Below the pieces are notes generated by a model. The model made no database searches and was not told the DNA's origin. It saw only the letters and a list, made by a program, of their open reading frames with translations. A stretch of 64,000 bases of DNA, from contig JAHCBA010000003.1 of assembly GCA_019634625.1 (NCBI GenBank), forward strand, positions 186,001-250,000, in the 5' to 3' direction. The position numbers and the translations under genes are program-made. Shown here in pieces: positions 1-64,000 of the stretch. Numbering within the stretch: the first letter of the stretch is position 1; every line of letters starts with the position of its first letter. Origin of the DNA: Verrucomicrobiia bacterium (GTDB lineage: Bacteria > Verrucomicrobiota > Verrucomicrobiia > Limisphaerales > CAIMTB01).

Positions 1-80
1 AGACCTGAAGCCTGAAACCTGAGACCTGAAGCCTGAAACCTGAAGCCTGAGACCTGAAAACTGAGGGCTGAGGGCTGAGG
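1..80. repeat. Heptanucleotide tandem repeat array
   Basis: About eleven diverged copies of a 7-base unit (cctgaag, cctgaaa, cctgaga, then actgagg/gctgagg) run from the window edge to just before the nadD stop codon. The array is non-coding. A second period-7 array with a different unit lies upstream of ppk, so the two heptamer arrays flank the nadD-ppk pair. It may extend beyond the window. Confidence 0.85.
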
Positions 81-87
81 AATGGGG

Positions 88-687
88 TTAGGGATTGGAT
101 GGGGGGTAGGGGCGTTCCTGGAGGAGGGCTTCGGCGACGGCGGGGGGGACGAGGTGGTGGATGGGTTGGCCGGCGGCGGTTCGGGTCCGTATCTGGGAGG
201 AGGAGAGGGCGAGGGGGAAGCCGCGGAGGCGGGTGAGTCGGAAGGGGGGGGGGAGGTCCGGGGCGGGAGGTGCGCCGGGGCGGGGGATGACGACGAATTC
301 GAGCCATTGGGCGAGGAGCGGGGCGTCGCGCCAGCGGGGCAGGGCGGCAACATGATCCTCGCCGATGAGCCAGAAGAGGGTGGCTTCGGGGAAGCGGTCC
401 CTCCAGGTGCGGGCGGTGTCGATGCTGTAGGAAATGCCGCCCCGGTCGAGTTCCTGGGTGTCCACTTCGGTGCGGGGGAATCCGGCGAAGGCGAGGCGGA
501 GGAGCCGGGTGCGGAGCGGTCCGGGGGCGGGTTGGGAGCCGGGTTTGAAGGGGGACTGGGCGGCGGGGATGAGCACAAGGCGATCGAGGGCGAGTTCCTC
601 GACGGCGCTCTGGGCGACCAGGAGGTGGCCGAGGTGCACAGGATCGAATGAGCCTCCGTAGAGGCCGATGCGCCGGGCCGGGATCAT
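88..687 (-). CDS. nadD: Nicotinate-nucleotide adenylyltransferase
   Basis: NadD adenylates nicotinate mononucleotide to deamido-NAD in cytosolic NAD synthesis. The 199-residue product is normal for the family. It opens with the nucleotidyltransferase signature GGSFDPVHLGH (residues 11-21), has SPFKP near residue 45, a WLIGEDHVAALPRW block (106-119) and the C-terminal LSSSQIR motif (161-167). The ATG at 687 was chosen because GLYGGSFDP follows directly and because it overlaps the ppk stop by four bases (ATGA), which suggests translational coupling. Usual partners (rsfS, proA, obg) are not adjacent here. Open frame continues upstream inside ppk, but that part has no family similarity. Confidence 0.95.
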   Translation of the reverse strand: MIPARRIGLYGGSFDPVHLGHLLVAQSAVEELALDRLVLIPAAQSPFKPGSQPAPGPLRTRLLRLAFAGFPRTEVDTQELDRGGISYSIDTARTWRDRFPEATLFWLIGEDHVAALPRWRDAPLLAQWLEFVVIPRPGAPPAPDLPPPFRLTRLRGFPLALSSSQIRTRTAAGQPIHHLVPPAVAEALLQERPYPPSNP

Positions 688-2849
688 TCCGGATCGGGTC
701 GGCGGCGGACGGTGACGCGCGGGGGCCGTCGGCGGGAGGCGGTCGGGCCTGTGGCGGCGGGGTCGGAGGGGGAGTGGCGCTGCTGGGCGGCGAGGAGGAG
801 GGCCTGCTGGCAGCGGAACGGCGGGGGATCGGCCTGGCCGGGTGTGGTGCGGGAGTAGGTGCCGTCGGGACGGAGGAGGCGGGCCCTGGCGTTGTCCTGG
901 AGATTGGCGGCGAGGATTTCGTGGATGAGGCGGTCGCGCAGGGTGCCGTCGAGGATGGGGAAGAAGACCTCGATGCGGCGGAAGAAATTGCGGGGCATCC
1001 AGTCGGCGCTGCCGATCCAGAGCCGGGGGTTGGCGGCATTTTCGAAGTAGTACATGCGGCTGTGTTCGAGGAAGCGATCGACGATGCTGCGGACGCGGAT
1101 GTTGTCGCTGAGGCCGGGGACGCCGGCGCGCAGGCAGCAGATGCCGCGGACGACGAGGTCGATGGACACGCCGAGGCGGGAGGCTTCGTAGAGGGCCTCG
1201 ATGATGGCGGGGTCCACGAGGGAATTCATTTTGGCGACGATGCGGGCGGGGAGGCCGTTTTGGGCATTGCGGGCCTCCTGCTGGATGAACTCGAGGACGC
1301 GGCGGTGGAGTTCGAAGGGAGCGACGAGGAAACGGCGCATCGGCTGGAACTGGCAGATGCCGGTGAGGAGATTGAAGAGGGCGGTGGCATCCTCGCCGAA
1401 GTCGCGGCGGCAGGTGAAGAGGCCGAGGTCGGTGTAGATGCGGGAGGTGGTGGCGTTGTAGTTGCCGGTGCTGAGGTGGAGGTAGCGTCGGATGCCCTCG
1501 GGTTCGGCGCGGACGACGAGGGCGACCTTGGCATGGATTTTGTAGCCGAGGAGGCCATAGACGACGTGGACACCGGCTTCCTCGAGTTTGCGGGCGGAGT
1601 CGATGTTGTTCCGTTCGTCGAAGCGGGCCTGGAGTTCGACGATGGCGGTGACCTGTTTGCCGAGGCGGGCGGCGGTGGTGAGGGCGTTGAAGATGCGGGG
1701 ATCGCCTCCGGTGCGGTAGAGGGTCTGTTTGATGGCGAGGACCTGGGGGTCGCTGGCGGCCTGCTGGAGGAAGGCGATGACCGTTTCGAAGCTTTCGTAG
1801 GGATGGTGGACCAGGATGTCCCGTTCGCGGATGGCAGCGAAGAGGTCGGCATCGCCGCGCCATCCGGCGGGGAGGGGAGCGATGTGAGGGGCATCCTTGA
1901 GGTCGGGGCGATGGACGCCGTCGCCGATGGCGGCGATGCGGCCGGGGTGAAGGGGGCCGTCGATGCGGTAGAGGTCCTCCGGTCCGAGGTGGAGGTGGTC
2001 GAGGAGGGTCTGGCAGACGTCCGGCGGACATTCGTGGTCCACTTCGAGCCGGACCGCTTCGCCCTGGAATCGGTGTTGGAGTTCGTTTTCGACGGCACGG
2101 AGGACGCTGAGGCGGCTTTCGCTGTCGATGTAGAGTTCGCCGTTGCGGGTGACCCGGATGTTCCAGTGGCCGAGGATGCGCATGCCGGTGAAGAGCCGGC
2201 CGAGGAAGTGGCCGATGACGCGCCCGAGGAGGACGAAGTCGTGGCGGCCGTCGGTACGGGGGAGACGGACGAGGCGGGGGAGGTTGCCGGGGACCTGGAC
2301 GACGCCGAGTTTCTCGACGGGGGCGGGGCCTGTGGGATCGAGGAGCCTGACCACCACGTTGAGCATTTTGTTCACGAGGTGGGGGAACGGGTGGGATTGA
2401 TCGATCCCGAGCGGGCTGAGGACGGGATGAACCTGTTCCCGGTAGAAGGTGTCGAGCCAGGCGAGATCGGAGGGGGAGAGGTCTTCGATGGCGAGGAAGT
2501 GGATGTTCTGGCGGGCGAGTTCGGGGACGAGATCGTCGCGCCAGCATCGGTAGAGGTCCTCGACCTGGCGGCGGATGCGGAGGCGGACGGATTCGAGGGT
2601 GTCGATGGGGAGGAGACCGTCGGGGGATCGTTCCTGGACGCCGGCGGCGACCTGCTGGCGGAGGCCGGCGACACGGACCTCGAAGAATTCATCGAGGTTG
2701 GAGCTGGCGATGCAGAAGAACTTGACCCGCTCGAAGAGGGGATTGGAGGGGTCCCGGGCTTCTTCGAGGACGCGATGATTGAATTCGAGCCAGCTCAGTT
2801 CGCGGTTGAGGAACCTGGGCGCGGCGTGCGGTTCGGAAGGGCGGCTCAT
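684..2849 (-). CDS. ppk: Polyphosphate kinase 1
   Basis: PPK1 reversibly transfers the gamma-phosphate of ATP to inorganic polyphosphate and usually sits at the inner membrane. The 721-residue product starts at the ATG at 2849 (MSRPSEP), followed at once by the conserved RFLNRELSWLEFN stretch. In-frame sequence further upstream is only translated tandem repeat. Landmarks are LVHHPYESF (347-354), AIKQTLYRT (372-380), YKIHAKV with His439 (equivalent of the autophosphorylated E. coli His435) and DRFLEHSRMY with His596 (equivalent of His592). Its stop overlaps the nadD start. About 175 bp of repeat-rich DNA separates it from the upstream histidine kinase, so it probably has its own promoter. No ppx lies beside it. 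Confidence 0.96.
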   Translation of the reverse strand: MSRPSEPHAAPRFLNRELSWLEFNHRVLEEARDPSNPLFERVKFFCIASSNLDEFFEVRVAGLRQQVAAGVQERSPDGLLPIDTLESVRLRIRRQVEDLYRCWRDDLVPELARQNIHFLAIEDLSPSDLAWLDTFYREQVHPVLSPLGIDQSHPFPHLVNKMLNVVVRLLDPTGPAPVEKLGVVQVPGNLPRLVRLPRTDGRHDFVLLGRVIGHFLGRLFTGMRILGHWNIRVTRNGELYIDSESRLSVLRAVENELQHRFQGEAVRLEVDHECPPDVCQTLLDHLHLGPEDLYRIDGPLHPGRIAAIGDGVHRPDLKDAPHIAPLPAGWRGDADLFAAIRERDILVHHPYESFETVIAFLQQAASDPQVLAIKQTLYRTGGDPRIFNALTTAARLGKQVTAIVELQARFDERNNIDSARKLEEAGVHVVYGLLGYKIHAKVALVVRAEPEGIRRYLHLSTGNYNATTSRIYTDLGLFTCRRDFGEDATALFNLLTGICQFQPMRRFLVAPFELHRRVLEFIQQEARNAQNGLPARIVAKMNSLVDPAIIEALYEASRLGVSIDLVVRGICCLRAGVPGLSDNIRVRSIVDRFLEHSRMYYFENAANPRLWIGSADWMPRNFFRRIEVFFPILDGTLRDRLIHEILAANLQDNARARLLRPDGTYSRTTPGQADPPPFRCQQALLLAAQQRHSPSDPAATGPTASRRRPPRVTVRRRPDPE

Positions 2850-2910
2850 GAATCCGGCGGAGAGGATACCGGCGGGCTGCGGACGGGCGAGCGGTTTCGG
2901 GGTGGGGGGA

Positions 2911-2969
2911 TGGCGAGTGGTGAGTGGCGAGTGGCGAGTGGCGAGTGGCGAGTGGCGAGTGGCGAATGG
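2911..2969. repeat. Heptanucleotide tandem repeat upstream of ppk
   Basis: About eight tandem copies of a 7-base unit (gcgagtg, first copies gagtggt/gtggcga) lie 60-120 bp upstream of the ppk start, followed by a short stretch alternating gattccc/gattcggg. Because the period is 7, copy-number change would shift any overlapping frame. No convincing gene uses the array, so it more likely affects ppk promoter spacing, if anything. Confidence 0.9.
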
Positions 2970-3025
2970 GGGGGCGAGGTTGATTCCCGATTCGGGATTC
3001 CCGATTCGCATCAAGACGTCGGCGC

Positions 3026-6000
3026 CTATGAGGGAGGCCCGAGGCGGGCGGCGAGATCGCGGGCGAGGCGGGCGGCGTCGTCGTGGAGGAAGGAGGCGAT
3101 GAGTTCGTGGAGGCGGTCGAGGTCGGGATGGTGTTCGGCGGGGAAGGGGGCCTGGCGGAGGGTTTTGGCGGTGTCGTCGATGGCGGCGAGATCGCCGGAG
3201 TCGAGGTGGTCGGCGAGGGTGAGGAGGATGGAGTCGGTGGAGGTGGACGGGATGGCAGGGAGGGGCGGGTGGGCTTCGGGGGGGTGGGTGCGCTCATGGG
3301 CGAGGGCGTCGAGTCCGGCGAAGACGCGGGCCGCTTCGCGGTCGAGTTCGTCGAGCATGGCGGGGAGGTTGCCCTGTTCGAAGCGGAGGGCGAGTTCGAT
3401 GGTCTTGGCGAGGCGCCGGAGTTCCAGGATGGAGAGGTTGCCGGCGGCGCCGGCGAGGGAATGGGCGAGGCGGCGGGCTTCGTCGGGTTGGCGGGCGGCG
3501 ATGGCACGGCGGAGGTCGTCCACGACGGTACGCTGGCCATCGGCGAAGCGGAGGAGAAGGGACTCGATGGCATCCTGGGGGAGGCCGAGGCGCTGGGCGG
3601 CGTCGGCGAGGTCCACGCCGGGGAGGCGTTCGGAGGGTGGGGGCGGTTGGGGGGAAGGAGGGTTGGGCAGGCCCAGTTCCAATTCGGGATGAGTCGGGGC
3701 GCGGGGGCGGCGCGGGGTGCGTGGTTTGGGAGGGGGTTGGGGGATGGCGGAGGGATCGGGGTCGGGGTCGGGGGTGGACTGCGATGGCGATGGCGATTCC
3801 GATTCCGACTCCGACTCCGACTGCGACTCCGATGGGGATTCTGATGTTGATTCGGGGGGAGCGGGGGTGGGGAGCCAGCGGGCGAGGGTGGCGAAGAGGG
3901 TGGAGCGCTCGATGGGTTTGGCGACGTAGTCGTTCATGCCGGCGTCGAGGCAGGCATCGACATCGGAGCGAAGGGCATTGGCGGTGAGGGCGACGACGGG
4001 GAGGGTGGAGGGGGGGAATTGTTCGCGGATGCGGCGGGTGGCTTCGAGGCCGTCCATACCGGGCATCTGCATGTCCATGAGGACGAGGTCATAGGGATGG
4101 GCGAGGACCCGTTCGAGAGCGGCGTGCCCGTTGGCGGCGAGGTCCACGGAGGCGCCGGCCTGTTCGAGGATTTCGCGGACGACGAACTGGTTGGCCTCGT
4201 TGTCCTCGGCGACGAGGATTCGGCGTTGCTGGAGGAAGGAGGGGGGCGGGGCATCGGGAGGGGGGTAGGCGGAGATTTCCGGGCGGAGACCGGTGGCCCG
4301 CGTGATGGCGTCGAGGAGGAGGGAGCCGGTGATGGGTTTGGGGAGGAAGGCGGAGACGCCGGCATCGCGGGCGGCGCGTTCGTCGTCGTCGGTGGCGTGG
4401 GAGCCGACGAGGATGATGGCGAGATCGGGACCGACGGGGAGCTGGCGGAGGCGACGGGCGACTTCGAGTCCGGGGAGGTCGGGGAGGAACCAGTCGAGGA
4501 TGACGAGGCGATAGGGGGGGGCTGTGGCGGGGATGTCCGGAGGGTTCAGGAGGCGGAGTCCTTCGTCGGCGGTGGCGACGCCGTCGGCCTGAAGGCCGAA
4601 GCGGCGGAGCATGGTGACGAGGAGTTCGCGGCTGAGGCTGGCGTTTTCGATGACGAGGGCGGGGGTGTTGAGGAGGCTGTTGGGGAGCGGAGGGGAGGGG
4701 TGGGATGGGGCGGTTTCGGAGGCGAGGCTGAATTGGGCGGTGAAGGAGAATTCGCTGCCCTGACCGGGCTGGCTGCGGACCTCGATGCGCCCGTGCATGA
4801 GTTCGACGAGACGCCGGCAGATGGCGAGGCCGAGTCCGCTGCCGCCGTAGCGGCGGGACGTGGAGGAATCGGCCTGGCTGAAGGCCTCGAAGAGGCGTTC
4901 GAGTTTGTCCGGGGCGATGCCGATGCCGGAATCGGCCACGGTGAAGCGGAGGCGGACGGTGTCGGAGGGGGCGGGGCGGGGAGCGTGGGAGTCCGGATGG
5001 GAAGGGTTGTCCGGGGCGGAGGCGACGCGGACGGCGATTTCGCCGTGTTCGGTGAACTTGAAGGCGTTGCCGAGGAGGTTGGTGAGCACCTGGCGGAGGC
5101 GGAGGGTATCGCCGACGAGGGCATCGGGGACGTCGTCGGCGACGAGGACACCGAATTCGATGCGGGTTTCGAGGACACGACCGCGGAAGGAGTCGGCGAC
5201 CTCCTCGAGGAGGAGGCGGAGGGTGAAGGGGGCGTGTTCGAGTTCGAGTCGGCCGGCCTCGATTTTGGAGAAGTCGAGGATGTCATTGAGGAGGGCGAGG
5301 AGGCCGCGGGCGGAGGAATGGGCGACGGAGAGGTACTGTCGCTGGCGTTGGGAGAGGGGGGTCTCGAGGGCGAGGGCGGTGAGATTGATGACGGCGTTCA
5401 TGGGGGTCCGGATTTCGTGGCTCATGGTGGCCACGAAGGCGGACTTGGCGCGGTTGGCGGCTTCGGCGGCATCGCGAGCCCGGGCGATCTCCTCCTGGGC
5501 GCGTTTGATGTCGGTGATGTCGGTGGAGACGCCCCCGAGACCGAAGAGGCGGCCCGAGGCATCGAGGAGCGGGAAGCGGTGGGCGAGGAAGTGGCGGGGT
5601 TGGCCGTGGATGGGGATGGTGGCCTCCCGGGCATGGGATTGGCGATGCAGGATCACGTCGCGTTCGACCTTGGCGAAGGTATCCGCGGTTTCGGGGGGGA
5701 AGACGTCGCTGGCGGACCGGCCGAGGATTTCGGCGGCGGGGCGGCCGAGGAGATCGACGTAGGGCTGGTTGACGAGGAGGTAGCGGCCTTCGAGGTCCTT
5801 GACGAAGATGTAGGCGGCGGCGTTGTCGATGACGCTCTGGAGGAGTTGCTGGCTGCGTCGGAGTTCCTCCTCGGCGGCCTTGCGGTCGGAGATGTCCACG
5901 AGGAGGCCGATGAGCCCGCCGACGCAGCCGTCGGCGAGGCAGAAGCCATCGACGCTGTAGAGAGTGACGTGGGTGATGCCATCGGCGTAGGTGATGGGGA

Positions 6001-7456
6001 GTTCGTAGGAGAAGCGGCGTTGTTCGCGGATGGCGGTGAGGTCCTCCTCGTGGAAGTGGCGACGGGCGTCGGGGGGGATGTAGGGGAGGTCGAGGACGGT
6101 TTTGCCGCGGAGGGATCGGGAGGCGATGCCGAAGGCCTGTTCGTAGGCGCGATTGCAGCCGAGGAAGCGGGCGGAGGCGTCCTTGATGAAGATGGGGTAG
6201 GGGATGCGGTCGATGAGGGCGCGCTGGAAGGCGACCTGATTGGCGAGTTCGGACTCGGTGCGGCGGCGTTCGGAGACATCGCGGATGGCGGAGCAGCAGA
6301 GGCGGATGCCGTCGGCGCTTTCGAACGGGGAGATGGTGAGTTCGATGGGGAATTCGGAGCCGTCCTTGCGGCGGCCGGTGAGTTCGATGGCGGCTCCGGG
6401 GAGGCGGTCATGGAGGTCGAGGAGATGGGCGACGCTGCTGGCGTGTTCCTCGGCGAGGCGTTCGGGGACGAGAAGGTCGGCGGAGCGGCCGACGAGTTCG
6501 TCGCGGGACCAGCCGAGGAGGCGTTCGGCCTGTCGGTTGAGGCTGACGATGGTGCGATTGCCGTCGGTGATGACGAGGGCATCGGGGGCGGCCTCGATGA
6601 GGCTGCGGAAGCCGGCCTCGCTACGGCGGAGGCGTTCGACGTTGTCGCGTTCCTCGTCCTCGAGCTGGCGTTGGCGGACGAGGTTGGAGCGGAAGACACC
6701 GAGGGCGGAGGCGAGGAGGCCGATTTCGTCGGAGCGTTCGCCGCCGGGGATTCGGAGGTTGGTATCGCCGGCGACGAGGCGGCGGACGGCATGGACGAGG
6801 GCGTGGAGGGGGCGGGCGACGGAGGTCCAGACCCAGACTTGGGCGGCGGCGAGGGCAGCGACGAGGACGAGGACGCTGAAGGCGAGGGTACGGCGGATGA
6901 GGCGTTGGGAGCGGAGTTCGGTGGCGTGGGCCTGGTCGAGGGTATGGATGCGGATTTGGTCGCCGAGGGCGGGGAGGTAGGTGCGGAGGCGGTCGAAGCG
7001 GGGGGTGAATTCGCGGTGAGCGAGGTGGAGGGCCCAATCCTGCCGGCCGCTGCGGGCGGCATCATCGAGGGTTTGTCCGACCTGATGCAGGGAGTCGAAG
7101 GCGCGTTCGAAGTCGGAGATGGGCTGGGAGAAATCGGGGACGATGCTGCGGAGTTCGCCGGTCTTATGGCGGAGGATCTGGCGGAGGGCATCCCATTCGG
7201 CGGTCCAGCGGGGGGCTTCGGGGGGGGGGGTGGCGGCGAGCCGGGCGCTGACGAGGCGTGCGGCATCGTGGAGGACGACGGTGATTTGGGGGATGACGCC
7301 GAGGGCGCGGCCATCCTGGTCGAGGAGGCGGGCGTAGGTGCCTTCGAGGCGGCGCAACTGGGCGAAGGCGACGAGGGCGGTGGCGATGAGGATGACGCCC
7401 AGGCTGGTGAGGAGGATCGAGATGCGCCGGGAGAGGGTGATCCGGGAGGCGAGCAT
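3026..7456 (-). CDS. Large hybrid histidine kinase (HAMP-3xPAS-HisKA-HATPase-2xREC-Hpt)
   Basis: A 1476-residue membrane sensor containing a complete phosphorelay. In order: TM helix (about 12-33), extracytoplasmic domain, TM (about 190-212), HAMP, three PAS domains (about 285-400, 410-520, 535-655), HisKA with SHEIRTPMN (His680), HATPase with N box LRQVLTNLLGNAFKF and G boxes DSGIGIAP / GGSGLGLA, receiver 1 (Asp988 in ILDWFLPD), receiver 2 (Asp1128 in LMDMQMPG) and an Hpt domain (His1332 in RLAHSLAGAAG). Receiver 1 has Glu-Asn (VIENAS) where the metal-binding acidic pair is expected, while receiver 2 keeps AEDN, so receiver 1 may be weak or regulatory. A Ser/Glu/Pro linker of about 90 residues encoded by hexamer repeats separates receiver 2 from Hpt. 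The upstream cyclase-type response regulator is 16 bp away and is a likely partner. Confidence 0.95.
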   Translation of the reverse strand: MLASRITLSRRISILLTSLGVILIATALVAFAQLRRLEGTYARLLDQDGRALGVIPQITVVLHDAARLVSARLAATPPPEAPRWTAEWDALRQILRHKTGELRSIVPDFSQPISDFERAFDSLHQVGQTLDDAARSGRQDWALHLAHREFTPRFDRLRTYLPALGDQIRIHTLDQAHATELRSQRLIRRTLAFSVLVLVAALAAAQVWVWTSVARPLHALVHAVRRLVAGDTNLRIPGGERSDEIGLLASALGVFRSNLVRQRQLEDEERDNVERLRRSEAGFRSLIEAAPDALVITDGNRTIVSLNRQAERLLGWSRDELVGRSADLLVPERLAEEHASSVAHLLDLHDRLPGAAIELTGRRKDGSEFPIELTISPFESADGIRLCCSAIRDVSERRRTESELANQVAFQRALIDRIPYPIFIKDASARFLGCNRAYEQAFGIASRSLRGKTVLDLPYIPPDARRHFHEEDLTAIREQRRFSYELPITYADGITHVTLYSVDGFCLADGCVGGLIGLLVDISDRKAAEEELRRSQQLLQSVIDNAAAYIFVKDLEGRYLLVNQPYVDLLGRPAAEILGRSASDVFPPETADTFAKVERDVILHRQSHAREATIPIHGQPRHFLAHRFPLLDASGRLFGLGGVSTDITDIKRAQEEIARARDAAEAANRAKSAFVATMSHEIRTPMNAVINLTALALETPLSQRQRQYLSVAHSSARGLLALLNDILDFSKIEAGRLELEHAPFTLRLLLEEVADSFRGRVLETRIEFGVLVADDVPDALVGDTLRLRQVLTNLLGNAFKFTEHGEIAVRVASAPDNPSHPDSHAPRPAPSDTVRLRFTVADSGIGIAPDKLERLFEAFSQADSSTSRRYGGSGLGLAICRRLVELMHGRIEVRSQPGQGSEFSFTAQFSLASETAPSHPSPPLPNSLLNTPALVIENASLSRELLVTMLRRFGLQADGVATADEGLRLLNPPDIPATAPPYRLVILDWFLPDLPGLEVARRLRQLPVGPDLAIILVGSHATDDDERAARDAGVSAFLPKPITGSLLLDAITRATGLRPEISAYPPPDAPPPSFLQQRRILVAEDNEANQFVVREILEQAGASVDLAANGHAALERVLAHPYDLVLMDMQMPGMDGLEATRRIREQFPPSTLPVVALTANALRSDVDACLDAGMNDYVAKPIERSTLFATLARWLPTPAPPESTSESPSESQSESESESESPSPSQSTPDPDPDPSAIPQPPPKPRTPRRPRAPTHPELELGLPNPPSPQPPPPSERLPGVDLADAAQRLGLPQDAIESLLLRFADGQRTVVDDLRRAIAARQPDEARRLAHSLAGAAGNLSILELRRLAKTIELALRFEQGNLPAMLDELDREAARVFAGLDALAHERTHPPEAHPPLPAIPSTSTDSILLTLADHLDSGDLAAIDDTAKTLRQAPFPAEHHPDLDRLHELIASFLHDDAARLARDLAARLGPPS

Positions 7457-7472
7457 GGGGGTGGGGGCAGCG

Positions 7473-8498
7473 TCAGGGTGGGATTTCGGCCCAGAGGGTG
7501 GGGATGGGGTGGGCGATGCCGCGGAGTTCGACGGGGCCGTTGGGGGTGCAGGGGAAGCCGGGACCGAGGAGGGAGCGGGTGGTTTCGGTGATCAGGATAC
7601 GATCGGGTTGGGAGGCGGTCTGGAGGCGGGCGGCGACGTTCACGACGGTACCGATAATGGTGTAGTTGAGTTGCACCTCGCTGCCGAAGTTGCCGACCAC
7701 GCATTCGCCGGAGTGGATGCCGACACGGATGCAGGTGCCGAGATCGCGCGCGGCACGGACCATGTCACGGGCCATGCGGAGGCAGCGGCGGGCATCCTCG
7801 TCGGGGCCGGAGGAGTCGGGGTCGCCGAAGAAGACCATGACGGAGTCGCCGATGAACTTGTCGAGGGTACCGCGGTGGCGTTGGGCGATCTGGGCCATGC
7901 GATCGAGGTAATCGTTGAGCCAGGCGGCGAGTTCGGCGTCGCCGGTGGCCTCGGTGCGGGCGGTGAAGCCGACGATATCGGAGAAGAAGACGGTGAGGTA
8001 GCGGCGCCGGGTTTCGCGGCGGACGGCGCGTTCGCCGGAGAAGATGGCGGCGTGGACCTGTGGGGAGAGGTAACGGGCGAGCTGGGTGGCGAGGCGGCCG
8101 AGTTTTTCGCGGGCGGCGCGAAGCTGGAGGTGAGTATTGACGCGGGAGAGGAGTTCGGCGGCGTGAAAGGGTTTGGTCACGTAATCGACGGCGCCGACCT
8201 CGAAGCCCTTGACGACGTCCTCGGACTCGCGGTTGGCGGTGAGGAAGATGATGGGGATGTCGCGGAGGTCAGGATGGGCCTGGAAGGCCCGGCAGGTGGC
8301 GAAGCCGTCGAGGTCGGGCATGACCACATCGAGGAGCACGAGATCCGGTTGGGCGCGGCCTGCGAGGTCGATCCCCTGACGGCCGGAGCGGGCGACATGG
8401 ACCCGGTATCCTGCGGCCTGAAGGATGGTGGCGACGACCTGGAGATTTTCGGCCGTGTCGTCGATCACCAGGATGCGAGCCGGCACCGGGGTGCTCAC
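7473..8498 (-). CDS. Response regulator with class III nucleotidyl cyclase output domain
   Basis: A 341-residue soluble protein: receiver domain (acidic pair in VIDDTAE, phosphoacceptor Asp57 in LLDVVMPD, Lys109 in VTKPF), a short helical linker (120-155), then a class III cyclase domain (about 165-310). Metal ligands are Asp174 (FFSDIVGFT) and Asp218 (DKFIGDSV). Purine-selecting positions are Lys214 and Thr284 (IIGTVVN), and Asn287/Arg291 match the transition-state residues. The Lys/Thr pair is the pattern of class IIIb adenylate cyclases such as CyaC, so cAMP is the expected product (inference). It sits 12 bp after transketolase and 16 bp before the hybrid kinase in the same direction. Phosphotransfer from the kinase Hpt to this receiver would couple the sensor to cyclic-nucleotide synthesis. 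Confidence 0.93.
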   Translation of the reverse strand: MSTPVPARILVIDDTAENLQVVATILQAAGYRVHVARSGRQGIDLAGRAQPDLVLLDVVMPDLDGFATCRAFQAHPDLRDIPIIFLTANRESEDVVKGFEVGAVDYVTKPFHAAELLSRVNTHLQLRAAREKLGRLATQLARYLSPQVHAAIFSGERAVRRETRRRYLTVFFSDIVGFTARTEATGDAELAAWLNDYLDRMAQIAQRHRGTLDKFIGDSVMVFFGDPDSSGPDEDARRCLRMARDMVRAARDLGTCIRVGIHSGECVVGNFGSEVQLNYTIIGTVVNVAARLQTASQPDRILITETTRSLLGPGFPCTPNGPVELRGIAHPIPTLWAEIPP

Positions 8499-8510
8499 GG
8501 GGGGAGGGGA

Positions 8511-10583
8511 TCAGCCGGGCGAGAGGAGTTGGGCGGCGGCCTCGGCCATGCCGGGACCGGTGAGGCCGTGTTTGCGGTAGAGATGATCGGCGAGGTAGGC
8601 GCTCTGGCCGAACTCGCCGGGGATGCCGAGGCAACGGAGGCGATGGGGGATGCCGGCGCCGCTGAGGGCGGCGGAGAGTTGGGCGCCCATGCCGCCCACG
8701 ACCTGGTGATCCTCGATGGTCACGAGGCGTCCGCCACAACGCCGGACGGCGTCGCCGAGGGTGTCGAGGTCGGGGCGGTTGACGAAGGGGTTGTTGATGA
8801 CGGTGGCCCGGACGCCCTGCTGGGCGAGGATCTGGGCGGCCTCGATGGCCTTGGCGAGCAGGACGCCGGTGCCGACGAGGACGACGTCGTCGCCGGTCTG
8901 GAGGACCTGGGCGCGGCCCCAGGGGTAGGAGGCTTCGGGGAGCCAGTGGAGGGGGTAGTTTTCGCGGCCGACGAAGAAGACATAGGAATCGCCGTCGCGC
9001 CCGGCCTTGCGGTCGTCGGCCTGGCGCTGGATGGCGGCGTACATGAGGGCCTCGGCCTCATCGGCGCAACTGGGGGCGATGACCACGGTGTGAGGGATGG
9101 CGCTGACGGCGGCGAAGTAGGTGGTGGCCTGGTGGCTGGCGCCGTCGGCGGCGTCCTGGAACCCGACGTGGGAGAAGAGGGCGATGACGGGGGCCTGGGA
9201 GAGGGCGGCCATGGTGAGGGGGAGGTTGCCCTTGGTGACCCCGAACTGGCCGAAGGTATCGACGATGGGGAGGAAGCCCATTTTGGCGAAGCCGGCGCCG
9301 ACACTGATCATGTTGGCCTCGGCGACGCCGACCTCGAGGAAGCGACCGGGGAAGGTTTTCTGGAAGGGGCTGATGCCGGTGGAACCCTGGACATCGGAAC
9401 TGATGGAAAAGACGGGGTAGCCATCGACGGCGGCGCGGATGGCGGCGCGGGCGAGGCCGGACTGGACCTTGTCCTTCTTGACGGCGGGAGCCGGGGACGG
9501 GGAGGGGGGCTTGGACTTCCTGGCCTCCTCGGCGCGCTGCCAGGCGTCGTGAAGTTCGGCGGCCCAATGGGTGAGTTCGGCGGGGGGGGTGTCGCCGGCG
9601 TAGATTTCGGCGATCCAGTCGCGGATTTTCTCGGCATTGCCGAGGGGGAAGCCGTGACCGCCGGCGCTGTTTTCCTGGGTGGCGCGGATGCCGTAGCCCT
9701 TGATGGTTTTGACCCAGAGGCAGACGGGGCGTTGGGGATGGGCCCGGGCCTCATCAACCGCCTTTTCGAGGGCCTGGTACACGGATTCGAGGTGATGTCC
9801 GTCGGGGACGCGGAGGACATTCCAGCCGAGGTCGTTCATGGCCTCGAAGGTGGGCTGCATGGAGAAGGCGTCCTGGGTGATGCGCCCGGAGAGTTTGGTA
9901 TCGTTGTCGGAGAGGACGAGGACGAAGGGGTTGAGGCGGCCCCTGGCGGCGAGGCCGGGGATGGCGGCGAAGGCCTCGCGGGATTCGCCTTCCATGGCGG
10001 CGCCATCGGAAACGACGAGGAGGGTGACGCGCTGGCGACCGGCGGCGTGATCGGCGAGGGCGAGACCCTGGGCCTGTCCGACGGATGAGCCGAGGGGTCC
10101 ATTGGAGAGGAGGACGCCCTCGGGGTTGAGGTGGGATTCGCCGTGGCCGGTGAGTTTGCTGTCGATGCTGCGGAAGAGGCGGAGGTCGGCGAAGGTGAGG
10201 CCATCGAAGCCGTAATTGGCGCGGAGGGCATAGAGGCCGTTTTCGGCGTGGCCGGCGTCGTTGACGTAATTGAAGGCCTCATGCCACGGGTGGCCTGGGG
10301 TGGCGAACATGAGGGCGTGGATGGCGGCATTGATTTCCGCGAAGGCGGCGGGGCCTCCCCAATGACAGGCGGCGCCACCCTGGACGGCATGGATGTTCAT
10401 GAGGGCGACCAGGGCCCTTGTGGCGCGCGGGTCCGCAACGGTCACCTCGGCGCCGGCGGCGTTTCGGACGGTGACGGCATAGCGGGGCGGGTCGGTTGGG
10501 GCAGGGGCGAGCCGGGTTGGCAGTTCGAGCGGGGACAGGGGCGGAGCGGAAACGGATTGGGCAACGGAGTTGTCGGCGGCCAT
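8511..10583 (-). CDS. tkt: Transketolase
   Basis: A 690-residue cytosolic thiamine-diphosphate enzyme of the pentose phosphate pathway, transferring two-carbon ketol units. The N-terminal diphosphate-binding half carries HGESHLNPEG, GPLGSSVGQAQG and SDGAAMEGESREAF; the first Gly of the usual GDG motif is Ser here. The LSDNDTKLSGR stretch completes the cofactor site. The pyrimidine-binding half begins near residue 385 and has the GVAEANM block with the catalytic Glu. A Lys/Pro/Ser-rich linker joins the halves near 365-380. The ATG at 10583 gives an N-terminal extension of about 50 residues before the conserved region. It is the first gene of a close same-strand run with the cyclase and kinase, an unusual pairing. 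A phosphoketolase-like relative is less likely. Confidence 0.9.
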   Translation of the reverse strand: MAADNSVAQSVSAPPLSPLELPTRLAPAPTDPPRYAVTVRNAAGAEVTVADPRATRALVALMNIHAVQGGAACHWGGPAAFAEINAAIHALMFATPGHPWHEAFNYVNDAGHAENGLYALRANYGFDGLTFADLRLFRSIDSKLTGHGESHLNPEGVLLSNGPLGSSVGQAQGLALADHAAGRQRVTLLVVSDGAAMEGESREAFAAIPGLAARGRLNPFVLVLSDNDTKLSGRITQDAFSMQPTFEAMNDLGWNVLRVPDGHHLESVYQALEKAVDEARAHPQRPVCLWVKTIKGYGIRATQENSAGGHGFPLGNAEKIRDWIAEIYAGDTPPAELTHWAAELHDAWQRAEEARKSKPPSPSPAPAVKKDKVQSGLARAAIRAAVDGYPVFSISSDVQGSTGISPFQKTFPGRFLEVGVAEANMISVGAGFAKMGFLPIVDTFGQFGVTKGNLPLTMAALSQAPVIALFSHVGFQDAADGASHQATTYFAAVSAIPHTVVIAPSCADEAEALMYAAIQRQADDRKAGRDGDSYVFFVGRENYPLHWLPEASYPWGRAQVLQTGDDVVLVGTGVLLAKAIEAAQILAQQGVRATVINNPFVNRPDLDTLGDAVRRCGGRLVTIEDHQVVGGMGAQLSAALSGAGIPHRLRCLGIPGEFGQSAYLADHLYRKHGLTGPGMAEAAAQLLSPG

Positions 10584-10770
10584 GGCGATGCTTGGTGATG
10601 GTTGGGCCTCTGCGGCGCGTACCGGCGGGGAGCATGATGGGGGTGGCGCCCGGGGAAAAGGCGGAAACGGGCGGAGTCTGGGGAGGGGGGACGGGAGGCT
10701 GGCGGTTGCCGGATTGAGGCTTGAACTGACGGGGGCGGGCTGGGCACCCTTTCCCCGGTTTTTTTGACTT

Positions 10771-11004
10771 ATGGCCGATCTTGCGAACCGCTATCCCGAG
10801 AACACCGGCGGGAAGTACTACGTGGATAACCAGTGCATCGACTGCGACCTGTGCCGGGAGACGGCGCCGAGCAACTTCCAGCGGAATGACGACGGGGGGT
10901 ACTCGTACGTTTACAAGCAGCCGGAGTCGGCTGAGGAGGAGGCGCAGTGCAAGGAGGCGAAGGAAGGATGCCCGGTGGAGGCGATTGGGGACGACGGTTC
11001 GTAG
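10771..11004 (+). CDS. Ferredoxin, single [4Fe-4S] cluster
   Basis: A 77-residue acidic soluble electron carrier. Three Cys in QCIDCDLC (about residues 27-34) and a distant Cys-Pro in EGCPVEAIG (about 68-76) provide four ligands for one [4Fe-4S] cluster. The second CxxCxxCxxxCP motif of two-cluster ferredoxins is absent, and a loop of about 30 residues sits between the third and fourth ligands, as in Fer4_13/Fer4_15-type proteins. It is transcribed divergently from transketolase with a 187-bp gap and is followed by a strong intrinsic terminator, so it is probably monocistronic. Its redox partner cannot be told from context. Confidence 0.93.
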   Translation: MADLANRYPENTGGKYYVDNQCIDCDLCRETAPSNFQRNDDGGYSYVYKQPESAEEEAQCKEAKEGCPVEAIGDDGS

Positions 11005-11033
11005 GGGCGCCGGTGAGGGGAGGGATTTCAGGA

Positions 11034-11066
11034 GGCTCGCGGGCGTCGGCTCGCGGGCCTTTTTTT
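11034..11066 (+). terminator. Intrinsic terminator after ferredoxin
   Basis: An 11-bp stem (11034-11044 with 11049-11059, two G-U pairs) closes a GTCG loop and is followed directly by seven T residues (11060-11066). It starts 29 bp after the ferredoxin stop and 66 bp before the next gene. Confidence 0.9.
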
Positions 11067-11131
11067 GCGGCGGTGCGGGCGGGGTTTCGAGAGAGGCCCA
11101 GGGAGGCCGAGGGCGGTTGGCGAGGTGTCGC

Positions 11132-11881
11132 ATGAAGACGGGCGCGGAGGAGGGTGGCAAGGAGGAGGCTCAGAGACCGGGCCCGGCAGGGGAGCTGGGC
11201 GGGTTTCGACCGCCGGTGCCCCTGGCGCCGGGGCGACGGTTGTCGGACGAGCTGCAGCGGTTGATCCGGGCGTTCGAGGAGCGGTCGGTGTCGCTGCGGG
11301 AGGTGCTGGAGGTGATGCACGGGCGCGGGTACGACATGCTGTTGATTCTGCTGGCGATCCCGTTCTGCACGCCGATTCCGTTGCCGCTGTTTTCAACGCC
11401 ATTCGGGGTGGTGATCGCGCTGATTGGGTTCCGGCTGGCGACGGGTCAGAAGCCGTGGCTGCCGGCGCGGCTGCTGGACCGGCGGCTGCCGGCGAGATTC
11501 TTCCCGATGTTCCTGGCGGCGACGCGGCGGCTGGTGCGGATGCTGGAGGTGCTGCTGAGGCCGCGGCAGATGTGGCTTGTGCGGTGGTGGGCGCTGCGGC
11601 GGGGGATGGGGTTGATGATCCTGGTGTCGGGGCTGCTGCTGTTGCTGCCGCTGCCGATCCCGTTCAGCAACTTTCTGCCGGCCATGACGATCGTGTTGCT
11701 GGCGTGCGCGATGCTGGAGGAGGACGGGCTTGCGGCGCTGGGAGGGGGGGCATTCTTTCTGCTCACGCTGGGGTTCTTTGCGGCGATCGTGTGGGGGGGT
11801 GCGGAGGTGATCCAGTGGTTGGAGGATCGGTTTGGGGGAGGGTTGCTGGACCCGCAGTACGAGGAACCGCTGGAGTTATAG
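11132..11881 (+). CDS. ExoD-family membrane protein
   Basis: A 249-residue protein of the ExoD (exopolysaccharide synthesis) family, whose biochemical role is poorly defined. After a polar N-terminus of about 45 residues, the ExoD-type pattern appears: LSDELQRLI, a helical stretch, then ILLAIPFCTPIPLP (about 70-85), STPFGVVIALIGFRLATG and a second hydrophobic repeat MILVSGLLLLLPLPIPFSN, ending in a long hydrophobic segment (about 205-230). Both halves carry the Pro-rich turn P-[IL]-P typical of the family. The ATG at 11132 was chosen because in-frame sequence further upstream runs back through the terminator and ferredoxin. It converges with the beta-helix gene 28 bp downstream. Confidence 0.85.
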   Translation: MKTGAEEGGKEEAQRPGPAGELGGFRPPVPLAPGRRLSDELQRLIRAFEERSVSLREVLEVMHGRGYDMLLILLAIPFCTPIPLPLFSTPFGVVIALIGFRLATGQKPWLPARLLDRRLPARFFPMFLAATRRLVRMLEVLLRPRQMWLVRWWALRRGMGLMILVSGLLLLLPLPIPFSNFLPAMTIVLLACAMLEEDGLAALGGGAFFLLTLGFFAAIVWGGAEVIQWLEDRFGGGLLDPQYEEPLEL

Positions 11882-11909
11882 GGAGACCTGCCAATGGCGG
11901 GAGGCAGGG

Positions 11910-14360
11910 TCAGGGCTGGGCCTGGGGCAGGGGTACGGACGGGGTGATGGGGCTGTCGAGGTGGAGGGAGAGGCCGCGTTGCCGGCGGCGGACGCCGACT
12001 TCGGCAGCGCCGGTGGCCTGGCGAAGGAGGGTGGCGAGTTCTTCGAGGGTGCGGACGGGCTTCCACCGAAAGGACTGGATGAGGTCGAAGGGTAGGAATC
12101 CGGCCCTGGCGGCGGGGGAGTCGGGCGGGACTTCGAGGACGATCACGCCGCCGACCTCGACGCTGACGCCGACGCTGGAGGCTTCCTCGGGGCCGGCGAG
12201 GGATTTCAGGGTGGCGCCCATCCAGACGTGTCGGAGGGCGGCCTCGGGAGCGGCGGCGAATTGGGCGGCGCGGGCGGCGGGGAGTTCGGGGGTGCTGGCA
12301 ATGGCCCGGAGGTTGGGGCGGCGGACGCCGAACCGGTCCATGGGGAAATTGCGGAAGCCGAGGGTGAGGGCGGGGGAATCGGGGTGGACGCGGTAATCGC
12401 CACGTTCGGGATCGAGGAAGCGGGCATCGGCGAGGATCGAGGAGGCGTCGCGTCCGCTTTGGGCCTGGAGATTGGTGGCGGGCAGCGGGGTGTTCCGGCC
12501 GGGGGTGTGGAGGAGGTTGAAATCCGATTCGTCGCCCCAGGGAGTGGGGACGCGGATGGGTTTGTAGGTGTCGAACACGATATTGCGCCGGAAGATGTCG
12601 CCGCTGCCGCGGTACCAGACGTGGGGATGGAAGGAGTTGGCGACCATCACGTTGTTTTCGCAGAGGCGGCCAAAGCCTTCGCGGAGCTTGATGCCGCCGC
12701 TCAGACAGAGGTTGTCGCGGATCTGGTAGTTGGAGGAACCGTCGTCGAGGTCGATGTCCCAGCCGTGGTCGCAGCGCCAGCGGTTGTTGCGAAGGATGAC
12801 GGGCCGGACGGCGTCGAGGAACGGCAGTTGGGGATGGGGACTGGCGGCGAGGGTGTTGGCGTCGAGGTCCTCGAGTTCCCAGTAGCGGTCGCGTCCCCAG
12901 GAATTGAAGGAGCCGTGGTCCCCGGTTTCGAGGACGGTGTTGAAGACGTCGCAGAACTCGATGACATGGCCGCCCCAGCAGCCGTCGCCGATGTTGATGC
13001 CGGCGCGAGGGACATCGTAGAGGGAGCAGTGACGGACGGTGATATCCCGGGCCATGGCGATCTGGATGGGGGCGGTTTGTTTTTCGATCTGGCCGGTGCG
13101 GTAGATCAGACAGTCTTCGACAAGGCCATCGGCGGGGTAGTCCGGGGTCAAGGGCCCCGGGGTGAGGTCGAGGTCGGCGAAGCGCTGGCGTTCGCCGTAT
13201 TCGAAGAGGGGGTTGCAGACGGCCCGGGGATCGCCGACGAAGGCGACGCCGTTGGCGCCGGCGTTGGCGATGTGACATCCACGGACGACCGTGCGGCGGT
13301 TGTAGCGACTGACGAAGACGGCATTGCCTCCGACGGTGTCGAAGAAGGCGTCTTCGACGGCGCAGTCCTCAGTGCCCTCGAAGAGGAGTGCGCCGCCACG
13401 ATAGATGGTCCAGTCGCTGCGCAGAAGGGGTTCCCGGGTCTCCATGAACGTGCGGGCGGTGTGGCGGAAGGTGAGGTTGCGCAGGGTGATGAAGCGGACG
13501 GGACGTTCCGGGGTGCCGCGCAGTTCGACCAGGTGGGCGAGCCGGGCCGTTTCGAACCGGGTCTGGTGGGGATCGAGGCGGGTGGGCGGGCGGAGGTAAA
13601 GGAGATCTGCGGCGGGGTCGTGGAACCATTCGCCGGGGGCGTCGAGTTCCTCGAAGATGTTCTCGACCATGCGGAAGCGAGGGTGGAGGCCGAGCCGCCG
13701 GTTATTCTGCCAGCCGCCTTCGAGGCGGAGGGTGTCGTCGGGGTTGCGGCCGAGGATGCGGAAGTGGAATCCGCCCCATTCATGGCGGTGCAAGGCATGG
13801 AGGAAGCCGCCGGAGGGATCTGCCCAGCGGGCGACGCGTTCAGGGGCGATGGCGTCGGGGTCGAACCCATGGAAGGGACGGGTATCGGCGTGGAAGTTCG
13901 GGTAACGGGCCATGGGCAGGCGCTGGCCGTCCGCGAAGAGTTGGTCCATGGCGATGCCTTTGGGGACGGCTGTCCGCAGGATGCCGTCGCGAAACGGCTC
14001 CCAACGCGGGTTGAGCGGTGTGCCGCCGCTGAGCACGGCTGTCTGGCCTTCGGCCGCCTGCCAGACGACCGGGGCGTCGCGGGTTCCGGAATCGGCCGCC
14101 GTCAACACCAGGGTGTCGGCGAGGTAGTGGGTGCCTGCGAGGAGATGGACTGTGACGGGCTGTCGTCCGGCGATGCTGCGGGCCGCGAGTCGGGCATGGT
14201 TGGGCGATGGGAACGGGTCCGCGAGGGTGCCGGCGGCGCGGTCATGACCGCTGGGGCTGACATAGAAGTCGGCGGTGAACGCAGCGAGCGGGACCAGCAC
14301 GGCGGCGAGGAGACCTGGGAAGATGGGGTGCGGGCGGAGGCCGCGGAGGGGGTGGGTCAC
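11910..14360 (-). CDS. Secreted right-handed beta-helix protein with C-terminal PDZ domain
   Basis: An 816-residue exported protein. A signal peptide (about residues 1-30, ending LAAFTA) is followed by FYVSPSGHDRAAGTLADPF, the typical opening of bacterial beta-helix glycan-active proteins. Repeated helix turns (e.g. VEDAFFDTVGGNAVFV, VRHCSLYDVPRAGINIG) span about 280-640. The last 90 residues look like a PDZ domain (GVSVEVGGVIVLEVPPDSPAARAG), a common way of tethering partners or substrates. This suggests a polysaccharide lyase or glycoside hydrolase relative acting outside the cytoplasm, but no catalytic residues can be assigned, so substrate and reaction are unknown. It is monocistronic, with an AT-rich repeat island upstream. 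Confidence 0.85.
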   Translation of the reverse strand: MTHPLRGLRPHPIFPGLLAAVLVPLAAFTADFYVSPSGHDRAAGTLADPFPSPNHARLAARSIAGRQPVTVHLLAGTHYLADTLVLTAADSGTRDAPVVWQAAEGQTAVLSGGTPLNPRWEPFRDGILRTAVPKGIAMDQLFADGQRLPMARYPNFHADTRPFHGFDPDAIAPERVARWADPSGGFLHALHRHEWGGFHFRILGRNPDDTLRLEGGWQNNRRLGLHPRFRMVENIFEELDAPGEWFHDPAADLLYLRPPTRLDPHQTRFETARLAHLVELRGTPERPVRFITLRNLTFRHTARTFMETREPLLRSDWTIYRGGALLFEGTEDCAVEDAFFDTVGGNAVFVSRYNRRTVVRGCHIANAGANGVAFVGDPRAVCNPLFEYGERQRFADLDLTPGPLTPDYPADGLVEDCLIYRTGQIEKQTAPIQIAMARDITVRHCSLYDVPRAGINIGDGCWGGHVIEFCDVFNTVLETGDHGSFNSWGRDRYWELEDLDANTLAASPHPQLPFLDAVRPVILRNNRWRCDHGWDIDLDDGSSNYQIRDNLCLSGGIKLREGFGRLCENNVMVANSFHPHVWYRGSGDIFRRNIVFDTYKPIRVPTPWGDESDFNLLHTPGRNTPLPATNLQAQSGRDASSILADARFLDPERGDYRVHPDSPALTLGFRNFPMDRFGVRRPNLRAIASTPELPAARAAQFAAAPEAALRHVWMGATLKSLAGPEEASSVGVSVEVGGVIVLEVPPDSPAARAGFLPFDLIQSFRWKPVRTLEELATLLRQATGAAEVGVRRRQRGLSLHLDSPITPSVPLPQAQP

Positions 14361-14440
14361 AAGAGTGTTCTAGGGGCTTCGGGCCGGGCTGTAAACGGGT
14401 TCGGGATGATCGGATTGCGGTCTCGAATCCTGAGCTGCGG

Positions 14441-14640
14441 AGTCAACAATTAAAATGCCTGACCTACTATTCTATTGGATTTAGGCAACCAAAAAGCGCA
14501 TGGCCCTTTTCCAGTCGTCAATCGTCAACACGCAATTGCGCCTGGCCTATTAATTCTCTCCTCAGTCAACAAAAATGTGCCCGACCTACTAATTGGATTT
14601 CAGTCAATAAAAGTTTGCCTGACCTTCTATTTGGATTCGC
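14441..14640. repeat. AT-rich intergenic island with four GTCAACAA-type repeats
   Basis: Between the beta-helix gene and rhaA (14361-14856) the sequence turns sharply AT-rich. Four diverged copies of a unit of about 37 bp start at 14441, 14523, 14564 and 14602. The clearest, at 14564, begins agtcaacaaaaatgtgcccg and continues acctactaattggattt. The last two copies are 38 bp apart. Related units occur near 27.0 and 51.8-52.1 kb. I see no gene in 14361-14856; the part after 14640 is pyrimidine-rich and leads into the rhaA start. Confidence 0.75.
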
Positions 14641-14856
14641 CTCGCTCACTCCTCTTTTTGCCCGAAGATCTGCGGCGCCATCGCTTTCGCCTTCCTCCGT
14701 ACTGCGTGGATACGGTTTAGCGGGTCGATACGGTCAAGGCCACAGCCTTCCAAGCCGCCCCACACCCCTCCCCACCACCGCCCACCCTCCCCGACTTTGT
14801 CAGTAGCCTTGCCTGCAGGGCGTGGGGAGGCAGGATTGGGCAACCCGGAGACGCTC

Positions 14857-16149
14857 ATGGAACCCTTCACCCTGCCCGCGACGATCGCCCCAAAGGATGT
14901 GGATGCCGCCTACGTTCTCGCGCAGGAGCGGTATGCGGCGGTCGGGGTGGATACCGAGGCGGCGTTGTCGGTGCTGGCCGGGGTGTCGGTGTCGATCCAC
15001 TGCTGGCAGGGGGACGATGTGGGAGGTTTCGAGGCCCGGGGCGGGGCGCTGGGGGATGGGTTGGCGGTGACGGGGGACTATCCCGGGAAGGCGCGGACGC
15101 CGGATGAACTTCGGATGGACTTCGAGCGGGTGCTGGCCTGGGTGCCGGGACGGCACCGGTTCAATCTGCACGCCAGTTATGCGGACACGGGCGGGGTCCG
15201 GGTGGATCGGGATGCGCTGGAGCCAGGGCATTTCGCATCGTGGATCGACTGGGCGAAGGGGGTGGGGATCGGGCTCGATTTCAACCCGACGTTCTTCGGG
15301 CATCCGCGGGTGGAGCGGGGCTGGACGCTGACGCATCCGGACGCGGGGATCCGGGAGTTCTGGGTGGAACATGGGAGGCGATGCCGGGCGATCGGGGAGG
15401 CGTTCGGGCGGGCGCTGGGGACGCCTTGCCTGACGAATCTGTGGATTCCGGACGGGATGAAGGATACGCCGGCGGACCGGAGGGGTCCGAGGGAGCGGCT
15501 GCGGGAATCCCTGGAGGCCATCTACCGCGAGCCGTGCGATCCGCGATGGAACGAGGACTCGGTGGAACCGAAGCTGTTCGGGATCGGTTCGGAGAGTTAC
15601 ACGGCGGGGTCGCATGAGTTTTACCTGGGATACGCGGCGAGCCGGGGGTTGCTGCTGACCTTGGATTCGGGGCATTACCATCCGACCGAGGGGATCGCGG
15701 ACAAGATCTCGGCGGTGCTGTGTCATCTGCCGCGGCTGGCATTGCATGTGAGTCGAGGCGTGCGCTGGGACAGCGATCACGTGGTGACGCTGACGGACGA
15801 TCTGCAGGCGATTGCGCAGGAGGTGGTGTGGGGGGGGTACCTGGACCGGGTGCGGCTGGGGCTGGATTATTTCGATGCGAGCATCAACCGGGTGGCGGCG
15901 TGGGTGATCGGGTCGCGGAGTCTGTTGAAGGCGTTGCTGCTGGCCTTGTTGTCGCCGGTGGAGGCCATGCGGGAGGCCGAACGCGCGGGGGATTATGGAC
16001 GTCGTCTGGCGTTGCTGGAGGAGGCAAGGCTGCTTCCGGCTGGGGCGGTGTGGTCGAGGCATTGCGAGGTGTCGGGGGTGCCGGATGACTTCGCGTGGTG
16101 GGAGCGTGTGCGGGAGTACGAACGGGGCGAGTTGAGCCGGCGGGGATGA
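14857..16149 (+). CDS. rhaA: L-rhamnose isomerase
   Basis: RhaA converts L-rhamnose to L-rhamnulose in the cytosol, the first step of rhamnose catabolism. The 430-residue product is close to the 419 residues of E. coli RhaA and matches its landmarks throughout: VSIHCWQGDDVGGFE, TGDYPGKARTP, FNLHASYAD, LDFNPTFFGHP, NLWIPDGMKD, KLFGIGSESYTAGSHEFYLGYA, LDSGHYHPTE, HVSRGVRWDSDHVV and GLDYFDASINRVAAWVIG. These contain the Glu/Asp/His metal ligands of the active site. The ATG at 14857 (MEPFTLP) aligns with the family start. No rhaB, rhaD or regulator is adjacent. The sugar ABC importer at 36-42 kb is of the rhamnose/AI-2/ribose class and might feed it (speculative). Confidence 0.97.
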   Translation: MEPFTLPATIAPKDVDAAYVLAQERYAAVGVDTEAALSVLAGVSVSIHCWQGDDVGGFEARGGALGDGLAVTGDYPGKARTPDELRMDFERVLAWVPGRHRFNLHASYADTGGVRVDRDALEPGHFASWIDWAKGVGIGLDFNPTFFGHPRVERGWTLTHPDAGIREFWVEHGRRCRAIGEAFGRALGTPCLTNLWIPDGMKDTPADRRGPRERLRESLEAIYREPCDPRWNEDSVEPKLFGIGSESYTAGSHEFYLGYAASRGLLLTLDSGHYHPTEGIADKISAVLCHLPRLALHVSRGVRWDSDHVVTLTDDLQAIAQEVVWGGYLDRVRLGLDYFDASINRVAAWVIGSRSLLKALLLALLSPVEAMREAERAGDYGRRLALLEEARLLPAGAVWSRHCEVSGVPDDFAWWERVREYERGELSRRG

Positions 16150-16207
16150 GAGGGGCTGAGGAGGGGTTGAGAACGGCAGTTGCGCTGGAGGCGGGAGTTG
16201 GCGTGAC

Positions 16208-18214
16208 ATGGGGACTTCGATGCCGTTCACACGCGTTTTTGCCGATACCTCGCAGCATCCGCTGGTGCCGGTGCCGGTGCTGGCCGCGTTGCTGGCGCGG
16301 GGCCCTGCCCGGGCGATTGCGCCGGCGTTGCCGGCGGAGGCGGAGGGATACGGGCGACGTCCGTGGCTGGAGGTGGTGCAGGAGTTCCAGACGGCGGGCG
16401 GGGTGACGGAGGATCAGGTGACGCGCCTGATCGACGACGATTGCGAGTACGTGCGGCGGTTCGAGGACTTGAAGCGGTCGCTGCCGGAGGTGGCAGAGGT
16501 GACCGGCTGCCATTTGTTGAGTGTGGAACGGCTGGCCCGGTCGCTTTTTGCCTTCCGGTTGCTGGGGGACTACCTGGAGATTCTGACGCCACCGCACCTG
16601 ACGTATGAGCGGGGTCCGCAGGGGACCGTGGATCTGCTGGCGCTGTTCACGCAGACGTTCCGGCGGCTGATCGGGGCGACGTGGTCGGTGCTGTTTCCGC
16701 CGGGCGAGCTGTCGCAGGTGGCGGATGCGTCGGCGCAGTTCTGGGTGGCGTGCCTGCATCACCTGCGGCCGGAGGAGATGGGCAACGGGTTCGTCGGGTA
16801 TTTCCGGCGGCCCCATGCGGACCGGTTCCGGGTGTTGAATTCGGGGTTTGTGCCGGACCGGAGCCTCCGGGTGCGGGACGTGATCAGCGAGCATGTGGAG
16901 ACGGCGAGCGACCGGTTGAGGAAGCTGCACGAGGCGGTGGCGGACGGGGTGAAGGAGGGACCGGAACGGTTGTTCGGGGAGATGACGCGGCTGGCGGGGA
17001 AGCTCGAGCTGCCGCTGGTGGTGATGCACTTCTGCCATCACCTGGTGCGGGAGTCGTGCGACGCGCTGGCGGGTCTCGACGGGAGGCTGACGGCGCGGGA
17101 GAACCGGTTTCTCCAGTACTTGCTGCAGCAGACGGCGCGGGCGATCGAGGAGTACGGGGCGCATTCGGGGACGCGTCCGGATTTGTCGCCGGACAGCGTG
17201 ACGGCGATTCTGGCGGAGCTGGACGGGCTGGTGGGGATGGCGGAGGTGAAGCGGAAGATCCGGGAGGTGGCCAACGTGGCGCGGTTGCAGCAGATGCGCT
17301 CGGCGCAGGGATTGCCGCCGATCGCGACGAGCTATCATGCGGTGTTCACGGGGAATCCGGGGACGGGGAAGACCACGGTGGCCCGGTTGCTGGGGCGGAT
17401 CTACAAGGCGCTCGGGGTGTTGCGGAAGGGGCACCTGGTCGAATGCGACCGGGCGGCGCTGGTGGGGGAGTACGTGGGTCAGACGGCCCCCAAGACCAAC
17501 GCGGTGGTGGACGGGGCGCTGGATGGAATCCTGTTCATCGACGAGGCGTACACCCTGTCCCGGGAGCGGGAGGATTTCGGCCAGGAATCCATCGAAACGC
17601 TGCTGAAGCGGATGGAGGACAACCGGGACCGGCTGGTGGTGGTGGTGGCCGGGTATCCGCGGGAGATGGAGCGGTTCGTGCACTCGAACCCGGGTCTGCG
17701 GTCGCGGTTCAACCGTTTCGTCGAGTTCGCGGATTACCCGCCGATCGAGCTGTGCCGGATCCTGTCGCTGCTGTGCCGTCGAAGCGGGTTGCGGCTGGCC
17801 CCGGAGTTGAAGGCGCGGCTGATCGCGCTGTTCCATGCGCTGCATGTCCAGCGGGATTACCATTTTGGGAACGCGCGCCTGGTCCGGAATCTGTTCGAGG
17901 GGATGGTGACGGCGCAGGCGTCGCGTTTGGTGGACGGACCGGCGCCGGATGCGGAGGCGCTATCCCAGTTGGTGGCGGCGGACCTGGTGTGGCCCGACGG
18001 GGTGGTGGATGCATTGCCGCCCCAGGAGACGCGGCGGTACCGGGTCCATTGTCCGCACTGCGGGGAGGTGTACGGGTGGACGCCGGAATTGAACCTGACC
18101 GACGCGCAATGCACCCGTTGCCAGGGGATTTACGACGCGTCGTTCGGGGATGTGGCGATGGAGGCGACCGCGCCGGCGCCGCCCTGCACGGAGGGTTCGG
18201 GCGGTGCCCGGTAA
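16208..18214 (+). CDS. AAA+ ATPase of the CbbX/SpoVK group with C-terminal zinc ribbon
   Basis: A 668-residue cytosolic ATPase. The first 340 residues are helical and of no recognised family. The AAA+ module follows: GNPGTGKTT Walker A (about 381), [12 protein letters not shown] Walker B (about 440), and sensor/arginine residues in [12 protein letters not shown] and [14 protein letters not shown]. This arrangement is typical of the CbbX/SpoVK group, whose best-known member remodels Rubisco; no Rubisco gene is nearby. The C-terminus adds a four-Cys ribbon, CPHCG (about 614) and CTRCQ (about 635), probably zinc-binding. The ATG at 16208 was used, with an alternative at 16220. It follows rhaA by 58 bp in the same direction. 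The target is unknown. Confidence 0.88.
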
Positions 18215-18275
18215 GGGAGGAAGGTATTCGCCCGGATCGATGCCGGTGGGAGGGCGGGAACGGGGCGTCGGGAGA

Positions 18276-18809
18276 TCAACGTTTGAAGCCGGTGATCATG
18301 CCTTTGAAGTCCTCGGTGGCCTTCTCGACGACGGCCTTGGGACCGGTGAACCGGACGAAGACATGGCCGGCGGGGTCTTCGACGATGGCGGCGAGCATGG
18401 CGAAGCCGGGCTTGGGGGTTTGGGGCCCGCCGGGCATGCCGCTGAGGTAGGTGCCTTCGGCGTGGACGTAGGTGACCTTGGTATTGGAGACGTTGGTTTC
18501 CTCGGTGCGGCCCTTGCTGGCGGCCCTGCCTCCCTCGAACTGGCGGAACCAGCGTTCGATGTTGGCGGCGGTGCCGCCGGCGCCGCCGGGTCCGAAGTGG
18601 AAGAAGACAATTTCACCGGCCTCGCCGGAGGGGTTGGGGACCTTGAGCTGGGCCTGGCGCATCGAGGACTGCGTGGGGACCCATTCCCAGGCCGCGGGAC
18701 GTGCGAAGGTGAGGGTGCTGACCTTGAAGGTGTCGTTTGCCGCGTGGGCTTGAAAGGCGAGGAGAACGGTGGCCAGCGCCGGGAGGGAACGAAGGAGGGT
18801 GCGGAACAT
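18276..18809 (-). CDS. Small secreted protein of unknown function
   Basis: A 177-residue protein with a signal peptide (LLRSLPALATVLLAFQAHA, cleavage near residue 23). The mature part has TFKVSTLTFARPAAWEWVP, then HFGPGGAGGTAANIERWFRQFEG and a C-terminal strand-rich section ending in an amphipathic helix (VVEKATEDFKGMITGF). Similar small exported proteins occur in Planctomycetes and Verrucomicrobia without known function; the fold resembles PsbP/Mog1-like proteins in outline only. The ATG at 18809 fits the signal peptide. It lies 32 bp downstream of the pseudouridine synthase and could share its transcript. Confidence 0.8.
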   Translation of the reverse strand: MFRTLLRSLPALATVLLAFQAHAANDTFKVSTLTFARPAAWEWVPTQSSMRQAQLKVPNPSGEAGEIVFFHFGPGGAGGTAANIERWFRQFEGGRAASKGRTEETNVSNTKVTYVHAEGTYLSGMPGGPQTPKPGFAMLAAIVEDPAGHVFVRFTGPKAVVEKATEDFKGMITGFKR

Positions 18810-18841
18810 GAGGGCGTAGGGTGTGGACGGAGGCGGAATTG

Positions 18842-19585
18842 TCAAACCAAGGGAAGGCTTCGTTCCGGCGGCTGGCCGAATCCGAAGGTGGCGAGGAAAT
18901 GTTCTTCCGGGGCGGCGATGCGGACGGGCCGACGGGTGAACGGGTCGCGATAGCGGAGTTCGATTGCGCGCAGGGCCAGGCCGCCGCCTGCGCGGCCGTA
19001 GAGGTCGTCGCCCAGGACGGGCCAGCCGTCGGCGGCCAGGTGGAGGCGGATCTGGTGGGTGCGTCCGGTGACGGGGCGGGCTTCGATGAGGGCGCGGTCG
19101 TGGGCGGTGGCGAGGACGCGGAAAGCGGTTTCCGCGGGCTTGCCGTGTCGGCGATCCACACGGCGCCGGGAGACGTCGTTCGGGTCGGTTCCCAGGGGGA
19201 GCTGGCAGATCCAGGTGTCGTGCCGGGGGATGCCCTGGACGACGGCGAGGTAGCGCTTCTCCATCTGGCGGGATTCGAACAGGCGTCCCAGGCTTTCGAC
19301 CGCGCCCTGGGTCTTGCCGAAGAGGAGAATGCCGGTGGTCGGGGCGTCGAGGCGGTGGATGTAGCGAAGGAACCGAAGGTGCCGGGACCGGGCCCAGAAG
19401 GCGCCGGCACCGATGGAAGACTGGATGGCGGCCTGGAGATTGCGGTCCGTCTTCTGCCATCCGAAGGGCACCAGCATCCAGCCGGCGGGTTTGTCGATGG
19501 CCAGCACGGCGCGGTCTTCGTAAAGGATCGGGATGCGGACGGCGTCGCGACCGCGACCGAGTTCGACGTGAGGCGGCTTGGGCAT
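18842..19585 (-). CDS. RluA-family pseudouridine synthase
   Basis: A 247-residue cytosolic RNA-modifying enzyme. It has ILYEDRAVLAIDKPAGWM (about 20-37), the catalytic HRLDAPTTGILLFG with the nucleophilic Asp (about 78), KRYLAVVQG (about 110) and the conserved GRTHQIRLHLA stretch (about 173). There is no N-terminal S4 domain, which fits the short RluA/TruC-like branch; the target uridine cannot be predicted. An intergenic block with repeated ggcggag units and the 36-bp palindrome lies upstream. Confidence 0.93.
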   Translation of the reverse strand: MPKPPHVELGRGRDAVRIPILYEDRAVLAIDKPAGWMLVPFGWQKTDRNLQAAIQSSIGAGAFWARSRHLRFLRYIHRLDAPTTGILLFGKTQGAVESLGRLFESRQMEKRYLAVVQGIPRHDTWICQLPLGTDPNDVSRRRVDRRHGKPAETAFRVLATAHDRALIEARPVTGRTHQIRLHLAADGWPVLGDDLYGRAGGGLALRAIELRYRDPFTRRPVRIAAPEEHFLATFGFGQPPERSLPLV

Positions 19586-19648
19586 GGGGGCGGAGGGCGG
19601 AGGGCGGAGGGCGGAACGGGGTTCGGAAGGAGTGAGAGCAGGTAAATG

Positions 19649-19684
19649 GCCCTAAACTTCGTGCATATGCACGAAGTTTAGGGC
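19649..19684. repeat. Perfect 36-bp palindrome
   Basis: Positions 19649-19684 form a perfect inverted repeat with no loop, centred between 19666 and 19667 (core ttcgtgcatatgcacgaa, outer arms gccctaaac/gtttagggc). It includes the stop codon (19678-19680) and last sense codon of the diacylglycerol-kinase-like gene. There is no T-run on either side, so it is not a standard intrinsic terminator. It could be a dimer-protein binding site, a cruciform, or a remnant of a palindromic repeat element. Confidence 0.9.
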
Positions 19685-20586
19685 TGTTTCGATGGGGGGT
19701 GAAGGAGGCGGAGGGCGGCGGGGAGGAGGTGGAGTGTGGCGGGGAGCCAGCCGACCCATTCGCCGTCGAGTTGGAGCGGGGTGGGGCGTGGGGCCTGGAG
19801 TTCGAGGTGGCGGATGCGGGCGGCGAGGAGGTGAGGGGATGGAAGCCAGCGCCGGGTGAGGTAGGCAACGAGGGCGCGAAGGAGCAGGCCGGGAGTGATG
19901 GCGGGGACGAGGCGTGCGTGGAGGAAGCCGCTGTCGAGGGCGCCGTCCTCGAAAACCGGGATGGCACCGGCGTAGTGGCGTCCGTTGCCGGCGAGGAGGA
20001 GGGGGCCGCGGGCGGGCGGGTTCCAGGAAGGGCATTCGACGAGGTCGGAGTGGCGGCGCCAGGCGCGCCAGGCGGCGGCGACGTAGGCGAGTTTGCCGAG
20101 GCGCCGTTTGAGGCGGGGATCGACTTCGAGAACGGCGCGGGCATCGAGACCGGCGCCGGCGACGGCCAGGAAATGGGCGCGGGCCGGCTGGAGGCCGGGG
20201 TCCTGGAATTCGGCGAGGCCGACATCGACGGGGCGGGGGGTGCCCTGCTGGAGGAGGTTCCAGGCGCGGGCCGGGTGGAGGGGGAGGCGGAGTTCGTGGG
20301 CGAGGATGTTGGCGGTGCCGAGGGGGAGGATGCCGAGGGTGGCACGGGCGAGGCCGTCGGGGACATCGGCGATGCCGTTGAGGACCTCGAAGACGGTGCC
20401 ATCGCCGCCGGCGGCGACGAGGGTGGTGAAGCCGGCGTCGAGGGCGAGGCGGGCGAGGAGTCTGGCGGAGCCGGGGCCGGTGGTGGGGCGGAGTTCGGCG
20501 GGGGCTGGGAGGGTGTGGAGAAACTGGCGGAAGGGGCGGGCGCGATTTCCGCCGGCGGCGGGGTTGAAAATGACGCAGGCGCGCAT
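19678..20586 (-). CDS. Diacylglycerol/lipid kinase family protein
   Basis: A 302-residue DAGK-catalytic-fold enzyme that would phosphorylate a lipid alcohol at the membrane using ATP. Landmarks are CVIFNPAAGGNRA (4-16), the GGDGT nucleotide loop (VAAGGDGTVFEVLNG, about 57-71), LGILPLGTANILAHEL (84-99) and the C-terminal LQLDGEWVG (271-279). The ATG at 20586 is 1 bp after the stop of the preceding gene. The upstream genes encode two small single-TM proteins, so the set may act at the inner membrane. Substrate is not deducible; YegS-type lipid kinases are the nearest described relatives. The stop codon lies inside a perfect palindrome. Confidence 0.9.
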   Translation of the reverse strand: MRACVIFNPAAGGNRARPFRQFLHTLPAPAELRPTTGPGSARLLARLALDAGFTTLVAAGGDGTVFEVLNGIADVPDGLARATLGILPLGTANILAHELRLPLHPARAWNLLQQGTPRPVDVGLAEFQDPGLQPARAHFLAVAGAGLDARAVLEVDPRLKRRLGKLAYVAAAWRAWRRHSDLVECPSWNPPARGPLLLAGNGRHYAGAIPVFEDGALDSGFLHARLVPAITPGLLLRALVAYLTRRWLPSPHLLAARIRHLELQAPRPTPLQLDGEWVGWLPATLHLLPAALRLLHPPSKQP

Positions 20587-20587
20587 G

Positions 20588-21079
20588 CTAACGCGTCTGC
20601 CAGAAGACGATGAGGAGACCCCAGAGGAGGAGGCCGAGGACGACGCAGACGAAGATGATGCGGTTGCGGGCGACGCGGCGTTCGTAGCGGAGGGGGCGGA
20701 GGCCCTGGATGCTGCCGGCGGCGAGGTAGCTGACGAGTTTTTCGTTGGAGGGTGGGGGATCGACGATCTGGCCTTTGAAGCGGCGCCACCACTGGCCCCA
20801 GACGGGGCGGCGGAGTCCGAGTTCGACAGCCTCGCGGCCGGGGGCGTCGGCGGGGCGGGGTTCGAGGGGGCGGGGCGGGATACGCTCGAAGACGGGATCG
20901 TGGGAGGGGTTGGCGGGGCGTTGGGGGGGCGCAGAGGACTTGGCGGAGCCCTTGGGGTCCTTTTCGGGGGCGAGGTTGCGATTGAGCTTGGCGATCTCGG
21001 CCTGGAGTTCGGCGATGCGGCGATTGAGGGACTGGGCGCGCTGGTCCAGCGGGTTCTGTTTTCGGCGGAAGAGTCCCAT
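20588..21079 (-). CDS. Small membrane protein, coiled-coil start and C-terminal TM helix
   Basis: A 163-residue protein I do not recognise. An N-terminal charged coiled coil (LDQRAQSLNRRIAELQAEIAKL, residues 11-32) is followed by a Pro-rich linker and then a C-terminal hydrophobic helix (IIFVCVVLGLLLWGLLIVF, about 141-159), consistent with a tail-anchored or type II membrane protein. It is separated by 1 bp from the lipid-kinase gene and by 24 bp from the upstream coiled-coil gene, so the three are almost certainly co-transcribed. Confidence 0.8.
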   Translation of the reverse strand: MGLFRRKQNPLDQRAQSLNRRIAELQAEIAKLNRNLAPEKDPKGSAKSSAPPQRPANPSHDPVFERIPPRPLEPRPADAPGREAVELGLRRPVWGQWWRRFKGQIVDPPPSNEKLVSYLAAGSIQGLRPLRYERRVARNRIIFVCVVLGLLLWGLLIVFWQTR

Positions 21080-21103
21080 GGCACAGCGAACCGCGGGCGG
21101 GGA

Positions 21104-21790
21104 TCAGCTCCGGCCCATGACCAGGGCGAGGAGGATGCCGACGGCGAGGATGGCGACGGCGACGGGCCAGGTGAGGGCGAGGCCGAGGCGGGCGAGTTCG
21201 GCGGGGGACCTGCCATCGACGAGCCGGGCGCGTTCATCGGCGGCGAGCGGGGAGGAGTGGCTGCCGGGGGCGTCGGGGGTGCCACTGAGGACGGGCCATT
21301 TGAGCTGGGCGGAATTCCACTCCATGCGGGCGTTTTCGAGGGTGGCGAGGGCGCGGGCGAGTTCGGTGCTGTAATGCTCGGCGGACCAGGAATCCTCGCG
21401 AATGGCGGAGACCTTTTCGAAGGCGGTGCGGAGGTCGGTGAGGGAGCGGGTGAGTTGTTCGGCTTCGCGACGGACGGTTTGTTCGGACTCTTCGAGGAGT
21501 CCGATGCCGCGGGTCAGGTGGGTCATCATCTCCTCGCGTCCCTGTTCGAACTCGATGCGGCGGCGGCGGGCCTCCTCGAGCTGGGTGCGTTCGCGTTCGA
21601 GTTCCTCCTGGCGCCGTTTGAGTTCGGCGAGGGCCTGCTGGGTGGCGGTGACCTGGTGCCCGATTTCCTCGCGGGTGGGGGGGCGTGGGGAGTGGGGCGC
21701 GCCAATGGCCGAGACCGCCGGCGCGGCGGGGCGCCGTCCGGGCTGGAAATCGGGGTCCACGAAGTCGGAGTGATCAAGGTCGCCGCCCAT
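21104..21790 (-). CDS. Coiled-coil membrane protein of unknown function
   Basis: A 228-residue protein, not recognised. It has a short acidic N-terminus, a Pro-rich stretch, a long coiled coil (about 45-150, rich in Glu/Arg/Gln, e.g. LAELKRRQEELERERTQL) and a C-terminal TM helix (about 205-224, ending LLALVMGRS). The topology parallels the next gene (coiled coil plus tail anchor), so the two may form a membrane-tethered pair. It is first in the lipid-kinase operon and divergent from the subtilase gene 83 bp away. Confidence 0.8.
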   Translation of the reverse strand: MGGDLDHSDFVDPDFQPGRRPAAPAVSAIGAPHSPRPPTREEIGHQVTATQQALAELKRRQEELERERTQLEEARRRRIEFEQGREEMMTHLTRGIGLLEESEQTVRREAEQLTRSLTDLRTAFEKVSAIREDSWSAEHYSTELARALATLENARMEWNSAQLKWPVLSGTPDAPGSHSSPLAADERARLVDGRSPAELARLGLALTWPVAVAILAVGILLALVMGRS

Positions 21791-21873
21791 GGGAGGGATG
21801 CTAAGAACGGACCCTGGGAAGTAAAGCGGCGAGGACTTTCCAGCCGGGATGTGTCTGGTAGCGTCGTCCCCGA

Positions 21874-24519
21874 ATGAAGCGTGTTGCAGGGCTCGTCCTG
21901 GGGATCCTGGGAGTGGCCGGGATCATCCCGGAAGGGGCGGCGTATGTCCGGACGATCGAGACCAGCGTGGAGTATCGATTTGCGCATCCGGAGGAGCGGC
22001 GCTGGCACCTGACGCAGACGGTGGCGTTGCGGCACGCACCGGAAGCCCTGGGTTGGCAGGAGGTGACGACGCGGGAGGGGACGCGCCGGGGCCGGATGGG
22101 AAGCCGGGTGGTGCTGGGGGTCGGGGAGGGGGTGGCGTTTCCGGGGGAGGAGGTGGTGCGGTGGGGGTTGCGGGTGGATCGGACGGTGGGGGAGCGGCTG
22201 TGGATCCTGCAGGCGCGGGACGTGCGGGCAGCGGCGGAAGCGGCTGCGGCACTGGCGGGGAGGTCCGGGGTGGAGGTGGCGGTGCCGGTGATGCGACGGT
22301 CGCTGGCGCAGCATCTGCCGTTCGGGCCGAGACTGAACGATCCGTATTTCACCAGCCAATGGCATTTGGAGAACCGGGAGGCGGACGGGACGCGGGTGGG
22401 ACCGGATCTGAATCCGCGCGGGGCGTGGACGGCGACGCGTGGGACGGGGGTGGTGATTGGGATCGCGGACGACGGGTTCGAGACGGATCATCCCGATCTG
22501 GCGGCGGCGGCGGCGTTGGCGACCGGGCTGCATTACGACTTCACGCGTGGTTCGGCGACGGCGGCGGTGTACGGGGGGCATGGGACCTGTGTGGCGGGAC
22601 TGGCCGGGGCGACGGGGGACAACCGGGTGGGGGTTTCCGGGGTGGCACCGGCGGCGGGGCTGGCGAGTTGGGCGATCTTCGACCGGTTCGGGGACATTGC
22701 GAGTGACGAGCGGTTGATGGACATGTTCGAGCACCGGATCCAGGAGGTGGCGGTGCAGAACCACAGTTGGGGCAATGCGGACACGGCGCTGTACGCGCCC
22801 AGCGCGCTCGAGGCGGCGGCGATCGGGAATGCGGTGGATCGCGGGCGCGAGGGACGGGGGGTGATCCTGGTGCGGTCGGGGGGGAACGGGCGGGCCTGGG
22901 GAATGGACGTGAATGATGACGGGTACCCGAACGATCCGCGGGCGATTGCGGTGGCGGCGGTGCGGCGGGACGGACGGGTGACGAGCTACAGCAGTCCGGG
23001 GGCGTGTCTGCTGGTGGGGGCGTTGAGCGGGGACGACGACGACGAGGGGCCTTCCGACAACCTGTTCACGACGGATCGGGTGGGGGCACGGGGGTACAAC
23101 ACGCGCGCCTATGCGGATGACCGGGCGAACTATGCGTTTGGTGACACGGGCTTTTTCGGGACCTCGGGGTCGGCGCCGCAGGTGGCGGGGCTGGCAGCCT
23201 TGATTTTGTCGGCCCGGCCGGAGTTGGGATACCGGGACGTGCAGCAGATCCTGCTGCATTCGGCGCGGCACTGGGACTTGGCGGACCCTTCGGTGCGGAC
23301 CAACGGCGCGGGGTACCGGGTGAGCCACAACCAGGGGTTCGGGGTGCCCGACGCCACGGAGGCGGTGCGGCTGGCCCTGACGTGGGAGCCGCGCCCTCCG
23401 GTGATGCGGGTCACCGAACGGGTGAGCGGCGTGCTGGCGGTGCCTGGGGACGGGCCCTCGGTGTGGATCCGGGAGGGGAGCGCCGCGGAGCGGCGGGTGG
23501 CGGCGCAGTACGCATTGGGGCCGCACCCGGACGCACCGACGGAGCGGTTGCCGCTGGCGTATGTGGGGCGGGCGCTGGGTCCGATTGGAGAGGATCTGGG
23601 GGGGCGGGCGGCGCTGATCGAGCGGGGGGAGATCTTTTTCCGGGAGAAAATTGACCATGTGGCGCGGGCGGGCGCGGCATTCGCGGTGATTTACAACAAC
23701 GTGGACGGCGACGCGCTGATCATTCCCGGGGGAACGGAATTCTCGCCGATCCCGGCGGCGTTCGTTTCGGAGAACGAGGGGCGTGCCCTGGTGGCGCGGT
23801 TGGAGGCCGGGGAGGCGGTGGAGGCCCAACTGAGGCTGGAGAGCGTCGAGCGGACCCTGGTGGTGACCGACACGCTGATCTGCGAGCATGTGGGGTTGCG
23901 GGTGCGCGCCCGGCACGGCCGGCGTGGGGATATGCGGATCACGCTGCTGTCGCCGAGCGGGACACGCAGTGTTATGCAGCGGTTGAACTATGACGAGGAG
24001 GCCGGTCCGCAGAACTGGACCTATTGGTCCACCCAGCACTTTTATGAGCCGTCAGCGGGGAACTGGGTGGTGACGTTTTCGGATCAGGCGGAAGGGGTCG
24101 CCGGGGAGATCCTTGAGGTGGAGCTGATCATCCGGGGCGTGCCGATCGCGGACACCGATGGGGACGGGCTGGACGATGCGTGGGAAATGCGGTGGTTTGG
24201 GAATCTCGACGCGGGGCCTGCGGAGGATCCGGACCGGGACGGTTCTTCGAACGCGCGGGAACAGGCGTTGGGGACGGATCCGACGCGGGAGGAGCGCGAG
24301 TTCCGGGTGGTGGTGGCACCCTACGACGAGCAGTCCTTGCGGTTGAGTTGGCCCGCCACACCCCACGCGGAATACGGGGTGCTGGTGGGCGAGGGCGCGG
24401 GGTTGCTGGCGACCGAGGTTGGGCGGGTGAGCGGGGCGTTTCCGGAGGGGGAATGGATTGTTCCGGTGGGGCGGGAGGAGAACCGCTTCTTTCTGATCGA
24501 AGCGCGGCCGCTGGAGTAG
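21874..24519 (+). CDS. Secreted subtilisin/kexin-like serine protease
   Basis: An 881-residue exported protease. Signal peptide about 1-23; propeptide to about 150; S8 catalytic domain with Asp in GIADDGFETDHPDL (about 200), His in YGGHGTCVAGLAG (about 236), oxyanion Asn in VRSGGNGRA (about 335) and Ser in FGTSGSAPQVAG (about 430). Next come a PA-like insert (ALIERGEIFFREKIDHV..., about 570-650) and a P-domain-like segment containing NWTYWSTQHFYEPSAGNW. The end has a calcium-binding DTDGDGLDD / DPDRDGSSN repeat pair as in thrombospondin type 3 repeats. The kexin-type catalytic plus P-domain layout suggests cleavage of extracellular proteins or precursors. It stands alone, divergent from the lipid-kinase operon. 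Confidence 0.93.
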   Translation: MKRVAGLVLGILGVAGIIPEGAAYVRTIETSVEYRFAHPEERRWHLTQTVALRHAPEALGWQEVTTREGTRRGRMGSRVVLGVGEGVAFPGEEVVRWGLRVDRTVGERLWILQARDVRAAAEAAAALAGRSGVEVAVPVMRRSLAQHLPFGPRLNDPYFTSQWHLENREADGTRVGPDLNPRGAWTATRGTGVVIGIADDGFETDHPDLAAAAALATGLHYDFTRGSATAAVYGGHGTCVAGLAGATGDNRVGVSGVAPAAGLASWAIFDRFGDIASDERLMDMFEHRIQEVAVQNHSWGNADTALYAPSALEAAAIGNAVDRGREGRGVILVRSGGNGRAWGMDVNDDGYPNDPRAIAVAAVRRDGRVTSYSSPGACLLVGALSGDDDDEGPSDNLFTTDRVGARGYNTRAYADDRANYAFGDTGFFGTSGSAPQVAGLAALILSARPELGYRDVQQILLHSARHWDLADPSVRTNGAGYRVSHNQGFGVPDATEAVRLALTWEPRPPVMRVTERVSGVLAVPGDGPSVWIREGSAAERRVAAQYALGPHPDAPTERLPLAYVGRALGPIGEDLGGRAALIERGEIFFREKIDHVARAGAAFAVIYNNVDGDALIIPGGTEFSPIPAAFVSENEGRALVARLEAGEAVEAQLRLESVERTLVVTDTLICEHVGLRVRARHGRRGDMRITLLSPSGTRSVMQRLNYDEEAGPQNWTYWSTQHFYEPSAGNWVVTFSDQAEGVAGEILEVELIIRGVPIADTDGDGLDDAWEMRWFGNLDAGPAEDPDRDGSSNAREQALGTDPTREEREFRVVVAPYDEQSLRLSWPATPHAEYGVLVGEGAGLLATEVGRVSGAFPEGEWIVPVGREENRFFLIEARPLE

Positions 24520-24541
24520 GGGCGGGCTTGTTGGAGGCGGT

Positions 24542-25054
24542 TCAGGGGTCCGGGAGGGGGAGGATGAGCTGGAGGTAAGCCACGTCGAGCCAGCGTCCGA
24601 ACTTGTGACCCACTTCGCGGAGCTGGCCGGCGGGCTGGAAGCCGAAGCGGCGGTGAAGCCGGAGGCTGGGCTCGTTGGAGGCGTCGATGGCGGCGACGAG
24701 GACATGGAGGCCGATGGCACGGGCGGACTCGATGAGCGGCGGGAGCAGGAGGGAACCGAGGCCCCGGCCGCGATGGGGCGCCGCGATGTACACCGACACC
24801 TCGGCGGTGAACCGGAACCCGGCACGGTCGTGGAACCGGCTGAGGGAACTCCATCCCAGGACTGTCCCGTCGTGCTCGGCCACATAGATCGGGAAGCCGG
24901 TCCGTTGGTGGTCGAGGAACCACGCCTGGCGGTGGTCGAGGGAACGCGGCTCGAAATCGTAGGAGGCGGTCGTGTGCAGGACCGCGTCATTGTAGATCGC
25001 GAGGATGGCGGGGCAGTCGTCGAAGGCGGCAGGCCGGATGAGGACCGGGTTCAT
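24542..25054 (-). CDS. GNAT acetyltransferase, phosphinothricin-acetyltransferase-like
   Basis: A 170-residue cytosolic N-acetyltransferase. IRPAAFDDCPAILAIYNDAV (6-25) with TTASYDFEPRS matches the start of the PAT/Bar-like branch. The acetyl-CoA loop is HRGRGLGSLLLPPLI (94-108), followed by NEPSLRLHRRFGFQPAGQL. Relatives acylate phosphinothricin, methionine sulfone or amino acids, so the substrate is not certain. The ATG at 25054 starts the domain directly. It converges with the protease gene 22 bp away. Confidence 0.9.
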   Translation of the reverse strand: MNPVLIRPAAFDDCPAILAIYNDAVLHTTASYDFEPRSLDHRQAWFLDHQRTGFPIYVAEHDGTVLGWSSLSRFHDRAGFRFTAEVSVYIAAPHRGRGLGSLLLPPLIESARAIGLHVLVAAIDASNEPSLRLHRRFGFQPAGQLREVGHKFGRWLDVAYLQLILPLPDP

Positions 25055-25200
25055 GGGGCGGTGACGGTTTTGTTCAGCATTGAGCGGGAGGTCCGGGCAG
25101 GATCGAACCCATCGGGCCGGGCCGAAGCCGTCGCTTCGATTCCTTGCTTTCTCCGCCGCGCCTTTGTCCGGACACATTCCCGATTCGCCATCCGCCCGGG

Positions 25201-26394
25201 CTACCAGGCGGCCGTCAGGAGGGCGACCCCTTCCTCGCGGGTGAGGGACACCGGATTGGTCTTCATGCTGCTGGCCTGGGCGGCCTGATCGGCGAGTGTC
25301 CCGAAATGGTCCGGTTCGATTCCGTATTGGCGGAGGGGGGGGATCGCCAGGGATCGGGTGAGGTGGAGGACCCATGCGACGGCGTCATCCGCGCGGGCGC
25401 CCGGGTCCTGGAGCAGGGTGCGGGCGACGGTGTCGTAGCGGTCGAGGGCGGGTGAGTTGGGATGGCGTTGGCGGAGGGCGGCGAGGTTGACCGCCATGGC
25501 ATGGGGGAGAAGGGCGGCGCAGACGGCGCCGTGGGGGGCGGGGTGGGCGCCGCCGATGGGAGCGGCGAGGCCATGGACAACTCCGAGTCCGGCGTTGGCG
25601 AGGGCGAAGCCTCCAAAGAGCGCGGCGAGGGCCATGTTGGAGCGCGCCGGGAGATCACCGCCGTCCTGACAGGCGCGGAGCAGCGAGGCGGCCACGCGGG
25701 GGAGTCCGTCCTGGCAAAGGGCATCGGTGAAGGGGTTGGCGCGGAGGGAGACGAACGGCTCGATCAGTTGGGTGAGGGCGTCGAGGCCGGTTTGGGCGGT
25801 GATGGCCGGGGGGAGGGGGAGGGTGAGTTCCGGATCGACGAGTGCGGCATGCGCGAGGAGGAAGGGGCTGCGGAGGCTGGCTTTGACGCGGTGTTCGCGG
25901 GCGGTAAGGACGGCATTGCGGGTGACTTCGGCGCCGGCCCCGGCAGTGGTGGGAATGGCGATCCAGGGAGCGGACGGGCGGGCGAGGGGTTGGGCGCGTC
26001 CGACCACTTCCAGATAGTCGTAGAGGTCGCGCTCATTGGTAAGGAGACCGGCGATGGCCTTGGCGGCATCGAGGGCGCTGCCGCCGCCGAAACCGACGAT
26101 GACGTCGAAGCCGCGGAGTCGGGCCCGTGCTACGCCGGAGGCGACATGAAGGGTGGTGGGTTCGCCGGGGACGGCGAAGGTGTCGGAGGTGATACCCTCG
26201 GCGGCCAGGGATTCGAGGACGGGCCGGGCGCGGGCCGGTTGGGAACCGGTGACGACAAGGGCGCGTTTGCCGAACTGGCGGGCGATCCCGCCGACATGGC
26301 GGACCGTGCCTGGACCAAAGACGATGCGGGTGGGGGAAGCGAAGTCGAAGGGAGCCAGGCCCGGGATCGGGGAAGGATCACCAGCCGTCGTCAT
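25201..26394 (-). CDS. Iron-containing alcohol dehydrogenase family protein
   Basis: A 397-residue cytosolic group III dehydrogenase. It has [14 protein letters not shown] at the N-terminus, the NAD-binding [15 protein letters not shown] loop, [16 protein letters not shown], and the helical metal-binding half with [15 protein letters not shown] and [16 protein letters not shown]. Usual ligands are Asp, His, His, His. Here the first His position reads Gln (ALTQ instead of ALTH), while the later His pair is present, so metal use may differ from FucO-type enzymes. The ATG at 26394 overlaps the end of the ABM gene by 17 bp, implying coupled translation. Substrate unknown. Confidence 0.9.
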
Positions 26395-26683
26395 GGGGGA
26401 ACAAGGAATGGTAGCGGGTGCTGCGGCGGGGTTCGGCCATGAGCGATTCGACCGTGTCGCGCCAGCGGAGGTAATGGGCGGTGGCCTTGTGGGCGGCCGG
26501 GGCGTCCGCAGTCCGGTAGGCCTCGACGAGGACGAAGCGGGTCGGATCGTCCTGGTTCTGGACGACATCGAAGCGGGCGATGCCAGGTTCCTGGAGGCTG
26601 TGCTGGGCGTTGTCGAGGGTGGCGGCGAGGAAGGCGGCCACGGCGTCGGGTTTCACCTGCACATGGACATGGACGACGAGCAT
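26378..26683 (-). CDS. ABM-domain (antibiotic biosynthesis monooxygenase/YgiN-like) protein
   Basis: A 101-residue small ferredoxin-like alpha/beta barrel protein. [24 protein letters not shown] opens it, followed by [43 protein letters not shown], the standard ABM pattern with the conserved His/Trp region. Family members are cofactor-free monooxygenases acting on quinones or aromatics, or are of unknown use. It overlaps the start of the iron alcohol dehydrogenase, so the pair probably acts on successive metabolites. The stretch upstream to 27020 holds no gene that I can see. Confidence 0.88.
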
Positions 26684-27020
26684 GATGCTGGCGGGGAGGG
26701 TAGAGGGGCAGTGGCGGCGGTCGCGAGCGTGATTTCGGGGTGCGCGATTTCGCCAGAATCCCAAGCGAGCATGCTCGGCCCAATATTGTTGGGACTTTCC
26801 GGGTGACCCGGGGGGTTCGAAGGGCCGCAGGTATGGGGAAGCTTGGCAGGATCCGAGGGGGTTCGGAGGAAAAGGCCATCAGAGATCAGCGAGAGAGAGG
26901 GCGAATCGGCGTTGGGACGTTGAAGAGCCCAATATATTGAAACAGGCTGTTTAAGATTGACGCGCTCTCCGCACGTCCCGCCTACCCGTCCCAGACTCCA
27001 CCTTCCACGGTGGGCGCAGC

Positions 27021-27240
27021 GTCAACAAGATAGTGCCGGTCTTACTAAGCTTGGGACGTCAACGGAATTAAGTCAGGTCTAATAATTAATTGAATTGGGC
27101 CGGAGGTATCGGCAGGCGGGCGCCATCTGCGTCAACAATCCATGGGCCTCCTTAGTAAGCCCGGTAAGTCAACAGCATATTGTCAGGCCTACTATTGACT
27201 CCGGACTCCGTGGCGAGAGGTATCGGCGGGCGGGCGACAG
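27021..27240. repeat. AT-rich island: 110-bp tandem duplication of paired GTCAAC repeats
   Basis: GTCAAC units start at 27021, 27058, 27131 and 27168. Spacing within each pair is 37 bp and the pairs are 110 bp apart. The stretch aggtatcggc(a/g)ggcgggcg after each pair (27104 and 27218) is duplicated too, so the whole block is a diverged tandem repeat. Units resemble those at 14.4-14.6 and 51.8-52.1 kb. The surrounding 26684-27383 region has no recognisable gene. Confidence 0.75.
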
Positions 27241-27383
27241 GAGGGCACCATCTCCATTTCGCCACAGTATCGTTCCCGAGCGAAGGACGGCGGCGCCAGG
27301 CTCGCGATCCTGAGAACGGGCTGGAGGGGGTGGGATTGGGGTGGGGTGGGACCATCGGCAATCGACTGAACGCGAGGACGAGC

Positions 27384-28091
27384 ATGAAATCGATCATCGA
27401 GAATGGGGTTCGGGGAGGGGTGTTGGGAGGCATGATGGCTTCCGTCGGAGTCGCGGCTGGCATCATCAACTTCGGTTTTGAGAGCGGGGATTTTTCGGGT
27501 TGGGACGTGGATCCCGGGACGGGCTGGGCCTATGTCGCCCAACCAACGTTCTACACGCACATGAGCATGGCCCCCGTTTTGTATCGGTACGGCGGGTACG
27601 AGGGCAGGGCGATGGCGGTGCTACACCCGGGCACGGACGGCGTGGAGGCGACGCTATCGCAGACGTTCGAGCTGTCTGGAGGGAGCAGGGTTCGCGGCAT
27701 GGCGGGTTTCTGCCTCCAGCCGTGGTATCCGCCGGAGGCGGGTGCGTACGTTTGGATGGATGCGCCGGACGGCACCCGCACCGTCCTGTGGGAGGCGGTG
27801 GCCGAATGGGGCGGGGTGTACTGGGAGCAGTTCGACGAGATTGACAGGTACTGGCAGGGCAAGGGGTGGGACGGCTGGACCTACGACGCGGAGGTCACCG
27901 GCATCTACACGCTGACGTTCGGTTGCCATGGAGTGGGAGAGTACCCGGTGGCGGGGGTGTTCGACGGGGCTTCTGTCGGGACGTCGCCGGTTCCTGAGGG
28001 CCTAGGCACCCTGGGGGCCGGGCTTGCCGCGTTTGGAGTGCTGGCCGGCTGGCGGCGTGCGCAGGCTTTTCATGGGCGGGGCGACGGGTAG
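27384..28091 (+). CDS. Secreted protein with PEP-CTERM-like sorting tail
   Basis: A 235-residue exported protein. The N-terminus is a signal peptide (about 1-28, VLGGMMASVGVAAG). The mature part begins INFGFESGDFSGWDV, a common start of extracellular beta-sandwich proteins, and is rich in aromatic residues and Gly. The tail has VPEGLGTLGAGLAAFGVLAGWRRAQ, i.e. a VPE motif, a TM helix and a basic cluster, the layout of PEP-CTERM/VPEP-CTERM substrates of exosortase-type transpeptidases. No exosortase lies in the window. The ATG at 27384 was chosen because it places the signal peptide at the N-terminus. Molecular role unknown; a surface or matrix protein is plausible. Confidence 0.75.
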   Translation: MKSIIENGVRGGVLGGMMASVGVAAGIINFGFESGDFSGWDVDPGTGWAYVAQPTFYTHMSMAPVLYRYGGYEGRAMAVLHPGTDGVEATLSQTFELSGGSRVRGMAGFCLQPWYPPEAGAYVWMDAPDGTRTVLWEAVAEWGGVYWEQFDEIDRYWQGKGWDGWTYDAEVTGIYTLTFGCHGVGEYPVAGVFDGASVGTSPVPEGLGTLGAGLAAFGVLAGWRRAQAFHGRGDG

Positions 28092-28109
28092 GGTCTGGCG
28101 CCACGCACC

Positions 28110-31100
28110 ATGTCGAACTGTGAAACCGAACTCATCCGGAGGAAGTCCCGTCGCTGGACCTGTGGAACCCTGATCGGGCTGGCATCCGGGCTGGTGGCCG
28201 CCGCGCTGGCGGCGGAGGACCCGTTTGCAGCGAATGTGCGGTCCAGCGATCCGCTGACGCCCGAGGAACAGTTGCGCCAGTTCGAGGTGCCGGAGGGATT
28301 CGCGGTGCAGTTGGTGGGGGCGGAGCCGGACATCCACAAGCCGATGAACCTCGCGTTCGATGCGGCGGGCCGGCTTTGGGTGACGTCCAGCCGGGAATAT
28401 CCGCGGCCCGCGCCGCCGGACCGGCCGGGCCGGGACCGGGTGACGATCTTCGAGGATTTCGGGCCGGACGGGCGGGCGCGGAAGGTCACCGAGTTTGCGT
28501 CGGGTTTGAACATCCCGATCGGGGTGTATCCGTACCGGTCGGCGGGGGCGGATGGGCGGATGACGTGGAAGGCGGTGGTGTGGTCGATTCCGCACGTATG
28601 GCTGTTCGAAGATGTGGACGGGGATGGGAAGGCGGACCGGCGTGAGCGGTTGTACGGACCGTTCGATTACACCCGGGACACGCACGGGAACCAGGCGAGC
28701 TTTCGACGGGGATTCGATGGGTGGATGTATGCGACCCACGGATTCAACAACGACTCGCGCGTCGCGGGGCGCGACGGGCACACGATCCGGATGCAGTCCG
28801 GCAACACCTATCGAGTCCGGCTGGACGGGTCGCGGATCGAGGGCTTCTCGTGGGGCCAGGTGAATCCCTTCGGCATGGCGTGGGATCCGGAAGGGAATCT
28901 TTACTCGAGCGATTGCCACAGTGAGCCCATCTACATGCTGCTCCCGGGCGCCTATTACCCGAGCTTCGGCAAGCCCCATGACGGTCTTGGCTTCGCCCCC
29001 AGCATGATGGAGCGGATCCGTGGATCGACGGCCATCGACGGGGTGTCGTACTCCGCGGAAGGGCTCTGGCCCGAGGCGTACCGGGACAGTCTGTTCATCG
29101 GGGACGTCATGACCAGCCGGGTGTACCGGGACAAGGCGGTGCCGCGGGGTTCCGCGCGGGTGGCGCGGCCGGAGCCGGATTTCGTAATCAGCCGCGACCC
29201 CTGGTTCCGGCCGGTGGACACCACGTTTGGACCGGACGGGGCGATGTACATCGCCGATTTCTACAACCGGATCATCGGGCACTACGAGGTGCCGCTGGAT
29301 CATCCGGGACGGGACCGCGAGCGGGGCAGGATCTGGCGGGTGGTGCCGACCGGAGTGCCATTGCGGTCTCCGGCGTTGGAGGATTCGATCGAGGGCCTCC
29401 TCCGGGAGATGGCGTCGTCCAGCCTGACCCGGCGGTTGCTGGCGATGCACGAAGTGGAGGACCGGTTCGGGCATCGGGCGCTGGCCCGGTTGGAGGCGGC
29501 GCGGCGGAATCCGGCGGATGGGCATCAGCTTAGCCATGTGCTGTGGCTGTTGCACCGGTTGGGCGGACTCGACAACGAGGCGCTGATCCAGGCGGGCCGG
29601 CACGCGGAGGAGGCTGTCCGGATCCACGCCTTCCGGATCGTGTCGGAGCGCGCGCGATGGATGGCGGCGACGCCTCCGAACCCACCGCTGGCGCATCCGG
29701 TGACGCGGGCGGTGGTGGACCTGACGATTGCCGCGCTGGGGGATCCGAGTCCGGTGGTGCAGCGCGTGGCGGCGGAAGCCCTGGGCTGGCGTCCGCGGTT
29801 CCGGCTGGTGCGTCCCATTCTGGATCTTCGGCACCGGGTGGGAACGGACGATCCGCACCTGTTGTACACAGTGCGGCGGACGCTTCGCGAATTGCTAGCC
29901 CGGGACGAGGTGATGACGCGCGTCCTGGATGCCGAATGGTCGGAGGCGGATCGGGCGGCGTTGCTGGATGTCAGCGTGGCGGTCCCGTCCGAACTGGCGG
30001 CCCGGTTCCTGATCCGCCGTGGCGATTTTGCGGGTGGCGACGCGGCCTGGGTGCGGACGGCGCTGACCCATGCGGCACGGCATGCGGGGGCGGAGGACGG
30101 GGAAGCGTTGGTCACCCTGGTGCGGCGGCGGATGGGGGACGATGTGGATTACCGGCTGGGGTTGTTCCGCTCGGTGCAACAGGGGTTGGCGCAGCGCGGG
30201 GGTCCACTGGGGCCGACCATGCGGGCATGGGGAGAGGAACTCGCGGGGCAGTTGCTGGATTCGGTGCGTGGCTCGGGCGGTTGGGTGAACGTCCCGGTCG
30301 AGGGCGCCCTGCCGTCGGCGAACCCGTGGGATTTTCAGGAGCGTCCCTGCGACGACGGGCAGACCGCACGGTTGCTTTCCAGCCACCCGCGGGGCGAGGC
30401 GCTGACCGGGGTGCTGCGTTCCCGGCCGTTCGCGGCGCCCGCGCGTCTGTCATTTTACCTCGCCGGGCATGACGGTCCGCCCGGTGAACCGGCGCGGGGA
30501 CGGAACCGGGTGCGACTTGTGGCCGCGGGGAGCGGGGAGATTCTGGCCGAGGCCGCCCCGCCACGGAACGACACGGCGCGCCGGATCGAGTGGAACCTGA
30601 CAGCGCACGCCGGGAAGCCGGTGGTCCTCGAAGTGGTGGATGGCGACAACGGAGGCGCGTTTGCCTGGCTGGCGTGGGGACGGTTGGAGCCAGCGACGGT
30701 GCCGTGGCCGGAGGTGGCGCCGGCTCAGGTGGTATCCCGGCAGGTGGCTGCCGCCGAGCTGGCCAACGTGGTCGAGGCCGGGGCGCTTGATGGTCCCATT
30801 GGGGCGCTCATGCGGGATCGCAATTCCGACCCTGCGGCGCGGGCGGCGGCGGCGCGGCGTTTCCTCTCCGGCCCGCTGGAACGGGCGGCACTCGATCTGA
30901 TGGCCGACGGCACCCAGCCTTACGACTGGCGGGCAGGATTGGCTGATGCGGTTTTGAGCGGGGATGGGGCCGCACGGGAGGCGTTTGTACTTTCGGTTTG
31001 GAAGGATGCGCCGCGCCGATTTCAGTTGGCGATTGCGGGAGTGGCTGCGGTCGAGGCCTCCGCGACAGCCCGGTTGGTGGCCTGGATGGAGGATGGCCTG

Positions 31101-31682
31101 GCCCCCGCCGGTCTGCTCCAGGACAACCGCCTGCGGGACCGGTTGCGCCGGGTCGCCAGCGGCGACGTGCAACGGACCATGGACCGGTTGTTGTCGGAAC
31201 TCCCGGACGAGGATGCCGAAGTGGATCGCCTTCTTGAGGCGCGGCGGGCGGAATTCCTGCGTGCCCGGACGGATCTGTCGCGGGGTCGGGATGTGTACGG
31301 CATGGCCTGTGCGGCGTGCCACCAGCTCGAGGGGCAGGGCGGCCTCGTCGGACCGCAATTGTCCGGGATTGGAACGCGCGGAGTGGAACGATTGATCGAG
31401 GACATCCTGGCGCCGAACCGGAACGTCGATCACGCCTTCTGGACGACGTCGCTGACCTTGCGGGACGGGGACGTGGTGACGGGATTGTTCCGACGGGAGG
31501 AGGGAGCGCTGCTGGTGCTGGCCAATTCGGCGGGCCTGGAGTTCACGATGCCGAAGGCGGAGGTCACGGAACGGCGGGAGTCCGGAGTGTCTTTGATGCC
31601 GTCGAATTATGCCGAGGCGTTGTCCGAGGAGGATTTCCATCATCTGCTGGCCTACCTGCTTGCGCAGCGCGGCCAACCCTAG
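28110..31682 (+). CDS. PVC-type membrane-bound dehydrogenase / HEAT-like / cytochrome c fusion
   Basis: A 1190-residue exported protein. After a signal-anchor (about 14-36) comes a six-bladed propeller-like dehydrogenase domain with PEGFAVQLVGAEPDIHKPMNLAFDAAGRLWV (split across about 50-90), VWLFEDVDGDGKADRRE and FGPDGAMYIADFYNRIIGHYE. A helical HEAT-like region (about 430-640) and a beta-rich segment follow. The C-terminus is a cytochrome c domain with a single heme motif MACAACHQLEG (about 1066) and an extended c-type tail (LTLRDGDVVTGLFRREEG). This architecture is expanded in Planctomycetes and Verrucomicrobia; a role in periplasmic sugar or polyol oxidation passing electrons to heme is inferred, not shown. 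It is 18 bp after the PEP-CTERM gene and may share its transcript. Confidence 0.9.
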   Translation: MSNCETELIRRKSRRWTCGTLIGLASGLVAAALAAEDPFAANVRSSDPLTPEEQLRQFEVPEGFAVQLVGAEPDIHKPMNLAFDAAGRLWVTSSREYPRPAPPDRPGRDRVTIFEDFGPDGRARKVTEFASGLNIPIGVYPYRSAGADGRMTWKAVVWSIPHVWLFEDVDGDGKADRRERLYGPFDYTRDTHGNQASFRRGFDGWMYATHGFNNDSRVAGRDGHTIRMQSGNTYRVRLDGSRIEGFSWGQVNPFGMAWDPEGNLYSSDCHSEPIYMLLPGAYYPSFGKPHDGLGFAPSMMERIRGSTAIDGVSYSAEGLWPEAYRDSLFIGDVMTSRVYRDKAVPRGSARVARPEPDFVISRDPWFRPVDTTFGPDGAMYIADFYNRIIGHYEVPLDHPGRDRERGRIWRVVPTGVPLRSPALEDSIEGLLREMASSSLTRRLLAMHEVEDRFGHRALARLEAARRNPADGHQLSHVLWLLHRLGGLDNEALIQAGRHAEEAVRIHAFRIVSERARWMAATPPNPPLAHPVTRAVVDLTIAALGDPSPVVQRVAAEALGWRPRFRLVRPILDLRHRVGTDDPHLLYTVRRTLRELLARDEVMTRVLDAEWSEADRAALLDVSVAVPSELAARFLIRRGDFAGGDAAWVRTALTHAARHAGAEDGEALVTLVRRRMGDDVDYRLGLFRSVQQGLAQRGGPLGPTMRAWGEELAGQLLDSVRGSGGWVNVPVEGALPSANPWDFQERPCDDGQTARLLSSHPRGEALTGVLRSRPFAAPARLSFYLAGHDGPPGEPARGRNRVRLVAAGSGEILAEAAPPRNDTARRIEWNLTAHAGKPVVLEVVDGDNGGAFAWLAWGRLEPATVPWPEVAPAQVVSRQVAAAELANVVEAGALDGPIGALMRDRNSDPAARAAAARRFLSGPLERAALDLMADGTQPYDWRAGLADAVLSGDGAAREAFVLSVWKDAPRRFQLAIAGVAAVEASATARLVAWMEDGLAPAGLLQDNRLRDRLRRVASGDVQRTMDRLLSELPDEDAEVDRLLEARRAEFLRARTDLSRGRDVYGMACAACHQLEGQGGLVGPQLSGIGTRGVERLIEDILAPNRNVDHAFWTTSLTLRDGDVVTGLFRREEGALLVLANSAGLEFTMPKAEVTERRESGVSLMPSNYAEALSEEDFHHLLAYLLAQRGQP

Positions 31683-31745
31683 CGCACAGCGACCGGTGGT
31701 TCGGAGGGCTTTATGCAGGACAGCCCGGAGATCCGGTTCCTGGAC

Positions 31746-31982
31746 TTACTCAGCTGCCGTGGCCAGAACGCGCCGGGCTTCCTCCAATCGGCCTCGTTGC
31801 ACCCACAGGCCGATGCCTCCTGTGGCCAGGCCGATGTGTGGAGCCCACCCGGCGGCATCATCCCCGCGGATTTCACTCGGGATGCCGCAGGCGGCGAGGA
31901 CCTGCTGGGCGCGTTCGGCTTCGTGACGCAGGGCAAAACTGGCCGAGGGAACAAGCTCATCCGGGGTGGCGGGCGATTCCAT
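31746..31982 (-). CDS. DUF2007-like putative signal-transducing protein
   Basis: A 78-residue product from the ATG at 31982 (MESPATPDELV). The core has ASFALRHEAERAQQVLAACGIPSEIRGDD, an aromatic/Gly stretch, then IGLWVQRGRLEEARRVLATA, the DUF2007 pattern of two strand-helix units. Earlier in-frame starts at 32021 (ATG) and 32081 (GTG) would add 13 or 33 residues; none has a clear ribosome-binding site, so the start is uncertain. It converges with the dehydrogenase gene. Function unknown. Confidence 0.6.
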   Translation of the reverse strand: MESPATPDELVPSASFALRHEAERAQQVLAACGIPSEIRGDDAAGWAPHIGLATGGIGLWVQRGRLEEARRVLATAAE

Positions 31983-32066
31983 GGGGTCAGCATAGTCCGG
32001 GCTATCGACAGCGAAAGCCATTAAGGCGTGAAACCGGGGACTCGGGGGCACAGGGTTGGCGGCACT

Positions 32067-32134
32067 TCGTTTGGTGTGCACGCTTTAGTGTGTTCGGGTG
32101 GTTTGGGAGGCTCACGCTGAAGCGTGTACCCAAC
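32067..32134. repeat. Imperfect inverted-repeat element
   Basis: Arms at about 32069-32092 (gtttggtgtgcacgctttag..) and 32112-32134 (revcomp gttgggtacacgcttcagcg) pair imperfectly around a GC-rich loop of about 20 bp, giving a hairpin of about 66 bp. It lies immediately before the MITE-like element. Non-coding; likely another small palindromic repeat. Confidence 0.6.
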
Positions 32135-32147
32135 CGGGCTTGAAACG

Positions 32148-32310
32148 CGGTGCATCCCGGAGTCGTGGGGAGAGGTGCGAACGTCGCGAAGCGTCGCTTC
32201 GGAGTGCCGAGTTCCATGAAGCCTCAACAGTGTGGAGCGTTGGGTTGAGGACTCGCGGAGCTCGTCCCTCCGATTCGCGGCCCCCGCACCCACAACTCCG
32301 GGATGCACGG
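32148..32310. mobile_element. MITE-like element, full copy (163 bp)
   Basis: The ends are imperfect inverted repeats of about 23 bp: left cggtgcatcccggagtcgtg, right (reverse complement) ccgtgcatcccggagttgtg. The element is flanked by the 7-bp direct repeat TTGAAAC (32140-32146 and 32312-32318), which looks like a target-site duplication. It carries no transposase. The interior (from gagaggtgcgaac through ggagctcgtccctccg) recurs at 32925-33071 and 34671-34763 in the same orientation. Together with the preceding hairpin it fills the gap between 31983 and the tRNA gene. Confidence 0.7.
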
Positions 32311-32437
32311 ATTGAAACCTTGAAACCAAGGGGCGACTTTGCGCTTGCAGCCCGGCCGCTGGACGGCGAGTTTAGGCGCCCGGTCGCTCCAAAGGCGCTG
32401 GCACCAAATGGGATGCAGGTGCCTAACGAGGGGTTCT

Positions 32438-32512
32438 GCGCGCTTAGCTCAGTGGTAGAGCACTTCCTTCACACGGAAGGGGTCTAAGGTTCGAATCCTT
32501 AAGCGCGCACCA
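32438..32512 (+). tRNA. tRNA-Val (anticodon CAC)
   Basis: A 75-nt tRNA with 3' CCA encoded. Acceptor stem GCGCGCT/AGCGCGC is perfect, D stem GCTC/GAGC, anticodon stem CTTCC/GGAAG with loop TTCACAC (anticodon CAC, reading GTG), T stem TAAGG/CCTTA with loop TTCGAAT. A recombinase-like fragment begins about 70 bp after its 3' end, the usual arrangement for integration at a tRNA gene. Confidence 0.97.
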
Positions 32513-32584
32513 TCCTCAAGGTCTTCCTGGTCAGTCAGATCCACCTTACCATCAACGACTTGTAGCTGCAGTCGTTTCCTTGGG

Positions 32585-32922
32585 GTGTGGACGTTCTTTG
32601 CCACCCGGAAGGAGGCGGAAGTCGAGGCGGCGCGGTTGCGGGAGCAGGTCGAAACGGCAGGCGCGGTCTGGTTGTCGCTCCCAACCTCCACCCGCGATGA
32701 GTTGGTCCGCTTCCACCAGGCTTGTGGCGCTCGCGGCCTGGACTGCTGGGATCTCTTGCGGGCGTACGATGGCCGGGAGATCCAAACCAGTGGCCCGTCG
32801 CCGGCCCTCAAGGCAGTGATCGACGAGCAAGGTGATGTTGCGCCCCGACCCAGCGTCACCCGCACGTCCGATGGGCTCCAGTTCCGATGGCAGCCGGGTT
32901 CGGTGTTCCGTCTCGAATCGAG
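32585..32922 (+). pseudogene. Fragment resembling the N-terminus of a tyrosine recombinase (integrase)
   Basis: The first 110 or so codons of an open frame encode WTFFATRKEAEVEAARLREQ, then SLPTSTRDELVRFHQACGARGL and SPALKAVIDEQ. This matches the general pattern at the start of many integrases (F-x-T-[RK]-x-EAE helix, then a helical segment before the SAM-like domain). No catalytic domain (R...HxxR...Y) follows: the frame runs into the second copy of the MITE-like repeat near 32925. The first codon assigned is GTG at 32585, but similarity may begin slightly earlier. Its place just after tRNA-Val supports the recombinase reading. The assignment is by pattern only. Confidence 0.5.
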
Positions 32923-32924
32923 CT

Positions 32925-33071
32925 TGGGGGAGAGGTGCGAACTTCGCGCAGCGTCGCCTCGGAGGGGCGAGTTCCACGAGGCCGCAACGGTGTGGAGCGC
33001 CGGGTTGTGGACTCGCGGAGCTCGTCCCTCCGGTTCGCTGGCTCGGTACCGACAACTTGGGGATGCACCGT
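32925..33071. mobile_element. MITE-like element, second copy
   Basis: Same order and orientation as the 32148 copy: gagaggtgcgaac, gcgtcgc, gcgagttccacgag, acggtgtggagcg, actcgcggagctcgtccctc, and a right end gacaacttggggatgcaccg. The left inverted end is too diverged to place exactly. It interrupts the recombinase-like frame. Between it and the next gene (33072-33260) I see no gene. Confidence 0.65.
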
Positions 33072-33260
33072 GCACGCAAGGGTAAGGCAGGCAGTTCTTG
33101 ACAATGGTTTTAGGGCGGCGTACGCCATGCATCGTGCCAGCATGCGGTGGTTTCAACTTCCGGCTCTTTCTCAACGATGGGGTGGAGCCACAGACGGAAG
33201 GGTTGCCACTGTCGCAGGGGCACTCCGGTTGGATGATTGGCAAAAACACAGATTGAAATC

Positions 33261-34529
33261 GTGAAGACGTCAAGATTGACCTGCCTTTACTGGAGCGCGT
33301 GCCTGGGCATTGTGAGTTGGTGTTCCAGCGGATACAGCGACACCCGGCCCGTGATGACGCCCTGGACGGATGCAATGCAAATTCGTGTGCCATCCGTCGG
33401 CGCGGAGCGGCCTTGGGAGGATCTGGTATCTCAAAGTGCGTCCCTGGCGCTGGAAGGTTCCGGTCGTCCTGCCGTTCAAGTCCGGCGGATCTGGAATCCG
33501 AGAACCGGAGCAGTGTGGATAGGTCCTGATTACCATGCCTATTACGTCATCGGAGAGCGTATCGTCGGCTTCCGTACTCTCGGCCGGGCACTCGGTGTAC
33601 GATTCAGCGGTGATGCTGTGTCGACAGGTTCCGACCTCGATACGATTGCCGACCGATTCGCGGCTTCCGTCAAGTCGCTGCTGCCCGACGATAGCCATGA
33701 CGATGTCGGTGTGGATTTATCGTTGCTATTTGGAAGGGAAGTCTTGGTGGGACTCGATGCCCGTCCATTCTTCCCGGCGCTGGCATCGATAACATCGATC
33801 AAGGCGAATGAGACGGATGTCTCCGTGGCGCTGGAGCCGGTGACAAAAGTACCGTTGAGCGTCACCTTCGACAAGGAATGGCGTTTATGGAAGGTTTCGA
33901 TCGACGGAGTGGAGGCAGTCGTTCTTGGCGTGGATGCGGGTAAACCAAGAGGGCGCAGAGCATCAACCTGGGGGCCACCTGCTGTCTTGGCGGTGAAGTC
34001 GGAAAAAGGTGCGATCAAGGGGAACGTGAGACACGCCAACAAGATTTTCGAGAGGTGCAAGGACGGTCGGGAACGGCAGTTCATGTTGGTCTCCACTGAA
34101 GGAGGACGGATTTGGTGCGGACCGTCAGGTACGGACATCGTGCTCCACGACGACCAATTGGTTGGGTTCATGGTGGACGACTCCGGGATTTTGCTCGCCT
34201 GCCACAGCAGCATGCGCGTTCCTCTGACACGGGACGTCGTCCACGTGTTTCGCGAGTGGATGACGCGGATCGAGAACGATGCGTTGACCGGCACTCTGGA
34301 ACGCACCCGGGTGGTTGATATTTGGGATGTCGTAGGTCCGATGCCTGTCGGTATCGAGAAGAAGCCGGGAGATGTGGGCCCGATCAGCGTCAAGTGTCTG
34401 GAGGATGGGCAGCTTGGCCTGGAGATGGAAACAACGCATCCGTATGGACGGCTTTCCTTGCGGCTCACTTCCGATCTCGAATTTGTTGAAGGTGCATGGA
34501 AGGGCCCAAGCGCCGAATCCGTCCGGTGA
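33261..34529 (+). CDS. Unrecognised protein, probably exported; lower G+C
   Basis: A 422-residue frame starting at GTG 33261 (reading as MKTSRLTCLYWSACLGIVSWCSS), which looks like an export signal; a TTG at 33237 is an in-frame alternative. I recognise no family. The sequence contains two apparent halves with related phrases (RIWNPRTGAVWIGPDYHAYYVIGERIVGF near residues 75-105 and QFMLVSTEGGRIWCGPSGTDIVLHDDQLVGF near 265-300), suggesting an internal duplication. Its base composition is clearly more AT-rich than neighbouring genes, and it sits between copies of the MITE-like repeat, so recent acquisition is likely. No ribosome-binding site is obvious, so the start is uncertain. Confidence 0.6.
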   Translation: MKTSRLTCLYWSACLGIVSWCSSGYSDTRPVMTPWTDAMQIRVPSVGAERPWEDLVSQSASLALEGSGRPAVQVRRIWNPRTGAVWIGPDYHAYYVIGERIVGFRTLGRALGVRFSGDAVSTGSDLDTIADRFAASVKSLLPDDSHDDVGVDLSLLFGREVLVGLDARPFFPALASITSIKANETDVSVALEPVTKVPLSVTFDKEWRLWKVSIDGVEAVVLGVDAGKPRGRRASTWGPPAVLAVKSEKGAIKGNVRHANKIFERCKDGRERQFMLVSTEGGRIWCGPSGTDIVLHDDQLVGFMVDDSGILLACHSSMRVPLTRDVVHVFREWMTRIENDALTGTLERTRVVDIWDVVGPMPVGIEKKPGDVGPISVKCLEDGQLGLEMETTHPYGRLSLRLTSDLEFVEGAWKGPSAESVR

Positions 34530-34670
34530 TGGGCCTGATCGAGGAGGCCTATGCGGGGGAGATCTTGAGGGCAAACGCTGTCTGGTATGAATGGGGCTTG
34601 GTTGAGCTCCAATACTCTCCTGGTAAGCGGCTTGCGTCGTCGGGTGTCCGGCAGGGTCCCGAAGATCCAC

Positions 34671-34763
34671 CGGCCCGCAACGGTGTGGAGCGTTGGGTTG
34701 AGGACTGGCGGAGCTTGTCCCTCCGATTCACGGCCTCCCCACCCACAACTCCGGGAGGCACCG
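34671..34763. mobile_element. MITE-like element, left-truncated third copy
   Basis: Only the right part of the element is present, from ccgcaacggtgtggagcg through gcggagcttgtccctccg to the right inverted end acaactccgggaggcaccg. The left half is missing. It lies in the 309-bp gap 34530-34838, which otherwise holds no recognisable gene. Confidence 0.65.
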
Positions 34764-34838
34764 TAGGGATTCGGAGCTTCTTGCCGGTACCTGCGCTGAT
34801 TGGCAGGCGTTTCGTAGAACTGGTGTGATCGAGTGCTG

Positions 34839-35663
34839 TCAGGCCCTGAGAAATTCCAGGAGGTCCCGGTTGAGCTGATCCTTGTGGGTATCCGTGATGC
34901 CGTGAGGAGCGCCGGAATACTCGATGAACCTGGCGTTGGAAATCAGTTTCGCGGCCGCGCGGCCGGTCGTCTCAATGGGGACGATCTGGTCGTCTGTGCC
35001 ATGGATGATCAGCGTCGGCACGTCAAACTTCCTCAAGTCCCCGGTGAGATCCGTCTCCGAGAACGCCTTGATACAGTCGTAGGTGTTCTTGAAGCCCCCC
35101 ATCATGCCCTGCATCCACCAACTGTCGATCATGCCTTGGGAGACCTTGGCCCCGTCGCGGTTGAATCCGAAGAACGGACCGCTGGGAACATCCTTGAAGA
35201 ATTGGGAGCGATCCTTGAGATGGGCGCTGCGCAAGCCGTCGAAGACCTCCATGGGAACCCCGTCAGGGTTGGACTCCGTCCTGACCATGATCGGTGTCAC
35301 GGCGCTCACGAGCACGGCTTTTGCCACGCGCTTGGTGCCGTGACGGCCGATGTAGCGGGCGACTTCGCCGCCTCCGGTTGAGAAGCCGACGTGCACCGCC
35401 TCCTGCAAGCCCAGTCGTTCCACCAGTTCGGCCAGGTCGTCAGCGTAGGTGTCCATGTCGTTGCCTTCCCAGGGCTGGCCCGACCTGCCGTGCCCGCGGC
35501 GATCATGGGCGATGCACCGATAGCCACTCGATGCGAGGAAGTACATCTGCGAATCCCAACTGTCGGAACTCAGGGGCCAGCCGTGACTGAATACGACCGG
35601 CTGACCTGAACCCCAGTCCTTGTAGTAGATTTCAGTGCCGTCCCTGGTGGTGAATGTGCTCAT
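34839..35663 (-). CDS. Alpha/beta hydrolase, non-heme chloroperoxidase type
   Basis: A 274-residue cytosolic enzyme. It starts [20 protein letters not shown], has the oxyanion [11 protein letters not shown], the HDRRGHGRS block, the nucleophile elbow GFSTGGGE (Ser near 95), the acid in HGTDDQIVP and the catalytic His in [15 protein letters not shown]. This is the cofactor-free haloperoxidase/aryl esterase branch; bromoperoxidase activity is often a side reaction of an esterase or perhydrolase. Codon use and composition are similar to the core genes but slightly less GC-rich. A possible small ORF lies just upstream. Confidence 0.92.
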
Positions 35664-35696
35664 TGGAATGTATTGGTTTTGCAGGGTTTGTTGTCG

Positions 35697-35828
35697 TCAG
35701 GAAAGCCTCCGCGGGAGGTCCGCCTTGACCCATTCACGACACAACGCCGCGAGGAGAAGCTGAAGCGCGGCCATGATGAGCGCAAGCATCGGGAGGTTGG
35801 GTAACACGATGATGTCAACAGCGTCCAT
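35697..35828 (-). CDS. Possible 43-residue hydrophobic small protein
   Basis: An ATG at 35828 opens 43 codons ending TGA at 35697, with a hydrophobic helix (about residues 6-30, LPMLALIMAALQLLLAAL) and a basic end. It is 33 bp upstream of the hydrolase gene and could share its mRNA. No family is recognised and no strong ribosome-binding site is seen, so it may be chance. The rest of 35664-36068 holds no gene that I can support. Confidence 0.25.
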   Translation of the reverse strand: MDAVDIIVLPNLPMLALIMAALQLLLAALCREWVKADLPRRLS

Positions 35829-36068
35829 GGCGTGTGACGTTCAATCCTCGTTCCATGCTCCGGGTGCCTTCAGGGAGTTGACCCGGCCGGCGGGATCGGC
35901 CTGGCGCAGGGTGTCCAACCGGTCCTGGGTCTCCATGCGTGGTTGAACGGGGTTGGGGCTCAAGGGCGTCTGGGGCGGCTGAGGTGTGTCGGTGTTGGGT
36001 TCGAGAGGACGAGTCCCGCCCTTGGGGCTGGGGACGGGTACGAGGGGGATGGGAGGAGGGTCCTGGGA

Positions 36069-37511
36069 TCAGGGAGCGTAGCCAAGAAGGCGGCGTTCCT
36101 TGATGAGTTCGGCGACCTGGGGGGGGAGGAGATCCTCCCAGCCGGGGTGGTTGGCGCGGAGGCGGGCGAGGACGTCGCGGGAGAAGACGGGGAGGCATTC
36201 GGGACGGAATTCGCGGAGGCTCTGGATGAAATGGTTTTCGAGGAGATAGGCGTAGAGATGGCGGAGGTGGGGTTCGACGCGGAGATTGCCGGCGGTGATG
36301 ACGGAGCGGGTGGCGGGGTCCTGGAAGGGATAGACGTAGAGTTTGAGTTCGTTTTTGAAGAGGCGGCCGAAGGATTCGAGGATGCCGCCTTCGAGGTCCT
36401 GGTAGTATTTCTCGTCGAAGATTTCGCGGAGGCTGGGGAGGCCCATGACGATGCCGATGCGGCGTTTGGTGTAGCGGAAGAGATAGGAGGCGAGGCGATG
36501 AAATTCGCCGTAGTTGGAGATGAGGACGGTTTTGCCGAGGGTGCCGAGGAGATCGACGCGGTCGAGGAAGTCGCGGGGATGGATGGTGCCGTCGTCGATG
36601 AGGTTGTGGAGGGTCATCTCCATGAGGACGAGGAGGTCGGTGCCATCGACGCCGGGTTCCTGGACGAACTGGGCCTGGGCGCAGCGCAGCATGTCGAGGG
36701 TGGCGAGGGTGGGGGGGCGGAAGGAGCCGCGTTCGACGAGGATGTTCTTTTTGTAGAGGACTTCGGAGGCCTGCACGACGTCGCCGGCGGCGGTGAACAT
36801 GGCGGCGTGGGTGAGGCCGAGCTGGACGAGCTTGAGGCTGACGAGGCGGTTGTCGAAGCCGGGGAAGGCCGGGCCGGCGAACTTGGCCATGTCCACTTCG
36901 ACCCGCTGGTGGCCGAGATCGTCGGCGAGGGAGCGGAGGAAGGATTCGAGGTCGTGATGGAGGTTGAGGGCGGCGTAGATGAGGTTGACGCCGATGCTGC
37001 CGAGGGCTTCCTGCTGGGGAAGGTTTTCGCGGTCGAGGAGGCGGATGTGGACGATGACGTCGGAGGGGTCGCTGCCGGGGGCATGCTGGAAGCGGACACC
37101 GAGCCAGCCGTGGCATTCGTCGCGGTGCCGGTAGCTTTGGGCGGCGACGGTGTCGGCGAAGACGAAGAAGCGGGTGGAATCGCCGCGTTTGTGGCGGAGC
37201 CGTTCCACGAGGAGGGCGTACTCGTGGTCGAGCATCTGCTGGAGGCGGGAGCGGGAGACGTAGCGGTCGGTGGGGCCGTAGATGGCATCGCTGACCGTCA
37301 TGTCGTAGGCGGAGATGCTTTTGGCGATGGTGCCGGAGGCGCCGCCGACGCGGAAGAACCAGCGGGCGACCTCCTGGCCGGCGCCGATTTCCGCGAAGGC
37401 GCCGTACTTGGTGGGGTCGAGATTGATCTGGAGGGCCTTCTGGTGGGCGCCGAGGGCCTCACCGGAGCCGGGTTCGGACAGGCAGACGATCGAGTCGAGC
37501 AGCTTCTCCAC
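36069..37511 (-). CDS. Conserved cytosolic protein of unknown function
   Basis: A 480-residue protein from the GTG at 37511 (reading MEKLLDSIVCLSEPGSG). No in-frame ATG precedes the conserved part without running through the upstream gene. Distinct blocks are GAFAEIGAGQEVARWFFRVGGASGTIAKSISAYDM (about 40-75, in two pieces), RYVSRSRLQQMLDHEY, FFVFADTVAAQSY, DECHGWLGVRFQ and GMLPSLREIFDEKYY-like text near 350. From memory, a family with this pattern is widespread in Bacteroidota and related phyla and is often mislabelled (for example TonB-dependent receptor) although it has no membrane features. No experimentally known role comes to mind. It follows the sugar ABC importer operon by 73 bp in the same direction. 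Confidence 0.75.
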   Translation of the reverse strand: MEKLLDSIVCLSEPGSGEALGAHQKALQINLDPTKYGAFAEIGAGQEVARWFFRVGGASGTIAKSISAYDMTVSDAIYGPTDRYVSRSRLQQMLDHEYALLVERLRHKRGDSTRFFVFADTVAAQSYRHRDECHGWLGVRFQHAPGSDPSDVIVHIRLLDRENLPQQEALGSIGVNLIYAALNLHHDLESFLRSLADDLGHQRVEVDMAKFAGPAFPGFDNRLVSLKLVQLGLTHAAMFTAAGDVVQASEVLYKKNILVERGSFRPPTLATLDMLRCAQAQFVQEPGVDGTDLLVLMEMTLHNLIDDGTIHPRDFLDRVDLLGTLGKTVLISNYGEFHRLASYLFRYTKRRIGIVMGLPSLREIFDEKYYQDLEGGILESFGRLFKNELKLYVYPFQDPATRSVITAGNLRVEPHLRHLYAYLLENHFIQSLREFRPECLPVFSRDVLARLRANHPGWEDLLPPQVAELIKERRLLGYAP

Positions 37512-37584
37512 GGCGCGGATTATCCGGCCGGGATGCGGGGGTGGGAAAGGTGAAACGGGGGGGGGATCGGGCGGAAGAGGCGGA

Positions 37585-38595
37585 TCAGAAATCGAATTGA
37601 TCGATGTTATCGCGGTGGAAGATGAAGGGGGTGCCGAGGAGGATCTGGTCGCCGGCGACGGTGAATTCTCCGAGGTTGCCGGCCTGGAAGGAGGAGGCGC
37701 CGGGCTGGAGGGTGCCGCGGGCGAGGGCGACGGCGGCATGGACGGTGAGGTAGCCGAGGTCCTGGGTTTTCCAGAGGATGACGGCGTCGGTGACGCCTTC
37801 CTTGACGTAGCGGCGGTTTTCGCTGGGGAGGCCGAGGCCGATGACCTTGACGCGTCCGGCCTTGCCGGCCTGTTTGACGGCCTCGGCGGCGCCGGGGACG
37901 GCGGGGGAGCAGATGGCCATGATGAGGTTGAGGTTGGGGTAGGCGGAGAGGAGGGTGGTGGCCTCGGCCTGGGCCTTGTCCTTGAGGTCGTCGCAGGGAC
38001 GGAGGGCGACCATTTTGAGATCGGGATAGCGGTCGGCGCGGCGGGCCTCGATGTGTTTCTGCCACTCGTTCATGTTGGCGGCGGTGAGGGAGGCGGTGAT
38101 GATGGCGAATTCGCCGGAAGGACCGATCAGGCGGGCGGCTTCGTCCATGAGGGTGTGGGCGATGCCTTCGGGGGTGGCCTGGTTGACGAAGAAGGAGCGG
38201 GCGTCGGGCTGGGCGTCGGAGTCGTAGGTGACGACGTGGATGCCGCGGGCGCGGGCTTTGCGGAGGGCGGTGGAGATGCCGTCGCGGTTTTCGCAGGCGG
38301 CGGCGATGACATCGACGCCGAGCGTGATCCAGTTTTCGATGATTTCGTTTTGTTTGGCGGGGTCGGGATTGACGGGGCCATCGAAGATGAGTTCGACCCC
38401 GAGTTCGCGGGCGGCGCGTTCGGCGCCCTGGCGGCAGGAGACGAAGTAGGCATTGCCCTTGGATTTGGGCATGAGGGCGACGGTGAGGCGGGGTTGTCCG
38501 GAGGAGGTGGCCGGGGTGTCGGAGGGGCCGCAGCCGGCGGTCAGCCAGGCGAGGAACGGGAGGGTGAGAAGGAAGGGCAGGAGTCGGGAGCTCAT
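37585..38595 (-). CDS. Sugar ABC transporter substrate-binding lipoprotein
   Basis: A 336-residue periplasmic binding protein of the ribose/rhamnose/AI-2 type. The N-terminus is a lipoprotein signal with lipobox TAGC (Cys22). The type I fold is seen in LTVALMPKSKGNAYFVSCRQGAERAARELG, DPAKQNEIIENWITLGVDVIAAACENRDG, VVTYDSDAQPDARSFFVNQ and VIGLGLPSENRRYVKEG. The MPKSKGN start and the DSDA hinge resemble LsrB/RhaS-type proteins more than RbsB. Its ATG overlaps the upstream permease stop by four bases. It is the last of four tightly coupled importer genes. Confidence 0.9.
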   Translation of the reverse strand: MSSRLLPFLLTLPFLAWLTAGCGPSDTPATSSGQPRLTVALMPKSKGNAYFVSCRQGAERAARELGVELIFDGPVNPDPAKQNEIIENWITLGVDVIAAACENRDGISTALRKARARGIHVVTYDSDAQPDARSFFVNQATPEGIAHTLMDEAARLIGPSGEFAIITASLTAANMNEWQKHIEARRADRYPDLKMVALRPCDDLKDKAQAEATTLLSAYPNLNLIMAICSPAVPGAAEAVKQAGKAGRVKVIGLGLPSENRRYVKEGVTDAVILWKTQDLGYLTVHAAVALARGTLQPGASSFQAGNLGEFTVAGDQILLGTPFIFHRDNIDQFDF

Positions 38596-39614
38596 GACGG
38601 GGAACTGGAGGGAGCTTGGGCGGAGGGCGGGCGCCGGCGCAAGGCCGGGATGCGACGGAGGGCCGGGAGGCCGAGGGCGAGGAGGAGGAGGAGTCCGGTG
38701 CAGAGGCCGGCGAGTTCGCTGGCATGGCTCATGGTGGCGGGGAGGCGGGAGAGGCCGTTGCCGAGGACGGCGATGGCGGCGACGCCGAGGAGGGTGCCGG
38801 GGACGGAGCCGGTTCCGCCGAAGATGCTGGTGCCGCCGAGGACGACGGCGGTGATGGCGGCGAGTTCGTAGCCGGTGCCGGCGTCGGCCTTGGCGGTGCC
38901 GAGGCGGGCGGTGTAGGTGATGGCGGCGAGGGCGGCGACCGCGCCGGCGAGGGTATAGGCGAGGACGAGGTGACGTCGGACGGGGAGGCCGGCGCAGCGG
39001 GCGCCTTCGGGGGCGAAGCCGATGGCGCGGAAGGACCGGCCGAGGGTGGTCTGGTGGACGAGGAGGGTGATGGCGACGGCGACGGCGAGGAAGATCCAGG
39101 CCTGGACGGGAACGCCGGCGATGCGGCCGGTGCCGAGGAAGAGAAACGATTCCGGGAAGTTGGTGAAGGCGTCGGTGCCGCGGGTGAGGGCTTCGGCGAG
39201 ACCGCGGAAGAGGGAGAAGGTGCCGAGGGTGACGATGAGGGGCGGGAGTCGGAGGGCGGTGATGAGGGTGGCATTGAAGGCGCCGGCGAGGGCGCCGAAG
39301 CCGATGGTGCAGACGGCGGCGACGGGCCAGTCGAGCCCGGCATCGCGCCAGAGTTTGCCGAAGATGACGGCGGAGAGGCCGAGGAGGGAGCCGAGGGAGA
39401 GGTCGATGCCGCCGGTGAGGATGATGGGCATGACCACGAGGGCGAGGAGTCCGATTTCGACCGAATGGCGGACGATGTTGGCGGTGTTGTCGGGGGTGGC
39501 GAAGTTGCGGCCGAAGGAGGAGAAGAAGAGCACTTCGAGGAGGAGCACGCCGAGCAGGATGGCTTCATGGGAGCCCAGGAGGCGGAGGCCGGGGAGGCGG
39601 ATGCGGGGGGCCAT
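38592..39614 (-). CDS. Sugar ABC transporter permease (second)
   Basis: A 340-residue inner-membrane protein of the RbsC/LsrD family with 8-10 hydrophobic segments. The family signature near residues 66-80 (LTGGIDLSLGSLLGLSAV) and the cytoplasmic loop AIGFAPEGARCAGLPV (about 197-212), which contacts the ATPase, are present, as is the TAVVLGGTSIFGG block (about 255-268). It starts 2 bp after the first permease stop and its stop overlaps the binding-protein start (ATGA). Two different permease genes in one operon is the pattern of rhamnose and AI-2 importers. Confidence 0.93.
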   Translation of the reverse strand: MAPRIRLPGLRLLGSHEAILLGVLLLEVLFFSSFGRNFATPDNTANIVRHSVEIGLLALVVMPIILTGGIDLSLGSLLGLSAVIFGKLWRDAGLDWPVAAVCTIGFGALAGAFNATLITALRLPPLIVTLGTFSLFRGLAEALTRGTDAFTNFPESFLFLGTGRIAGVPVQAWIFLAVAVAITLLVHQTTLGRSFRAIGFAPEGARCAGLPVRRHLVLAYTLAGAVAALAAITYTARLGTAKADAGTGYELAAITAVVLGGTSIFGGTGSVPGTLLGVAAIAVLGNGLSRLPATMSHASELAGLCTGLLLLLALGLPALRRIPALRRRPPSAQAPSSSPS

Positions 39615-39616
39615 GG

Positions 39617-40549
39617 TCAGGGGCGGGAACGGCGTTGGCGGAGTCCGTCGGCGGCGACGGCGAGGAGAATGATGGCGCCCTGGCTGGCGCGGTCCCAGTG
39701 GGGTTTGACCCCGAGGTAGGTGAGGGCGGGGGTGACGCAGGTGAGGAGGAGGAGGCCGGCGAGGACGCCCCAGAGGTTCCCGCGTCCGCCGGTGACGGCG
39801 ACGCCGCCGACGACGGCGGCGGCGATGGCTTCGAGTTCGAGTCCGCGTCCGGCGGCGGGATCGACCTGGGGGGACTGGACGGCGTGGAGGACGGCGGCGA
39901 GGCCGGTGAGGGTGCCGAGGAGGACGAAGGTGGTGAAGGTGACGAGGCGCGGGCGGAGCCCTGCGAGGCGGGCGGCTTCGGCATCGGAGCCGACGGCATA
40001 GAGGTGGCGCCCGGCGGCGAGGTGACGGAGGGCGAGGGCGAGGGCGACGAGGACGGCGAGGGCGAGGGTGCCGATGAGGATCTGGCCGTGGACCATGGGG
40101 AGGCCGAACCACTGGGCGCCGTCGGGGAGATTGATGAAGACGCCCTGGCGGCCGAGGCGAAGGGCTTCGCGGAGGGTGACCATCATGGCGAGGGTGACCA
40201 CGATCGAGGGAAGGCCGAGGGCGGCGACGAGGAGGCCGTTGAGAGCGCCGCCGAGGGCACCGACGGCGAGGGCGGCGAGGATAGCGAAGGGGAGGGGCGA
40301 GCCGGCGGCGGCGGCGAGGGCGGCGACGGTGCCGCAGACGGCGAAGAGGGAGCCGACGGAGATGTCGATCTGGCGGGTGATGAGGACGAGGGCGACCCCG
40401 CAGGCGATGAGGAGGCGTGGGGCGGCGGCGGCGAGGCGGGAGAGGAGGGGCTGGGGTTCGAAGAAGTTCGGGGCCCAGATGGCGAGGGCGCTCAGGAGGG
40501 CGAGGAGCGCGGCGGCGACGGAGAGTTCGCGGAAGTGACGCTGGATCAC
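39617..40549 (-). CDS. Sugar ABC transporter permease (first)
   Basis: A 310-residue inner-membrane permease of the RbsC/LsrC family. It has ITRQIDISVGSLFAVCG (about 58-74), AVGSDAEAARLAGLRP (coupling loop) and AAAVVGGVAVTGGRGNLWG. Multiple hydrophobic helices cover most of the length. Its ATG overlaps the ATPase stop by four bases (ATGA at 40546-40549). It would pair with the second permease to form a heterodimeric channel. Confidence 0.93.
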   Translation of the reverse strand: MIQRHFRELSVAAALLALLSALAIWAPNFFEPQPLLSRLAAAAPRLLIACGVALVLITRQIDISVGSLFAVCGTVAALAAAAGSPLPFAILAALAVGALGGALNGLLVAALGLPSIVVTLAMMVTLREALRLGRQGVFINLPDGAQWFGLPMVHGQILIGTLALAVLVALALALRHLAAGRHLYAVGSDAEAARLAGLRPRLVTFTTFVLLGTLTGLAAVLHAVQSPQVDPAAGRGLELEAIAAAVVGGVAVTGGRGNLWGVLAGLLLLTCVTPALTYLGVKPHWDRASQGAIILLAVAADGLRQRRSRP

Positions 40550-42084
40550 GGGTTGCCTCCGGTCTGGCCGAGCGCGGCCGCCATGACGTCGTGGGCGGAG
40601 GATTGCGCGGGGAGGTTGGCGACGAGGCGGCCGGCGCGCATGACGGCGATGCGGTCGCTCATGCCGAGGATTTCGGGGAGATCGCTGGAGATCATGAGGA
40701 CGGCGAGACCGTCACGGGCGAGCTGGCGGATGAGGCGGTGGATTTCGGACTTGGCTCCGACGTCCACGCCCTGGGTGGGTTCGTCGAGGATGAGGATTTT
40801 CGGGCGGGTGGCGAGCCAGCGTCCGAGGGCGACCTTCTGCTGGTTGCCGCCGCTGAGGGTGGCGACCGGGGCATCGGGACCGGAGGTGCGGATGGCGAGA
40901 TGGCGGATGGACTCGAGGGCGAGGTGACGTTCGGCGGTGCGACGGATCCAGGTGCCGGGGAAGATGCGGGGATGGATGGCGAGGGTGAGGTTGTGGGCGA
41001 CGGGGAGGTCGAGGATGACTCCGTGGCGGCGGCGGTCTTCGGGGACGCAGGCGATGCCGTGGGCCACGGCATCGATGGGGGAACGAAGGCGGACGGGCTG
41101 ACCCTGGAGGAGGATCCGACCGGACCCGACCGGGGTGAGGCCGAAGAGGGTGCGGGCGAGTTCGGTGCGGCCGGCGCCGATGAGGCCGGCGAGGCCGAGG
41201 ATTTCGCCGGCGCGGAGATCGAGGTCGATGTCGTGGAGGCCGGCGGCGGGGCAGGAGACCTTGCGGAGGCTGAGCACGACGTCACCGGGGACGCCTTCCG
41301 GCGGGGGGAAGAGGTGGGACCATTCGCGTCCGACCATGAGGCCGATCAGTTCGGATTCGGATACGGGCGGGGTTTCGGGGGCGGGGGCGGGGAGGTCGGG
41401 TCGCGGGATGGGGCGGGTGCCGACCGAGCGGCCATCGCGGAGGACGGTGACGCGGTTGGCGAGGGCGAAGATTTCCTCGAGGCGATGGGAGATATAGACG
41501 ATGCCGACGCCGTCGGAGCGGAGTTGGCGGACGATGGCGAAGAGGCGGTCCTGTTCACGGCGGGTGAGGCAGGCGCTGGGTTCGTCCATGATGACGATAC
41601 GGGCATTGGAGCCGACGACGCAGGCCATCTCGACGAGCTGCTGTTCGGGCATGGAGAGGGTGCGGACCTCGGCCTCCGGGGGGATGTGGGCCCCGATGCG
41701 GTCGAGGAGGGCCCGGGCGCGGTGACGGTGAGCGGACCAGCGGACGCGGTGGAAGGGGCGGACGGGTTCGAGGCGGAGGGCGATGTTTTCGGCGACGGTG
41801 AGGTCGGCGAAGAGGGCGGGTTGCTGATAGATGCAGGCGATGCCGAGGCGGTGGGCGGCGGCGGGGGAGAGGTGGCGGACGGCGTGGCCCAGGACGGTGA
41901 GGGAGCCCTGGTCCGGGGCGTGGGCACCGGTGACGATTTTGATGAGGGTGGACTTGCCCGCGCCATTTTCGCCGAGGAGGGCATGGACTTCGCCGGGCAG
42001 GAGATCGAAGGAGACGCCCTGGAGGGCGCGGACGGCGCCGAAGGACTTGGTGATGGCGTCGAGTTGGAGGATGGGTGCGCTCAC
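40546..42084 (-). CDS. Sugar ABC transporter ATPase, two NBDs (RbsA/LsrA type)
   Basis: A 512-residue fused double ATPase from the GTG at 42084 (reading MSAPILQLDAITKSFGAV). The first domain has GENGAGKST, a modified signature LSMPEQQ and VIMDEPSACL. The second has the usual degenerate P-loop GLIGAGRTELA, a standard LSGGNQQKVALGRW signature and LILDEPTQGVDVG. This asymmetry is normal for the monosaccharide ABC subfamily. It is the first gene of the operon ATPase-permease-permease-binding protein. Open frame continues upstream of the GTG but is not conserved. It is divergent from the YqjD-like operon. Confidence 0.94.
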   Translation of the reverse strand: MSAPILQLDAITKSFGAVRALQGVSFDLLPGEVHALLGENGAGKSTLIKIVTGAHAPDQGSLTVLGHAVRHLSPAAAHRLGIACIYQQPALFADLTVAENIALRLEPVRPFHRVRWSAHRHRARALLDRIGAHIPPEAEVRTLSMPEQQLVEMACVVGSNARIVIMDEPSACLTRREQDRLFAIVRQLRSDGVGIVYISHRLEEIFALANRVTVLRDGRSVGTRPIPRPDLPAPAPETPPVSESELIGLMVGREWSHLFPPPEGVPGDVVLSLRKVSCPAAGLHDIDLDLRAGEILGLAGLIGAGRTELARTLFGLTPVGSGRILLQGQPVRLRSPIDAVAHGIACVPEDRRRHGVILDLPVAHNLTLAIHPRIFPGTWIRRTAERHLALESIRHLAIRTSGPDAPVATLSGGNQQKVALGRWLATRPKILILDEPTQGVDVGAKSEIHRLIRQLARDGLAVLMISSDLPEILGMSDRIAVMRAGRLVANLPAQSSAHDVMAAALGQTGGNP

Positions 42085-42153
42085 GTCGGGCGGGCGGCGG
42101 GGGGAGTAAAGCGGGGGCGGGGCGGAAGTGGCCAGTCCTTTGACCGAGGTCGA

Positions 42154-42181
42154 TTGACAGGGTTGGGGCAGGCTCGATAGT
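42154..42181 (+). promoter_or_regulatory. Sigma70-type promoter for the YqjD/YqjE-like operon
   Basis: A perfect -35 hexamer TTGACA (42154-42159), a 16-bp spacer and a -10-like GATAGT (42176-42181, 4 of 6 matches) lie 60 bp upstream of the first gene. A purine-rich stretch (gagagaggagagga) before the ATG can serve as ribosome-binding site. Confidence 0.55.
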
Positions 42182-42241
42182 CGGGGACAGGGACTTGCGG
42201 TGAGCCCGACAATCGCACATGAGAGAGGAGAGGATAGAACC

Positions 42242-42550
42242 ATGACACCATCATCACTTACCCGGGAAGCGGCGGAGCGTCTGTTGGAGGATCTCCGGAC
42301 GGTCATACGAGACGGACAGGAAGTGTTGCGGGCGGGGGCCGACGATTTGAACGAGAAGGGGAAGGAAGCCCGGGCCCGGCTGGAGGATGCCTTGCGGCGG
42401 GCGAAATCGACCTGCGAACAGTTCGAGGGTCGGGCGGGAGACGCGGCGCGGGAGGTGGAGAGCGCGATCCGGGAGCATCCGTTGACCAGCGTTGGGGCGG
42501 CGTTTGGGGTGGGGGTGCTGCTGGGGGTGCTGTTGAACAACCGGCGGTGA
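42242..42550 (+). CDS. DUF883/YqjD-ElaB-like membrane-anchored protein
   Basis: A 102-residue protein. A charged helical region (residues 5-75, e.g. AAERLLEDLRTVIRDGQEVL) is followed by the C-terminal anchor IREHPLTSVGAAFGVGVLLGVLL ending NNRR, the standard tail of YqjD/ElaB proteins. In E. coli these tail-anchored proteins bind ribosomes at the membrane in stationary phase. The ATG at 42242 has a good ribosome-binding site. Its stop overlaps the next start by four bases. Confidence 0.9.
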   Translation: MTPSSLTREAAERLLEDLRTVIRDGQEVLRAGADDLNEKGKEARARLEDALRRAKSTCEQFEGRAGDAAREVESAIREHPLTSVGAAFGVGVLLGVLLNNRR

Positions 42551-42942
42551 ATCCCCGGCCTGCAGGTTCAGCCGGCGGACCGGAAGACGGTACGTGGCGG
42601 CTCATCGCGAAGCGGGTGGCGCAACTGGTCGCCACCCGCCTGGAGCTTTTGGGATTTGAGTTGGCGGAGGAACGGAGGGCGGCGACGGAGTTGATTGTGC
42701 TGCTGTCGGTGGGGGCGGTTTTCGGGGCGCTGGCGGTGGTGATCCTGACGGTGGGACTGGTGCTGGCATTACCGCCGGAATGGCGGCCCTGGGGGGCGCT
42801 GGCGACGGGAGTGGGTTATGGGGGCGTGGCGGGATGGGCCTTTCTCAGGGTGCGCCGCCTGTTGCGGGGGCGATCGGCGCCCTTTGCGGCGACGGTGTCG
42901 GAACTGAAGCGGGACAAGGAATGGCTGGAGGGGTTGAAGTGA
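42547..42942 (+). CDS. Phage-holin-like/YqjE family membrane protein
   Basis: A 131-residue protein with GTG start (GTGA overlap with the previous stop). A helical start with VAQLVATRLELLGFELAEERR (about 24-45) is followed by two TM helices (about 48-75 and 85-102) and a basic C-terminus, matching the YqjE/holin superfamily 6 pattern. Despite the name there is no phage context; the E. coli homologue is co-transcribed with yqjD. Confidence 0.88.
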   Translation: MNPRPAGSAGGPEDGTWRLIAKRVAQLVATRLELLGFELAEERRAATELIVLLSVGAVFGALAVVILTVGLVLALPPEWRPWGALATGVGYGGVAGWAFLRVRRLLRGRSAPFAATVSELKRDKEWLEGLK

Positions 42943-43250
42943 GACCGCGGGAACTGGAGATGAACCTGCTGAGGGCGCGCTGCGAACTCGACCGGCGCGA
43001 GTTGGGGGCGGAGGTGGGGCGATGCCGCGAGCGTTGGCACGGGCGCGTCGAGGGGGTGCGACGGGCGGTGCCGTGGATGGTGCTGGCGGCGCCGCTGGTC
43101 GGGGTGGCGCTTGTGAGGGCGCTGCGGGGGCGTCGCGGGTGGGTGGCGGCGCTGGCGGTGGCGAAGGTGGCGATGCAGTTCCGGGGGTTGCTTCCGTTGG
43201 CGAGCGGGTGGCTGCGACCGCGCGGGCGAGGGGAGGGGGCGGGGCGGTAG
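42939..43250 (+). CDS. YqjK-like small protein
   Basis: A 103-residue basic protein with GTG start overlapping the previous stop (GTGA). The first 45 residues are Arg/Glu-rich helix (ARCELDRRELGAEVGRCRERW), then a hydrophobic stretch (about 47-62) and a second weaker one. Sequence similarity to YqjK is low; the call leans on position as third gene after YqjD- and YqjE-like genes, the same order as in E. coli. Confidence 0.65.
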   Translation: MRPRELEMNLLRARCELDRRELGAEVGRCRERWHGRVEGVRRAVPWMVLAAPLVGVALVRALRGRRGWVAALAVAKVAMQFRGLLPLASGWLRPRGRGEGAGR

Positions 43251-43288
43251 GGTTCTTGAAAGTGGGGCTTGGGTTTGGGCAGGGGCGG

Positions 43289-45424
43289 TTACGGAGCGAC
43301 GCGGGAGGGACGGGTGTCGGAGGGAGCGATGAGGTCTGGACGGGAGTCCATACGGGGATAGGCGGCGGCGAGGCAATGGACACCGCCATGCTGGCGTTGG
43401 CAGGCGGCGGTCAGGATGGGGGTGACGGGGACCTCGGCTCCGAAGGCGGACTCGATGGCTTCCTGGGCGGCGCGATCGAGCGGGGTGTAGAAGCCGCCGA
43501 AGGCGGGCATGGCGAAGCCATCGGCGTGATGGATGCCGTTGAGGTAGTTGATGCCGCGGTGGAGGTCGGGGAGGCTGGGGATCGGGACGATGCGGCAGCC
43601 GAGGTCGTGGAGGTCTTCAAGCTGGCTTCGATGGGCGGCGATCATGCGACGCAGGGCGGCGAGGTAGGGGGGGCGGTCGGAGTGGGTTGTGGTCCTTGCG
43701 GAGGGTGCGTCCTGTTCGGCTTCGAGGAGGTCGAGGGCGAGGAGGAAGGCCTGGAGATTGGCGGCGGCATCGTCGGTGGTGCTGGTGACGAAGTGGCGGG
43801 AGAGGGAGGCTGAAAAGGGCTGGCCGGCCTTTCGGGTGCGATCGACGGCGGCGGTGAGGCAATCGAGGAGGGGGAGATCGTGACCCTGACGGCGTTCGGC
43901 GTGGGCGATCACGGCGTCGGCCGGGCTGAGAGTGCCGTGTCGTTGGAGGGCGTCGATGCCGAGGCCGAGGATGATGCGGACGGCGGCCGGGATGTCGTTG
44001 ACGAGGGCCACGAGGTCATCGGCGTGGGCGCGGAAGCTGACGTCGAAGTCGAGGTGGTAGGAGACGGAGGGGAGGGTGAGACAGCGATCGACGCCGAATT
44101 CGATGCGGAAGGCTTCGCGGACCTGGGCCGGGGTGAGGCCGAGGGCGGTATTGCGGAGGATTTCGCCTTCTCCGGCGACGAGGAGGCGATCCCCGGAGCA
44201 TGGGTCGTGGACGACGAGGAAGTTGCCGCCCTGGAAGAGAAGGGGGGATTGAAGGACGGGGTGACCGGCGGCGGCGAGGCCGTCCATGGCGTAGGAGGCG
44301 CCGGGCTCAAAGAGCGAGTGTCCTTCGCCCTGGGAAGCGTAGCGGGGCGCCAGGCTGGCGAGGGTGGCAGGGTTGCCTGATGAGTCGAGGAGGGCGCCGG
44401 CCTTGGCGTTGTCCTGGGCCCAGGCGCCGGGATGGGTGGCATCGACACAGAGGATGAGCTGGGTGTCGCGTCTGAGGCGCCATGTGGTACGTGCCAGGGA
44501 TTCGAAGGGTTCCGCCACCTCGGCGGGGACGCTCACGAGGAAGCGGGCGTCGGGGAAGGCGTTCACCATCTGGGCGATGGCGTGGATGGCATCGCCGGGG
44601 ACGACTCCATCGGACCATCCACCGCCGGCCTGCATGCGGAGGAGGCCCACCGGGTGTTCGCCGGTTTCGGGGGCGGCCTGGAAGCTGGTGTGCGTGGGTT
44701 GGAAGGCGAACGGCGTCCGGGCGAGTTGGCGGGCCAGGGTGGCGGGATCGGAGCCCTTGGTGAGTTGATCAGCGATCTGGGTGACGAGGGCGAGGGATGC
44801 GGGGGTATTGGCAGGCGAGGCGGGGGGATCGAAGTGGTCGAGGAGATCGACGGGCAGACCGGCCATGCGGAGTTGATCGAGGGCGGTGGCGGGGTTGCTG
44901 GTCAGGGTGGCGGGTCCGAGGAGGCGAACCGCATGGACGAGGGTGGGGAGGATGCCGTCGGAGGCCAGGTACCGATGGACCCATTCGGTTGCGGAGGCCT
45001 GGGCGGAAGTGGGGCTTGGGAATGAATCGGGTGTGTCGAGGTTGTCGGTGCGGTCAAGGATGGGGGCGATGAACGCCGGCGACGGCCGTTGTCCGCGGGT
45101 TTGTTGTTGTCGGGCGCTGGCGATGTGTGGCGGGACGTCGGGCCGGACCACCTGCACATAGCGATCCGCCTGGACGCGGGGGATAAAGCGCCGGATGGGG
45201 GTGGGGATGACACCGGGTGCGACGCGATGGTGGCGGTTCTGGTAGGCATCGATGGCAGCGCGGTCCTGGATGCGTTGGCGGAAGGCTTGGGGGAGGGGGA
45301 GTTCCGCGGGGGGCTCCGAGGTTCGGCTGTGGGGGGCTGCGGCGGGCTGGGAGTGGGCGGGCGGGGAGAGCAGGACGAGGAGCAAGCTGGAGACGAGGGC
45401 GGGCAGGGGAGGCCGGGACACCAT
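43289..45424 (-). CDS. Secreted guanidino-group-modifying enzyme (agmatine/peptidylarginine deiminase-like)
   Basis: A 711-residue exported protein. Signal peptide about 1-25 (LLLVLLSPPAHS). The N-terminal 230 residues are unrecognised. The C-terminal 450 residues carry pentein-fold landmarks: THPGAWAQDNAKAG (compare WxRDxG), LLFQGGNFLVVHD (compare EGGN), SYHLDFDVSF (compare HxD, catalytic His) and QRQHGGVHCLAAAYP near the end (compare GGxHC, nucleophilic Cys). These suit hydrolysis of an arginine or agmatine guanidino group, as in PAD_porph/agmatine deiminases. A segment of about 200 residues separates HLDFD from GGVHC, larger than in agmatine deiminases. Substrate is inferred only. An AraC regulator lies 105 bp upstream on the same strand. 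Confidence 0.75.
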   Translation of the reverse strand: MVSRPPLPALVSSLLLVLLSPPAHSQPAAAPHSRTSEPPAELPLPQAFRQRIQDRAAIDAYQNRHHRVAPGVIPTPIRRFIPRVQADRYVQVVRPDVPPHIASARQQQTRGQRPSPAFIAPILDRTDNLDTPDSFPSPTSAQASATEWVHRYLASDGILPTLVHAVRLLGPATLTSNPATALDQLRMAGLPVDLLDHFDPPASPANTPASLALVTQIADQLTKGSDPATLARQLARTPFAFQPTHTSFQAAPETGEHPVGLLRMQAGGGWSDGVVPGDAIHAIAQMVNAFPDARFLVSVPAEVAEPFESLARTTWRLRRDTQLILCVDATHPGAWAQDNAKAGALLDSSGNPATLASLAPRYASQGEGHSLFEPGASYAMDGLAAAGHPVLQSPLLFQGGNFLVVHDPCSGDRLLVAGEGEILRNTALGLTPAQVREAFRIEFGVDRCLTLPSVSYHLDFDVSFRAHADDLVALVNDIPAAVRIILGLGIDALQRHGTLSPADAVIAHAERRQGHDLPLLDCLTAAVDRTRKAGQPFSASLSRHFVTSTTDDAAANLQAFLLALDLLEAEQDAPSARTTTHSDRPPYLAALRRMIAAHRSQLEDLHDLGCRIVPIPSLPDLHRGINYLNGIHHADGFAMPAFGGFYTPLDRAAQEAIESAFGAEVPVTPILTAACQRQHGGVHCLAAAYPRMDSRPDLIAPSDTRPSRVAP

Positions 45425-45529
45425 TCCGCGAAGGATGGCGGAATGGGGTTCGGGTGGCTTGGACGACGAAGCGGAACTGCGGACGGAAGGGGGCGTCCGG
45501 CGGGGCGAATGAGGGGAATATGCCGAGAA

Positions 45530-46501
45530 TCAGGCCGTTTCCGGGAGCAACCTGCCCGGGCTGTGCTGGCGTCGGAATTCGCGGGGGGTGATGCCGAAGA
45601 CCTTGCGGAAGTGGGTGGTGAGGTGGCTTTGGTCGCAGAAGCCGACTTCGAGGGCGACCTCGGCGGTGGGTTTGGAGGAGGCGAGGAGGAGTTCGCGGGC
45701 ACGTTCGACGCGGCACCGAATGAGGTACTGGTGGGGGGAGAGGCCGGTGGCGCGCTTGAAGAGCCGGGCGAAGTGGAAGGTGCTGAGGCTGCAGTGGGCG
45801 GCGAGTTGGCCGATGGTGATGTCGTCGGCCAGGCGGGCCTGGAGAAAGTCGATGGCCTGGCGGAGTTGGGCGCGGCTGAGGCCGCCGTTGGAGGGAGCGG
45901 GGAGGGCACCGCATTCGGAATGGCGGGCGACGAGATGGGCGGCGAGGGCGGTGGCGAGCGATTCGCCGTAGGTGGCACCGGCCGGACAGCCATCCTGGAC
46001 TTCGCGGTGGAGGGACATGATCAGGCTGTGCACGAACGGATCGTCCATGGGGATCCGTGGGATCAGGTCGACAGAATTGGGGCCGCGGGCCAGGTCGTGA
46101 GTGGCCAGGCGGACGAACTGGGGATCGAGGGCGACGGCCACGATCTCACCGCTGTGAAGGGTGCGGCAGGAGAATGGGAGAAGGGCGGGGACGAAGATGA
46201 CCTGGCCCGGGAGGAAGCAGATGGAGCGGTAATGGCCATTGTCGCGCCATTCGAGGATGGAGGGTCCCTCGATCTGGGCGATGAGGACATGTTCGAGGGA
46301 CGTGACGTTGGCGACGTCCTGGCGCCGGCCAGCGGGGTGATGTTCGAGGAACAGGCTGGACCACGGAGCGGCGCGACTGGAGAGCAGCGGGGGTTGGGAG
46401 ATGGCGGCGCGGCGGGTGCCGTTGGCCAGTTCCACGAGGGTCAAGCGCCGGTCCGCACGCGGTGCGGAGGACTTCTGTGGGAGGTCGATGACAGCCTTCA
46501 C
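45530..46501 (-). CDS. AraC-family transcriptional regulator
   Basis: A 323-residue DNA-binding regulator from the GTG at 46501 (reading MKAVIDLPQKSS); a TTG at 46606 would add 35 residues but sits against a hairpin. The N-terminal cupin-like sensing domain has PGQVIFVPALLPFSC. The C-terminal double helix-turn-helix has DITIGQLAAHCSLSTFHFARLFKRATGLSPHQYL (in two pieces, about 225-260), ARELLLASSKPTAEVALEVGFCDQSHLTTHFRKVFGITPREFR. It precedes the deiminase-like gene on the same strand and may control it. The effector is unknown. Confidence 0.93.
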   Translation of the reverse strand: MKAVIDLPQKSSAPRADRRLTLVELANGTRRAAISQPPLLSSRAAPWSSLFLEHHPAGRRQDVANVTSLEHVLIAQIEGPSILEWRDNGHYRSICFLPGQVIFVPALLPFSCRTLHSGEIVAVALDPQFVRLATHDLARGPNSVDLIPRIPMDDPFVHSLIMSLHREVQDGCPAGATYGESLATALAAHLVARHSECGALPAPSNGGLSRAQLRQAIDFLQARLADDITIGQLAAHCSLSTFHFARLFKRATGLSPHQYLIRCRVERARELLLASSKPTAEVALEVGFCDQSHLTTHFRKVFGITPREFRRQHSPGRLLPETA

Positions 46502-46608
46502 TTGTGGTCGGAGTAGGAGACGACGAAGGAAGGACGGAGGCAAGGCCGGATCGGTTACATTTGTGATTTCGGGATGAGGAACCCGGGCCAGGGCTGGGAA
46601 GACCAAAC

Positions 46609-46780
46609 AGGGCGACCCCGGTGAAGGGGTCGCCCTTCTCTCACGATGCGTTGGTCGGAGCGAACCGGGGACTGGGAACCCGGACGCCGCAGCGCACCTC
46701 GCTTACACCCAGGACCGCGGCTGGCCGAGGGCGCCCGATGCGCCAGCCGGGCAGGCTTCCAGAAGGAACGGACTGGAAGC
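46609..46780. other. Cluster of perfect hairpins upstream of the AraC gene
   Basis: Three stem-loops lie in the 650-bp gene-free stretch 46502-47151: an 11-bp perfect stem with 6-nt loop (46609-46619 with 46626-46636), an 8-bp stem (46718-46725 with 46742-46749) and an 8-bp stem (46755-46762 with 46773-46780). The first looks like a terminator but has no proper T-run on either strand. They could be a structured leader of the AraC mRNA or a small RNA. A further small hairpin is at 47022-47037. No protein gene is supported here. Confidence 0.45.
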
Positions 46781-47151
46781 GGCCGTGGGCGCCGGGGGTA
46801 ACTCGGTGACCGGGATGGGCACGTGAGAGTTCATGGTAGGGGGATTCGCCTGAGGGACCCGATCGACCGGACCGGGCGCCTGACTGACGAACCCAAGATG
46901 AATTGAGCATTCCTCATGCCACCCGTCGGCGAGCGGTGGGGCGGGAGAGGCTGTCGGGTAGGCTAACCGGTTACGGTCAGGTGACTTGCGGGTGTCGATG
47001 GGAGGAATGGAACGGGCACCGTCGGGGGCTCCCCCGATCGGGGTATTGTCAGGAGATCCGACGGTGGGGTGTTGAACCGCGTTGTGGGCTGGGTGTAACT
47101 GGCTGGCGTTGAGTTGGTTGAAGAGCCGGTTGGGAGTGTAAAGGGAACGGA

Positions 47152-48603
47152 TCAGGGGAGGCGTTCCCCGGCGAGCACCCAGGCGATGTTGAAGTGGGCG
47201 TGTTTGATCGAGGAGTGGGCGGGTTTGCCATGGCCATCAAGGGGCAGATCCGTCCGGGCGGTACTGAGGTGATGGCTGTAGGTGACGTGGAGAGTGCCGT
47301 CGCGGGACTGGAGGATGCTGGGGTAATGGTAACGACCGGCGAGGGGGCCGGGGGGGTCGTCTTCGAGGGCCCGACGATGGGACCAGGTGAGACCGTCGTC
47401 GTCGGAGAGCATCACCACCAGGCGGTGGCGTCCGGATTCGGTGTCGTTGCCGATGAAGAGCCAGCGTCCGTCGTGGAGGACCACGCCGTCGGTGCCGGCG
47501 CCCGGATTGGGGATGTCGGAATTGGTGACCGGGGACCAGGTGAGGCCGCCGTCGCGGGATTCGCTTTGGGGGACGCGTTTGGGCGGGGGTCCGTTGTCGC
47601 GCATGTAGGCGACGAGGGAACCGTCGCGGCGCTGGAGGATGTGGGGTTGGATATTGCCACCGCCAAGCAGGGGGGCGGTGGTGGTCCAAGTGGCGCCATG
47701 ATCGTCGGAGACGGCCATGAGGGAGCAGGAGAAGCCGTCGTGATAGAGGGGCAGGATGATGCGGTGGCCTTCGTGGAGGTAGGGATGGGCGCGGGTCATC
47801 CAGCCGAGGCGGAGGTAGAGTTTGTCCTCGACCTGGTGTCGGAAGACATCGAGGTAACGTTCGACTTCGCGGCGCATGGAATCGGGCATGGGATCGGATT
47901 CGAGCCGGCGTTCGACCGAGGGGAGCCACGCCTGGACGGCCTCCTGGAACTCGGGTCCCGGGGTGACGTGGAGGACGCCGTCCTGTTTCCAGCGGGGCGG
48001 ACCCGGACGTTCGAAATCGTCGCTGATCCGGTATTTGAGGAGGGCGCTTTCCCAGAGGTTGGCGAGGATGGTGGGCCAGATGAGCCAGAGGCGGCCTTGT
48101 CCGTCGAGGAAGAGGGTGCAGTTGGTGTCGGGGTAGCCGGGGGTGTCGGCGAGGAGGAAGGGTTCGCTCCAGGTTCCGGCACCTCGGCGGAGACGGGCAC
48201 CGCGGATCACGACGTCATCGGCGCGGCGTTCGCCGGAGCCGTGGAACCAGCAGACGAGGAGGTCGCCGCGGCGGGTTTCGATGAGGGTGGAGCCGTGGTT
48301 GTGCCAGTGTTCGGGAGGGAAGATGAGGCGGGCATTGAGGAAGGGGGTGTCGGCCTGGCGGAGGCGTGGGGCGGCGAGGGAGGCGGGGAGATGGGTCAGG
48401 AGGACCAGGGCGACCGTTGCGAGGAGGCTCGCGGTGAGCAGGCGGGAGGTCGGGCGAGGGTGTCCCGTGGACCGCGATCCGTTCGGGGAAGGGATGGCGC
48501 ATGGCGGGAGTGGACGCAGGGGGGTGGCGCGGGCGGAACCGGCGTGGAGACGGCATGGTCCGGACGGCCGGATGGGCCGCAATGGGATTGCGGGGCGGGA
48601 CAT
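47152..48603 (-). CDS. Sialidase-like BNR-repeat protein, exported
   Basis: A 483-residue protein from the ATG at 48603. An unusually long N-terminus of about 50 residues precedes a hydrophobic export signal (LLTASLLATVALVLLTHLPASLAA), so the real start may lie further in. The rest is a six-bladed BNR_2-type propeller with Asp-box motifs SDDHGATWT, SRDGGLTWS and SDDDGLTWS, and blocks LLVCWFHGSGERRADDVVI and GSLVAYMRDNG. Family members are sialidases or act on other sugars; many in this phylum are of unknown substrate. The 5' end is 19 bp from the divergent rhodanese start, so the promoters overlap. Confidence 0.85.
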   Translation of the reverse strand: MSRPAIPLRPIRPSGPCRLHAGSARATPLRPLPPCAIPSPNGSRSTGHPRPTSRLLTASLLATVALVLLTHLPASLAAPRLRQADTPFLNARLIFPPEHWHNHGSTLIETRRGDLLVCWFHGSGERRADDVVIRGARLRRGAGTWSEPFLLADTPGYPDTNCTLFLDGQGRLWLIWPTILANLWESALLKYRISDDFERPGPPRWKQDGVLHVTPGPEFQEAVQAWLPSVERRLESDPMPDSMRREVERYLDVFRHQVEDKLYLRLGWMTRAHPYLHEGHRIILPLYHDGFSCSLMAVSDDHGATWTTTAPLLGGGNIQPHILQRRDGSLVAYMRDNGPPPKRVPQSESRDGGLTWSPVTNSDIPNPGAGTDGVVLHDGRWLFIGNDTESGRHRLVVMLSDDDGLTWSHRRALEDDPPGPLAGRYHYPSILQSRDGTLHVTYSHHLSTARTDLPLDGHGKPAHSSIKHAHFNIAWVLAGERLP

Positions 48604-48622
48604 GGCGGATAGGATCGCGGCG

Positions 48623-49060
48623 ATGAACGGGCGAGTGCAACGAAGACTTGCGGCGGGCGTGGTGGCCGTCGCGGTGTGGATGGCCGGGGCGACGGGGGTG
48701 TGGGGTGAGGAAAGCGGCATCGGGGGATCCGGCCTGCCCGGGGTGCGGCATGTGGATGTGGACGGGGCGGAGCGGTTACTGCGGGAGGAGCGGGGGGTGG
48801 TGGTGCTGGATGTGCGGACGCCGAGGGAGTTTTCGGAGGGACGAATCGCGGGATCGACGAACCTCGATTTCAACCATCGGGGATTTGCGAGGGAACTGGC
48901 GAAGCTGGACCGGGAGAAGACCTACCTGGTCACCTGCGCGGTGGGGGGGCGGAGCGGCAAGGCGTTGCCGTTGCTTTCGAAGCTGGGTTTCAAGTCGGTG
49001 GTGCACCTGGATGGCGGGGTGAAGGCGTGGGAGGCGGCGGGGAAACCGGTTGGCAAGTAG
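48623..49060 (+). CDS. Exported single-domain rhodanese
   Basis: A 145-residue protein. Signal peptide (LAAGVVAVAVWMAGATGVWG, about 9-28) then one rhodanese domain: VVVLDVRTPREFSEGRIAGSTNLD, and the active-site loop VTCAVGGRSGKA with the persulfide-forming Cys present (CxxxxR pattern), ending GFKSVVHLDGGVKAWEAAG. It probably handles thiosulfate or another sulfane in the periplasm. The ATG at 48623 is preferred; an ATG at 48602 would overlap the divergent sialidase start. HrpB follows 2 bp after its stop. Confidence 0.9.
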   Translation: MNGRVQRRLAAGVVAVAVWMAGATGVWGEESGIGGSGLPGVRHVDVDGAERLLREERGVVVLDVRTPREFSEGRIAGSTNLDFNHRGFARELAKLDREKTYLVTCAVGGRSGKALPLLSKLGFKSVVHLDGGVKAWEAAGKPVGK

Positions 49061-49062
49061 GG

Positions 49063-51687
49063 GTGGACACGCTGCCCATTCGAGCGTTGGAGGGGCCGCT
49101 AAGGGTGGCCCTGGGCCGGGTGTCGCGGGTGGTGCTGACGGCCCCGACGGGTTCGGGGAAGTCCACCCAGGTGCCGCAGATGCTGGTGCGTGGCGGACTG
49201 GCCGGGACCGGGCAGGTGGTGGTGTTGCAGCCGCGGCGGCTGGCGACGCGGTTGCTGGCGAAGCGGGTGGCGGAGGAGTTGGGGGTGCCGCTGGGAGGGG
49301 AGGTCGGGTACCGGATCCGGTTCGAGAACATCTCGGGCCGCGACACACGGATCCTGTTTGTCACCGAGGGGATTCTGCTGCGGCAATTGCTGGAGAACCC
49401 GCGGCTGGAGGGGGTGTCGGCGGTGATCTTCGATGAATTTCATGAGCGACATCTTTACGGGGACATCACCCTGGCGCGGGCCTTGCAGGCGCAGGAGGCG
49501 GGACGTCCGGACCTGCGGCTGATCGTGATGTCGGCGACGTTGGAGACCGGCCGGCTGGCGGCCTATCTCGAACCGTGCGAGGTGCTGTCGGCGGAAGGGC
49601 GGACGTACCCCGTCGAGATCGAGTATGCGGAGCGGCCGGCGTATTCGGATGCGCGTCCGGTGTGGGAACGGGCGGCAGAGGCGGTTGGGGATCTGGTGCG
49701 CCGGGGGGAGATGGGGGACGGGCTGGTGTTCATGCCGGGCGCGTTCGAGATCCAGCGGACACTGGAGGCGTTGCGGGGACGTCCGGAGGCGCGGGGGTGT
49801 CTGCTGCTCCCGCTGCATGGGGAGTTGCCGGTGCGGGATCAGGACGCCGCGGTGGCGCGGTACGACCGTCGCAAGATTGTGGTGACGACGAACGTGGCGG
49901 AGACCTCGCTCACGATCGACGGAGTGCGCTGGGTGATCGACAGCGGGCTGGCGCGGGTGCCGCGTCATGATCCCGGACGCGGGATCAACACGCTGCTGGT
50001 CGAGCGGATCAGCCGGGCGTCGGCGGACCAGCGGGCAGGGAGGGCGGGACGAACGGCTCCGGGGGTGTGCCGTCGGTTGTGGTCGCATGAGGAACAGGCG
50101 TCGCGGCCAGCGGCTGAAGTGCCCGAGGTGCGGCGTCTCGATCTGGCGGAAGTGGTGCTGATGTTGAAGGCGGGGGGTGTGGAGGATCTGGGGACGTTTC
50201 GCTGGCTGGATGCACCGGAGCCGGCGGCGATCGAGCATGCGGAGGAAGTTCTGCGGGACTTGGGTGCGGTGGAGGCGGTGCGGGGGACAGTCGGTGGCTC
50301 GGGAGCGGAGGCGGAAGCGGGAGCGGAAGCGGAAGCGGGAAGTTCGGGCAGCCGGTTGACAGCGCTGGGGCGGCGGCTGCTGACGTTCCCGGTGCATCCG
50401 CGGTATGCGCGGCTGCTGCTGGCGGCGCGGGACGAGGGGTGCGTGTATCACGGCGCCCTGATTGCGGCGCTGACGCAGGGGCGGGACATCCTGTTGCGGA
50501 AGGTGGATCGGGAGACCGAGCGGTTCCGGGAGGATCGGCTGGGGGACGTGGAGGCGTCGGACTTCTTCCGGCTGATCCGGGCGTGGGAGTATGCGTCGGC
50601 GGCGGAGTTCCGGTTGGAGGCGTGTCAGCGGGTGGGGATCCATGCGGCGGCAGCGCGGCAGGTGGCGCCCTTGCTGCGGGCGTTTCTCGGGCTGGCGGAA
50701 CGGGAGGGATGGGACACGCGGCCGGGCGCGCTGGACGAGACACGATTGCGCCGGTGTGTGTTGACGGCGTTTTCGGACCATGTCGCGCGGCGGCTCGACC
50801 GGGGGACGTTGCGGTGCGAGATGGTGCATGGGCGGCGCGGGGTGCTGGCGCGGGAAAGTGCGGTGCAGGACGCGATGCTTTTGGTGGTGGCGGAGGCTCG
50901 GGAGGTGGGGGGACGCAGTGGCGAAGTGAACACGATTCTTTCCCTGGCCACGGCGATTGAAGCGGGCTGGCTGGAAGAGATGTTTCCCTGGGATTTGAAG
51001 TCGGAGGTCCGGGTGTCCTACGACGGAGTGGCCAAGCGGGTGGTGGCCGAGGGGTTGGTGACGTTTCGCGGGCTGGCCATCGACACCTGGCGGGTGGATC
51101 CGCCACCGGCGGAAGCGGCGGCGCGATTGCTGGCGGACGAGGTACTGGCGGGGCGCCTGACTTTGACCCGTTGGGACCACGGCGTGGACCAGTGGATTCT
51201 GCGGTTGAACGCCCTGGCGCGGTGGTGTCCGGAACTGGGGTTGCCGCCGATCGGTGAGGACGAGCGACGGGAGTTGGTGGCGCAGATCTGCCATGGGGCG
51301 GCCGGCTACCGGGATCTCAAGGAGCGCGAGGTTCGGGGCGTAGTGCGGGGCTGGCTCAATGCGGAGCAGCAGCGATGGATCGACCAGCATGCTCCCGAGC
51401 GGGTGACGCTCTCCAACGGACGCACGCCGAAGGTGGTTTACAGCGCCGGGACGCCGCCTTGCGTCGCGCTGCGGATCCAGGAATTGCAGGGGGTCACCCA
51501 GGTGCCGCGGTTGGCCATGGGACGGGTGCTGGTGACCGTGCAGATTCTGGCGCCGAACATGCGTCCGGTGCAGGTGACACAGGACCTGGCGAACTTCTGG
51601 CGGGAACATTATCCGCGGGTGAAGTCGGAACTGCAGAGGAAGTATCCGAAGCACGCCTGGCCCAGTGTCTCGCCGGAGGGTGGGTGA
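49063..51687 (+). CDS. hrpB: ATP-dependent helicase HrpB
   Basis: An 874-residue DEAH-box-type helicase from the GTG at 49063. It has the P-loop TAPTGSGKSTQVPQ (about 27-40), DEFHERHL (motif II, with Phe as in HrpB), SATLET, TNVAETSLTIDGV and QRAGRAGR, followed by helical and OB-like parts and the HrpB-specific C-terminal domain ending with ILAPNMRPVQVTQDLANFWREHYPRVKSELQRKYPKH (in pieces). The role of HrpB in bacteria is poorly defined; RNA or ribonucleoprotein remodelling is assumed. An insert of (Glu-Ala-Gly) codons from hexamer repeats lies near residue 415-425. The preceding rhodanese gene is 2 bp away. Confidence 0.95.
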   Translation: MDTLPIRALEGPLRVALGRVSRVVLTAPTGSGKSTQVPQMLVRGGLAGTGQVVVLQPRRLATRLLAKRVAEELGVPLGGEVGYRIRFENISGRDTRILFVTEGILLRQLLENPRLEGVSAVIFDEFHERHLYGDITLARALQAQEAGRPDLRLIVMSATLETGRLAAYLEPCEVLSAEGRTYPVEIEYAERPAYSDARPVWERAAEAVGDLVRRGEMGDGLVFMPGAFEIQRTLEALRGRPEARGCLLLPLHGELPVRDQDAAVARYDRRKIVVTTNVAETSLTIDGVRWVIDSGLARVPRHDPGRGINTLLVERISRASADQRAGRAGRTAPGVCRRLWSHEEQASRPAAEVPEVRRLDLAEVVLMLKAGGVEDLGTFRWLDAPEPAAIEHAEEVLRDLGAVEAVRGTVGGSGAEAEAGAEAEAGSSGSRLTALGRRLLTFPVHPRYARLLLAARDEGCVYHGALIAALTQGRDILLRKVDRETERFREDRLGDVEASDFFRLIRAWEYASAAEFRLEACQRVGIHAAAARQVAPLLRAFLGLAEREGWDTRPGALDETRLRRCVLTAFSDHVARRLDRGTLRCEMVHGRRGVLARESAVQDAMLLVVAEAREVGGRSGEVNTILSLATAIEAGWLEEMFPWDLKSEVRVSYDGVAKRVVAEGLVTFRGLAIDTWRVDPPPAEAAARLLADEVLAGRLTLTRWDHGVDQWILRLNALARWCPELGLPPIGEDERRELVAQICHGAAGYRDLKEREVRGVVRGWLNAEQQRWIDQHAPERVTLSNGRTPKVVYSAGTPPCVALRIQELQGVTQVPRLAMGRVLVTVQILAPNMRPVQVTQDLANFWREHYPRVKSELQRKYPKHAWPSVSPEGG

Positions 51688-51804
51688 GGATCGGGGTCAT
51701 CGGAGCGGGGATTGCCACGATTGCGGGCGACTGAGCCGGGCATTTCTTTGGCCGGCTGAGGCTGAAGCCGGGACAGCAAACGGGGGGACACTGGATCGAC
51801 TGGG

Positions 51805-52090
51805 GTCAACAAACTCCATTTAGTGAGTCAGGCATTAAACAATTGATGATGACGCACTCCCTCCAGCCCGGTACTTCGGGAAAGTTCACGAGGGTCCTGT
51901 GAATGAATGTGAATGAATGAATGAATGGGTGGGGATGACCGCGTCCTTGGCCGGTCAGAGTCAATATTAAAGAGATTGACACTTAGAAGTGGTGGGAAAG
52001 TTCGCTCGCGGTCAACAAACAAGATAATGCCAGGCTCATTGGTCAATTACGGTCAATGGCAAACTGCCGGGCTCATTGTTTGATTGTTTG
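51805..52090. repeat. AT-rich intergenic island with GTCAAC repeats and (GAAT)n
   Basis: Between hrpB and the AsmA-like gene (51688-52131) lie units starting gtcaacaa at 51805 and 52011 and gtcaat at 52052, continuing with at-gcc(a/g)gg-ctcatt-g patterns like those at 14.4 and 27.0 kb. The last two are 41 bp apart. A (gaat) tetramer array covers 51901-51927. No gene is visible in the gap. Confidence 0.7.
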
Positions 52091-52131
52091 GGTCCGCCAA
52101 CCCCATCCCATGGTTTGGGCCGCGAGTCCGG

Positions 52132-54093
52132 TCAGGGTTTGGGATCGTGATCGGGATCAGGATCAGGAGTATCGGCCTCGGGTTGGGCGACGTTGGTGAG
52201 GCCCATTTCGGCGAGGTGACGGAGGTAACGGCGCTTGGCGCCGAAGAGGGTCCAGTCGCGGGCGCCGTGGCGGAAGTCGAAGCCGGCGGAGAGGATTCCG
52301 TAGCGGGCGTAGGCGATGCCGTCAGGTCGGCCTCCGGCAAGGATCAGTTGGGCGAGGACCTCGGTGGAATCGCCGCGCAGGCGCAGGTCGTGCAGTTGGA
52401 TGCGGTGGCGGTCCATGGCGAGGGCAACGGAGCCGTGCAGGCGATGGATGTTGGGGACGAACCGGGCCCAGGCGGACGAGTTGGGGTCTTCGCGGAGGAG
52501 GGCGAGGAGGGGGCGGAGATCGAGGAGATTGAGGACGACGTCGGCGGAGAGGGCGCGGGAATCGTCGAGGGCCAGGGTGGCTCGGTCGAGGTCGAGCCGC
52601 AGGTGCCAGCCTTCGGGCGAGCGCGGGGGTTCGCCAACAACGACGGCGTTGGTCAACAGGACGTGGGCGTGGTCGAGGGAGAGCACCCGGGGCGTCGCCT
52701 CGGACCGGGCGAAGCGGGAGGCGATTTCAAGGGTGCCGGCGTAGGTGTCGTCGCCGACGCGCACCGCGAGGTGGGGCGCCTCGATGCGCAGGGTTCCCCG
52801 GCCGGCGCCTGCGATGTCGCGGTGGTATCCGGCCGTCAGTTGAAAGGCCCCGCGGTCGAAGGCGACGAGGTCGTCGTGAGTGAGGAAGGGGTTGAGGACG
52901 CGGACGTCGGGGAGGGTGAGCGGGCCGACATCGAGTTGAACGGCGACGTGCCGGAAACCGTGTGGCAGGACGGGATCGGCGGCTTCGGCACGCAGGCGGA
53001 TCGAGCCGGACTGCGCGGGTTGGGCCGGGTCGTCGCGGTGATGGAACCGGAGCTGGTCGAGGTTGACGGTGAGGAGGCTGCGCGGGGCGCCATCGGACTC
53101 GGTGACATCGATGAGGAGATCGGTGATGCCCTCGGCCAGGACGGGTCCCATGCGAAGGGTGAACTGCGGGGCGCGCGCGCGCAGTTGAGTGCCCGGGAGG
53201 AGGCGCCCGGCCTCGATGCGGATTCCGGCGTCGATCAGTCCTCCGCCTTCGATCGCGAGTTCGGTGGTTCGACCGAGATGCCGGGTGAGAGGGGAGAGGG
53301 TAGCGAGGTTTCCGTGGGCACGGAGGTCGGCTTCCACATGCTCAAGCAGGGCGGCACCACGGACCTCATGGAAGCGGATGGAATCGAGTCGCGCTTGTCC
53401 CCGTATCGTGAGTTGGGTGGCGAAGGGTGCGTCGTCGAGTGTCCAGGTGGCGTCCGGGAAGTCGAGCTGCCGGACGTCCGCCTCGAACGGTCCGCGGAGG
53501 GTATGGTGAACGGCAGCGTCGATCCGGGCATCGGGGCAGGCGATCCGGAACTGGTCGAAGCGGAGGTCCCGCACATTGCGGAGATGAATGCTTGGGAGGT
53601 CCAGGATCCACGGGGTTGTGCCGGGGGAACGCGGCATGGACGGGACTGGGCCGGTTGTGGGTTCGGAGGGGACGGATTCGCCCGGGGTGGGGCTTTCGGG
53701 GCGGCTGCTGGCGTCGGGCAGGGCGGGGTGAGGTTCGAGGTGGAAGGTGACTCCCGAGAGGGTGACCGACTGGCCGAGGACGCGCCGATGGCGGAGGGGG
53801 AGCAGGGCGACATGGACGTCCGCGTGGTCGGCGGTGGCCGACCATCGATCGTGCCGGCCGTGTCCGCGGACCTGGACGCCGGAGAGTTGGATGCGGCCGG
53901 GCCAGAGGCAGCGGCCGGAGGACCAGTCGATGGAGAAACGGTCGGGATGCCGGTTGAGGGCGCGTTTGAGGAGGCCTGTATTGAGGGCGAGATAGGCGGA
54001 GACGAGCCAGAGGACTTCGGCGACGAGAGCGATTCCGAGCGTCAGGAGCATCCAACGGCGGGAGCGGGAGAGGGATGAGGAATCGGACCGCAT
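52132..54093 (-). CDS. Large membrane-anchored AsmA-like protein
   Basis: A 653-residue protein. An N-terminal TM helix (about 14-37, WMLLTLGIALVAEVLWLVSAYLAL) is followed by a long beta-rich extracytoplasmic region with short repeating strand patterns (RIQLSGVQVRGHGR, SIHLRNVRDLRFDQFRI, LTIRGQARLDSIRFHEV, LRIEAPHLAVRVGDDTY). This layout resembles AsmA/YhdP/TamB-type lipid-transport proteins but no exact family is recognised. The last 15 residues are Asp-Pro repeats encoded by hexamers. It is divergent from the peptidase gene. Confidence 0.7.
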   Translation of the reverse strand: MRSDSSSLSRSRRWMLLTLGIALVAEVLWLVSAYLALNTGLLKRALNRHPDRFSIDWSSGRCLWPGRIQLSGVQVRGHGRHDRWSATADHADVHVALLPLRHRRVLGQSVTLSGVTFHLEPHPALPDASSRPESPTPGESVPSEPTTGPVPSMPRSPGTTPWILDLPSIHLRNVRDLRFDQFRIACPDARIDAAVHHTLRGPFEADVRQLDFPDATWTLDDAPFATQLTIRGQARLDSIRFHEVRGAALLEHVEADLRAHGNLATLSPLTRHLGRTTELAIEGGGLIDAGIRIEAGRLLPGTQLRARAPQFTLRMGPVLAEGITDLLIDVTESDGAPRSLLTVNLDQLRFHHRDDPAQPAQSGSIRLRAEAADPVLPHGFRHVAVQLDVGPLTLPDVRVLNPFLTHDDLVAFDRGAFQLTAGYHRDIAGAGRGTLRIEAPHLAVRVGDDTYAGTLEIASRFARSEATPRVLSLDHAHVLLTNAVVVGEPPRSPEGWHLRLDLDRATLALDDSRALSADVVLNLLDLRPLLALLREDPNSSAWARFVPNIHRLHGSVALAMDRHRIQLHDLRLRGDSTEVLAQLILAGGRPDGIAYARYGILSAGFDFRHGARDWTLFGAKRRYLRHLAEMGLTNVAQPEADTPDPDPDHDPKP

Positions 54094-54304
54094 GCGTTCA
54101 GGGGGGATGGAGGGGGCGTGCCCCGGTGGAACAGGGACCGGGAAGCGGTGGTGGGGCGGACCGGACCATGTCTGGGTGATCCTGCGGGCTGCGGGGGCGG
54201 CTGCGAGCGATTTCGGCGGCTTGTGCCGGGGTGGAGGCGGGACCTACCGTGCGGGCTGCGCTGGGTCCCGGGAGTGTATCCGGAACGGGTCCGGCGCATG
54301 TGCC

Positions 54305-56422
54305 ATGGAAGACCTTGAAGGACAGAAGGACGACGTGCGGATGGGAACGGGAACGGGAACGGGAACGGAGGACGCGGGGGCCCTGTTGGGACCGTGGCCG
54401 GGACCGTATGGCGGGGTGCCGCCCTTCGACCGGGTGCGTGTCGAGCTGTTCGGTCCGGCGCTCGAGCGGGCGATGGAGGGGTACCGGGAGGACATCCGGG
54501 CGGTGGCGGGGACGGTGGCGCCGGCGGACTTCGCCAACACCATGGAAGCGTTGGAGCGGGCGGGCCGGGCCTATGACCGGGTGCGGGTGCTGTTCGGGGT
54601 GTGGAGTGCGACGGCGAACGACGCGGCGTTCCGGGAGGTGGAGACGATCTGGCAGCCACGCTTTGCGGCCTTGCGGGACGAAGTGATGCAGAACGCGGGG
54701 CTGTTTCGGCGGGTGGAAGCGGTGGAGGGGCTGGGACAGCGCGACACCTGGACGCCGGAACAGCGCCGGCTGGTCTGGCTGCACCACACGGAATTTGTGA
54801 GGGCCGGGGCGAGGTTGGGGAGCGCGGGCAAGGAGCGGGTGGCGGCGGTGAACCGGAGGCTGGCGGAATTGTTCACGCGGTTCCGGCAGAACCTTCTGGG
54901 CGATGAGGAGGAGTTGGGGACGTGGGTGGACCGGGAATCGGATCTGGATGGATTGCCGGAGACCCTGCGGCGGGCGGCGGCGTCCCAGGCGGAGGCGCGG
55001 GGTGGCCGGGGGCGCTGGTTGATCGCCAACAGCCGTTCGAGCGTGGAGCCGCTGCTAACTCTGGCGACACGTCGGGACCTGAGGGAACGGGTATGGAGGG
55101 CCTTCGTGGCACGGGGCGATCATGCGGGGCCGCGGGACAACAAGCCGGTGATCGCGGAGATCGTGCGGTTGCGGGCCGAGCGGGCGTCCCTGCTGGGCTA
55201 CGCCAGTCACGCGCACTGGCGGTTGGAACATTCGATGGCGGGATCGCCCGACCGCGCGATGGCGTTGATGGAGACCCTGTGGGGACCCGCCGTGGCGCGG
55301 GTGAGGGAGGAAGTGGCCGCGATGCAGGCGCTGGCCGACGCCGAGGGCGGCGGGGTGCGGATCGCCCCGTGGGACTACCGGTATTATGCGGAGAAGGTGC
55401 GGCGGGAGCGGTTCGCGCTGGATGAGGCGGAGTTGAAGCCGTACCTGCGGCTGGAGTCGTTGCGTGAGGCGATGTTCTGGGTGGCCGGGCGCCTCTTCGA
55501 CTGGGAGTTCCTGCCGGCGGCGGACGTGCCGGTGATGCATCCCGACGCGAGGGTGTGGGAAGTGCGGCGTCGCGGGGGCGGGCTGGTCGGGGTGTTCTAC
55601 TTCGATCCGTTCCTGCGGGCGGGGAAGCGGTCGGGGGCCTGGATGAGCCTGTACCGGGCGGGGGAACGGTTGGAGGGGGAGGTGACGCCGCTGGTGGGCA
55701 ACCACTCGAATTTCGTGCCGGGCGGGCCGGGGGAGGGCGTGACGATTTCCTGGGAGGACGCGCGGACGTTGTTCCACGAGTTCGGGCACGCGGTGCACGG
55801 GCTGGCGTCGGAGGTGGTGTATCCGTCGTTGTCGGGGACGCGCGTGGCGCGGGACTATGTGGAACTGCCGTCGCAGCTTCTGGAGCGGTGGCTGATGTCG
55901 CCCGAATTGCTCGAACGGTTCGCCCGGCACGAGCGCACGGGAGAATCCATGCCGGCGGCGCTCATCGGGCGGGTGCGGAAGGCGGCCACGTTCAACCAGG
56001 GATTCGCGACGGTTGAGTTTCTGGCCAGCGCGCTGCTCGACATGAAGCTGCACGTGGCGGGGTCGGGCAGGGACCTTGATCCGGCGGCCTTCGAGCGGGA
56101 GGCGCTGTTGGAACTCGGGATGCCGGCCGAGATCGTCATGCGGCACCGGCTGCCGCAGTTTGCGCATCTGTTCGGGGACGACGGGTATTCGGCGGCGTAC
56201 TACAGCTATCTCTGGGCCGACATGCTGACGGCGGACGCGGCGGAGGCGTTCGAGGAGGGGGAAGGGTTGTTCGACCGGGCGGTGGCGGAACGGCTGCGCG
56301 TGCATGTGTTGTCGGCCGGGAACACGGTGGATCCCGCCGAGGGGTACCGGCGGTTCCGGGGCAGGGACGCGCAGTTGGGGGCGCTGATGCGGGATCGGGG
56401 TTTTGCCGGCAACGGGGGCTGA
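54305..56422 (+). CDS. dcp: M3-family peptidyl-dipeptidase
   Basis: A 705-residue zinc metallopeptidase. The zinc motif HEFGHAVHG (about 490-498) with the downstream Glu in the DYVELPSQ block is intact. Upstream, PWDYRYYAEKVRRERFALDEAELKPYLRLE and FYFDPFLRAGKRSGAWM are typical of the Dcp/OpdA branch, and the C-terminus has DDGYSAAYYSYLWADML with substrate-binding Tyr residues. There is no signal peptide, so it is cytosolic and probably degrades short peptides. The ATG at 54305 was used; another ATG at 54341 begins a run of four Gly-Thr pairs encoded by GGGAAC hexamers, so the N-terminus may vary. E. coli Dcp is 681 residues. Confidence 0.88.
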   Translation: MEDLEGQKDDVRMGTGTGTGTEDAGALLGPWPGPYGGVPPFDRVRVELFGPALERAMEGYREDIRAVAGTVAPADFANTMEALERAGRAYDRVRVLFGVWSATANDAAFREVETIWQPRFAALRDEVMQNAGLFRRVEAVEGLGQRDTWTPEQRRLVWLHHTEFVRAGARLGSAGKERVAAVNRRLAELFTRFRQNLLGDEEELGTWVDRESDLDGLPETLRRAAASQAEARGGRGRWLIANSRSSVEPLLTLATRRDLRERVWRAFVARGDHAGPRDNKPVIAEIVRLRAERASLLGYASHAHWRLEHSMAGSPDRAMALMETLWGPAVARVREEVAAMQALADAEGGGVRIAPWDYRYYAEKVRRERFALDEAELKPYLRLESLREAMFWVAGRLFDWEFLPAADVPVMHPDARVWEVRRRGGGLVGVFYFDPFLRAGKRSGAWMSLYRAGERLEGEVTPLVGNHSNFVPGGPGEGVTISWEDARTLFHEFGHAVHGLASEVVYPSLSGTRVARDYVELPSQLLERWLMSPELLERFARHERTGESMPAALIGRVRKAATFNQGFATVEFLASALLDMKLHVAGSGRDLDPAAFEREALLELGMPAEIVMRHRLPQFAHLFGDDGYSAAYYSYLWADMLTADAAEAFEEGEGLFDRAVAERLRVHVLSAGNTVDPAEGYRRFRGRDAQLGALMRDRGFAGNGG

Positions 56423-56647
56423 CAGGAGGTGGGGAGCCGGACGGCCGGGTGCCGGGAACTCGGGCGGAGTGCGTGTCACGAGGGTGTGAAAGCGTGGTGC
56501 GGGCCGCGGTTGAGGGTTGCGCGGGCTCGCGGGCGCGGGGGCAAGGTGCGCTTTGTCGGGCGCTCAACCCGCCTGCCCGGCCCGGCCGTTTTTTTCGCTT
56601 CTTTCGGCCGGATCCGCCTTGCGAACCCAGAGAGGAGATGTGCAGCG

Positions 56648-57565
56648 ATGACGACCGGCTACCTGATCGACATGGACGGGGTGATATACCGGGAGAACCA
56701 GCTCATTGACGGCGCGGAGGAATTTGTGCGCGTCCTGCTGGCGACCGGGACTCCGTTCCTGTTTCTCACCAACAATTCCGCGCCGACCGGGGAGGACCTG
56801 ACGGTGCGGCTGCGGCACCTGGGAATCCACGGACTGACGCCGAAGCACTTCTACACCTCGGCGATGAACACCGCGGATTTTCTGAGCGAGACGCACCCGA
56901 ACTGCACGGCGTTCGTGGTGGGCGAAGGAGGGCTGACGGCGGCCTTGCATGAGCGACGGATCGCCAACGACGCGATCCATCCCAACTACGTGGTGGTCGG
57001 GGAAGGGGCACCGACCTCGGAGAAGCTGACCAAGGCGCATGAACTGATCGAGAAGGGGGCGCGACTGGTCGCGACCAACCCGGACAACTGGTGCCCGGTG
57101 GCCCGGCAGAAGACGCGGCCCGGCGCCGGGGCGCTGGGGGCCTTTCTTGAAGCCAGCACCGGGCGGCGCGCCTACTACCTGGGCAAACCCAACGGCTACA
57201 TGTTCCACCAGGCGCGGCGACGGTTGCGGGAGGGTGCGCTGAACAAGGTGGAAGAGGTGGTGATGATCGGGGATACCATGGAGACCGACATCCGCGGGGC
57301 CGTGGAGGCCGGTTTGTTGGGCTACCTGGTGCTGACGGGGTCCACCCAGCTCGAGGACGTGGGCGACTACGTCTATCAGCCCAGCCGCATCCTCCAGAGC
57401 GTCGCCGAGCTGATTGAGGAAGTCCGAACCGGCCAGCCTGCGGCCGGATCCGACAGCCCGTACTTCAGCCACTCCAAGAACGGCGGCCACAAGCAGGGAA
57501 ACCGGCATCAGACGGACATTCTGGCCCTGCACAAGCCGCGTCCGCGCCCTGCGATGACCAAGTGA
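56648..57565 (+). CDS. HAD-family phosphatase, NagD-like
   Basis: A 305-residue cytosolic hydrolase. Motif I DMDGVIYREN (nucleophile Asp8 and Asp10), motif II FLTNNSAP (Thr/Asn), a C2 cap domain, a Lys in YLGKPN and motif IV MIGDTMETDI are all present, as in NagD/PGP-type enzymes that dephosphorylate nucleotides or small sugar phosphates. The C-terminus has an extra polar tail of about 45 residues rich in His, Ser and Lys. The ATG at 56648 is preceded by agagaggag. It stands 225 bp after the peptidase. Confidence 0.92.
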   Translation: MTTGYLIDMDGVIYRENQLIDGAEEFVRVLLATGTPFLFLTNNSAPTGEDLTVRLRHLGIHGLTPKHFYTSAMNTADFLSETHPNCTAFVVGEGGLTAALHERRIANDAIHPNYVVVGEGAPTSEKLTKAHELIEKGARLVATNPDNWCPVARQKTRPGAGALGAFLEASTGRRAYYLGKPNGYMFHQARRRLREGALNKVEEVVMIGDTMETDIRGAVEAGLLGYLVLTGSTQLEDVGDYVYQPSRILQSVAELIEEVRTGQPAAGSDSPYFSHSKNGGHKQGNRHQTDILALHKPRPRPAMTK

Positions 57566-57822
57566 GATGCGGGTGTTCGGGTGGAGAGGGGATGACGTTG
57601 GAGTGGGGGTTGCGTGAGAGCTGCGGGCGCGGGGGCACTGGACCCGAGCTGGGTCAGGGTCTCATGGTGCTGCCGGATCGGAGGGTTCCACCTGCGGCAT
57701 TCAGGGCTGCGGAGGCCCAGGCAACCGGGTTTCATGGGCGGCGAAGACGGGGTCCGAACGGGACCCCGAACGGTTGACCTGCCTGTTTTTCTCGCGGAGG
57801 ATGCCGGGGTTTTGGTGCCGCA

Positions 57823-59577
57823 ATGCGTGTCGTTATGACAAGATCCGCTTCTTTTCGCCGGGGTTGGTTGGCTGGTTGGATGGGGTTGTCGCTTGGCCTC
57901 CAGGCGGCGGAGCCCGTGGATTTCAACCGGCAGATCAGGCCGATATTCGAGGCCAACTGCATCATTTGCCATGGGGACGAGCGTCCGAAGGGGCGGTTTC
58001 GGATGAACACGCTGGAGGGGAATCTGGAGGGGGGGGATTACGGGGTGGGGCTGGTACCCGGGAAGCCGGAGGAGAGTCCGATCTACACGAGCACGATCCT
58101 GGCGGCGGACCATGTGGATTTGATGCCGCCGCCGGCGCAGGGGGGGCCGATGCCGAAGGAGATCACCGATGTGCTCAAGCAGTGGATTGCCGAGGGGGCG
58201 AAGTGGCCGGAGGGGTTGAAGATCGGGCAGGTGCAGCGGATCGACTTCGTGCGCGACGTCCAGCCGATCCTGGAGTTCCACTGTGTGGCGTGTCATCGGG
58301 AGGGTGAGGCCAAGGGACGGCTGCGGCTGGACAACAAGAAGGATGCGTTCACGACCGGCGAGTACACGGGACCGACGCTGGTGCCGTTCCATCCGGAGAA
58401 GAGTTCCTCGTACACGACGACGATCCTGCCGGCCGATCATATTGACCTGATGCCGCCGGCCAACCGGGACGGTCCGTTGCCCAGGGAGAAGACGGAAATA
58501 CTGCGGCTGTGGATCGAGCAGGGGGCGCCCTGGCCGGATGGCATTGTGCTGACTCCGAAGAAGGCGGAGGAGGCTGGGGGCGACGAGGCGGCGACGGTTC
58601 GGGCCATTCACGAGCACATCGTGAAGACGACACGGGAAACCGCGGCGGCGGAGATGAGGAAGTACACGGAGGCCATACCGGGAATGGACGTGTCGTTCAC
58701 GATGGTGCCGATTCCCGGGGGGGAATTCACCATGGGCAGCCGGGCGGGGGAGACGGGGCGGCAGGACGACGAGGGGCCGGCGGTGCGGGTGAGGATCTCG
58801 CCCTTCTGGATGGGGCAGCACGAGGTGACCTGGAACGAGTACGAGCTGTTCATGAGGCGGGAGATCGAGATGGACCTGCGCGAGCGCCAGGGGGTGGAGA
58901 TGGCGGTGGATGCCATTTCGGATGCGGTGAGCCGGCCGACGAAGCCGTATGTGGAGATGAGCTTTGGGATGGGGAAGGACGGATATCCGGCGATTTCGAT
59001 GACGCAGCATGCGGCGAACAAGTACTGCCAGTGGTTGAGCGCGCGGACGGGACATTTCTACCGGTTGCCCACCGAGGCGGAATGGGAGTATGCGTGCCGG
59101 GCGGGCACGACGACGGCGTATTCGTTCGGGGACGATCCGGCGGGGTTGGACGAGCACGCCTGGTGGGGAGGCAACAGCGACTGGAAGTACCAGCAGGTGG
59201 GGCAGAAGAAGCCGAATCCGTGGGGTCTTCACGACATGCACGGGAACGTCATCGAGTGGTGTCTGGACCAGTACGATGCGGACTGGTTCAAGCGGCATGC
59301 GGGGCAGGTGCTGGAGGATCCATGGAACCGGTCGACCAAGCCGTATCCGCACTCGGCGCGGGGCGGATCGTGGGACGACGAGGATCCGGCGATGCTGCGG
59401 AGTGCGGCGCGGCGGGCCTCGAACCGGTCGTGGAAAATGCAGGATCCGCAATTGCCGAAGAGCATCTGGTACCACACCGATGCGCAGTTCCTGGGGTTCC
59501 GGGTGGTGCGACCGCTGAAGGTGCCGAGCGCGGAGGAGATGGAGGCCTACTGGAACAACGGGGTGGAGAAGGATTGA
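57823..59577 (+). CDS. Two cytochrome c-like segments fused to a SUMF1/FGE-type domain, exported
   Basis: A 584-residue protein with a signal peptide (about 10-28). Two planctomycete-type cytochrome segments follow: ANCIICHGDE (about 45) and HCVACHREG (about 150), each CxxCH and each followed by the LMPP block. The C-terminal 290 residues are a sulfatase-modifying-factor fold: IPGGEFTMGSRAGETGRQDDEGP, YRLPTEAEWEYACRAGT, NPWGLHDMHGNVIEWCLDQY and ARGGSWDDEDPAMLRSAARR. True formylglycine-generating enzymes have a Cys pair after RGGSW; here there is none, so that activity is unlikely. Role unknown. Confidence 0.9.
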   Translation: MRVVMTRSASFRRGWLAGWMGLSLGLQAAEPVDFNRQIRPIFEANCIICHGDERPKGRFRMNTLEGNLEGGDYGVGLVPGKPEESPIYTSTILAADHVDLMPPPAQGGPMPKEITDVLKQWIAEGAKWPEGLKIGQVQRIDFVRDVQPILEFHCVACHREGEAKGRLRLDNKKDAFTTGEYTGPTLVPFHPEKSSSYTTTILPADHIDLMPPANRDGPLPREKTEILRLWIEQGAPWPDGIVLTPKKAEEAGGDEAATVRAIHEHIVKTTRETAAAEMRKYTEAIPGMDVSFTMVPIPGGEFTMGSRAGETGRQDDEGPAVRVRISPFWMGQHEVTWNEYELFMRREIEMDLRERQGVEMAVDAISDAVSRPTKPYVEMSFGMGKDGYPAISMTQHAANKYCQWLSARTGHFYRLPTEAEWEYACRAGTTTAYSFGDDPAGLDEHAWWGGNSDWKYQQVGQKKPNPWGLHDMHGNVIEWCLDQYDADWFKRHAGQVLEDPWNRSTKPYPHSARGGSWDDEDPAMLRSAARRASNRSWKMQDPQLPKSIWYHTDAQFLGFRVVRPLKVPSAEEMEAYWNNGVEKD

Positions 59578-59641
59578 AAGCGCGGCGGGACGGGCTGCCG
59601 GCTTTCCTGCCGGCTTTCCCGCGACGGGGCGCGCGGGTAGG

Positions 59642-62227
59642 GTGACGGGCGTGTCTGTGCAAGCGGCCGAAGCGAGACCGGCGATCGAACGGGAGCCGGG
59701 GGGCGGTTCTCCGATGCCGGACGGGCTGGCGTACCGGCCATCCGAGGGGGTGTACGACGAGCTGATGACCGTCTCGGGGGCGGTGCGGCCGGCGTATGAA
59801 ACGCTGGTGCGGGAAATGGGCGAGCTGGGGGGGGAGGAGCGGCGGCGGCGGTACGAGACGGCGCGACGGATCATTCTCGAGCAGGGGATTGCCTACAACG
59901 TGTACGGGGATGCCTTGGGCATGGAGCGTCCCTGGGCCTTGGATCCGCTGCCCTTCATCATCTCGGCGGAGGAGTGGGGGATCATCGAGGCGGGATTGAT
60001 CCAGCGGGCCACGCTGCTGAACCGGATCCTGGCCGACAGCTACGGGGTGCAGGATCTGGTGCGACGGGGGGGATTGCCGCCGGCGATGCTGTTTGCCCAG
60101 CCGGAGTTTCTTCGACCGTGTCATGGCTACCGGCCCACGGACGGGGTGTTTCTGCGGTTGTACGCGGCGGACGTGGCACGATCGCCGGACGGGCAATGGT
60201 GGGTGGTATCGGACCGGACCCAGATACCGACCGGGGCGGGGTATGCGCTGGCGAACCGGCTGGTGACGGCGCGGGTGTTGCCGGAGGCGTTCCGGGCGTG
60301 CGGGGTGCACCGGCTGGCTCCGTTTTTCCGGGCGATGCTGGCGATGCTGGCGGGATTGTCACCGCGGCGGACGGACGAGCCGAGGGTGGTGATGCTGACG
60401 CCGGGGCCGTACAACGAGACGTATTTCGAACAGGCGTGGCTGGCCCGGTACCTTGGCTATCCGCTGGTGGAAGGGCAGGATCTGACGGTACGGGACGACC
60501 GGGTCTGGCTGAAGACGTTGAGCGGGCTGGAGCCGGTGGATGTGGTGGTGCGCCGGGTGGATGACGACTGGTGTGATCCGCTGGAACTGCGGAGCGACTC
60601 GACGCTGGGAGTTCCCGGCCTGGTCGGGGCGGTAAGGGCGGGGACGGTGGTGGTGGCGAACGCGTTGGGGTCGGGGTTGGTGCAGAGCCCGGCGATGATG
60701 GCGTTTCTGCCGGGATTGTGCCGGCAGCTTCTGGATGAGGACCTGCGGATGCCCTCGGTGGCGACGTGGTGGTGCGGCCAGGAGGCGGAGCGGCGGTATG
60801 TGCTGGAGCACCTGGAGGGGCTCACGGTGCGGCCGGCATTTCGCGGGGGACCGGCGGCGTTGGAATGGACGGGGTCCGGCACGGAGGCGGAGCGGGAGGC
60901 GCTGCGACGGCGGCTGGCGTTTCAGCCGCATGCGTACGTGGCTCAGGAGCGGGTGAACCTTTCGACGGCGCCGTCGTGGGACGGGGAACGGTTGACGGCC
61001 TGTCCGGTGGCGGTGCGGGTGTATCTGGTGGCGAGCGGGGGGAGTTACCTGGCGATGCCTGGGGGGTTGACGCGGGTTTCGCCGGATCCGACGGCGCGGT
61101 TTGTGTCGATGCAGCGCGGGGGATCGAGCAAGGACACGTGGGTGCTGGCGGACGGGCCGGTGGACGAGGTGAGCCTGCTGCACGGGGGCGGGCAGGCGGT
61201 GGAACTGCGCCGGGTGGGGAACAACCTGCCCAGCCGGCTGGCCGACAATTTTTTCTGGCTGGGGAGGTATGCGGAGCGGGCGGATGCGACGGCCCGGCTG
61301 TTGCGGGGCACGCTGGTGCGGTTCAGTCCGGAGAACAGCGGCAGTGCGATGCCCCTGCTGGAGCCGCTGCTGGATGCGTTGTCGGGCCAGGGACAATTGG
61401 CGGGACTGTCGGAGCGTCCGGAGTGGCGGACGCAACCGGAGGCGCTTGAGGCGGAGCTGCTGGCGGCGATGTTTGATCCGGACCGCAAGGGGAGTCTGCG
61501 GCGTTTGGCGGACCAGTTGCAGCATCTGGCGATGCTGGTGCGGGACCGGACGTCGAACGACATGTGGCGGGTGCTGAGCGCGGTGAACGACCGATTGACG
61601 CTGCCGGAGGGGGGGCCGGTGGTCCTGGCGGGGGACGCGGTCGGGGTATTGAACCAGACCATTGTGGGGCTGGCATCGTTTCATGGGCTGGCGCGGGAGA
61701 ACATGACGCGGGCGCAGGGATGGCGATTTCTCGACATGGGGGTGCGGATCGAGCGGTGCATCTATCTGGCGGCGTTTCTGGAAGGGGTGTTGCGATCGCC
61801 GGAGGCGGACAATCCGAGCGTGCTGGAGGCGGTGCTGGAGGTGGCGGACAACACGTTGACCTACCGGTCGCGGTACAACCTGTTGCCGGACATTGGGGCG
61901 GTGTTCGATCTGATCCTGCTGGACGACACGAATCCGCGGTCGCTGCTCTTCCAGATGAACCAGCTTGCCAAGCATCTGGACCGGCTTCCGCGGGAGCGCC
62001 AGTGCGCGCTGCCGAGTCCGGCTTTGCGATTGCTGATCGAGTGCCTGACGCGGGTCCGGCTGGTGGATCCGCGTCCGCTGTCGGCGATGAAGGCTGGCTG
62101 GTCCGGGAGCGAGGTGGGGGAACTGGTGCGAAGGGTGCTGGCGGATCTGCCGCGGCTATCCGAAGCCATTTCGGTGAGCTACTTCGCGCACTCGACGTAT
62201 TCGCGAACGCGGGGGGCGGCGGGATGA
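59642..62227 (+). CDS. Circularly permuted ATP-grasp protein fused to an alpha-E domain
   Basis: An 861-residue cytosolic protein joining two modules usually encoded separately. Residues about 30-520 are the circularly permuted ATP-grasp family (formerly DUF404/407), with AYNVYGDALGMERPW, WVVSDRTQIPTGAGYALANR, VMLTPGPYNETYFEQAWLAR and GNPGLVGAVRAGTVVVANALGSG-like text. From NLPSRLADNFFWLGRYAERADATARLLRG (about 527-555, in two pieces) to the end is the all-helical alpha-E domain (DUF403). Such genes cluster with a transglutaminase and are predicted to form a peptide or amide ligase/cleavage system; no substrate is established. The stop overlaps the transglutaminase start (ATGA). Confidence 0.93.
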   Translation: MTGVSVQAAEARPAIEREPGGGSPMPDGLAYRPSEGVYDELMTVSGAVRPAYETLVREMGELGGEERRRRYETARRIILEQGIAYNVYGDALGMERPWALDPLPFIISAEEWGIIEAGLIQRATLLNRILADSYGVQDLVRRGGLPPAMLFAQPEFLRPCHGYRPTDGVFLRLYAADVARSPDGQWWVVSDRTQIPTGAGYALANRLVTARVLPEAFRACGVHRLAPFFRAMLAMLAGLSPRRTDEPRVVMLTPGPYNETYFEQAWLARYLGYPLVEGQDLTVRDDRVWLKTLSGLEPVDVVVRRVDDDWCDPLELRSDSTLGVPGLVGAVRAGTVVVANALGSGLVQSPAMMAFLPGLCRQLLDEDLRMPSVATWWCGQEAERRYVLEHLEGLTVRPAFRGGPAALEWTGSGTEAEREALRRRLAFQPHAYVAQERVNLSTAPSWDGERLTACPVAVRVYLVASGGSYLAMPGGLTRVSPDPTARFVSMQRGGSSKDTWVLADGPVDEVSLLHGGGQAVELRRVGNNLPSRLADNFFWLGRYAERADATARLLRGTLVRFSPENSGSAMPLLEPLLDALSGQGQLAGLSERPEWRTQPEALEAELLAAMFDPDRKGSLRRLADQLQHLAMLVRDRTSNDMWRVLSAVNDRLTLPEGGPVVLAGDAVGVLNQTIVGLASFHGLARENMTRAQGWRFLDMGVRIERCIYLAAFLEGVLRSPEADNPSVLEAVLEVADNTLTYRSRYNLLPDIGAVFDLILLDDTNPRSLLFQMNQLAKHLDRLPRERQCALPSPALRLLIECLTRVRLVDPRPLSAMKAGWSGSEVGELVRRVLADLPRLSEAISVSYFAHSTYSRTRGAAG

Positions 62228-63096
62228 ACTACCGGGTGACACACCAGACGGTTTACGAATACGAGCACCCGGTGTCGGTGTCGCACCATGCCGCCCGGGT
62301 GCAGCCGCGGTCCACGGCGGCCCAACGGACGGACGGGTGGCGTCTGGACATCGTTCCGACGCCGGCGGTGCGGACGACGCGGACGGATTATTTTGGGAAC
62401 CGGGTTTGTTTCTTCACGATTCAGGAGCTGCACCGGGGATTGGAGATTGTGGCGGAGAGCGAGGTGCGGTTGACGCCTCCGGTGTTGCCGGAGCCGGGGA
62501 AGAGCCCGCCGTGGGAGGAGGTGGCGGCGGCCCTTCGGGAACCGGGGTCGAAGGAGGTGCTGGAGGCTCAGCAATTCGCCTTTGAATCGCCCCATGTCCG
62601 GCCGTCCCCCGAGCTGGCGGAACTGGCGGCGGCGAGTTTTGTGGCGGGCCGGCCGCTGCTGGCGGCGATGGTGGATTTCAACCGGCGGATCCACCGCGAG
62701 TTCACGTTTGATCCGGAGGCCACGACGGTGGCGACGCCGGTGGAGACGGTGCTGAGGGAGCGGCGCGGGGTATGCCAGGATTTCACGCATCTCGCGTTGG
62801 GGGGACTGCGGTCGCTGGGGCTGGCGGCGCGGTACGTGAGCGGCTATTTGCGGACCTACCGGACGGGAGGGGGTCCGGACCTGGTGGGGGCGGATGCCTC
62901 CCACGCATGGCTTTCGGTGTTTTGTCCGCGGCATGGGTGGGTGGATTTTGACCCGACCAACGACTTGATGCCGGCGGCCGAACACATTGCGGTGGCATTC
63001 GGGCGGGATTTCTCGGATGTGAGTCCGGTGACCGGAATGATTGTGGGCGGGGGGGAACACACGATTCGCGTTGCGGTGGCGGTGGAGCCGGTGTGA
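62224..63096 (+). CDS. Transglutaminase-like cysteine protease
   Basis: A 290-residue cytosolic protein. The N-terminal beta-sandwich (MNYRVTHQTVYEYEHPVSVSHH) is followed by the transglutaminase core with catalytic Cys in RRGVCQDFTHLALG, His in DASHAWLSVF and Asp in WVDFDPTND. The ATG overlaps the previous stop by four bases, implying co-translation with the ATP-grasp/alpha-E protein. In such clusters it is thought to hydrolyse or transfer the amide bond made by the ligase. Confidence 0.94.
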   Translation: MNYRVTHQTVYEYEHPVSVSHHAARVQPRSTAAQRTDGWRLDIVPTPAVRTTRTDYFGNRVCFFTIQELHRGLEIVAESEVRLTPPVLPEPGKSPPWEEVAAALREPGSKEVLEAQQFAFESPHVRPSPELAELAAASFVAGRPLLAAMVDFNRRIHREFTFDPEATTVATPVETVLRERRGVCQDFTHLALGGLRSLGLAARYVSGYLRTYRTGGGPDLVGADASHAWLSVFCPRHGWVDFDPTNDLMPAAEHIAVAFGRDFSDVSPVTGMIVGGGEHTIRVAVAVEPV

Positions 63097-63200
63097 GGCG
63101 TCCAGTGGGGTGCGTTCGACGGCATCGCTCCCCTGAACGCCTGCTTGGAGCCTACAGGTTTCATACCCCGTGGTGGCTGCCGTTCGTGGCGACTGACCGG

Positions 63201-63878
63201 TCAGGGGCGGGACACCCAGGGATTGCGTCGGAGATGGAAACGGAGCAGGCGGCGGGCCCAAGGGCCGGCGTAGTCCACGCCGATGCGGCGGCTGCGAACG
63301 ATGGACAGGGGGGTGGGACTGACTGGTTCTACGAGGAAGAGGGAATCTCCGAGGAGATCGGTTCCATCGAGGGAGCGATCGACGTCGAGGGCCCGGCAGA
63401 GCAGGCCGGGGCCGCGGGGATTGCCGGGCAGGTCGCGGACGGGTTCGAGGGCACGAAGGAGAACGGCTGCGCCGTGGCCCTCGGGTTCGGTCACCACGTT
63501 CAGGCAATGGTGGAGGCCGTAGATGAGGTACACGTAGGCATGGCCCGGGGGACCGAACATCGAGCGGTTCCGGGGGGTGAGACCGCGGGACGAGTGGGAA
63601 GCGCGGTCATGGGGGCCGAGGTAGGCCTCGGTTTCGACAATGCGGCCGATTCGGAAGGAGCCATGGATGGGCCGGACGATCCAGTGTCCGAGGAGGTCAC
63701 GGGCGACCTGGGCGGTGTTGCGCTCGAAGAAGGAGCGGGGCAGGCGGCGGAAGGGGAATGGGGAGGCGGGAATGCCGGACGGGAATGGGTTGGGAACCGG
63801 GTGGGGATCCGGATCAACGGGCCGGGGCGGTTTCGGTGGCAGCTTCGAGGCTGAAGCGGATGAACATGGCGATGTCAT
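63201..63878 (-). CDS. DNA-3-methyladenine glycosylase (AAG/MPG family)
   Basis: The enzyme removes alkylated purines from DNA in base excision repair. The core has RSFFERNTAQVARDLLGHWIV, the catalytic ETEAYLGPHDRASHS (Glu and flanking Tyr), MFGPPGHAYVYLIYGLHHCLNVVTE (in two pieces) and LLRALEP. The core begins near 63750. The nearest in-frame ATG is at 63878, giving 225 residues but overlapping the neighbouring gene by 65 bp; the intervening sequence is Pro-rich and not conserved, so the real start may be a later non-ATG codon. It converges with the transglutaminase gene. Confidence 0.9.
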   Translation of the reverse strand: MTSPCSSASASKLPPKPPRPVDPDPHPVPNPFPSGIPASPFPFRRLPRSFFERNTAQVARDLLGHWIVRPIHGSFRIGRIVETEAYLGPHDRASHSSRGLTPRNRSMFGPPGHAYVYLIYGLHHCLNVVTEPEGHGAAVLLRALEPVRDLPGNPRGPGLLCRALDVDRSLDGTDLLGDSLFLVEPVSPTPLSIVRSRRIGVDYAGPWARRLLRFHLRRNPWVSRP

Positions 63879-64000
63879 CGGTCGGGGGTTGAGCGCGGGC
63901 GCGTTCCAGGGCGGCTTGCAGGTCGGGGAGGAGGGGAAAGGCGCGTTCGCCAAGGAGTTCGGCGGCGCGGGAGGCATGCAGGACGACTTCCGGCATGGGG
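63814..64000 (-). CDS. C-terminal part of a HEAT-repeat-like protein (runs off the window)
   Basis: The last 60 or so codons of a frame that reaches the right edge: AAELLGERAFPLLPDLQAALERARAQPPTDDIAMFIRFSLEAA. The pairs of helices with A-x-x-x-LG resemble the C-terminal HEAT-like repeats found on many sulfatases of this phylum. The parent protein lies outside the window and cannot be named. It ends where the glycosylase gene begins or overlaps it. Confidence 0.65.
   Translation of the reverse strand, partial: PMPEVVLHASRAAELLGERAFPLLPDLQAALERARAQPPTDDIAMFIRFSLEAATETAPAR

Follow-up and report, generated by a model that had tools for sequence, protein, structure and literature searches.

The palindrome and the gene it overlaps

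The window, the whole 64-kb stretch of DNA analysed here, carries a perfect 36-bp palindrome at 19649-19684, with 18-bp arms and no loop. It is the strongest inverted repeat of the window, and lies across the end of a diacylglycerol-kinase/YegS-type gene and the 92-bp gap between this gene and a co-directional pseudouridine-synthase gene. The features of the locus are as follows.

18842..19585, minus strand: RNA pseudouridylate synthase gene, next downstream of the kinase gene on the same strand (Pfam PseudoU_synth_2, 1.8e-29)
19644..19689, no strand: palindromic repeat, very probably REP-like, whole family unit of 46 bp with its axis between 19666 and 19667 (family alignment and model)
19649..19684, no strand: perfect 36-bp palindrome within the 46-bp unit (18-bp arms)
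19660..19673, no strand: hairpin-tip core CGTGCATATGCACG, 14 bp, nearly invariant (68 exact genome places, reversed control 0)
19678..19689, minus strand: last three codons of the kinase (AAA CAG CCC) and TAA stop, most likely supplied by the repeat (sequence and homologue comparison)
19678..20586, minus strand: diacylglycerol-kinase/YegS-type gene, most likely the host of an insertion at its 3' end (Pfam DAGK_cat 4.6e-25 and YegS_C 1.8e-11; gene call)

The first-pass annotation had described a loopless perfect inverted repeat over the stop of a lipid-kinase-like gene, and this description was confirmed, with the TAA stop (minus strand, 19680-19678) of gene 19678-20586 inside the palindrome. 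Its coordinates were right for the palindrome itself; the family unit is slightly longer, at 19644-19689. Its judgement that an 18-bp perfect arm was improbable by chance was also borne out, as the expectation at this GC content is 9e-6 per 64 kb and 1e-3 per 6.74-Mb assembly. The palindrome lacks a T-run, as had been stated, and a consensus terminator scan gave no match there. The minus-strand RNA of the palindrome was computed to fold into a 16-bp stem closed by AUAU, at -29.8 kcal/mol (z -9.2). An Rfam search over the window returned tRNA only. A short tandem stretch of GGAGGGC adjoins the repeat at 19588-19615; similar stretches occur in many places in the assembly containing the window and in the same-genus genome G003.

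A repeat family in one genome

The first-pass annotation had proposed a genome-wide search for the palindrome, and this revealed many copies elsewhere in the assembly containing the window (G000; 6.74 Mb in 88 contigs). The inner 26 bases were found at 43 places with up to three mismatches and the exact 14-base core at 68 places, while the reversed controls gave 0 in both cases. Within stretches fetched around the known sites, we counted 99 copies at 62 loci, accepting a core with up to two mismatches, or up to four where at least 16 of 23 positions paired. The exact core was present in 67 of these 99 copies. Outside this count stands a 10-copy array at C18, whose core is GTGCATGTGCAC or a close variant. 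A covariance model built from 38 copies gave at least 151 matches in the assembly, both strands counted and with 150 first-look candidates scored.

Alignment defined a family unit of about 46 bp, consisting of AAATnGACnnAAACTTCGTGCAT and its complement. Conservation fades beyond this unit, and bases outside the 46-mer show little of it. The tip, CGTGCAT/ATGCACG, is nearly fixed, and the arms vary between copies. Most copies are imperfect, with perfect arms shorter than 18 bp in 85 of 99. The window copy shares 41 identical bases with C20 on one side and with C74 on the other, such that its two ends represent different subtypes.

The family was not found elsewhere. None of 57 relatives, including four same-genus genomes, contained the exact core, and the covariance model had no match in 39 relatives at an E value of 0.01. 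A pattern of 18 fixed positions had no match in 319 genomes of the order besides G000, and many of the relatives above are in this set. The exact pattern of 22 fixed positions gave 0 matches in the genome_contigs collection, which may omit the window's own genome. Relaxation to 20 fixed positions yielded five single matches in unrelated genomes, with one copy per fetched stretch. Four of these were short stems in A/T tracts, terminator-like in character, and the fifth was a single-copy palindrome with 29-bp arms in an Acidobacteria MAG; none was taken as family. The same was decided for the one match to the 18-position pattern in viral contigs, which had a 9-bp arm. Samples from sister genomes contained three strong hairpins in 345 kb (G002) and two in 326 kb (G003), and no recurring sequence. 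A description of the family was likewise not found in the open-access literature, where absence is weak evidence. Among all genomes searched, the family thus appears confined to this one. Taken as a whole, the palindrome is very probably one copy of a REP-like family which multiplied in this single lineage.

Complementarity of the arms

Arm positions that differ between copies tend to match within a copy. Across 38 copies, 80.5% of cells were paired compared with 73.6% in shuffles, and 75 cells were changed on both sides compared with 37.8; in neither case did any of 500 shuffles score as high. The signal was destroyed when the partner was slid by one to three columns. The number of pairs with any both-side change showed no excess in these copies (11 versus 9.7; 128 of 500 shuffles). 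The unconserved arm positions that covary are pairs 8, 9, 14, and 15.

Perfect arms of at least 18 bp were found at 13 of 62 loci, taking one copy each; in 2000 half-shuffles the mean was 0.7 and the maximum 4. Among all 99 copies there were 14 such cases, comprising 10 distinct arms, and they were commoner at single-copy loci (12 of 44) than at multi-copy loci (2 of 18). As the copies are related, some of the covariation is explained by subfamily inheritance. That perfect arms are so varied argues for restoration or selection of complementarity as well.

Arrays and contig ends

More than one copy within 400 bp was observed at 18 of the 62 loci. Spacings between array copies ranged from 45 to 244 bp, with 31 of 37 falling at 95-160 bp, and in most of the ten arrays of at least three copies the linker was repeated along with the palindrome. 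Several arrays have a unit of about 124 bp in common. This unit is shared by C1, C22, C42, and C53:15408, whose linkers are 81-94% identical in the best pairs, in both orientations. Weaker linker similarity connects these arrays to C9, C23, and C68; reversed linkers gave no such pair. Because linkers are related between arrays, a composite unit of the palindrome plus about 78 bp has spread as well.

Loci crowd at the ends of contigs, with 17 of 62 lying within 400 bp of an end (0.65 expected). Contig ends with one common array unit were C11/C39, C8/C19, C54/C55, C28/C63, and C10/C68, which suggests that these are neighbouring contigs split by unresolved arrays. Given this crowding and the shared units, long arrays probably break this assembly. 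The ends C20/C28 also share a palindrome-array unit.

A paralogous pair of loci captures a difference in copy number: C30:18383 has one copy and C53:6211/6357 has two, in surrounding sequence that is 83-88% identical. The difference consists of the palindrome and a 100-bp linker absent from the flanks, and equally fits gain or loss.

Probable insertion at the kinase gene end

The first-pass annotation had considered that a palindromic repeat might have landed at the end of the gene, reasoning that absence from close relatives together with many copies elsewhere would mark a mobile repeat. Both were observed. In G002, G003, and G004, three genomes from other species of the same genus, the kinase homologue stops with TGA at a similar point and has no palindrome there; match positions served to tell the G002 and G004 loci apart. 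As these three homologues end without it, insertion is indicated at the window kinase, where the AAA CAG CCC codons and TAA correspond to the element's own end. Most likely, the repeat integrated at this point, and its end turned into the final three codons and the stop of the kinase. At this locus the same-genus genomes share only about 70% identity, so that the exact boundaries of insertion are not seen. The history is likely one of insertion, or of insertion followed by conversion.

Search for an enzyme that could move the repeat

Pfam Y1_Tnp matches numbered 30 in the assembly, compared with 3-8 in four same-genus genomes. Most belong to one family of about 330 residues which has multiplied here, with a few other types included. 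This excess made a RAYT transposase a promising candidate. At 29 of the 30 loci, however, there was no core-like site with up to two mismatches, in stretches that were cut on one side where they met a contig end. At the remaining locus, L088, a weak core-like match lay about 0.9 kb away from the Y1_Tnp gene; with two mismatches and 10 of 23 positions paired, it was of chance quality. Because none of the 30 loci has a family copy in these stretches, the RAYT reading was rejected.

Genes of the ~330-residue Y1_Tnp family lie at L083-L110 except L099, many of them at contig ends. The motif GTCAAN2-5AAANNGNCTG occurs at 51 genome places (reversed control 1), including 14442-14461 and 26943-26961 of the window, and one to three copies often stand just upstream of Y1_Tnp genes (L083, L098). 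A separate MITE-like repeat of about 164 bp with inverted ends of about 25 bp is present at 32147-32308, 32927-33070, and 34663-34763 of the window and at about 2057-2224 of L050. It had at least 39 long matches in the assembly besides the query (40 candidates scored); G002 and G004 gave short weak matches only, and G001 and G003 gave none. The three window copies lie in a lower-GC stretch near a tRNA at 32438-32509.

A tentative proposal is that the family is the substrate of an undescribed, non-RAYT enzyme which recognises the fixed hairpin tip. Copying of the folded strand would reset the arms, and the same process would grow the arrays of ~124-bp units. If true, folded-strand copying would explain both the fixed tip and arms which differ between copies yet match within each copy. 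We regard this as possible, and a good deal less probable than the broader reading of a REP-like family.

Position relative to genes

Genes were called with a simple codon-usage method trained on the window, 81.5% of which was called coding. Of the 62 loci, 61 keep clear of called genes if overlaps of up to 15 bp are disregarded; only C58 goes further, running about 23 bp into a gene end. Loci comprised 29 co-directional, 8 divergent, and 6 convergent gaps, 18 flanked by a called gene on a single side, and the one overlap. As the window's own gaps number 11, 6, and 4 for the first three classes, no class was clearly enriched. A few very wide gaps suggest missed genes. Within co-directional gaps, 22 of 29 loci were nearer the 3' end of the upstream gene (p 0.008), rising to 19 of 21 in gaps of up to 400 bp (p 0.0002).

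This placement bears on two readings raised by the first-pass annotation. In the first, the palindrome is recognised by a dimeric DNA-binding protein, either a regulator or a nucleoid-associated protein, and the copies are its sites; the symmetry of the site and its nearly fixed 14-bp core speak for this. The copies, however, lean towards the 3' ends of upstream genes (22 of 29) and not towards promoters, a duplex-binding protein has no need for unconserved arm positions to covary, and many copies lie in arrays. A protein-binding site is not favoured and we consider it improbable. The evidence gathered here lends no support to a recombination site, which the first-pass annotation had also listed. 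A repeat serving mainly to terminate or attenuate transcription at the ends of genes would fit the 3'-end bias and the very stable RNA hairpin. It conflicts with the missing T-run and unmatched terminator scan, with the absence of any excess between convergent genes (6 of 62 loci, versus 8 divergent), and with a repeat that is lineage-specific, such that a plain terminator is quite unlikely.

The least credible alternative is a collapsed MITE, in which a larger insertion sequence would have been reduced to its two terminal inverted repeats, set back to back. The family is dispersed, lineage-specific, and palindromic, in a genome with another MITE-like repeat. Against this, the half-site AAACNNCGTGCATB was found at 13 places (control 1), 10 of which were core-variant palindromes at C18, C40, C58, and C68. 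Flank matches between copies traced to the 164-bp repeat, to array units, or to a small number of duplicated stretches, and revealed no full element common to the copies. The half-site hardly ever standing alone, ends of a larger insertion sequence were rejected.

A model for the spread of the family

For the preferred reading of a REP-like family, we propose that copies spread as a folded single strand, in the form of a hairpin, which an enzyme moved or copied. Insertions would survive mainly just behind genes, where they would do least harm. One copy would have landed on the kinase end, providing the stop and the three codons before it. In transcripts, this copy would fold into the very stable 16-bp hairpin with its AUAU loop. 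If this hairpin has any role, it is probably a passive one, as a structure at the 3' end between the messages for the kinase and the pseudouridine synthase, and not that of a regulated site.

A striking palindrome would thereby be explained as a repeat insertion that rewrote a gene end. The combination of covarying arms and arrays in one genome offers a usable case for how palindromes without an evident transposase spread. In practical terms, the arrays coincide with several contig breaks of the assembly.

Comparison with known repeats

By the broad definition of REPs as palindromic, 20-40 bp long, and high in copy number, the family qualifies with 99 copies, its unit of about 46 bp being slightly longer. 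It is also extragenic (61 of 62 loci) and close to upstream 3' ends (22 of 29), as that definition implies. Intrinsic terminators consist of a GC-rich hairpin followed by a T-run; the window palindrome has no T-run and no scan match.

BIMEs are mosaics of REPs, in which palindromes form arrays with short linkers between them. The arrays of the present family are likewise palindromes with linkers. BIMEs are described as alternating REPs in opposite orientation, whereas the array unit here is one near-symmetric palindrome.

Perfect palindromes have precedent, as REPs divide into imperfect- and perfect-palindrome types (Corneloup et al. 2021, PMC8266576). The perfect-palindrome REPs of that account have a cognate TnpA-REP gene and a GTAG motif, neither of which was found for this family. 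REPINs, too, are symmetric hairpin units that show compensatory changes and occur in tandem clusters together with their flanks (Bertels and Rainey 2011, PMC3116915). Their pattern of conservation is the reverse, with conserved ends and a variable middle, whereas in our family variation is found in the arms around a nearly fixed tip. REPINs also accompany RAYT transposases, the cognate Y1 gene being flanked by the repeat, and no family copy lies at the 30 Y1_Tnp loci.

REPs have been reported to sit behind upstream ORFs and to form species-specific families, and the ends of GTAG REPs can supply TAG stops (Di Nocera et al. 2013, PMC3733652). GTAG REPs carry an unpaired GTAG at one end; GTAG or CTAC occurred in 0 of 62 units, taking one per locus. 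CGTC REPs, as defined in the same work, have an unpaired CGTC at one end, a stem of 8-9 bp, and a loop of 4-5 (PMC3733652), a form the family does not take. CGTC or GACG stands at the expected place on either side at 27 of 62 loci, and on both sides at 9, but is paired, unlike in CGTC REPs, and the stem reaches 23 bp rather than 8-9 bp. That account assigns CGTC REPs no dedicated transposase and also describes REP-like families without tags (PMC3733652). The present repeats are best filed as an untagged REP-like family whose sequence is new and whose kind is ordinary, adding a tip-conserved member to the REP-like repeats.

Follow-up and report, generated by a model that had tools for sequence, protein, structure and literature searches.

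In Mutator-like elements of prokaryotes the inverted ends measure 18-39 bp and carry a terminal C, and the duplications are 8 or 9 bp long (Guerillot et al. 2014, PMC3942029), and part of the ISKra4 group inserts upstream of promoters (sigma-A, several members; PMC3942029). REPINs consist of two inverted REPs and a spacer and form a hairpin; Bertels and Rainey (2011, PMC3116915) suggested that they may serve as building blocks from which larger repeats are assembled. NEMIS/Correia, ERIC, Nezha and RUP (listed in PMC3733652) are non-coding, measure 70-300 bp, have inverted ends and often lie beside genes. The repeat family analysed here, from a Verrucomicrobiia bacterium, resembles this last set in these respects, although its ends and its parent differ from theirs. 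We hold with considerable confidence that it is a high-copy non-coding MITE, cross-mobilised by an ISKra4-like transposase, which captured a REPIN and expanded in one lineage. To our knowledge none of NEMIS/Correia, ERIC, Nezha and RUP is built around a REPIN.

The window, that is, the whole stretch of 64,000 nucleotides analysed, is C3:186001-250000 of G000, the 6.74-Mb assembly of this genome in 88 contigs. The preliminary description had seen three copies of a MITE-like repeat there. They share one 142-nt repeat family, copies 2 and 3 being 85% and 73% identical to copy 1, and the 22-nt core pattern matches only these copies in the window (0 in 100 shuffles). Copy boundaries were set by a profile built from full copies; both further copies were confirmed, and their limits moved from 32925-33071 to 32921-33070 and from 34671-34763 to 34663-34763. 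The features are as follows.

32139..32147, left flanking target duplication of copy 1, CTTGAAACG, in the 9-bp frame of the family; TTGAAAC is the same on both sides
32148..32310, + strand, MITE copy 1, full length, 163 bp (2 bp + 159-bp model + 2 bp); C3:218150-218308 with 2 bp each side, full-length nhmmer hit and best match of the genome search
32150..32169, + strand, left terminal inverted repeat of copy 1, GTGCATCCCGGAGTCGTGGG, from the inverted-repeat pair
32201..32223, + strand, REP, left arm of the copy 1 REPIN core, from sequence and the REP +/- pair at 48-bp offset
32249..32271, - strand, REP, right arm of the copy 1 REPIN core, from sequence, core pattern and 48-bp offset
32289..32308, - strand, right terminal inverted repeat of copy 1, from the inverted-repeat pair
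32311..32319, right flanking target duplication of copy 1, ATTGAAACC, in the 9-bp frame of the family
32921..33070, + strand, MITE copy 2, lacking the outer ~11 bp of the left terminal repeat; C3:218921-219068, nhmmer model 12-159 (window 32921-33068) with 2 terminal bases
32961..32983, + strand, REP, left arm of the copy 2 REPIN core, from sequence
33009..33031, - strand, REP, right arm of the copy 2 REPIN core, from sequence and core pattern
34663..34763, + strand, MITE copy 3, lacking the left 60 bp of the model; C3:220663-220761, nhmmer model 61-159 (window 34663-34761) with 2 terminal bases
34702..34724, - strand, REP, right arm, remaining in copy 3, from sequence and core pattern

The imperfect inverted ends reported earlier for copy 1 are there: the best ungapped pair, 32150-32169 with 32289-32308, is complementary at 19 of 20 positions, and the left repeat corresponds to the consensus end shared with the coding transposons described below. 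TTGAAAC is likewise present at 32140-32146 and 32312-32318. As a 7-bp duplication it had been read too short; the repeat is real, but the duplication of the family is typically 9 bp, and TTGAAAC is the identical part of two 9-bp flanks that match at only 7 of 9 positions. As described earlier, none of the three copies encodes a transposase, and the sole ORF tested that crosses one (32585-33085) has no Pfam match; the last ~50 of its 166 residues come from copy 2, and no family match was found for it. Copy 1 lies upstream of a tRNA gene (32438-32509, Rfam search) and also of a small reverse-strand gene resembling DUF2007. That tRNA was the only Rfam match in the window, so the MITE is not a catalogued RNA. 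A different repeat, with CACGCTTCAGCGTG / CACGCTGAAGCGTG, is found at window 32075-32140 and at other loci (e.g. L023 and L037), and another carries CGCCCTTCGGGCTGAGTACGAG; both recur beside REPs and are further repeat families of G000.

Across the 6.74-Mb genome, the core pattern GACTCGCGGAGCTCGTCCCTCC occurs at 583 places with at most 3 mismatches (reversed-pattern control, 0), a density of about one per 11.6 kb, and the terminal repeat at 459 (control, 1). The genome search that the preliminary description called for thus returned several hundred dispersed copies, some 400-600. Family statistics were taken from contigs C1-C4 (1.17 Mb, 17% of the genome), where the profile search gave 91 non-redundant matches, 76 of them MITE-derived and 15 REPIN or REP only, covering roughly 0.9% of the sampled DNA. 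Both ends are present in 38 copies and many others are truncated; scaled by length, this corresponds in the whole genome to about 440 copies that derive from the MITE, of which about 220 would be full. The copies are uniform: 29 of the first 37 end-to-end pairs measure exactly 159 bp, and median identity is 91% to the consensus and 84% between pairs. With 163 bp, no coding capacity and terminal inverted repeats of 20-23 bp, the element has the features of a MITE.

Alignment of the flanks, also proposed earlier, revealed short duplications at most full copies, with a modal length of 9 bp rather than 7. A direct-repeat score of at least 6 was reached by 71% of the 38 full copies, compared with 2% of mismatched left/right flank pairs. 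The repeats are mostly stretches of 9-11 bp. Their frame is not uniform; the commonest, with 7 of 27 cases, places a 9-bp repeat 2 bp outside GTGCAT...ATGCAC. The terminal base is C in most copies, which together with the 9-bp modal frame fits the end rule of the ISKra4 group (PMC3942029). A check for shared flanks and for inconsistent ends or duplications, either of which the preliminary description took to speak against transposition, found consistent ends and duplications, and flanks that differ except at one duplicated pair (C33:39072 and 40540). Spread by segmental or tandem duplication would account for that pair and for the ~97-bp tandem arrays in which the core occurs, but nearly all copies differ in their flanks, and the 38 full copies have uniform ends, most with matched short duplications. 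On the flanks and the flanking duplications we reject segmental duplication, and give duplication in place of transposition almost no weight.

A candidate for the enzyme that the preliminary description placed elsewhere, and the full-length transposon it asked for, were found in a coding element with the same ends, both in a congener and in the genome itself. Searching the genus, we came upon a small congener contig (L069; JADLFD010000012.1, a Verrucomicrobiales MAG) that carries a pair of terminal repeats in facing orientation, separated by 2.2 kb. This element measures 2195 bp, has perfect 23-bp inverted ends (23/23), and encodes a DruA/DUF4338 protein (PF14236, E=4e-23) together with a transposase that matches the ISKra4 family best (NF033572, E=5e-45) but, at 154 bits, stays under the cut-off of 205. 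The transposases found here score E=5e-45 to 7e-52 (154-177 bits) against the NCBIfam ISKra4 model, below the curated cut-off of 205, and we therefore call them ISKra4-related rather than ISKra4. By sequence they appear to be related to the Mutator-like DDE transposases of p-MULT 4. A close relative with the same layout and end type lies in G000 at C21:98859-101049 (L091:2360-4550), has ~59% identity in both proteins, and is directly adjoined by a MITE copy. Its transposase gene, the only close copy in G000, is interrupted by a TGA ahead of the catalytic Glu region, so this copy has probably lost its function, barring readthrough of the stop; a better one may be missing from the assembly.

MITE ends and coding ends are identical at up to 22 of 22 positions. 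With at most 3 mismatches, these end patterns found no match outside the family in 1.17 Mb, and 20 shuffled patterns gave 0. Throughout the order, close relatives whose sequence includes the region also have an end of the GTGCATCC type ~29 bp past the transposase stop. At neither coding transposon copy (L069, C21) was a clean 9-bp duplication found. Like the ISKra4 group and p-MULT 4 (PMC3942029), the transposases share the D...D...E arrangement in which a D(2)H motif follows the second D: D164, D254, D275-x2-H278 and E371 are invariant in three aligned relatives, the catalytic assignment having been made by eye. The elements here also resemble that group in their inverted ends of ~20 bp with terminal C, their duplications near 9 bp and, by crude gene calls, perhaps the position of full copies mostly upstream of genes (PMC3942029). 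They differ from it in the transposase score under the curated cut-off, in the DruA-like gene that accompanies the transposase in the coding element, and in the lack of any coding part in the MITE. Hundreds of dispersed non-coding copies with unrelated flanks, uniform ends and short duplications, and a coding transposon with the same ends, bear out the earlier reading of the repeat as a MITE.

DruA/DUF4338 genes were seen at several loci (L069:159-1022, L091:2426-3280, L092:2333-3259, L093:2135-3010, L094:2546-3499 and L096:2236-3138, the last on the reverse strand). They adjoin differing transposases, ISKra4-related or IS66 (NF033517, E=7e-81); in L093, the neighbouring ORF matched no family and lies within inverted ends of 55 bp. 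A second ISKra4-related transposon with DruA (L092:2215-4863, on G000 contig C35) has perfect 28-bp ends, AGGGGCGCATCTCAGATTTTCGGAAGGG, and a free REP right at its left border. The DruA-like proteins look like transposon accessory genes here; in the literature searched, no paper was found that links DUF4338 to a transposon role.

At about positions 50-124 of the consensus, the MITE contains two 23-bp REPs of the GGAGGGACGAGCTCCGCGAGTCC type in inverted orientation, offset by 48 bp; 51 such pairs were counted. REPs also occur away from MITE ends (35 of the 153 REP-like sites in 1.17 Mb of G000), several of them as the same 48-offset pair with different flanks. The consensus is matched in 19 of the 146 genomes of the order, the window's own included. 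The loci inspected in the order have the REP, frequently as two inverted copies whose spacers differ in length and sequence from the one here, and in many genera it occurs with no GTGCAT ends around it. To judge from these occurrences, the interior of the MITE is an independent REPIN, not transposon DNA. Since this REPIN is independent of the MITE and more widespread, we infer that the MITE captured it; distribution alone would also suggest the order of events, with the REPIN first and capture afterwards. As in described REPINs, free copies and tandem clusters also occur (PMC3116915). The REP core forms short tandem arrays with a period of ~97 bp at C9:46961-47177, C10:33105-33321 and C3:185258-185376. 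Most G000 copies differ from those REPINs in being enclosed in DDE-transposon ends, with no RAYT partner tied to the REP.

A different view would make the family REPINs moved by a RAYT, a Y1/HUH transposase, with the outer inverted repeat a mere extension of the REPIN hairpin. The core is indeed a REP pair, the genome has 30 Y1_Tnp matches (Y1/RAYT-like genes), and the whole element folds as one long hairpin, the REPIN stem lying within the terminal stem (z -6.1, compared with -3.75 for the REPIN alone). Flanking duplications are not expected of Y1 transposition, but they are present here; the ends of a DDE transposon are identical to the outer repeat, and REPINs occur across the order without MITE ends. 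Nor do these REPs consistently flank the Y1 genes: of 17 loci with Y1/RAYT-like genes, most have no REP of the MITE type nearby, so that the interior appears REPIN-like in form, with no consistent REP-RAYT pairing at these loci. The duplications and the identity with DDE-transposon ends largely refute a RAYT as mover of the full element, and we consider this view improbable. About 25 copies of one Y1 transposase family (IS200-like, RAYT-like) were seen in G000 (e.g. C8:47174, C38:23001 and C14:89476); several lie where contigs end, which suggests that the assembly breaks at a high-copy repeat.

Among five genomes of the family, high copy number is limited to G000, with 529 matches at up to 2 mismatches, compared with one in G001 and none in the other three. 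The expansion is thus absent from four congeners and the burst is lineage-specific. One MITE (G000 C1:111492-111649) occupies the extreme end of hisA, immediately upstream of ligA, and alters the predicted C-terminus of HisA. None of the four congeners has an element after hisA; the genes downstream of hisA differ there, so the comparison shows absence of the element rather than a clean empty site.

By a simple, crude gene finder made for this analysis, 16 of the 38 full copies lie in divergent gaps, more than expected by length (p=0.002), and 2 of 38 in convergent gaps, a depletion (p=0.02). Such placement, together with the strong hairpin, could mean that selection keeps the family as a host control element, a promoter-proximal insulator or terminator hairpin, with function outweighing parasitism. 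However, insertion upstream of promoters is known for some elements of the ISKra4 group (PMC3942029), so that no selection would be needed to explain the placement. Truncation is common among the copies, and the placement rests on those crude gene calls. We regard host control as improbable too, if anything slightly more so than movement by a RAYT.

Transposition by an ISKra4-related enzyme would proceed as follows. The terminal repeats, C-N-GTGCATCCCGGAGTTGTGGG..., would serve as the sites recognised by an ISKra4-related DDE transposase of Mutator type, which the ~2.2-kb transposon with the DruA/DUF4338 gene would provide in trans. The transposase would bind the ends, cut, and join the element to new DNA, perhaps through a circular or other intermediate; family knowledge and the footprints suggest that insertion makes target duplications of ~9 bp. 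In this way the element most likely moved to new sites, often upstream of genes. A transposon derivative would have captured the REPIN, an order-wide repeat that also exists without MITE ends, and the chimera would then have been amplified to hundreds of copies in one lineage. Amplification or activity may since have slowed, because the sole close transposase has an internal stop and the copies stand ~9% from the consensus.

These results go beyond the preliminary description in the size of the family, several hundred copies, in its 9-bp duplications, in the parent transposon and in the REPIN that forms the interior. The MITE is of a known kind; the nested REPIN structure with an identified parent is an unusual variant of it, and in the literature searched no paper was found that connects ISKra4 with MITEs in Verrucomicrobiota. 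The building-block suggestion of Bertels and Rainey (PMC3116915) gains a concrete example here, and a phylum in which few mobile repeats have been described gains a MITE family whose parent transposon is identified. The linked DruA-like gene, present in transposons with different transposases, bears on the role of DruA proteins. The burst in one lineage, absent from four congeners, makes the timing and manner of spread testable. The element may even be truly nested, a REPIN inside DDE-transposon ends spread by two unrelated enzymes, one ISKra4-like DDE and one Y1/RAYT; we think this rather unlikely, but if true, spread by both would explain its unusual success in one lineage.
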